IMG/VR virus record: IMGVR_UViG_3300035698_016964
Coordinates: 1-20,303 of that record
Origin: a virus
Reading direction: 5' to 3' (one strand)
Length of the DNA: 20,303 nt
In this document: one piece after another, positions 1-20,303 of the stretch
Position numbering within the stretch: position 1 is the first letter of the stretch
Layout: each line of letters opens with the position of its first letter
The notes under the pieces: generated by a model
What the model was told of the DNA's origin: nothing
What the model saw: the letters and a program-made list of their open reading frames with translations, nothing else
Database searches by the model: none
Position numbers and translations under genes: made by a program

Positions 1-11
1 TCCATTATATT

Positions 12-704
12 TTATTTTTGTGCTTCTTGTAATCCTTGTTGAACATTCTTTGGTATCTGTGCATTCATCGTATTATCTATTGCATCATTGATAATATCTT
101 CTGGAACCTGTAAAGTTACTAATATCTGCTTTACAACCATTATCTTTAACTTATATAACAAAACATCAGGAATAGGATATTTATCTGTCCTGGTACTATC
201 ACATAAACTTGTTGGTCCAGAAGTAATTCCTATAAGACATAAATATTTTAATCCTGTAGTTGGAAGATTTTTAAAATATGCTTTACCTCCAATAACAACA
301 TAAATACATTTATAACCTGTCCACTTTCTTTTATTATATGTTTGGAACGATTTAATATTTACTCTGTCATATCCTGAAGTATTCATATTTGTATCTCCTA
401 AGTAAATAATATCTCTATTACCTATCCCTCCAACAACATTTGGTAATTCAGAATACCAATCTACATCTCCTGAATCTAAACTATCACAAACAATATTATC
501 ACATTTTAATTCAATACAACAAGTTTTACTATACCATTGATCATCTAACATTCTACCACTTACATAAGCTTGTTTTAACAATTCATTACGAACATCATTA
601 ATCTGTTCAATAATAAATTCTTCATCAAAATTAGTATCATCAGTATAATAAGGTTTTGTAATCTCTACTATATCATATATTATTTGTTCTACAGTTTTTC
701 TCAT
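12..704 (-). CDS. Ring/adaptor-like head-tail connector protein (putative)
   Basis: A 230-residue protein with ATG start and TAA stop. It has a helical N-terminus (residues 1-50), a central beta-rich part with a Cys cluster (CCIELKC, about residues 62-68), the stretch KAYFKNLPTTGLKYLCLIGI, then YPIPDVLLYKLKIMVVKQIL and a helical C-terminus. This layout and the K-A-Y-F-K-x-L-P-T-T-G-L-K-Y string recall the ring or tail-stabilisation proteins that sit between portal and tail in crAss-like phages; that is recalled similarity, not a search result. Its ATG overlaps the TGA of the upstream glycosyltransferase (ATGA), so its translation is probably coupled to that gene. This is odd for a virion gene. 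Another gene may begin right after it: an ATG lies at 5-3 on the minus strand, leaving only ATGGA inside the window. Structural role likely; exact position in the virion unproven. Confidence 0.6.
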   Translation of the reverse strand: MRKTVEQIIYDIVEITKPYYTDDTNFDEEFIIEQINDVRNELLKQAYVSGRMLDDQWYSKTCCIELKCDNIVCDSLDSGDVDWYSELPNVVGGIGNRDIIYLGDTNMNTSGYDRVNIKSFQTYNKRKWTGYKCIYVVIGGKAYFKNLPTTGLKYLCLIGITSGPTSLCDSTRTDKYPIPDVLLYKLKIMVVKQILVTLQVPEDIINDAIDNTMNAQIPKNVQQGLQEAQK

Positions 705-1705
705 TTTTCTATAGTTATTATTTTATTATCAATTCGTATTTTCTTTTTCTTCTTTTTTCTTCCTTTCTGAAAATCTAATACCGTCCCTATAAATTCAATC
801 TTTAATGATTTCTTCTTTTCTATTTCTACCTTATCTAATAATCTTTCTCTTTTTCTATTAATATAGTAATCCTTCATCTCTAATAACTTGTCTCTTAATT
901 CATATCCTATAATCTCTTCTATCTTTTTTTCTGTAAAAGTAAATAATTTATTTGTCTTTTCAAAATACTTCTCTCTAAACAAAGAAATTTGATTAGCTCC
1001 ATGTGTTGTTAAATTATTATTTATTTCTTCACAATTATCTGAATAAACCCTTAGTTTCTTCTTATTGATGTTTTTAGCTTCATTAAAAAACCAACTATCT
1101 ACCCCAGCATATCTATCACTATTTGGTAGTTGTCTTATAAAATCGCTTCTTAAAGCCATATTAAGCCCTGTTGGTTGTGTCGTAGTATTTTTAGACAATC
1201 TTGTTAAATCAAAATGTAATAACTTCTGTTTAACAATATGAAACATATAACATTGTTCCGACTGATACCAATCATAATCTTTTTCTACAATTTTTTGATA
1301 TGATTTATTAAATTTATATTCAGAAGAAGAATCATCGGCTCCCTGCATTAAAAATATCTTTGATGATTTACTGATATATTTACCTATCATTTTCCATTTA
1401 TGTGTTAATGGAATCCATCTATCTAATGCTATATAAACAACTTTTACGCATCCTGCCTCTTTTAACCTATCTTTATATAGTTTTAATTTTTCTTGTCCTA
1501 AATAGTCCCTTAATTGTTCTTCTGCAATTATTAATTCCCAAGGTTTATCAAAATCTTTTTGACTTATTAAACTTTCTAATGCTAACCATATTATTTGTCC
1601 TGAATTATATGCAGGTAATCCAACACTTAAAATAGGAACTTTATTTTTAATCTCATAAAGAATAATTTCATTATCTAATTTTTTAATATTTAATCCTTTT
1701 TTCAT
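701..1705 (-). CDS. Family 2-like glycosyltransferase
   Basis: A 334-residue GT-A type glycosyltransferase. The N-terminal strand and turn are PILSVGLPAYNSGQIIWLAL (residues 24-43), typical of GT2 nucleotide-sugar binding, and the metal-site region is MQGADDSSSE (about 120-129), where GADDSS replaces the usual DxD. WELIIAEE and the terminal THGANQIS region are shared with the C-terminal third of the next gene upstream (THGANQ versus IHGYNQ), so the two are paralogous. The C-terminus is a basic helical tail with a run of lysines. It presumably transfers a sugar from a nucleotide donor to a virion or host-surface acceptor; donor and acceptor cannot be read from sequence. The ATG at 1705 is used here, but the frame is open and protein-like for about 28 more codons upstream with no ATG, GTG or TTG. 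It ends in TGA overlapping the ATG of the downstream structural gene. Confidence 0.75.
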   Translation of the reverse strand: MKKGLNIKKLDNEIILYEIKNKVPILSVGLPAYNSGQIIWLALESLISQKDFDKPWELIIAEEQLRDYLGQEKLKLYKDRLKEAGCVKVVYIALDRWIPLTHKWKMIGKYISKSSKIFLMQGADDSSSEYKFNKSYQKIVEKDYDWYQSEQCYMFHIVKQKLLHFDLTRLSKNTTTQPTGLNMALRSDFIRQLPNSDRYAGVDSWFFNEAKNINKKKLRVYSDNCEEINNNLTTHGANQISLFREKYFEKTNKLFTFTEKKIEEIIGYELRDKLLEMKDYYINRKRERLLDKVEIEKKKSLKIEFIGTVLDFQKGRKKKKKKIRIDNKIITIEK

Positions 1706-1785
1706 ATTATTGTTTCTTAAATCATTATTAATATAAATTCTTTTGTCTCTTTTTTCTAATCCTAATAATTTATATACTATATCTT

Positions 1786-3984
1786 TTAAACAACAGAAGA
1801 TAATAATATATCTGTTCTAAAATAAGGAGGAATTGGTTGTTCAAGAAATCTTATCCTTGAAGTAATTTGATTATATCCATGAATATCTAATCCTTTTTTC
1901 CAGTTAATAGACTTATCTACATAAATTCGTAAATCTTTTTTCTTATATCTCCTCATCTCTTTCATTAACCAACTATCAATACCACTTTTTAATATCTTAT
2001 TTGATAACTTTTGTAATAATAACCTATTACAAGACATATTTAATCCTGTTATATATTTCCCTTTTTTATAATTAGTTATATCAAATAATAACATTTTATT
2101 TCTTTGAGGATAATAAAAATATCCTTTTAAAGAATGTACCCAATCATATTTTTCATCTGCTATTTTTTTCTTTGCTATTGATAATCTATTAGGATGAGAA
2201 TAACAATCAGAAGATTGTAATAAAAAAACTTTACTTTCTTTACTGCTATTATCATATAATATTTTCCATTTCTCAGATAATGAAATTTTTTTCTGCTGTT
2301 TAATATATTTTATTCTTATACATCCATTTTTTCTTAACCTATCTTCAAACTTATAAATATAATCTTCTCCGCAATAATTTAATTCTTGTTCCTCACAAAT
2401 TATTAACTCCCAACAAAAATTAATATTTTTTTGATTACATAATCCTTCTAAAGCTATCCAAGTTATAATAGCAGAATTATAAATAGGTAATGCTACTGTA
2501 AGAACAATTTTGTTACTATGATCTATCTTTAATAATTCTAATCCTTTTTTTTCTTCTTCAAGGATATTATTATCCATCTTCTTTGTTATATGTCTTGAAT
2601 TTTTACTTTGAACATACTTCCATGTATAATTATCATTATGAACAAATACATTTCCTTCACCTTCTGCTATTCTTAACCATAAATCATAATATGCATAATT
2701 ATTATATTTAATATTAAATGGTAGATATTTTTTTAACTTAGTATAATTAAAAACAGATAAATCAGAAACATAATTACCTTTTAAATGTTTATTATAATCA
2801 TAACTAAAAAATTTTCTTTTTCCTATTTCCTTATTATTTTCATCAATATTTACAAAATTAGAATAACATACTAATTTATCATTTTCAATACATTTACTTA
2901 TTTCTGTTCTTAACTTATTTTTATCCCAAATATCATTAGAAGAAGAATAACACAACCATTCTCCTTTAACTTTTTTTAATGCATTATTTAATTGATAAAA
3001 TATACCAGACTTATCACTTATCACTAAATCATCAATATCTAAATCCTTAACTATATCTATAGATGAATCTCCTTTTGCAGTTGAAAATATTATTTGAGTA
3101 TTAACATTCTGATTTCTTATATTTTTTATAGATGATATAATATTATTTTTGTTTTCTTTATAACTATTTATTATTATAGAAACTAAACTATTATCATAAT
3201 AATCATAATCGAAAAACGTATTTAAAAATAAAATAGATTTATTTATCTCTAAATATTCTCTCATCTTTTCTGATACTTTATTTACATCAACATTATATTT
3301 TCTTTGTTCTTCTATATGGTTTAATATATCTGTTTCATCTTTCCATGATAATGAATTTGGTGTATCTCCATTCCATATACAATTTCTTCCCATTAAACCT
3401 AATTCACAAACTGTATTAGCCAATCCATCATGTTTTGTTAATCTTAAACCTAAAAAACATTTTGTGTAAATATTTTTTAATTGTTCTTCTGTATAAGTAT
3501 TTTTATTAGTTAAATAAATTTTTATATCTGGAAAATTTTTCTTAATAATAGAAAGATAGTTTTCACCATAAAAACTTGGATTTTTTACAGAAGAATACAT
3601 ATATAGACTATCTCCCAAAGAAACAGGTGTAAAATTATTTGCAATTTTAGGATGAATAGGAAATTTTTTATATTTTATATTAAAACCATTTAATTTATTT
3701 TCTATAAAATTTGAAATAGCAATACTATAAATATGAGGATTAGAAGCTATCATATAAGCTATATCTGGATAGCTATATAACAATAATGTATCTGATCCCG
3801 TCCAAATTATTATAACTTTATTTCTATGATTAAATAAATCTTCAATATCAGATTTCTTATTAAAATAACAACCAAAAAAAAGAACAGGTTGGTTTATGTC
3901 ATTATAATCTTCTAAATCATATTTCTTTAAAAAAAAATCTTTAAAGAATTTTACTGATGATGATACACGCGCTTGTTTTATCAT
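1786..3984 (-). CDS. Three-domain glycosyltransferase (GT-B-like + GT2 + GT2)
   Basis: A 732-residue multidomain protein. Residues 1-260 resemble a GT-B type transferase: LGLRLTKHDGLANTVCELG (about 178-196) looks like the acceptor and nucleotide-sugar loop, with WNGDTP after it. Residues 266-460 form a GT2-like domain (SLVSIIINSYKENKNN, GEWLCYSSSNDIWDKNK with SSND in the metal-site position). Residues 490-732 form another GT2-like domain (VLTVALPIYNSAIITWIALE, WELIICEEQ, LLQSSDCYSHPNRL), clearly related to the separate gene that follows. A single polypeptide with three transferase modules suggests stepwise building of a short glycan. The start overlaps the preceding TGA stop (ATGA), giving translational coupling; the gene ends in TAA. 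Its C-terminus may be shortened: a -1 shift at the final GTTGTTTAA would enter the open frame leading into the next transferase. Confidence 0.75.
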   Translation of the reverse strand: MIKQARVSSSVKFFKDFFLKKYDLEDYNDINQPVLFFGCYFNKKSDIEDLFNHRNKVIIIWTGSDTLLLYSYPDIAYMIASNPHIYSIAISNFIENKLNGFNIKYKKFPIHPKIANNFTPVSLGDSLYMYSSVKNPSFYGENYLSIIKKNFPDIKIYLTNKNTYTEEQLKNIYTKCFLGLRLTKHDGLANTVCELGLMGRNCIWNGDTPNSLSWKDETDILNHIEEQRKYNVDVNKVSEKMREYLEINKSILFLNTFFDYDYYDNSLVSIIINSYKENKNNIISSIKNIRNQNVNTQIIFSTAKGDSSIDIVKDLDIDDLVISDKSGIFYQLNNALKKVKGEWLCYSSSNDIWDKNKLRTEISKCIENDKLVCYSNFVNIDENNKEIGKRKFFSYDYNKHLKGNYVSDLSVFNYTKLKKYLPFNIKYNNYAYYDLWLRIAEGEGNVFVHNDNYTWKYVQSKNSRHITKKMDNNILEEEKKGLELLKIDHSNKIVLTVALPIYNSAIITWIALEGLCNQKNINFCWELIICEEQELNYCGEDYIYKFEDRLRKNGCIRIKYIKQQKKISLSEKWKILYDNSSKESKVFLLQSSDCYSHPNRLSIAKKKIADEKYDWVHSLKGYFYYPQRNKMLLFDITNYKKGKYITGLNMSCNRLLLQKLSNKILKSGIDSWLMKEMRRYKKKDLRIYVDKSINWKKGLDIHGYNQITSRIRFLEQPIPPYFRTDILLSSVV

Positions 3985-4967
3985 AAATATTTATTTATAA
4001 TATTATTTAATCGTATTGCTGAATTTGTTATTGTAAATTTTTCTGTCTGTTTATAAATATAATCAGATGTTTGTTTTAAAAACATTCTATCTTTAATACA
4101 TTTTTCAATTAAAAAAAATAATCTATCTTGATTTTGTTTTCTATCTGCATATCTTAAACTATTTCTTCCTAAAAATAAAGGATAATTAATTCCTAAATCC
4201 TCTTCTCTAGCATAACTTTGACCTAATAGAATAGGAATACCACATCTACCACTCTCTTTTACTTTTAAAGAACCGGTAAAATCCCAAGTTAATTCTTTAT
4301 ATCCAGCAAAAGTTATATCACAAGCAGATAAATAAAATGGAACATTCTCATATTTTATATTTTTAACAATAATATTTTTTTTCTTAGGAAAAGTTCCTTT
4401 AGTAATTCCAACCAAAAGTTTTATTTCAGGATATTTTTGTACTAATCTATCCCATATACTTAATAAAAGAGAAGGATAATTAGAAGATACTTGCCTTCCA
4501 AATATACCTATTAAAAATGCTGAATCAATTTCTTTTCTTATTTGAATACATTTTTTTGACTTAACAACATTTAAATTAAAACTATCATCTATAACTTGAT
4601 AAAAACATTCTGTATTAGGATATTTATTTTTACCAATTCCTAAAACAGGATGAAATTTATTTCCTTTTCTTAATCCATCTCTCCATGTTTTACTCTGTGT
4701 AGTTAAGATATTAGTATAATTAAATGCTTCTTCATCATAAGGAGAAGCATAATAAATCTTTAATTTATCTTTTGGACATTTTAATAATAAATCCCTATTA
4801 TTTCTTATTATATAAATATCATAATTATTATGAAAATTTTTATTATTACCTATTGTTACATTAAAATTCTTTTTTAATGCATTAATTATTCCATTTTCAT
4901 TAATAGTATCTCCTCTTGTAGGAATTATCTCATTTACTGAAGATAATTTATAATAAATATTTAACAT
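3981..4967 (-). CDS. GT-B fold glycosyltransferase (GT4-like)
   Basis: A 328-residue protein with two Rossmann-like halves. The second half is the more recognisable: FLIGIFGRQVSSNYPSLL, then IKLLVGITKG, VPFYLSACDITFAGY and finally KVKESGRCGIPILLG. The E-S-G-x-x-G-I-P string matches the donor-binding helix of GT4-type retaining transferases (E, then G and P). No signal peptide or membrane segment is seen, so it acts in the cytoplasm of the infected cell. The ATG at 4967 begins just downstream of the TAA (4971-4973) of the methyltransferase. The TGA stop at 3981-3983 overlaps the next ATG and is followed at once by TAA in the same frame, so read-through would add only one residue. It belongs to the sugar-decoration cassette; the sugar and acceptor are unknown. 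Confidence 0.7.
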   Translation of the reverse strand: MLNIYYKLSSVNEIIPTRGDTINENGIINALKKNFNVTIGNNKNFHNNYDIYIIRNNRDLLLKCPKDKLKIYYASPYDEEAFNYTNILTTQSKTWRDGLRKGNKFHPVLGIGKNKYPNTECFYQVIDDSFNLNVVKSKKCIQIRKEIDSAFLIGIFGRQVSSNYPSLLLSIWDRLVQKYPEIKLLVGITKGTFPKKKNIIVKNIKYENVPFYLSACDITFAGYKELTWDFTGSLKVKESGRCGIPILLGQSYAREEDLGINYPLFLGRNSLRYADRKQNQDRLFFLIEKCIKDRMFLKQTSDYIYKQTEKFTITNSAIRLNNIINKYL

Positions 4968-4970
4968 GTT

Positions 4971-5510
4971 TTACAAAGTTAATATAAAATAATTTTTTAT
5001 TTGTTTTATTTTTAATGGATTTAATTTTTTTATTACATCATTTTTATCTTTAAATAATTGTATATGAGCATAATTTGGTTTGTTAATTGGAATAGTGGCT
5101 AATATTTTTCCATTTTTAGTTAAATATTTTTTCTTTATTTTTCGTATTATATCTAATGGATTTTCTAAATGTTCTAAGACTTCAATAAAAAATATCATAT
5201 CAAATTGCTTATTACAATCATTACTTTTTATAAAATTCTCCAAATTAGAACAAATAAAAAAATAATTTATATATAATTTATATTTTTCAATAGCTTTTAT
5301 TATTCTATTAATCGAATAATCTATTCCCATATAATATACATCTTCAGGTAATAAATTTACTAATCTTCCATCTCCACATCCTAAATCTAAAACAGAAGAT
5401 ATATTTTTTGGAATTTCTAATAAAAGACTATCGTTTAATCCATCATCTAAAAAAGAATGATAATTAACATATTTATTATAATGTTGTATTAAATCTATTT
5501 CTTTCTTCAT
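4971..5510 (-). CDS. Class I SAM-dependent methyltransferase
   Basis: A 179-residue Rossmann-fold methyltransferase. Motif I is VLDLGCGDGRL (about residues 40-50), the acidic residue at the end of strand 2 is MGIDYS (61-66), and the post-motif region is FDMIFFIEVLEHLENPLDI (103-121), the classical E-V-L-E-H signature of small-molecule methylases; KNGKILATIPINKP supplies strand 5. It is short compared with the usual 200-250 residues, so the C-terminal cap looks reduced. The frame extends to a TTG at 5537, but the ATG at 5510 is preferred because it forms an ATGA overlap with the sulfotransferase stop, as the neighbours do. Position between a sulfotransferase and glycosyltransferases suggests O- or N-methylation of a sugar, or of a precursor of the same glycan; the substrate is inferred only. 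Confidence 0.8.
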   Translation of the reverse strand: MKKEIDLIQHYNKYVNYHSFLDDGLNDSLLLEIPKNISSVLDLGCGDGRLVNLLPEDVYYMGIDYSINRIIKAIEKYKLYINYFFICSNLENFIKSNDCNKQFDMIFFIEVLEHLENPLDIIRKIKKKYLTKNGKILATIPINKPNYAHIQLFKDKNDVIKKLNPLKIKQIKNYFILTL

Positions 5511-6178
5511 TTTATAAAATTTAACTTTCGTAACCAAATAAAAAATTCTAAATTATCAATTTCCATTATTTGATTATGAAATTTTGATATAGAATTACTA
5601 TCTAATGGTCTGCGTTTATATTTTGTTTTATCAAAATTCTTTAAATAAGTGAAAGCGTTATCTGGAACAAAATTAGGATAATCAGAAAATTTATATTTGA
5701 TTATTAATCCTAATTTATTAGCAATTTTTCGTTGAACCTTATCAGGATTATTAATTAATTCCTCGTATTTAACTTGAACATCAATAATATCCTTATATAT
5801 TTCTTGTGCTTCCATACAATCAATCCACCTATTTAAATGTTTATTATCATATTCAAATTTTGTTTTATTTTTTGTAAAAGATAATAAAACATCTCGACCA
5901 TCTCTTATAATATTAACTATTTTAATCCTATTCTTTTTAATTGTTTTAATATCATTATCACATTCTTCTTTTGAAAAAATATTAAAAGAATTAGTTAAAA
6001 TATTTTTGCTTGTTCGTTTTGCTATTAAAATATTAACTACTTCTTCAAATTTTATAAAATTTTGTAAACTTATCTCATTATTTTTTACATGAATAATTTT
6101 AACATTTTCAAAAGAATAAAAAAGATATTGTAATAAAGTAGTTCCTGATTTAGCACATCCTGTAATAAATATTTTCAT
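5507..6178 (-). CDS. PAPS-dependent sulfotransferase
   Basis: A 223-residue sulfotransferase-fold protein. The 5'-phosphosulfate-binding P-loop is FITGCAKSGTTLLQ (residues 4-17), with the K-S-G-T-T core of the family, and the 3'-phosphate-binding segment is NIIRDGRDVLLSF (89-101) with the expected Arg, Asp, Gly, Arg, Asp and Ser. The size matches bacterial and viral sulfotransferases that sulfate sugars or proteins using PAPS. It is the first gene of the decoration cassette, preceded by a hairpin that may attenuate transcription (6192-6225). Its TGA stop overlaps the methyltransferase ATG; in the same frame a TAG follows four codons later. It likely adds sulfate to the glycan made by the downstream transferases, but could modify a host surface polysaccharide instead. 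Confidence 0.85.
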   Translation of the reverse strand: MKIFITGCAKSGTTLLQYLFYSFENVKIIHVKNNEISLQNFIKFEEVVNILIAKRTSKNILTNSFNIFSKEECDNDIKTIKKNRIKIVNIIRDGRDVLLSFTKNKTKFEYDNKHLNRWIDCMEAQEIYKDIIDVQVKYEELINNPDKVQRKIANKLGLIIKYKFSDYPNFVPDNAFTYLKNFDKTKYKRRPLDSNSISKFHNQIMEIDNLEFFIWLRKLNFIK

Positions 6179-6191
6179 GTTTTTATATTTT

Positions 6192-6225
6192 AAAAAAAAG
6201 GGAATACTGTTAAAACAATATCCCC
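6192..6225 (-). terminator. Intrinsic terminator or attenuator hairpin
   Basis: On the minus strand GGGGATATTG (6225-6216) pairs with CAGTATTCCC (6209-6200) through a 6-nt loop, giving a 10-bp stem with two G-U pairs, followed directly by eight T residues (6199-6192). It lies after the TAG of the 6260-7321 gene and before the sulfotransferase, so it would end or reduce transcription from the structural genes into the sugar cassette. A copy of the recurrent AT-rich element lies just upstream at 6241-6257. Confidence 0.75.
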
Positions 6226-6240
6226 TTAAATCTCTTCAAT

Positions 6241-6257
6241 TTTTAATTAATAAATAA
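6241..6257 (-). promoter_or_regulatory. AT-rich element, copy before sulfotransferase
   Basis: The coding strand reads TTATTTATTAATTAAAA. This copy is the exception in the series: 62 nt and a terminator-like hairpin separate it from the next ATG, which suits a promoter with an attenuated leader better than a ribosome-binding element. Confidence 0.45.
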
Positions 6258-6259
6258 TT

Positions 6260-7321
6260 CTATGTATTCCATGTAGTAGTTGTTCCTACTCCATTAGTAA
6301 TAAAATCATTCCATTTGCCATTCCAATTTGCAGATTCAGCAACAGATTTTAATACATAAATATCTACCCATCCTCTATATTCTTCTACATGACTTGAAGA
6401 TGCATTATCGTAAGCTTCACTTTGTTGTTTAATGATATACTTACAATAATCTGAATCTTTAATTGGTAAAGTAGGTTGTGTTCCTGCATGCCAACTTTGA
6501 ATAGGAAATAAACGAGCCATATCATCACTTGTTAAGAATCCATAAGTTCCTGCCTGAACAACTGTTCTTGCTCCTACATTACTTTTAATAATTGAAACAA
6601 ATTTAATATTTACGTCTTTTGCTATAAATACCATTCCTGAATAAGTATCTACTGTTACATTGCCTGTTGCTGTAACAACTAAACCTAAACTTTCTGAATA
6701 TTCACGTATAATAATTGCAGTAGCATCATCAGGGTCTGCATAAGCAAAACCTACAACTCCTGCATTTATTAAAGCAATAGTAGCTGCCCTATTAGTAACA
6801 CATGTATAAGTTATTCCACCAACAAGTATATTTCCTGAGGTATAATCATCTGTTGACGTTACTCTTTGTGATAAATAACCATATATCTCTGAATCTGTAT
6901 GTGCCACAACACCAGATACTATTTCTGCTCTTAATGAAGCTCTTGTCGTAGCATCAAGATGACCAGTAGAAGCAGGTGCAACTCCACAAACAGCATATTC
7001 ATAATTACCAGAATACCATTGTTCACGAGGCATAAACTGATTAGTAAAACCATCCAATTTAGGAACAGTTTTAATAGTTAATCCTGCTTCATAATTACAT
7101 AAAGCATCATCACAAGGACATACAGGATTAAATTCTATATATTCAATATGTGGAGTTCCTGCTTCTGAACAATCATGAACAATGCTCTTGATATTATCAG
7201 AATCAAATAAGATACCTTCCTGTGTAAGTAGCAACTTACTGTCAGTATCATATAATTTCAATGTATCAGCATCAACATTATTGATTAATACAATATTTCT
7301 ATTTTGAATTAAATTACCCAT
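6260..7321 (-). CDS. Putative virion structural protein, unknown family
   Basis: A 353-residue protein with ATG start and TAG stop, the only TAG among the independent gene ends. The N-terminal part is beta-like (IVLINNVDADTLKLYD), followed by a cysteine cluster NPVCPCDDALCNYEAG (about residues 67-82) that could bind a metal or form disulfides. The middle is Ala/Gly/Thr/Val-rich with low charge (GVVAHTDSEIYGYLSQRV, GNVTVDTYSGMVFIA), as in capsid decoration, head-fibre or tail-tube proteins, and the C-terminus has W-rich ends (GWVDIYVL, NWNGKWNDF). No signal peptide or membrane segment is seen. It sits 28 nt downstream of a connector-like gene and upstream of the terminator at 6192-6225, so it ends the structural block. 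I do not recognise the family; a structural role is inferred from context and composition. Confidence 0.55.
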   Translation of the reverse strand: MGNLIQNRNIVLINNVDADTLKLYDTDSKLLLTQEGILFDSDNIKSIVHDCSEAGTPHIEYIEFNPVCPCDDALCNYEAGLTIKTVPKLDGFTNQFMPREQWYSGNYEYAVCGVAPASTGHLDATTRASLRAEIVSGVVAHTDSEIYGYLSQRVTSTDDYTSGNILVGGITYTCVTNRAATIALINAGVVGFAYADPDDATAIIIREYSESLGLVVTATGNVTVDTYSGMVFIAKDVNIKFVSIIKSNVGARTVVQAGTYGFLTSDDMARLFPIQSWHAGTQPTLPIKDSDYCKYIIKQQSEAYDNASSSHVEEYRGWVDIYVLKSVAESANWNGKWNDFITNGVGTTTTWNT

Positions 7322-7349
7322 TTTATTTAAATTTTAATATTATTAATAA

Positions 7350-8087
7350 TTATTTATTTTTAGACTTAATTAGTTCTTCTCTCAATAGAGAAACATATCT
7401 TTCATCTTTACATCTCTCAACATAAAGCCTTACAGCTTCATCAACTACTTCTTGCCTTTGGTCCGGTTGTAATTCACAATTAACATTATTCGCTGAAACA
7501 GTAGCATCATAAACTATTTCTGCTGGATACCTTAAATATTCTAATTTTGCTTCTTTACCTACAGATAATGTACCTGTAACTAATTCTATTTTATTATCAC
7601 TTATGTTATAATATAATCTTGAATCTTTCGGTTTCCGATAAGGATTTTTCTCTATGACTGTAGAAAAATCACTCTTCTTAATCTTTACAGGCAACCATTC
7701 AGATGTTGTTCCATCAGCAAAACAATTATTACCACTATATTCTATCTTTACTGCTAAATTCAACAATCTCCAATACCTGGGATATGATATTCCATTTATC
7801 GTTATCGCTGGATCAACAGGTAAAGAACATTTGTTATTGGCATCAAATATTAATGTTTCTAATACTGTTCCACCAAAAGCAAATATTCCATCTGTGATAA
7901 CTCTAAGAACTTGTAAATCATCTATTCTTTTCTGTCCTAATTCTACTTCTTTTCCTTTATTTCTTCTCCACAATAATTGTGCTTCATTGATTATACGATT
8001 AAAATAAGAAGGAGGAACAGTACCAATCTGTTCTTTCTTAATACCATCCAAAAACTTCTTATATAATTGTTCAGTAGTTAATATCAT
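7350..8087 (-). CDS. Ring/adaptor-like head-tail connector protein (putative)
   Basis: A 245-residue protein. Helical N-terminus (ILTTEQLYKKFLDGIKKEQ, PSYFNRIINEAQLLWRRN), beta-rich centre (PRYWRLLNLAVKIEYSG, ADGTTSEWLPVKIKKSD, RLYYNISDNKIELV) and a helical C-terminus QPDQRQEVVDEAVRLYVERC with KDERY after it. The order helical ends, beta core and terminal E-A-V-R-x-Y-V-E helix resembles the adaptor or ring proteins that dock on the portal, and it has the same overall plan as the 12-704 product. The position two genes after the major capsid protein fits a head-completion or tail-ring component. ATG start; TAA stop; 9 nt after the preceding gene. Assignment rests on layout and recalled similarity. 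Confidence 0.55.
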   Translation of the reverse strand: MILTTEQLYKKFLDGIKKEQIGTVPPSYFNRIINEAQLLWRRNKGKEVELGQKRIDDLQVLRVITDGIFAFGGTVLETLIFDANNKCSLPVDPAITINGISYPRYWRLLNLAVKIEYSGNNCFADGTTSEWLPVKIKKSDFSTVIEKNPYRKPKDSRLYYNISDNKIELVTGTLSVGKEAKLEYLRYPAEIVYDATVSANNVNCELQPDQRQEVVDEAVRLYVERCKDERYVSLLREELIKSKNK

Positions 8088-8096
8088 AATATATTA

Positions 8097-8828
8097 TTAC
8101 TTCAATGAATCTCTTAATTGAGACATAACAGGACTGTTTTCTTTTTTCTTCATAAAAGAACTTGCTATCTCAGAAAAACTTCTTCCCATATATATATCTT
8201 TAAACCAATAAGTGCCATCTCTGAAACTTATCTTTTCTTCTTGATGTAATCTACCTAAAAAAGCAATATCTTCTACATCTTCTCTCTCAAAATAACTTAT
8301 TACTTTATCTGGAGTTTTTTGACAAAAAGTATATATTCTATGCTCTAATCTTAATTTACTTAGATTCTTTACTTCTATACCTAAATAATATCCAAGTTCT
8401 GTCAATTTATTAATAGACATATCATCTTTTACTAATTTCATTGCCTTAAACTGTTCATCTAAAGTTCCTATATCTTCTTTGGCTTCGTGTTCTACATCCT
8501 GAATAAAGAAAAAATGTTTTGCAGTATTAACTTCTTTCTTAGTATTAGCAATTTCTTTTACTCCTTTATAAAAATTATAAAGTATTTTATCTTTTGCTCT
8601 TGACAAATCTAATTCTGTCATATGAATAACCGGATATTGAACTTCTGGATTAATAATTAAAGGATATTCTGATCTTTCTCTAATTGTTAAATTCACTTTC
8701 CCTGTTGCTTTCTCATATGATAAATCTTGTCCTGTCAAATATTCTTTACCTTCTTTTCTTGCAACTACATATAATGGTCTGGTTCTATATCTTGTACCTA
8801 CTGCCATTATTTTAACTTTTTCATTCAT
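8097..8828 (-). CDS. Uncharacterised protein of the head module
   Basis: A 243-residue protein of unknown family. Residues 1-75 are beta-rich (VKIMAVGTRYRTRPLYVVAR, LIINPEVQYPVIHM), and the rest is charged and helical (KDKILYNFYKGVKEIANTKK, EDIGTLDEQFKAMKLVKDD, HRIYTFCQKTPDKVISYFE). A late WFKDIYMG and a short basic tail follow. It is the first gene after the major capsid protein terminator and has its own AT-rich start element (8841-8857). Position suggests a structural, head-completion or chaperone role, but nothing in the sequence identifies it. ATG start; TAA stop. Confidence 0.5.
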   Translation of the reverse strand: MNEKVKIMAVGTRYRTRPLYVVARKEGKEYLTGQDLSYEKATGKVNLTIRERSEYPLIINPEVQYPVIHMTELDLSRAKDKILYNFYKGVKEIANTKKEVNTAKHFFFIQDVEHEAKEDIGTLDEQFKAMKLVKDDMSINKLTELGYYLGIEVKNLSKLRLEHRIYTFCQKTPDKVISYFEREDVEDIAFLGRLHQEEKISFRDGTYWFKDIYMGRSFSEIASSFMKKKENSPVMSQLRDSLK

Positions 8829-8840
8829 AATTTTCTACTT

Positions 8841-8857
8841 TTTTAAATTAATAAAAT
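8841..8857 (-). promoter_or_regulatory. AT-rich start element, 12 nt before ATG 8828
   Basis: The coding strand reads ATTTTATTAATTTAAAA, one of eight near-identical 17-bp elements. It lies between the capsid-gene terminator and the start codon, so it could be the promoter of the following gene as well as a translation-start element. Confidence 0.45.
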
Positions 8858-8866
8858 ATTTTAATT

Positions 8867-8907
8867 AAAAGATATACTAAGAAGAAATAAATCAACTTAG
8901 TATATCC
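8867..8907 (-). terminator. Strong hairpin terminator after the major capsid gene
   Basis: GATATACTAAG and CTTAGTATATC form a perfect 11-bp inverted repeat (8871-8881 and 8896-8906) around a 14-nt loop. On the minus strand it is followed by TTTT and on the plus strand by a T run, so it could work in both directions. It lies 20 nt after the capsid gene stop and probably sets off the highly expressed capsid transcript from the connector genes. Confidence 0.8.
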
Positions 8908-8926
8908 TTTTTTTATTAAACAATAA

Positions 8927-10366
8927 TTACGGTATATAAAGTTCAGCTACTCCATCAGGATCTTTTATTGCTATTCCTGTTTCAGCAAGAATATGAACAT
9001 GTTTACCATCTATAGAATTAGACATATCATCTCCACCTTTATTAATACCATTAACAGTTCCTTTTAAGAACGCTCTCTTTCCTAAAGCTAATAAATCAAC
9101 CATAGGTACTCCAGCATCTACCCCTAAAGAAACGAAAATAGCTCTTCCACTTTCTTTTCTTATTCCTGTTGTAGGATCTACATACTGAGGGCGTGTAGGA
9201 CTATCAAACCATTTATGCCATACAGGAACAAAACGAATACCTCCATATTCATAAGAAACAAAAGTAGAATTGATACCTTTACTTGAACCTGAACCGTCAA
9301 CTAATGATACAGGATTAGCTTTTATCACAGTTAGCATAAGGTCGCTAAATCCAAGCATAAAATCTTGACCTGCAATAACAGCTACTTCCTGAACACCATC
9401 AGAATTACCATATAATTTTAAATTCTTCATCACATTTTGAAGAACACCTTTTGTTAAGGTTCCATTATATTGAAATCTTAAAGCACCATCTCCTTGATAA
9501 AGTAAACCATCACCACCTCTAATATCTCTATTCTTTAAGTCTTTTAATACAACAACATCATTTGATGTAACTGTACCTTTACCAAAGATTAATTGATATT
9601 CTCGTGATGCAGCCCATCTCCTTAACATCTCCATATCTTGATAAGTAGTCCATAATTCTTGACCATTATGTTCTATCCATACTGTGCTTTCTTTCATTGC
9701 TTCAGCTGTTCCACTTATTGACCATTTCATTCTTTGTATAGTCAAATGAGTAGTAGCCATTTCATCGAAAGTATATTTTTCATATGCTGTTTGAGACATC
9801 TCATAAAACATATTATAAACATATCCTATCTCTGCTCCTGAAGCTAACAATGAAGATTCAATAAAATCTTCTGTTGTTTTTGTAACAAGCCTTACATAAT
9901 ATTTCCATTCTCCACCAGCAACTTCTTCTGGAAGCATATCATCAATAACATGAACCAATGTTCTGTTATCTTGTAATTCCAATACATCATAAGGACTATT
10001 CCAATTACTATCAAGATAAATAGCAACCAGACTTTGATATTTTCCTTTTTCTGTCGGATATGCATCACATACTGCATCTCTGGTCATTACATTTTTTCGA
10101 TCTTTTAGACCTCTAACTTTCCATTGTATTTTAGTATTTCCAACGACTTTATAACCACCTGTTGAAGCGGCATCAAGTCCATTATAAAGATTTCCTGATG
10201 TCAATCCTCTATCTGCTAAAATAGAAGAAAAAGCAGTATCATCACTTCTAAATAATGTTGCTACTTGTGGTAATACAGCTGGTTCAGAAATAGCATATTG
10301 CATTAAGTGATGAGACGTTGGTGTCTCATTCGCAAATTGTTTGGGGCGACCCGGTAATATTCTCAT
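8927..10366 (-). CDS. Major capsid protein
   Basis: A 479-residue protein, the expected size for an HK97-fold capsid subunit of crAss-like and related phages. It begins with an extended basic arm (MRILPGRPKQFANETPTSHH), followed by mixed alpha/beta segments; WIEHNGQELWTTYQDMEMLR and RRWAASREYQLIFGKG form the likely spine helix region, and KGINSTFVSYEYGGIRFVPV with GRAIFVSLGVD resembles the P-domain strands. It follows a highly charged scaffold-like gene, and a strong terminator comes after it, as expected for the most abundant virion protein. The start is preceded by a run of A residues and an AT-rich element 12 nt upstream; no Shine-Dalgarno is present. The call comes from size, order and composition; I did not identify the exact family. 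Confidence 0.75.
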   Translation of the reverse strand: MRILPGRPKQFANETPTSHHLMQYAISEPAVLPQVATLFRSDDTAFSSILADRGLTSGNLYNGLDAASTGGYKVVGNTKIQWKVRGLKDRKNVMTRDAVCDAYPTEKGKYQSLVAIYLDSNWNSPYDVLELQDNRTLVHVIDDMLPEEVAGGEWKYYVRLVTKTTEDFIESSLLASGAEIGYVYNMFYEMSQTAYEKYTFDEMATTHLTIQRMKWSISGTAEAMKESTVWIEHNGQELWTTYQDMEMLRRWAASREYQLIFGKGTVTSNDVVVLKDLKNRDIRGGDGLLYQGDGALRFQYNGTLTKGVLQNVMKNLKLYGNSDGVQEVAVIAGQDFMLGFSDLMLTVIKANPVSLVDGSGSSKGINSTFVSYEYGGIRFVPVWHKWFDSPTRPQYVDPTTGIRKESGRAIFVSLGVDAGVPMVDLLALGKRAFLKGTVNGINKGGDDMSNSIDGKHVHILAETGIAIKDPDGVAELYIP

Positions 10367-10378
10367 GATATTTTTTTT

Positions 10379-10395
10379 TTTTAAGTTAATAAATA
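10379..10395 (-). promoter_or_regulatory. AT-rich start element, 12 nt before capsid ATG
   Basis: The coding strand reads TATTTATTAACTTAAAA and continues into a run of 12 A residues that leads to the ATG at 10366. Confidence 0.45.
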
Positions 10396-10398
10396 AGA

Positions 10399-11568
10399 TT
10401 ATTTTTCCTGTGGAGACGATAATCTCCCCACATCAACATTTAAATTCCCTTGTGTCCTACCTGTTGTAGTTGTTTGGTTTACATCCAACCTATCTTTAAT
10501 CTTATCCTTTACTGTTTCTTTTTCTTTGTCAATCATATCCTTAAAATAATTCTCTCCTTTGTGAAGTAAATAAGCTAATTTATACACTTGTTCATTGCTT
10601 CGCAATATTTCGTGTATTGGTGCTTTACCTTCTTCTCCTATTAAAACTAATTTCTCAAAAATTGGAGCAAATCCATTCTTTTCAGCTTCGCTGATTTCAA
10701 TCCCGAATATATTATCAACTCCTTTTAATGTTTCATGTAGTTTATCTAATTCTACTTTTCTACTTGTATTTGTATCTATTATTTGATTTTTAAATTTAGT
10801 TTCTTGTTCTTTTATTGATGTTGTTTTTATAGAATTTTGTTCTGCTTTTAATTCTTCTCTTATATCTAATCCTCTCTTTTTCTTATTCCCAATAGATAAT
10901 TCTTCTATATAATCAGCAAGTTCATCATCTTTCCATCCTCGTTTATTTTCTTCTGAATATTTACCTGCCTTTTTTAATTCATAATATTTTATTAAATCTT
11001 CATCACTTCTATTCAGTAAATCTACTTCTTCTGTTTTAGATTTTAACCATTCATCTCTTTTAAATCCTTCTCCTTTAGATTTTTCTAAATAATCTTTAAC
11101 AAGAGGATCTTTTATTTCATTCATTTGTTTATCTTCTGGAATATTTGTATGTTTCCAAACTGAATCTATAAGTTGTTGTATTTCATTTTCTTTATTTATT
11201 TCTGTAGGCATAACAAATTTTTCTCCTACTCTATTCCTTAAATTATCCCAAACACTTGATGGTTTAAAATTTCTTTTATCAATATCTGAAATAACATCTT
11301 TTACTTCTTTAACAACTTTTCCTTCTCCATCTAAAACATTTCCTTTATCATCTAATTTAACACCACCATATTCTTTTATATTGTCCGATGTTACTTTAAA
11401 TTCGTTTTCTTCATTTTTAAAAGAATGTTCTATTGGTTTTTCTACTGGAGAAGATTCTGAAATAGGTTCTTTTTTTTCTTTTATATTATATCCTTGTGGA
11501 CTACTAAATGATGTTGTAATATCTGTTTTTTCTTGCTGTTGTTCTTGTGTTAAAGTTTCTGCTGGCAT
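10399..11568 (-). CDS. Putative scaffolding protein
   Basis: A 389-residue, very hydrophilic protein rich in Lys, Glu and Asp with no cysteine-rich or membrane segment. The N-terminal 60 residues are Gln/Thr/Ser/Pro-rich and disordered in appearance (TLTQEQQQEKTD), then charged helices follow (EVDLLNRSDEDLIKYYELKK, ELKAEQNSIKTTSIKEQETK, KGENYFKDMIDKEKETVKDK) with coiled-coil character, and the C-terminus is again flexible. Location directly between portal and major capsid protein plus this composition are the hallmarks of an internal scaffold or assembly core. No protease motif is visible. ATG start with an AT-rich element 11 nt upstream; TAA stop. An alternative is a minor internal head or cargo protein. 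Confidence 0.6.
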   Translation of the reverse strand: MPAETLTQEQQQEKTDITTSFSSPQGYNIKEKKEPISESSPVEKPIEHSFKNEENEFKVTSDNIKEYGGVKLDDKGNVLDGEGKVVKEVKDVISDIDKRNFKPSSVWDNLRNRVGEKFVMPTEINKENEIQQLIDSVWKHTNIPEDKQMNEIKDPLVKDYLEKSKGEGFKRDEWLKSKTEEVDLLNRSDEDLIKYYELKKAGKYSEENKRGWKDDELADYIEELSIGNKKKRGLDIREELKAEQNSIKTTSIKEQETKFKNQIIDTNTSRKVELDKLHETLKGVDNIFGIEISEAEKNGFAPIFEKLVLIGEEGKAPIHEILRSNEQVYKLAYLLHKGENYFKDMIDKEKETVKDKIKDRLDVNQTTTTGRTQGNLNVDVGRLSSPQEK

Positions 11569-11579
11569 AATCTGTTATC

Positions 11580-11596
11580 TTTTAATTAATAAATTA
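11580..11596 (-). promoter_or_regulatory. AT-rich start element, 11 nt before ATG 11568
   Basis: The coding strand reads TAATTTATTAATTAAAA. Confidence 0.45.
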
Positions 11597-11780
11597 TTCT
11601 GCAATTATACGTAATAAATTTAATATTTCCAAATCTTTTTTAACATACAAAAATATAATATATGCTTATAACTTTCATATATCAATTTTAATACACTTTA
11701 TTTTTTAATGATATAATCTATCAAAACAAAATAATAAAGACTATATATCTATTTAAATTACTTCTCACAGGTTGTATGAT
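11597..11780 (-). other. Non-coding AT-rich spacer
   Basis: No credible gene is seen in about 180 bases between the small Gly/Arg-rich gene and the scaffold-like gene. On the minus strand TATTTTTG (11655-11648) matches the Bacteroidota -7 box TAnnTTTG, but no -33 TTG lies at the usual distance, so a promoter here is only possible. No stable hairpin was found by eye. Confidence 0.3.
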
Positions 11781-11893
11781 TTATCTTTTCCCTTGTCTTG
11801 TTCCTTTTGGATTTTTACAGCCTCCACGACCTTTATTACCTGTGCCTTTTCCTGAACCATCTCTTTTAGGTGTTCCCTTTTTGACTTTTTCAT
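11781..11893 (-). CDS. Small Gly/Arg-rich protein requiring a -1 frameshift
   Basis: Starting at ATG 11893, frame 0 reads M-K-K then an unremarkable charged 42-residue peptide that ends in TGA at 11765. The -1 frame, entered after ATG AAA AAG, gives V-K-K-G-T-P-K-R-D-G-S-G-K-G-T-G-N-K-G-R-G-G-C and a basic tail ending G-K-R with TAA at 11781. This resembles small phage glycine-rich proteins with a D-G-S-G and G-R-G-G-C core, and its codon choice (GGA, AGA, AAA) matches the neighbours. The -1 frame has no start codon of its own before a TAA. G AAA AAG is a plausible slippery site; an indel in the five-A run (sequencing or mutation) would have the same effect. An AT-rich element lies 9 nt upstream, supporting a real gene start. 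Function unknown. Confidence 0.55.
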
Positions 11894-11902
11894 AATTATA
11901 TA

Positions 11903-11920
11903 TATTAAGTTAGTAAATAA
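11903..11920 (-). promoter_or_regulatory. AT-rich start element, 9 nt before ATG 11893
   Basis: The coding strand reads TTATTTACTAACTTAATA, a variant of the series; it supports ATG 11893 as a true start. Confidence 0.4.
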
Positions 11921-11921
11921 T

Positions 11922-14480
11922 TTAATCTTTTATATGTTCTTTTGTTGTTCGTTGTTTTGGAGCTTGTGATATATTTATACCTGTCCCTTTCTCAGCATTT
12001 TTATCTATACTCTTATTTTCCAGTATAGCATCTATTCTTGTCTGTAATAATTCTATCTGTGCATCTACTCCACTTTGTCTTTTTTTCTCATCTAAATATC
12101 TCATCTCTGTCTCATTCTCTGATACTATTTCCACAACTTTTAATGCTCTCTCTTGGTCTAATTTTTTTATACTTAATGCTTTCTCAAATTCTAATTTATC
12201 TCTATCCATCTGTAATCTTGCTTCTTCTAATTTATTCTTTACCATCTCTAATTGAGTTTTCTGGTCCTGAATAATTTTATCATATTCAGCTTTTAATTTT
12301 ATCTCTGTTTCTTTTAATTTTATTTTACCATCACTTTCTCCTTTAGCTTTTTCTAATTCAAATTTTTGTGCTGCTTCTGAAAATTCAATAGCTTTTCTTT
12401 CTAATTCTTTTATATTTTGTGTACCATAAATTCCTATTAATTGTTGTATCTGCATTCTTCCTCTAGAAAATTCCATCTCCGACATTGTTTCAATCTTTTT
12501 TATCTTCCTACTTATCTCACTATTTTTATCAACAAATATTTCTACATCTGCTTTATCTGTTACTCCTTTAGGAATATTTATAATCTCTTGCCTAAAATCA
12601 TCTCCTACGTATGCCAATTGTTCTCCATCTTTCCAAACTATTTTATTTTGTATGTTCATAAGGCGTGTTAAAGCCTTTTTATCCAGTTCATCTTGTTCTT
12701 GATAGTAATGGTCAATAATTAATAAAGATTGTTCTTGTGCCATCTTAGATGTCTCTACTGGGTCCTTAGAAACAAATTGTCCTTTTGCTTGTCTCGGAAT
12801 ACCTAACATATCATCTACAGTAGCTTTTAAACTTTCTTTTAAAGCTCCTAAATATTGTATAGCAGGAGATAATGTATCATCATAAGAAGTAAATTGATTA
12901 AACATTGGTGTTCTTCTGCCTTTTTTTACTGTTTGAATAAATCCTACTCCTATTTTTTTAAGATAACTAAATTCTTTTATACTCATTCCTTCAGGAAGCT
13001 GTGATTTATCCATAATAAATCCTTTAGTACCTGATAAGGCTAACATTAATTCTTCATGATAAGAAACAATATTATAAAGTATCTGAATATCTTTTGTTGC
13101 TAATATGGGAGAATAAGGGTCTTCAGTTATTGAAGAAAATGATTTTCCTATAACAGGCAATTCTACTCTTGATAAATTATCAATACTTCTTAATTGTAAT
13201 TGTTTTTTACCTAACTTCTTATATACACAACCAGCAATACAATCTCCTGCATAAATATCATTAATATATCTTTTACTAACTTTATTCCTTTTATTTGTTT
13301 TATCATATTTATTTTCTTCTGTCTCATTTTCAAAATGAATAATCTTAGTATCATCTAAATGAGGATGAAGCTTTTCCTTTATTTTTACTTTACGCTGACT
13401 TTTCCAAAATACTCTCCATACATCTACTCCATCAGAATCATAATCAGAAGAACCAGAATATAATTCTTTATTAAATACTGCTGTATTACCTTTATAATTA
13501 TTTATATTATTTCCTAATTGAGTATAAGCACTTCTTTTTTCTATATTTTTTATTTCTTCTGTTGTTAAATCATAATTCTCTATTATTCTTGATAAACTTT
13601 GTTTTTCTAAAATAGCAACCCATGTACCATCTTGAATCCATTCATTATCTCCATCATTACTCCAATATGTTTTTACTGAATTTAACGCTTCATAAGTAGC
13701 ATAATCATTTCCTTCTTCCCAATCAACAAAATAAAGAGGTTTTCCTGTTATCATCTTATCCGTAAAAGCTTTTTTACTCTTTAACTTAATATCTAATTTT
13801 CTTTTTAAAACTTCTAATCCTTTTTGTGTTACTTCTTCAACTAAATCTCTATAATCATATTTGTAATATTTTTCTATTTTATCAATTTCTTCTTTTGAAA
13901 ATAATGCTTCTCTTTGTATCTCTCTCTTCATTATACTAAATGAATTTAATACCTTTACTTTCACTTCTTTTAATTGTTGTAATTTAGCTAATTCTTCTTG
14001 TGATTCAGGTTTCTTCTGTATCATCTGCATAAACTCCTGTTCCTTCTCTTGTATCTGCATTAATTGTTCTGTGAGTTTATCATATTTCCTTTGTATCTTA
14101 AATCGTATCTTATCAAGATATTCTTTAATTTTTGCATTCTCTTTATTGGAAATAGATTCTTTATCTATAGTAAAAGCGTAAAAATTATAAGGTTGTAACA
14201 TTTTTTGATTAATAACCCAATTGATAGAAGGTCTAACAATACCTATCCATCGCATCTTTGCAGGATAAGTATAAGTTACATTCTTTTTACTTTCTGTTAC
14301 TTGCGTTAAATAATTATAATCTTCCTGAGTGAATGTTTCATAATATAATTTATAACATAATATATCTTTAGCTTTTACATCGTTTCCTGCTGTTGCAATC
14401 TTAATAATATCATCTATTGTTTTTATACAAAATTTATCATCTTTTTTGTTTTCAGGTATTAATTGATTTTGTAATGACAT
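11922..14480 (-). CDS. Portal protein with long C-terminal coiled coil
   Basis: An 852-residue protein placed between terminase and scaffold/capsid genes. Residues 1-110 form the N-terminal region (YPAKMRWIGIVRPSINWVIN). Residues 115-205 are an inserted helical hairpin rich in Gln, Glu and Lys. YDYRDLVEEVTQKGLEVLKR through the segment ending ITGKPLYFVDWEEG (208-257) resembles the wing and stem entry of crAss-like portals. Residues 545-590 carry KATVDDMLGIPRQAKGQF and ETSKMAQEQS, the helical segment ahead of the crown in that group. Residues about 640-810 are a nearly continuous coiled coil, compatible with an extended barrel or internal head structure, and the tail is flexible. It is larger than typical portals (450-750). 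The ATG follows a poly-A leader 12 nt after the terminase stop; TAA stop. Confidence 0.8.
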   Translation of the reverse strand: MSLQNQLIPENKKDDKFCIKTIDDIIKIATAGNDVKAKDILCYKLYYETFTQEDYNYLTQVTESKKNVTYTYPAKMRWIGIVRPSINWVINQKMLQPYNFYAFTIDKESISNKENAKIKEYLDKIRFKIQRKYDKLTEQLMQIQEKEQEFMQMIQKKPESQEELAKLQQLKEVKVKVLNSFSIMKREIQREALFSKEEIDKIEKYYKYDYRDLVEEVTQKGLEVLKRKLDIKLKSKKAFTDKMITGKPLYFVDWEEGNDYATYEALNSVKTYWSNDGDNEWIQDGTWVAILEKQSLSRIIENYDLTTEEIKNIEKRSAYTQLGNNINNYKGNTAVFNKELYSGSSDYDSDGVDVWRVFWKSQRKVKIKEKLHPHLDDTKIIHFENETEENKYDKTNKRNKVSKRYINDIYAGDCIAGCVYKKLGKKQLQLRSIDNLSRVELPVIGKSFSSITEDPYSPILATKDIQILYNIVSYHEELMLALSGTKGFIMDKSQLPEGMSIKEFSYLKKIGVGFIQTVKKGRRTPMFNQFTSYDDTLSPAIQYLGALKESLKATVDDMLGIPRQAKGQFVSKDPVETSKMAQEQSLLIIDHYYQEQDELDKKALTRLMNIQNKIVWKDGEQLAYVGDDFRQEIINIPKGVTDKADVEIFVDKNSEISRKIKKIETMSEMEFSRGRMQIQQLIGIYGTQNIKELERKAIEFSEAAQKFELEKAKGESDGKIKLKETEIKLKAEYDKIIQDQKTQLEMVKNKLEEARLQMDRDKLEFEKALSIKKLDQERALKVVEIVSENETEMRYLDEKKRQSGVDAQIELLQTRIDAILENKSIDKNAEKGTGINISQAPKQRTTKEHIKD

Positions 14481-14492
14481 ATTTTTTTTTTT

Positions 14493-16493
14493 TTAAATAT
14501 GAATAATATCTTCACCCATTTTCTGATATCCAATATCAAATACATCTATTTCTGCTTCTTCTATCAACTCTCTATTCATCATTGTTTCTTTAAATTCTTC
14601 TAAACAAACTACATTTAATGAAGTATGTATAGTAATATCACAATTATATCCTTTTTGTAATCTGTATTTTGCTAATGCTTCTATCTGCTCACAATCAAAC
14701 ATTTTATCTACATTGGCATAATCATCTTTAACTAAAAATTCTTCTAATAACATTAACCAATGAATTTTTGTACTCGGATCTATTCCATATCTATTTGACG
14801 CTTTACTATCTTTTATCCATGTTGAAGTCAGGAAAGCAGGTTTTTCAACTAACAAATGTTCAAATCCTTTTCTCTCATAAAAACTTGCTAACAGAATTTT
14901 ACTCCATTCAAGAAGATTTAATGCATTGAAATAAATCATTAACTTAATTGTTTTTTCATAAAATTTTTCTGCTCCTCCAAATAATGTTCCATCTCCTTCT
15001 GGTCTAACAGTTATTCTTGCTACCCACATATTATAAGTATTCTTAGCATTTAAAAACCCTTTTAATATACCACAAGAACCTTTTGATTCTGATGTCTGAC
15101 TTTCATTTACATCATAACTATCTGTAGCTCCAAAATAAAGATTATCAGGAACTTTTCCATCTACATCAACATTAGGTCTCTCAACAATAAATATATCTTC
15201 TTTCCCAAATCTATCTGCCCCAGGATGAAATTTCATTCCTTTACCCCAATCCGAAGGATCATTTTCTACCAAATGACCATAAACACCAATATCTTCTTCT
15301 CTATGAGATTTAATATAAGCTCTTCTTCTACTTAATGCATCTCGTAATCCAGGACTAAAAAAACTTCCTGAAATGACTTGAAATGCTTCTGAAGGATTAA
15401 ATGGTTTTTTAGCTTGTAGTTCTAATAATTTCTTTCCTTTTTTCTGATTTCTTTCTTCTTGAAGTTTTTCTACACTTTCTTTTTTTAATGTATTACCATC
15501 TTTATCAACTTTTTCAAATTCCCATCCAGGAGTAAAAGAAGCTGTATTACTCTCTCCTTCTTCGTAAACATTTTTAAACTCCAATAAATTATATTCAGCA
15601 GGATTATAAAACATTTCTTCTACATCTGCAACTCCTCTTTCCATATCACCACCGGTTGCAATAATATATTCATATCCTGTCTTTATTCCCTCAGCTTCTA
15701 ACGAAGGATCAATAAATCCTTTTGCTGCTAATAATATATCTCTTTGCCATTTTCCTCCTTCTTCCATAATAACCCAATAGGGAGTTAATCTTGAAACTGC
15801 TTCTGGATTATTTCTTGCTGTAAGAGAATATATTGTAGATTTAAAACCTTTAACTTGAACTCTTTTTCTTCCTTCATCATCTATTATTGTTTCTTTATAG
15901 CTTGCTTTTTTAAAATCTGATTTATCAGGACTTCGCTCTTTATAAAATTCTGTCTCAACAAGTCCATCAAGCATTCTTTCTGTCTTTAAAAATAATGCTT
16001 CACTATCGTCATCTACTCCTGCTACAATAACATTTACCGATGCAGGAACAAATGTAAAATTATAACATAATCCTGCTCCTGCAATAAATTCACTAAATCC
16101 CTTTTGGCGCGCTTTAAGTTCAAGATTATCTTTATCCTCTGCTACCATTAATTCCATACGATATGCTTTCTTAAAATCTAAAGAAGTAAATCGTGGAGCA
16201 ATCTCTCCTTTAATTTTTGTGCCTTTCTTTAAACCATAAATAGAACAAAAATTAAGATAAAAATAATGTCTGCCGGTAATAGTTATATTATCTCCTTTAT
16301 TCGTAGCTTTATTTACCACATATCCTTCTAAACATCTTCTTCGTTGCTCATTCCACCATAATACATAAGCATCATAATCATCCTTATTAGGCATATCATT
16401 ATCATATATAACAGGACTAAATCTTTCTGTTTTAATAAATTTAATCTTATCTACGTATAACAATAACTTTCTTATATCTTTTGCATTATTCAA
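14493..16493 (-). CDS. terL: Terminase large subunit
   Basis: A 666-residue DNA-packaging motor. The N-terminal ATPase shows a degenerate Walker A, KARQKGFSEF (residues 127-136, R-x-x-G-x-S), a Walker B YWVIMEEGG (239-247) with catalytic Glu, and the coupling motif IIATGGD (277-283). The C-terminal RNase H-like nuclease begins at NLYFGATDSYDVNESQTS (451-468) with the first metal Asp; HLLVEKPAFL (546-555) and MFDCEQIEALAKY (598-610) provide later acidic residues. The D-S-Y-D-x-x-x-S-x-T-S pattern recalls crAss-like terminases. It would cut and translocate the concatemer into the portal. The start is unusual: TTG at 16493, preceded directly by an in-frame TAA; the next ATG would remove 33 conserved-looking residues, so TTG is preferred. 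It follows a small membrane-protein gene by 7 nt. TAA stop. Confidence 0.92.
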   Translation of the reverse strand: MNNAKDIRKLLLYVDKIKFIKTERFSPVIYDNDMPNKDDYDAYVLWWNEQRRRCLEGYVVNKATNKGDNITITGRHYFYLNFCSIYGLKKGTKIKGEIAPRFTSLDFKKAYRMELMVAEDKDNLELKARQKGFSEFIAGAGLCYNFTFVPASVNVIVAGVDDDSEALFLKTERMLDGLVETEFYKERSPDKSDFKKASYKETIIDDEGRKRVQVKGFKSTIYSLTARNNPEAVSRLTPYWVIMEEGGKWQRDILLAAKGFIDPSLEAEGIKTGYEYIIATGGDMERGVADVEEMFYNPAEYNLLEFKNVYEEGESNTASFTPGWEFEKVDKDGNTLKKESVEKLQEERNQKKGKKLLELQAKKPFNPSEAFQVISGSFFSPGLRDALSRRRAYIKSHREEDIGVYGHLVENDPSDWGKGMKFHPGADRFGKEDIFIVERPNVDVDGKVPDNLYFGATDSYDVNESQTSESKGSCGILKGFLNAKNTYNMWVARITVRPEGDGTLFGGAEKFYEKTIKLMIYFNALNLLEWSKILLASFYERKGFEHLLVEKPAFLTSTWIKDSKASNRYGIDPSTKIHWLMLLEEFLVKDDYANVDKMFDCEQIEALAKYRLQKGYNCDITIHTSLNVVCLEEFKETMMNRELIEEAEIDVFDIGYQKMGEDIIHI

Positions 16494-16500
16494 TTATCTA

Positions 16501-16761
16501 TTATTTAAATAAATTAGGAAATATTTTTTTTGGTTCATCATTATTAGGAAGCCAAGAAAAACCAAAAAGAAACCATACAAAATAATTAATATGGTCATAT
16601 TCTAATTCTATCTTACCTAAATCAACAAAATCAAATTGCTGTTCTCCTAAAACAAAAAAAGTAACTAAAGCACAAATAACCATAATCACTCTAAACCATT
16701 TTGGATTTGTTGTTTGAAGTCTATCCAAAAAAACTTTAATCCATTCAAATACTGTTTTCAT
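16501..16761 (-). CDS. Small two-helix membrane protein, holin candidate
   Basis: An 86-residue protein with an amphipathic N-terminus (VFEWIKVFLDRLQ), a first membrane segment WFRVIMVICALVTFFVLG (about residues 22-39), an acidic loop, a second membrane segment YFVWFLFGFSWLP (about 60-72), and a basic C-terminus (KKIFPNLFK). Size, two spans and position next to a membrane-anchored coiled-coil protein suit a holin, but no endolysin is present in the window and no family motif is recognised. ATG start with an AT-rich element 9 nt upstream; TAA stop. Confidence 0.5.
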   Translation of the reverse strand: MKTVFEWIKVFLDRLQTTNPKWFRVIMVICALVTFFVLGEQQFDFVDLGKIELEYDHINYFVWFLFGFSWLPNNDEPKKIFPNLFK

Positions 16762-16770
16762 AATTTCAAA

Positions 16771-16787
16771 TTTTAATTAATAATTAT
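16771..16787 (-). promoter_or_regulatory. AT-rich start element, 9 nt before ATG 16761
   Basis: The coding strand reads ATAATTATTAATTAAAA. It begins at the stop codon of the preceding gene. Confidence 0.45.
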
Positions 16788-17095
16788 TTTTTACCATTTT
16801 GTTTTATTGTTTTTATAATCGTTATCTGTAATTGTTCTAATTTTTTAGACAACTCTTTATGATCTTGTTTATTTTCTTGTTGATAATCTTTGACCATTTC
16901 TGTTATTTCATTTTTATTAATCCTACTTTCTTTTCTTATATCCTTAATATCTTTTTTAATATTAACTATCTCTACTTGATTATTACTTATTCTCTTCTCA
17001 TTATAAACGAATGTTTTAAATAAAGCAACTATACTTCCAAAAACTGCTGTTATCGTTGCAATAATAAATCCAACCATTAAAGATTTATGAGGCAT
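16784..17095 (-). CDS. Membrane-anchored coiled-coil protein, spanin or holin candidate
   Basis: A 103-residue protein with one N-terminal membrane helix (LMVGFIIATITAVFGSIVAL, residues 6-25) followed by a long charged coiled coil (NNQVEIVNIKKDIKDIRKES, QDHKELSKKLEQLQITIIK). This N-in, helix-out layout is shared by inner-membrane spanins and by some small tail or lysis accessory proteins. There is no lipoprotein partner gene visible. It lies between an uncharacterised gene and the holin candidate, making a small lysis group before the terminase plausible but unproven. ATG start; TAA stop. Confidence 0.45.
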   Translation of the reverse strand: MPHKSLMVGFIIATITAVFGSIVALFKTFVYNEKRISNNQVEIVNIKKDIKDIRKESRINKNEITEMVKDYQQENKQDHKELSKKLEQLQITIIKTIKQNGKK

Positions 17096-17105
17096 AACTA
17101 ATAAT

Positions 17106-17723
17106 TTATATTGGTAATTTATTCATTTTTTTTATAATTGTATCATTAACATCTTCAAATAATTTTCTCTCTCTATTTCCTCTTGATATTTTATTTTTAT
17201 CTTTCTTCATTATTTTATCTAATTGTTCTTTATATTCTAACATATCTATAATAGATTTATATGCTTTAGATTTTTCATCCATATTAGATAGTTCTACTTC
17301 TATCTCTTTTACATCTCCATTTATCGTTTCTTTTCTTATTCCATGCTTTTTATAGGGTATCTTATTTAACTCTACAATATACTCATCTAAACCTTCAAGT
17401 AAGTTAAGATATAATCTCTCTGTTGTAGTAAAAGTTAATTGCTTATATTTTTCAATACATAATCTTACTTTTTCAAAACTTTCTAAATCAGAATATTTAT
17501 TTCTTTCTACATGATTATTCAAAACTATTTCTTTTCTCTTCTTTAATTCCATATTTTTATATATCGAATTTCCATAAACCCAATACATATATGTTATAGT
17601 ATTATTAAAGAACTTCTTTCCAGAGGATCTATCCGTAGAATATAATTCTTTTAACTCTTTTACTTCTCCTCCTTGATGAGTTAATCTTACTTTACCATGT
17701 TTATCTAAATAAAGTAATTCCAT
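17106..17723 (-). CDS. Uncharacterised protein upstream of terminase
   Basis: A 205-residue protein, helical and charged, with no signal or membrane segment. A distinctive early segment is SSGKKFFNNTITYMYWVYGN (about residues 33-52), followed by helices such as SDLESFEKVRLCIEKYKQLT and KSIIDMLEYKEQLDKIMKKD. A gene of this general type, a small helical protein with an aromatic-rich Y-x-x-W-x-Y segment, is often found near the terminase in crAss-like phages; a small-terminase or packaging accessory role is possible but not shown. It starts with ATG 1 nt after the stop of the preceding gene and ends in TAA 10 nt before the next gene. Confidence 0.5.
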   Translation of the reverse strand: MELLYLDKHGKVRLTHQGGEVKELKELYSTDRSSGKKFFNNTITYMYWVYGNSIYKNMELKKRKEIVLNNHVERNKYSDLESFEKVRLCIEKYKQLTFTTTERLYLNLLEGLDEYIVELNKIPYKKHGIRKETINGDVKEIEVELSNMDEKSKAYKSIIDMLEYKEQLDKIMKKDKNKISRGNRERKLFEDVNDTIIKKMNKLPI

Positions 17724-17724
17724 A

Positions 17725-18012
17725 TTATATTCCTCTCTCTGCTATCCATTTGTTAGAAATTTTAATACCACCTTTTGCAATATCCCAAGGAAGTAATTCA
17801 TGGGAATGAAATTTACCAACAACAAAACCACCATCATTATTCCACCAATGACATCTAATACCTAAAAGAACTTTTTTCTTTATAAGTTTTTTATCTATCT
17901 CTACTTCTTTGAATTTAAAAATCTTCTCTTCTACCCACATCTTTTGTTTTATATTATCTCTATGAGCAACTTGGGAACCTTGTTTTATCCAATATTTTTC
18001 ATCATCTAACAT
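17725..18012 (-). CDS. Uncharacterised small protein
   Basis: A 95-residue protein. The C-terminal half carries the most distinctive residues: GIRCHWWNNDGGFVVGKFHS then HELLPWDIAKGG. The C-H-W-W and F-H-S-H-E-L-x-P-x-x-I-A pattern resembles small conserved proteins of Bacteroidota phages found beside the packaging genes; no function is known to me. ATG start with an AT-rich element 11 nt upstream; TAA stop; translationally close to the next gene. Confidence 0.5.
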   Translation of the reverse strand: MLDDEKYWIKQGSQVAHRDNIKQKMWVEEKIFKFKEVEIDKKLIKKKVLLGIRCHWWNNDGGFVVGKFHSHELLPWDIAKGGIKISNKWIAERGI

Positions 18013-18023
18013 AATTTTATCTT

Positions 18024-18040
18024 TTTTTATTTAATAAATA
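18024..18040 (-). promoter_or_regulatory. AT-rich start element, 11 nt before ATG 18012
   Basis: The coding strand reads TATTTATTAAATAAAAA. Confidence 0.45.
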
Positions 18041-18082
18041 ATTTTACAAATATACTATTTATTTCATTTTTTACAAATATCT

Positions 18083-18265
18083 TTATTTGAATAAATTTAA
18101 TTTATCTTCTATCTTTTTTAATTCTTCTTCTACTCTTTTAATCTGGTTATTCAAATTAATTAATCCTCTTTCATGCATCTTTTGTTCTTCTAATAATCTT
18201 TCTTTAGATATAATATAAATTACTGTTTCTTCAAGTTGTTCTTCTGATATTTTTTTAATTGACAT
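18083..18265 (-). CDS. Small coiled-coil protein
   Basis: A 60-residue protein, almost entirely a charged amphipathic helix (EEQLEETVIYIISKERLLEE, INLNNQIKRVEEELKKIEDK). No membrane segment is present. It has an ATG start with an AT-rich element 8 nt upstream and a TAA stop, so it is a likely real gene lying just after the tail fibre. It could be a small fibre-associated or regulatory protein; nothing identifies it. Confidence 0.45.
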   Translation of the reverse strand: MSIKKISEEQLEETVIYIISKERLLEEQKMHERGLINLNNQIKRVEEELKKIEDKLNLFK

Positions 18266-18273
18266 AACATTAA

Positions 18274-18290
18274 TTTTAATTAGTAAATAT
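18274..18290 (-). promoter_or_regulatory. AT-rich start element, 8 nt before ATG 18265
   Basis: The coding strand reads ATATTTACTAATTAAAA. Confidence 0.45.
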
Positions 18291-18298
18291 TTTAAATA

Positions 18299-20303
18299 TT
18301 ATTTTGTTAATTCATTTGAGCTACCCATAGTATCTCTTTCTAAATGAATTCCTGTTTGAGTAATAAAAACCCTATCTCTATATTCATTTCCACCAGTTGC
18401 AACAATTCTCTTAACTCTTATTTTAACTTGCGCTCCTATTAAATAATTTGTTAAAGTAACTGCTCCCATATCTAAATAAAAATTATGCAATGCAGCGGAA
18501 CCTGTTGGAATCGTATATTCAGCACTTAACACAGCTTGTTCTACCCAGACTTCATCGTTATCAGCACAAGCTACCCATACACTAAATTTAGCATAGCTAT
18601 CTGTTCCTGAATCTTGTAGTTTTGCTATAGAAAAATGAACATGAGCATGTCCTTCTGTTCCTTCTTTCCACCAATGAGGAAGTTCATTAGCTTGTAAATC
18701 AATATAATCATTAACTTTAAAACAATATTCATTTGTATTTGCAGTAAACGGTTCCCATGTTGGAAAATTAGAAGATGGAACTTTAGCATTAGAAATAGGA
18801 AATTGCACATCTTCCCATACCCTCGCTGTTCCTACTAAACTTAAATGTCCATTATTAGCAAAAGAAGTATAATTAGTAGCTTGATCTCCTAATCTTGTTG
18901 CTCCAACAATATGTAATTCTGTTTGAGGAGTTGTTGTTCCAATTCCAACTTTTCCAGTTTCATCTATAGTTACCTTAGGAACAGTTCCATATCTTATTCG
19001 AAGTTTATTTGAATAATCAATATATCCATAAGCCCCATCAGTATGAAAATCTAAATTCTGCCCCCCTGTATCTTGTAATCTTAAAGTTGGATTTGATGTT
19101 GCTTCAATATGAAGTTCTTTTAAAGGAGTTGTTGTTCCAATTCCAACCCTACTATTAGCACCATCAACATAAAAAATATTTGCTCTTTTTCCATCTCCAA
19201 CCCAAAGATTTCTATATTGTGTGTTTGCTCCCAAATAACCATCATAATTTATGTAACCTGTTCTTGTTGCATTTATAGTAGGTGCAAAAACAATCTCATC
19301 ATTTATTGCAATATTTCCATAAACATCTAATTTTTCATAAGGTGTTGTTGTTCATATCCCTAGTCTTGCGTTAGCTATATCCCGAAAGAAATTGGCGTTA
19401 TCTTGTGCTAGATTCGTTCAATCAGAAAATACTACACTACCTGCTGTTAGTGAGGTTGTCAAACTTTCTACATCTGGTAGTGATGTGGCTGTATGTGTAT
19501 GTCATGGGTTTGCTCCTGTTGTTACGTTAGCTCATGTTACTGTTGTTGCTGCTACTGTACCTGTTACCGTTACTATACTACTAATGGTATCTATAGTCAT
19601 AACATTCGTACTAGCATCAGCTTTGTTGAAATTGAACGCTGTAGCGTGGTCTGCACTAGGATAGAAAATTGATTGAGCTAGATATTTAGTTCTACTTAAT
19701 GAATCTATTGAATATAAGAAATTTGAATTAGCATTGTTTAATTGAAATACATTAGCTCCTGCATTATCTGAAAGTTTATACTGTATATTACCAGCACCTG
19801 TCGCATTAGCTTCTACTACATAATTACCACCAGTCCATCATACTACCCAATAAGGATTACTACTAGGATTATTACCATAAAATATTCTAGCAGTATTATC
19901 TGTTAAATATAAATCAGCAGCATTAGCTTTTATACTGCCGTATGTCTCTAACGCTATCGCTCAACCATTGATATATACTTTACTTCAATCCCAAGTAAAA
20001 TTGGCACTCCCTTCTAAAGTTCAAGCATTAGAATAAACAACATGATTATCAGTTATCCCTGATATGAAATTAGCTCATGTTATATTTCAAGCAGTTGTTA
20101 AATTATAGTTCCCTGTTCAATCTGTTCACGATAGAAAATGTCAAGCATTGGTTATGCTTCGTCTGTCTGTGTTATTGGTTATGAATCATATATCAAAATT
20201 ATCTATAGAACCTAATGTCTTTTTAGCTCATAGAGTATTTCAGTTTAGTCTCCAAGTATTTAATGTATTTAATCATGAATCAACCCAAGCAGGTGTTCAG
20301 TCA
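18299..20303 (-). CDS. Tail-fibre protein, 5'-partial, with TGA read as glycine
   Basis: The frame is open from the window edge to TAA at 18299 if TGA is sense: 18 in-frame TGA codons (19352 to 20299) and no TAA or TAG. About 667 residues are visible. N-terminal part: W-R-L-N-G-N-T-L-G-A-K-K-T-L-G, GNITGANFISG, FTWDGSKVYING and GANPGHTHTATSLP, all common in fibre shafts and tips. Then three G-I-G-T-T-T-P repeats, each followed by a short beta segment (YEKLDVYGN, LKELHIEA, TELHIVG). The last 140 or so residues, from VQFPISNAKVPSSNFPTW through HWWKEGTEGHAHVHFS to LERDTMGSSNELTK, form a C-terminal beta domain widespread in phage fibres. It probably binds the host surface. With standard code the only start is TTG 19234 inside the shaft, with no start signal, giving a 311-residue stump. 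GGA is the main glycine codon below 19340; above it TGA (18) and about 16 GGN codons share the role. The N-terminus is outside the window. Confidence 0.85.
18927..18949 (-). repeat. Direct repeat coding G-I-G-T-T-T-P, copy 1
   Basis: A 23-bp stretch identical to 19125-19147. It encodes the fibre motif V-G-I-G-T-T-T-P with glycine as GGA. Confidence 0.9.
19125..19147 (-). repeat. Direct repeat coding G-I-G-T-T-T-P, copy 2
   Basis: Identical to copy 1 over 23 bp, again with GGA for the second glycine of the motif. Confidence 0.9.
19341..19363 (-). repeat. Diverged copy 3 of the G-I-G-T-T-T-P repeat with TGA for Gly
   Basis: The first 13 bp on the plus strand match copies 1 and 2 except for one base, then it diverges. 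The codon that is GGA in copies 1 and 2 is TGA here (19354-19352). This is where the TGA-containing part of the fibre gene begins. Confidence 0.85.

Follow-up and report, generated by a model that had tools for sequence, protein, structure and literature searches.

TGA-coded glycine at the end of a crAss-like phage contig: a tail-fibre frame most likely drawn from two genomes

Can a single phage gene need a genetic code that the rest of its genome does not use? The question is raised by the end of IMG/VR record IMGVR_UViG_3300035698_016964, analysed here over 20,303 nucleotides (the window), where a minus-strand frame runs from the contig end at 20302 to a TAA at 18299 and stays open for 667 codons under code 25, the code in which UGA is glycine. 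Two parts of this frame and the point where they meet are distinguished below.

19352..20302, minus strand: fibre-type coding segment, open at its 5' end, in code 25 (18 TGA as glycine, 16 GGN), delimited from the TGA columns, codon usage and homologues
18299..19351, minus strand: 3' part of the crAss-like phage's own fibre gene, in the standard code, with two GIGTTTP repeats and a C-terminal domain
19339..19357, minus strand: junction of two genomes in the LGI-G-TTTP motif, TGAACAACAACACCTTAT, placed by codon-usage change-points and the last TGA at 19354

Reading of TGA in the terminal fibre segment

Codon counting bears out the preliminary description in that the 317-codon frame at 19352-20302 (minus) contains 18 TGA codons and neither TAA nor TAG. 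The TGA codons are located at 20299, 20275, 20242, 20230, 20188, 20143, 20128, 20119, 20089, 20077, 20023, 19987, 19963, 19840, 19534, 19504, 19420 and 19354; all 18 therefore lie at or upstream of 19354, and the last 350 codons of the longer frame have none. The other two minus-strand frames over the same interval hold 35 and 33 TAA/TAG codons. When 20,000 sequences were simulated with the dinucleotide composition of 19352-20302, none of the 60,000 frames was free of TAA and TAG, and a frame contained 6.9 TGA on average. The TAA/TAG-free, TGA-rich frame is not a product of chance. The contexts quoted in its first account were also correct: a TGG directly adjoins a TGA (codons 155-156, TGA then TGG), and GGA stands in two sister repeats where the last TGA stands.

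The residue encoded by TGA was addressed by aligning the TGA columns to homologues, as had been proposed, with each TGA masked (X) to avoid bias towards glycine or tryptophan. At least one homologue covered 17 of the 18 TGA columns, and the BLOSUM62 sum over these 17 was +40.1 for glycine, +3.0 for serine and -42.1 for tryptophan, the last of which was found in no homologue at any of them; the earlier judgement that TGA is unlikely to be tryptophan thus stands. Glycine occupies the last TGA column (317, LGI-G-TTTP) in 86 of 87 homologues and column 295 (FS[DN]-G-T) in 66 of 89, and the GGN columns of 19352-20302, used as a control in the masked alignment, behave like the TGA columns. Most of the remaining TGA columns are covered by one to four homologues each, and glycine is rare or absent among homologues at columns 39, 62, 94, 114, 155, 257 and 267. 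Since some columns are thinly covered or poor in glycine, the case for glycine rests on the BLOSUM sum and the well-covered columns. Taken with the code-25 phage fibres that carry TGA at the same columns and with the Gracilibacteria relatives, both described below, the alignments uphold the assignment of code 25, and TGA in 19352-20302 is best read, on comparative grounds, as glycine. No tRNA and no Rfam family was found in the window.

Two genomes within one frame

The remainder of the window is predicted to encode the virion genes of a crAss-like phage.

14493..16493, minus strand: terminase large subunit (TerL), Crassvirales-like, from phrog_6681 and named crAss-like genomes
11922..14480, minus strand: portal protein, Crassvirales-like, from phrog_6547
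8927..10366, minus strand: major head protein (MCP), Crassvirales-like, from phrog_11589 and named crAss-like genomes

TerL and MCP are crAss-like at 23-29% identity to their best named genomes, and peptide patterns retrieved no close relatives of TerL in IMG/VR. Judged by TerL, portal and MCP, which are those of the order, positions 1 to ~19350 are classed as Crassvirales-type. Between the virion genes lies a block (701-6178) that is more AT-rich (~18-25% G+C) than its surroundings and whose genes, inspected by eye, are apparently glycosyltransferases and other transferases.

TGA-coded glycine is confined to the contig end. The 18 window genes outside the fibre contain no TGA in 5811 codons, and none of their 304 glycines is encoded by TGA, compared with 18 of 34 in the fibre piece (Fisher p = 7e-21); TGA is thus not a sense codon genome-wide in the phage of the window. 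Three of these genes end in TGA (701, 3981 and 5507; minus), all in ATGA overlaps with the start of the next gene, the usual form of stop-start coupling. Each of the three stops is backed by an in-frame TAA or TAG within four codons, for which the base order of the window itself gives an expectation of ~35-37% per TGA and ~0.05 for all three, and as a result code 25, too, could formally be used to read the crAss-like part.

The change in code coincides with a change in the use of all other codons. Synonymous codon usage was scanned for change-points with TGA left out, comparing outside models with the window's own genes. Models from AT-rich Gracilibacteria and from two code-25 viral contigs (L110 and L111, below) win up to codon 315-316, by a log-likelihood of +14 to +30, and lose after it, by -29 to -48, placing the change-point at 19354-19357, at the last TGA. 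A scan with no outside model placed it at codon 322 (19339), a value reached in 0 of 200 permutations. Models from GC-richer Gracilibacteria regions did not win in 19352-20302; because only those from AT-rich Gracilibacteria and code-25 phages do, the piece would derive from an AT-rich code-25 genome. The 3' part of the frame fits the crAss-like genome in its codon usage, and its C-terminal domain shares 54-59% identity with L082-L084. The genetic code and the codon usage thus change jointly, over ~20 bases, in LGIGTTTP. Since the codons for every other amino acid change in usage at the last TGA too, two genomes meet inside the frame, and the proposal of a fibre that needs code 25 in a phage with standard-looking virion genes finds no support.

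The same switch bears on two explanations that would leave the gene in one genome. Recoding of late genes is known in Crassvirales, where TAG=Gln or TGA=Trp has been reported (PMC7886860), and the crAss-like phage might itself read TGA as glycine or tryptophan with a suppressor tRNA. We consider this very improbable: TerL, portal and MCP are also late genes and are free of TGA, tryptophan fits no TGA column, the window has no tRNA, and the shift in codon usage at the last TGA extends to all other codons. The reported recodings thus differ from the window, where the virion genes are unrecoded and the TGA columns are those of glycine. Less credible still, to the point of being negligible, is a pseudogene or sequencing artefact, a standard-code fibre gene whose GGA or TGG codons turned to TGA; a single base separates TGA from either, but the frame shows zero TAA/TAG and zero frameshifts over 317 codons, its TGA codons fall at glycine columns, and its synonymous usage of other codons differs too. 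TGA as tryptophan, a pseudogene and sequencing error were all rejected on the codon-usage switch, the glycine columns and the open 317-codon frame.

Code-25 relatives of the fibre segment

Phages using code 25 have already been described, and the window piece resembles the code 25 of Gracilibacteria, Absconditabacteria and their phages in having TGA at glycine columns and for about half of its glycines, 18/34 (PMC10746230). In such phages TGA is spread across most genes, whereas in the window TGA-coded glycine is restricted to the terminal 0.95 kb of the contig, all else being in the standard code. A pattern for the TGA-coded fibre motif matched the window and no viral contig. A looser TGA-specific motif pattern matched two IMG/VR contigs from two metagenome data sets, L110 (IMGVR_UViG_3300022857_000636) and L111 (IMGVR_UViG_3300023245_001286), which are alike over their shared part and use TGA as glycine in TerL, a portal/connector gene, a helicase, an endolysin and the fibre. 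Their fibre frame has 47 TGA codons and the motif SVAFSN[TGA]TTLAEDNANFFFDDTNNRLGL[TGA]TNTP, in which the TGA codons occupy the same two columns as in the window fibre; in the L111 fibre TGA encodes 46 of 89 glycines, a share like that of the window piece. The stretches of L110 and L111 that were examined contain no tRNA. With code 25 throughout and fibres of the same type, these contigs are the ordinary form of the TGA-coded fibre noticed in the window.

In a separate observation on the two contigs, the major capsid gene (L110 5189-6404, L111 2051-3266) has no TGA among its 35 glycines, while TGA accounts for 157 of 320 glycines in the other genes (Fisher p = 4e-10), a pattern suggesting that TGA is avoided in the gene with the highest expression.

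Gracilibacteria genomes were reached by way of the TGA-coded motif GHVDHGKTT, and in them related long surface fibres occur, with TGA in the same frames. In the regions sampled, the TGA share of the window piece falls within the range found, and its codon usage fits the AT-rich ones. Among 353 genomes of the Gracilibacteria class searched there were three weak relatives of the code-25 piece and no near-identical source, and tblastn found no match to the piece among named phages. One of the Gracilibacteria genomes (G058) carries, from position 9875 of L099 onward, a frame of 2282 codons with 78 TGA; its product is a surface-type protein that begins like a signal peptide and contains many GNVGIGT repeats of phage-fibre type.

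Origin of the join

The motif at the junction is widely shared. Phage fibres carrying AQDNANFF / LGIGTTTP, among them phrog_5906 and those of many IMG/VR contigs, have the same motif and repeat layout as both sides of the junction, and ~80 relatives encode the motif glycines as GGN, with TGA in L110 and L111 only. In 2296 pairs of otherwise unrelated contigs (that is, with unrelated far flanks), exact runs of at least 21 bases were present in 498 and of at least 31 bases in 122, nearly all in the fibre motif, the longest motif run being 83 bases.

We propose, with a probability of about 0.8 and from sequence comparisons, that the contig is an assembly chimera of a crAss-like phage and a code-25 fibre piece, and that what is drawn as one tail-fibre gene most likely combines two genes from separate genomes. 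Positions 1 to ~19350 would be part of the genome of an environmental crAss-like phage that uses the standard code, and positions ~19352-20303 a piece of a fibre-type gene, with TGA as glycine, taken either from a phage of Gracilibacteria or Absconditabacteria or from a surface fibre gene of one of these bacteria. Both sources would encode the widespread AQDNANFFWDxTNNRLGIGTTTP, with little difference at the DNA level between AT-rich genomes; the assembler most probably crossed between the two fibre genes along the stretch beginning GAACAACAACACC, the contig then ending near another recurring fibre motif, GTPAW. With the two genomes meeting next to a shared motif, 0.95 kb short of the contig end, a chimera explains the join without new biology. 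It is preferred since the motif bridges unrelated contigs and the foreign 951 bases stand at the contig end, since a standard-code host would stop fibre synthesis at the 18 TGA codons, and since benchmarks found as many as about 5% of large viral contigs to be chimeric (PMC5610896). The window resembles such chimeric contigs of viral metagenomes (PMC5610896) in that its genome of origin changes abruptly, near the contig end, next to a stretch that many contigs share; for the window the change is read from composition and code. Against a chimera, the stretch plausibly common to both sources is ~13 bases from the motif alone, longer overlap being plausible, the join is in frame as in a functional recombinant, and searches, which may have passed over near-identical records, returned no near-identical source of the code-25 piece. 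The data show TGA as glycine, two compositions and the place where they change; that the assembler rather than recombination made the join, and how long the shared stretch was, we infer from these comparisons.

An actual recombinant, in which a crAss-like phage gained the 5' part of its fibre at LGIGTTTP from a code-25 phage or bacterium, is the less probable reading, and we hold it unlikely. Such a fibre would either depend on a code-25 host for its synthesis or be broken. An in-frame join at a homologous motif is what such an exchange would leave, and the TAA/TAG backing of all three TGA stops, by which the phage is formally readable in code 25, is weakly in its favour. Moreover, Gracilibacteria are the predicted hosts of some reported phages that have several stops at gene ends and no in-frame TGA, and some of the predicted Gracilibacteria-infecting phages free of in-frame TGA group with Bacteroidota phages (PMC10746230). 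Such an exchange would have had to occur between phages of very different hosts and leave codon usage unadjusted afterwards, and it is at odds with the lack of TGA-coded glycine in any virion or other gene of the window and with the termination that the 18 TGA codons would bring about in a standard-code host. The junction 26-mer matched no viral contig, and no second contig with the same junction was found. A more specific form, a natural recombinant whose crAss-like virion genes are readable in both codes while the 5' half of its fibre is made only in a code-25 Gracilibacteria cell, seems more doubtful again.

Were the hybrid gene real, it would be a single open reading frame needing a code different from that of the rest of its phage genome, which would be new, and it would tie a host-range protein to code-25 hosts, making the genetic code a host-range switch within one gene. 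Under the assembly chimera that we prefer, the hybrid gene is most likely not a real feature, and the code-25 piece alone would be a further instance of known code-25 DNA. On the evidence, the finding is a caution that conserved fibre motifs act as exact-match bridges between unrelated viral genomes, and clusters of in-frame TGA at contig ends should be checked for a concurrent shift in the usage of other codons before recoding is called.

Follow-up and report, generated by a model that had tools for sequence, protein, structure and literature searches.

The virus record IMGVR_UViG_3300035698_016964, analysed here as one linear window covering its whole length (positions 1-20,303, with the genes on the minus strand), is most likely a chimera of assembly or amplification, in which a standard-code crAss-like phage has been joined to a genome that uses genetic code 25. 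A switch of code occurs in the middle of a fibre gene, and this switch is probably an artefact rather than a feature of a natural gene. We infer that the join arose in silico or during library preparation and not in a cell.

Under code 25, a single open frame extends over positions 18299-20302 on the minus strand and encodes a fibre-like protein that carries three GIGTTTP repeats and runs off the end of the contig. In the upstream, N-terminal half of this frame (from 20302 down to 19352), which is of code-25 type and has no start before the contig end, TGA accounts for 18 of the 34 glycine codons, whereas it accounts for none of the 31 in the downstream, C-terminal half (from 19318 down to 18299; Fisher p = 5e-7). 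The proportion given by the earlier note, about one half above the boundary and none below it, is thus borne out. The downstream half follows the standard code, with codon use like that of the other genes of the phage. The recoded stretch is 951 bases long and lies at the very end of the linear fragment, without a start or a neighbouring gene. When the fibre frame is read in the standard code it contains 18 stops; the downstream half then opens only at a TTG codon at 19234, and no ATG is found near the join. With 18 TGA codons and no ATG near the join, a standard-code host could not make the joined fibre, nor would its downstream part be rescued. A promoter scan found no more promoter-like sites in the fibre gene than in shuffles, and a terminator scan of the same gene gave one terminator-like site (19940-19915; 0.6 expected).

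In order to assign a meaning to the in-frame TGA codons, we masked them as X in the query and aligned it with relatives. At residue 295, glycine was present in 61 of 66 aligned relatives, and at residue 317 in 59 of 65. Since these well-aligned columns are occupied by glycine, the alignments indicate that the in-frame TGA codons of 19352-20302 are read as glycine, as in code 25. At the 16 other TGA positions the relatives were few or poorly aligned and did not decide the matter. Only at residue 62 was tryptophan the most frequent, being present in 4 of about 10 weak alignments; it was rejected as the meaning of TGA because both well-sampled columns align with glycine.

The position of the switch can be defined closely. 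The last TGA codon occupies 19352-19354 and the first glycine codon downstream is GGA at 19316-19318, confining the switch to at most 33 bases (19319-19351, minus strand). In accordance with the placement proposed in the earlier note, this interval lies inside the third copy of the GIGTTTP repeat (T-T-T-P-Y-E-K-L-D-V-Y, within G-I-G-T-T-T-P-Y-E-K-L-D-V-Y-G). Synonymous codon use, with glycine, methionine and tryptophan codons removed, has its best single break at 19339 (LLR 38.4, compared with a maximum of 32.8 across 200 permutations). When the phage's own genes were taken to represent the downstream side, the two-unit log-likelihood interval for the break was 19312-19360, and this narrowed to 19318-19351 with glycine included. 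The mean log probability of the upstream half (−1.01) falls outside all 274 windows taken from the phage's genes (mean −0.63, lowest −0.80), and that of the downstream half (−0.66) is typical of them. Because two independent signals, the glycine codons and the synonymous codons of other amino acids, shift together, two sources meet within the 33 bases. From codon use, then, it is well supported that two sources, one of them with TGA as glycine, are joined at a shared fibre repeat. This part of the original proposal stands, and the false join that it named as an alternative is now the better explanation.

A shift in base composition had also been claimed at the boundary. Two 60-base lines (19441-19560) do reach 41.7% and 45.0% GC, but the upstream and downstream halves stand at 34.4% and 32.4%, and composition alone shows no boundary. 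With the halves only 2 percentage points apart, the GC shift was rejected as evidence for the boundary. Elsewhere, GC contents of 33-35% occur near 6.5-7.2 kb and 9.0-10.5 kb, and 13 of the 338 sixty-base lines reach 40% GC.

The remaining ~18 kb of the contig belongs, by its genes, to a divergent crAss-like phage. It encodes a terminase large subunit (14493..16493; phrog_6681, E 4e-59), a portal protein (11922..14480; phrog_6547, E 2e-56) and a major capsid protein (8927..10366; PF23898 Crass_capsid, E 2e-31), all on the minus strand. The crAss-type capsid, terminase and portal, in the same order as in the named crAss-like phages L082 and L083, place it in the Crassvirales. It differs from known members in its divergence and in not showing the usual TAG-Gln or TGA-Trp recoding. 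The top matches of the terminase among named phages are only 27-30% identical, although matches in viral contigs reach 40%; no close terminase relatives were found by single-sequence search, and megablast of the window against named phages gave no match. The named phages that match best have hosts in the Bacteroidota. Among the 5,793 codons of the 18 other phage genes there is no in-frame TGA, so that code 25 coding does not extend to the rest of the contig. TGA serves as the stop codon in 3 of the 18 genes, compared with 5/17, 5/23, 4/36 and 3/14 in crAss-like controls. Reading TGA as sense gave no consistent gain in coding density in relatives of the terminase or of the fibre domain, which points to the standard code in these relatives. 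No tRNA was found within the 20,303-base window.

The two halves of the fibre differ in their relatives when searched separately, as had been recommended. For the C-terminal domain (18299..18817, minus strand), relatives are present in about ten viral contigs at 42-70% identity, all of them standard code in the fibre; for the upstream half, viral and genome collections yielded only weak, short or partial matches, none of them recoded. A uniform relative holding both sides with TGA, which according to the earlier note would have made the arrangement ancestral, was looked for, and no relative spanning both halves was found. An unbroken parent of either half was likewise not found, nor was a Gracilibacteria or Absconditabacteria relative of 19352-20302 in viral or genome collections; the back-translated patterns probably miss TGA-coded glycine, and the collections and the pattern method may therefore overlook code-25 relatives. 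By contrast, the repeat at residues 284-330, which surrounds the join, is common, occurring in at least 63 viral loci. The fibre frames of these loci show no dense TGA, the few TGA codons falling outside the gene or in unrelated readings, and in the 34 fibre frames with at least two repeats among the fetched loci there was neither a TGA nor a case of mixed code. A search for TGA-coded GIGTTxP repeats across all viral contigs gave 10 matches, all of which we read as chance. The 26-base junction word is present in no other viral contig, and no fetched locus shares more than 14-16 bases of exact DNA match with the stretch around the join, the identity being at the protein level.

The domain at 18299-18817 (ANELPHWWKEGT, NFYLDLG) is common to the phage contigs L065-L067, L085 and L088-L094, which range from 38 to 53% GC. 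Since these contigs have quite different upstream fibre parts, the domain is probably a mobile fibre end domain; it has no Pfam match.

To account for the junction, we propose that assembly, or a chimera formed in amplification, would have extended the crAss-like phage (base 1 to ~19,340) across the GIGTTTP repeat. The extension would then enter the fibre gene of a second genome reading TGA as glycine by code 25, the code of Gracilibacteria and Absconditabacteria and of their phages or prophages. As expected of such an event, the source signature changes (break 19318-19351) at a sequence that is shared between genomes. A terminal stretch of 951 bases, a shared repeat and a frame that cannot be read in the code of the other genes together form the pattern of a false extension. 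Published simulations indicate that chimeric contigs arise in viral metagenomes and relate them to sequences conserved between genomes, phage structural genes among them (PMC3901335). The present contig is alike in that two genomes are joined at a conserved phage structural sequence, and differs in that the genetic codes of the parents differ, which makes the join visible to within 33 bases. The dense TGA-glycine of 19352-20302 likewise resembles the code-25 phages and prophages of Gracilibacteria and Absconditabacteria (PMC10746230); here, however, only 951 bases are recoded and the other 19 kb are in standard code with crAss-like genes. The short exact DNA identity around the join is a counterpoint to a chimera, since joining by k-mers would require the two genomes in the sample to share an unusually similar stretch; otherwise a short-overlap step or amplification would be needed.

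The frame is preserved across the join, which sits at a homologous repeat, and this might instead be taken to favour genuine transfer to a phage that can use a code-25 host, with the hybrid fibre made only in that host. We consider this unlikely. Any join inside a homologous coding repeat keeps the frame, and the in-frame join therefore carries no weight. It is true that the 18 phage genes lack in-frame TGA and that each of the three TGA stops has a TAA or TAG 0-3 codons behind it, which would allow the genome to be translated in code 25. Earlier work reports phages that are compatible with code 11 and yet match spacers of Gracilibacteria or Absconditabacteria, with no in-frame TGA and with several stops close together (PMC10746230), and the present genome is loosely similar to them in both respects. 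However, its use of TGA stops is no rarer than in the crAss-like controls, many of which likewise have near backup stops, and the background chance of a backup stop within three codons in the AT-rich window is 0.37. Three TGA stops prove little and are not enough to demonstrate that the phage is adapted to a TGA-glycine host. With control rates similar and backups common, there is little evidence of a code-25 host; moreover, the relatives are standard-code, the best-matching named hosts are Bacteroidota and the mixed fibre was seen nowhere else among the 34 frames with the repeat. The form of transfer suggested in the earlier note, a receptor-binding segment moving in frame into a standard-code phage gene, is not supported. 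The terminal end of a fibre is usually the receptor-binding part, whereas the recoded part here is the upstream N-terminal half, which is not the terminal end because the frame finishes with the standard-code C-terminal domain; the 18 stops in the standard code also speak against it.

Another reading is that a real and recent insertion disrupted a standard-code phage's fibre, with the junction present in DNA molecules and the gene dead or giving only a short C-terminal product; this would agree with a sequence that is open only with TGA as a residue. We nevertheless regard it as very unlikely: selection would disfavour such a broken fibre and should keep it rare in the population behind the consensus, and the sequence shortly below the join offers no usual start. 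Less probable again is that the crAss-like phage itself recodes one late gene by means of a suppressor tRNA. Phage recoding is known as TAG to glutamine or TGA to tryptophan, including in crAss-like phages, and the control L082 (crAss-like phage cr124_1) provides an instance, its terminase gene (14896-16956) containing 8 in-frame standard-code stops yet reading through with code 15, TAG being read as glutamine. In the present fibre, TGA does not fall where relatives have tryptophan, and the well-aligned positions match glycine. The recoding ends in mid-gene along with a change of all codon use, recoding is absent from the portal, terminase and capsid genes, and there is no tRNA in the window. 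Overall, a chimeric join remains the favoured origin of the contig.

If the join is false, the case demonstrates that a code switch in mid-gene can reveal a chimeric viral contig and place its join to a few dozen bases, and it is a warning against taking such joins for gene flow. If it is real, a crAss-like phage would be linked to a code-25 host, and no earlier example of a gene with two genetic codes mixed in mid-frame is known to us.

The structural region of the phage also contains a low-GC block (701-6178; ~17-27% GC in 500-base windows) whose genes are of the surface-modification type. These comprise a glycosyltransferase family 2 (1786-3984, with a weak match also at 701-1705), a methyltransferase (4971-5537) and a sulfotransferase (5507-6178). 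The three TGA stops, at 701-703, 3981-3983 and 5507-5509, are those followed in frame by TAA or TAG within 0-3 codons, and each of the first two shares an ATGA with the start codon that comes next.
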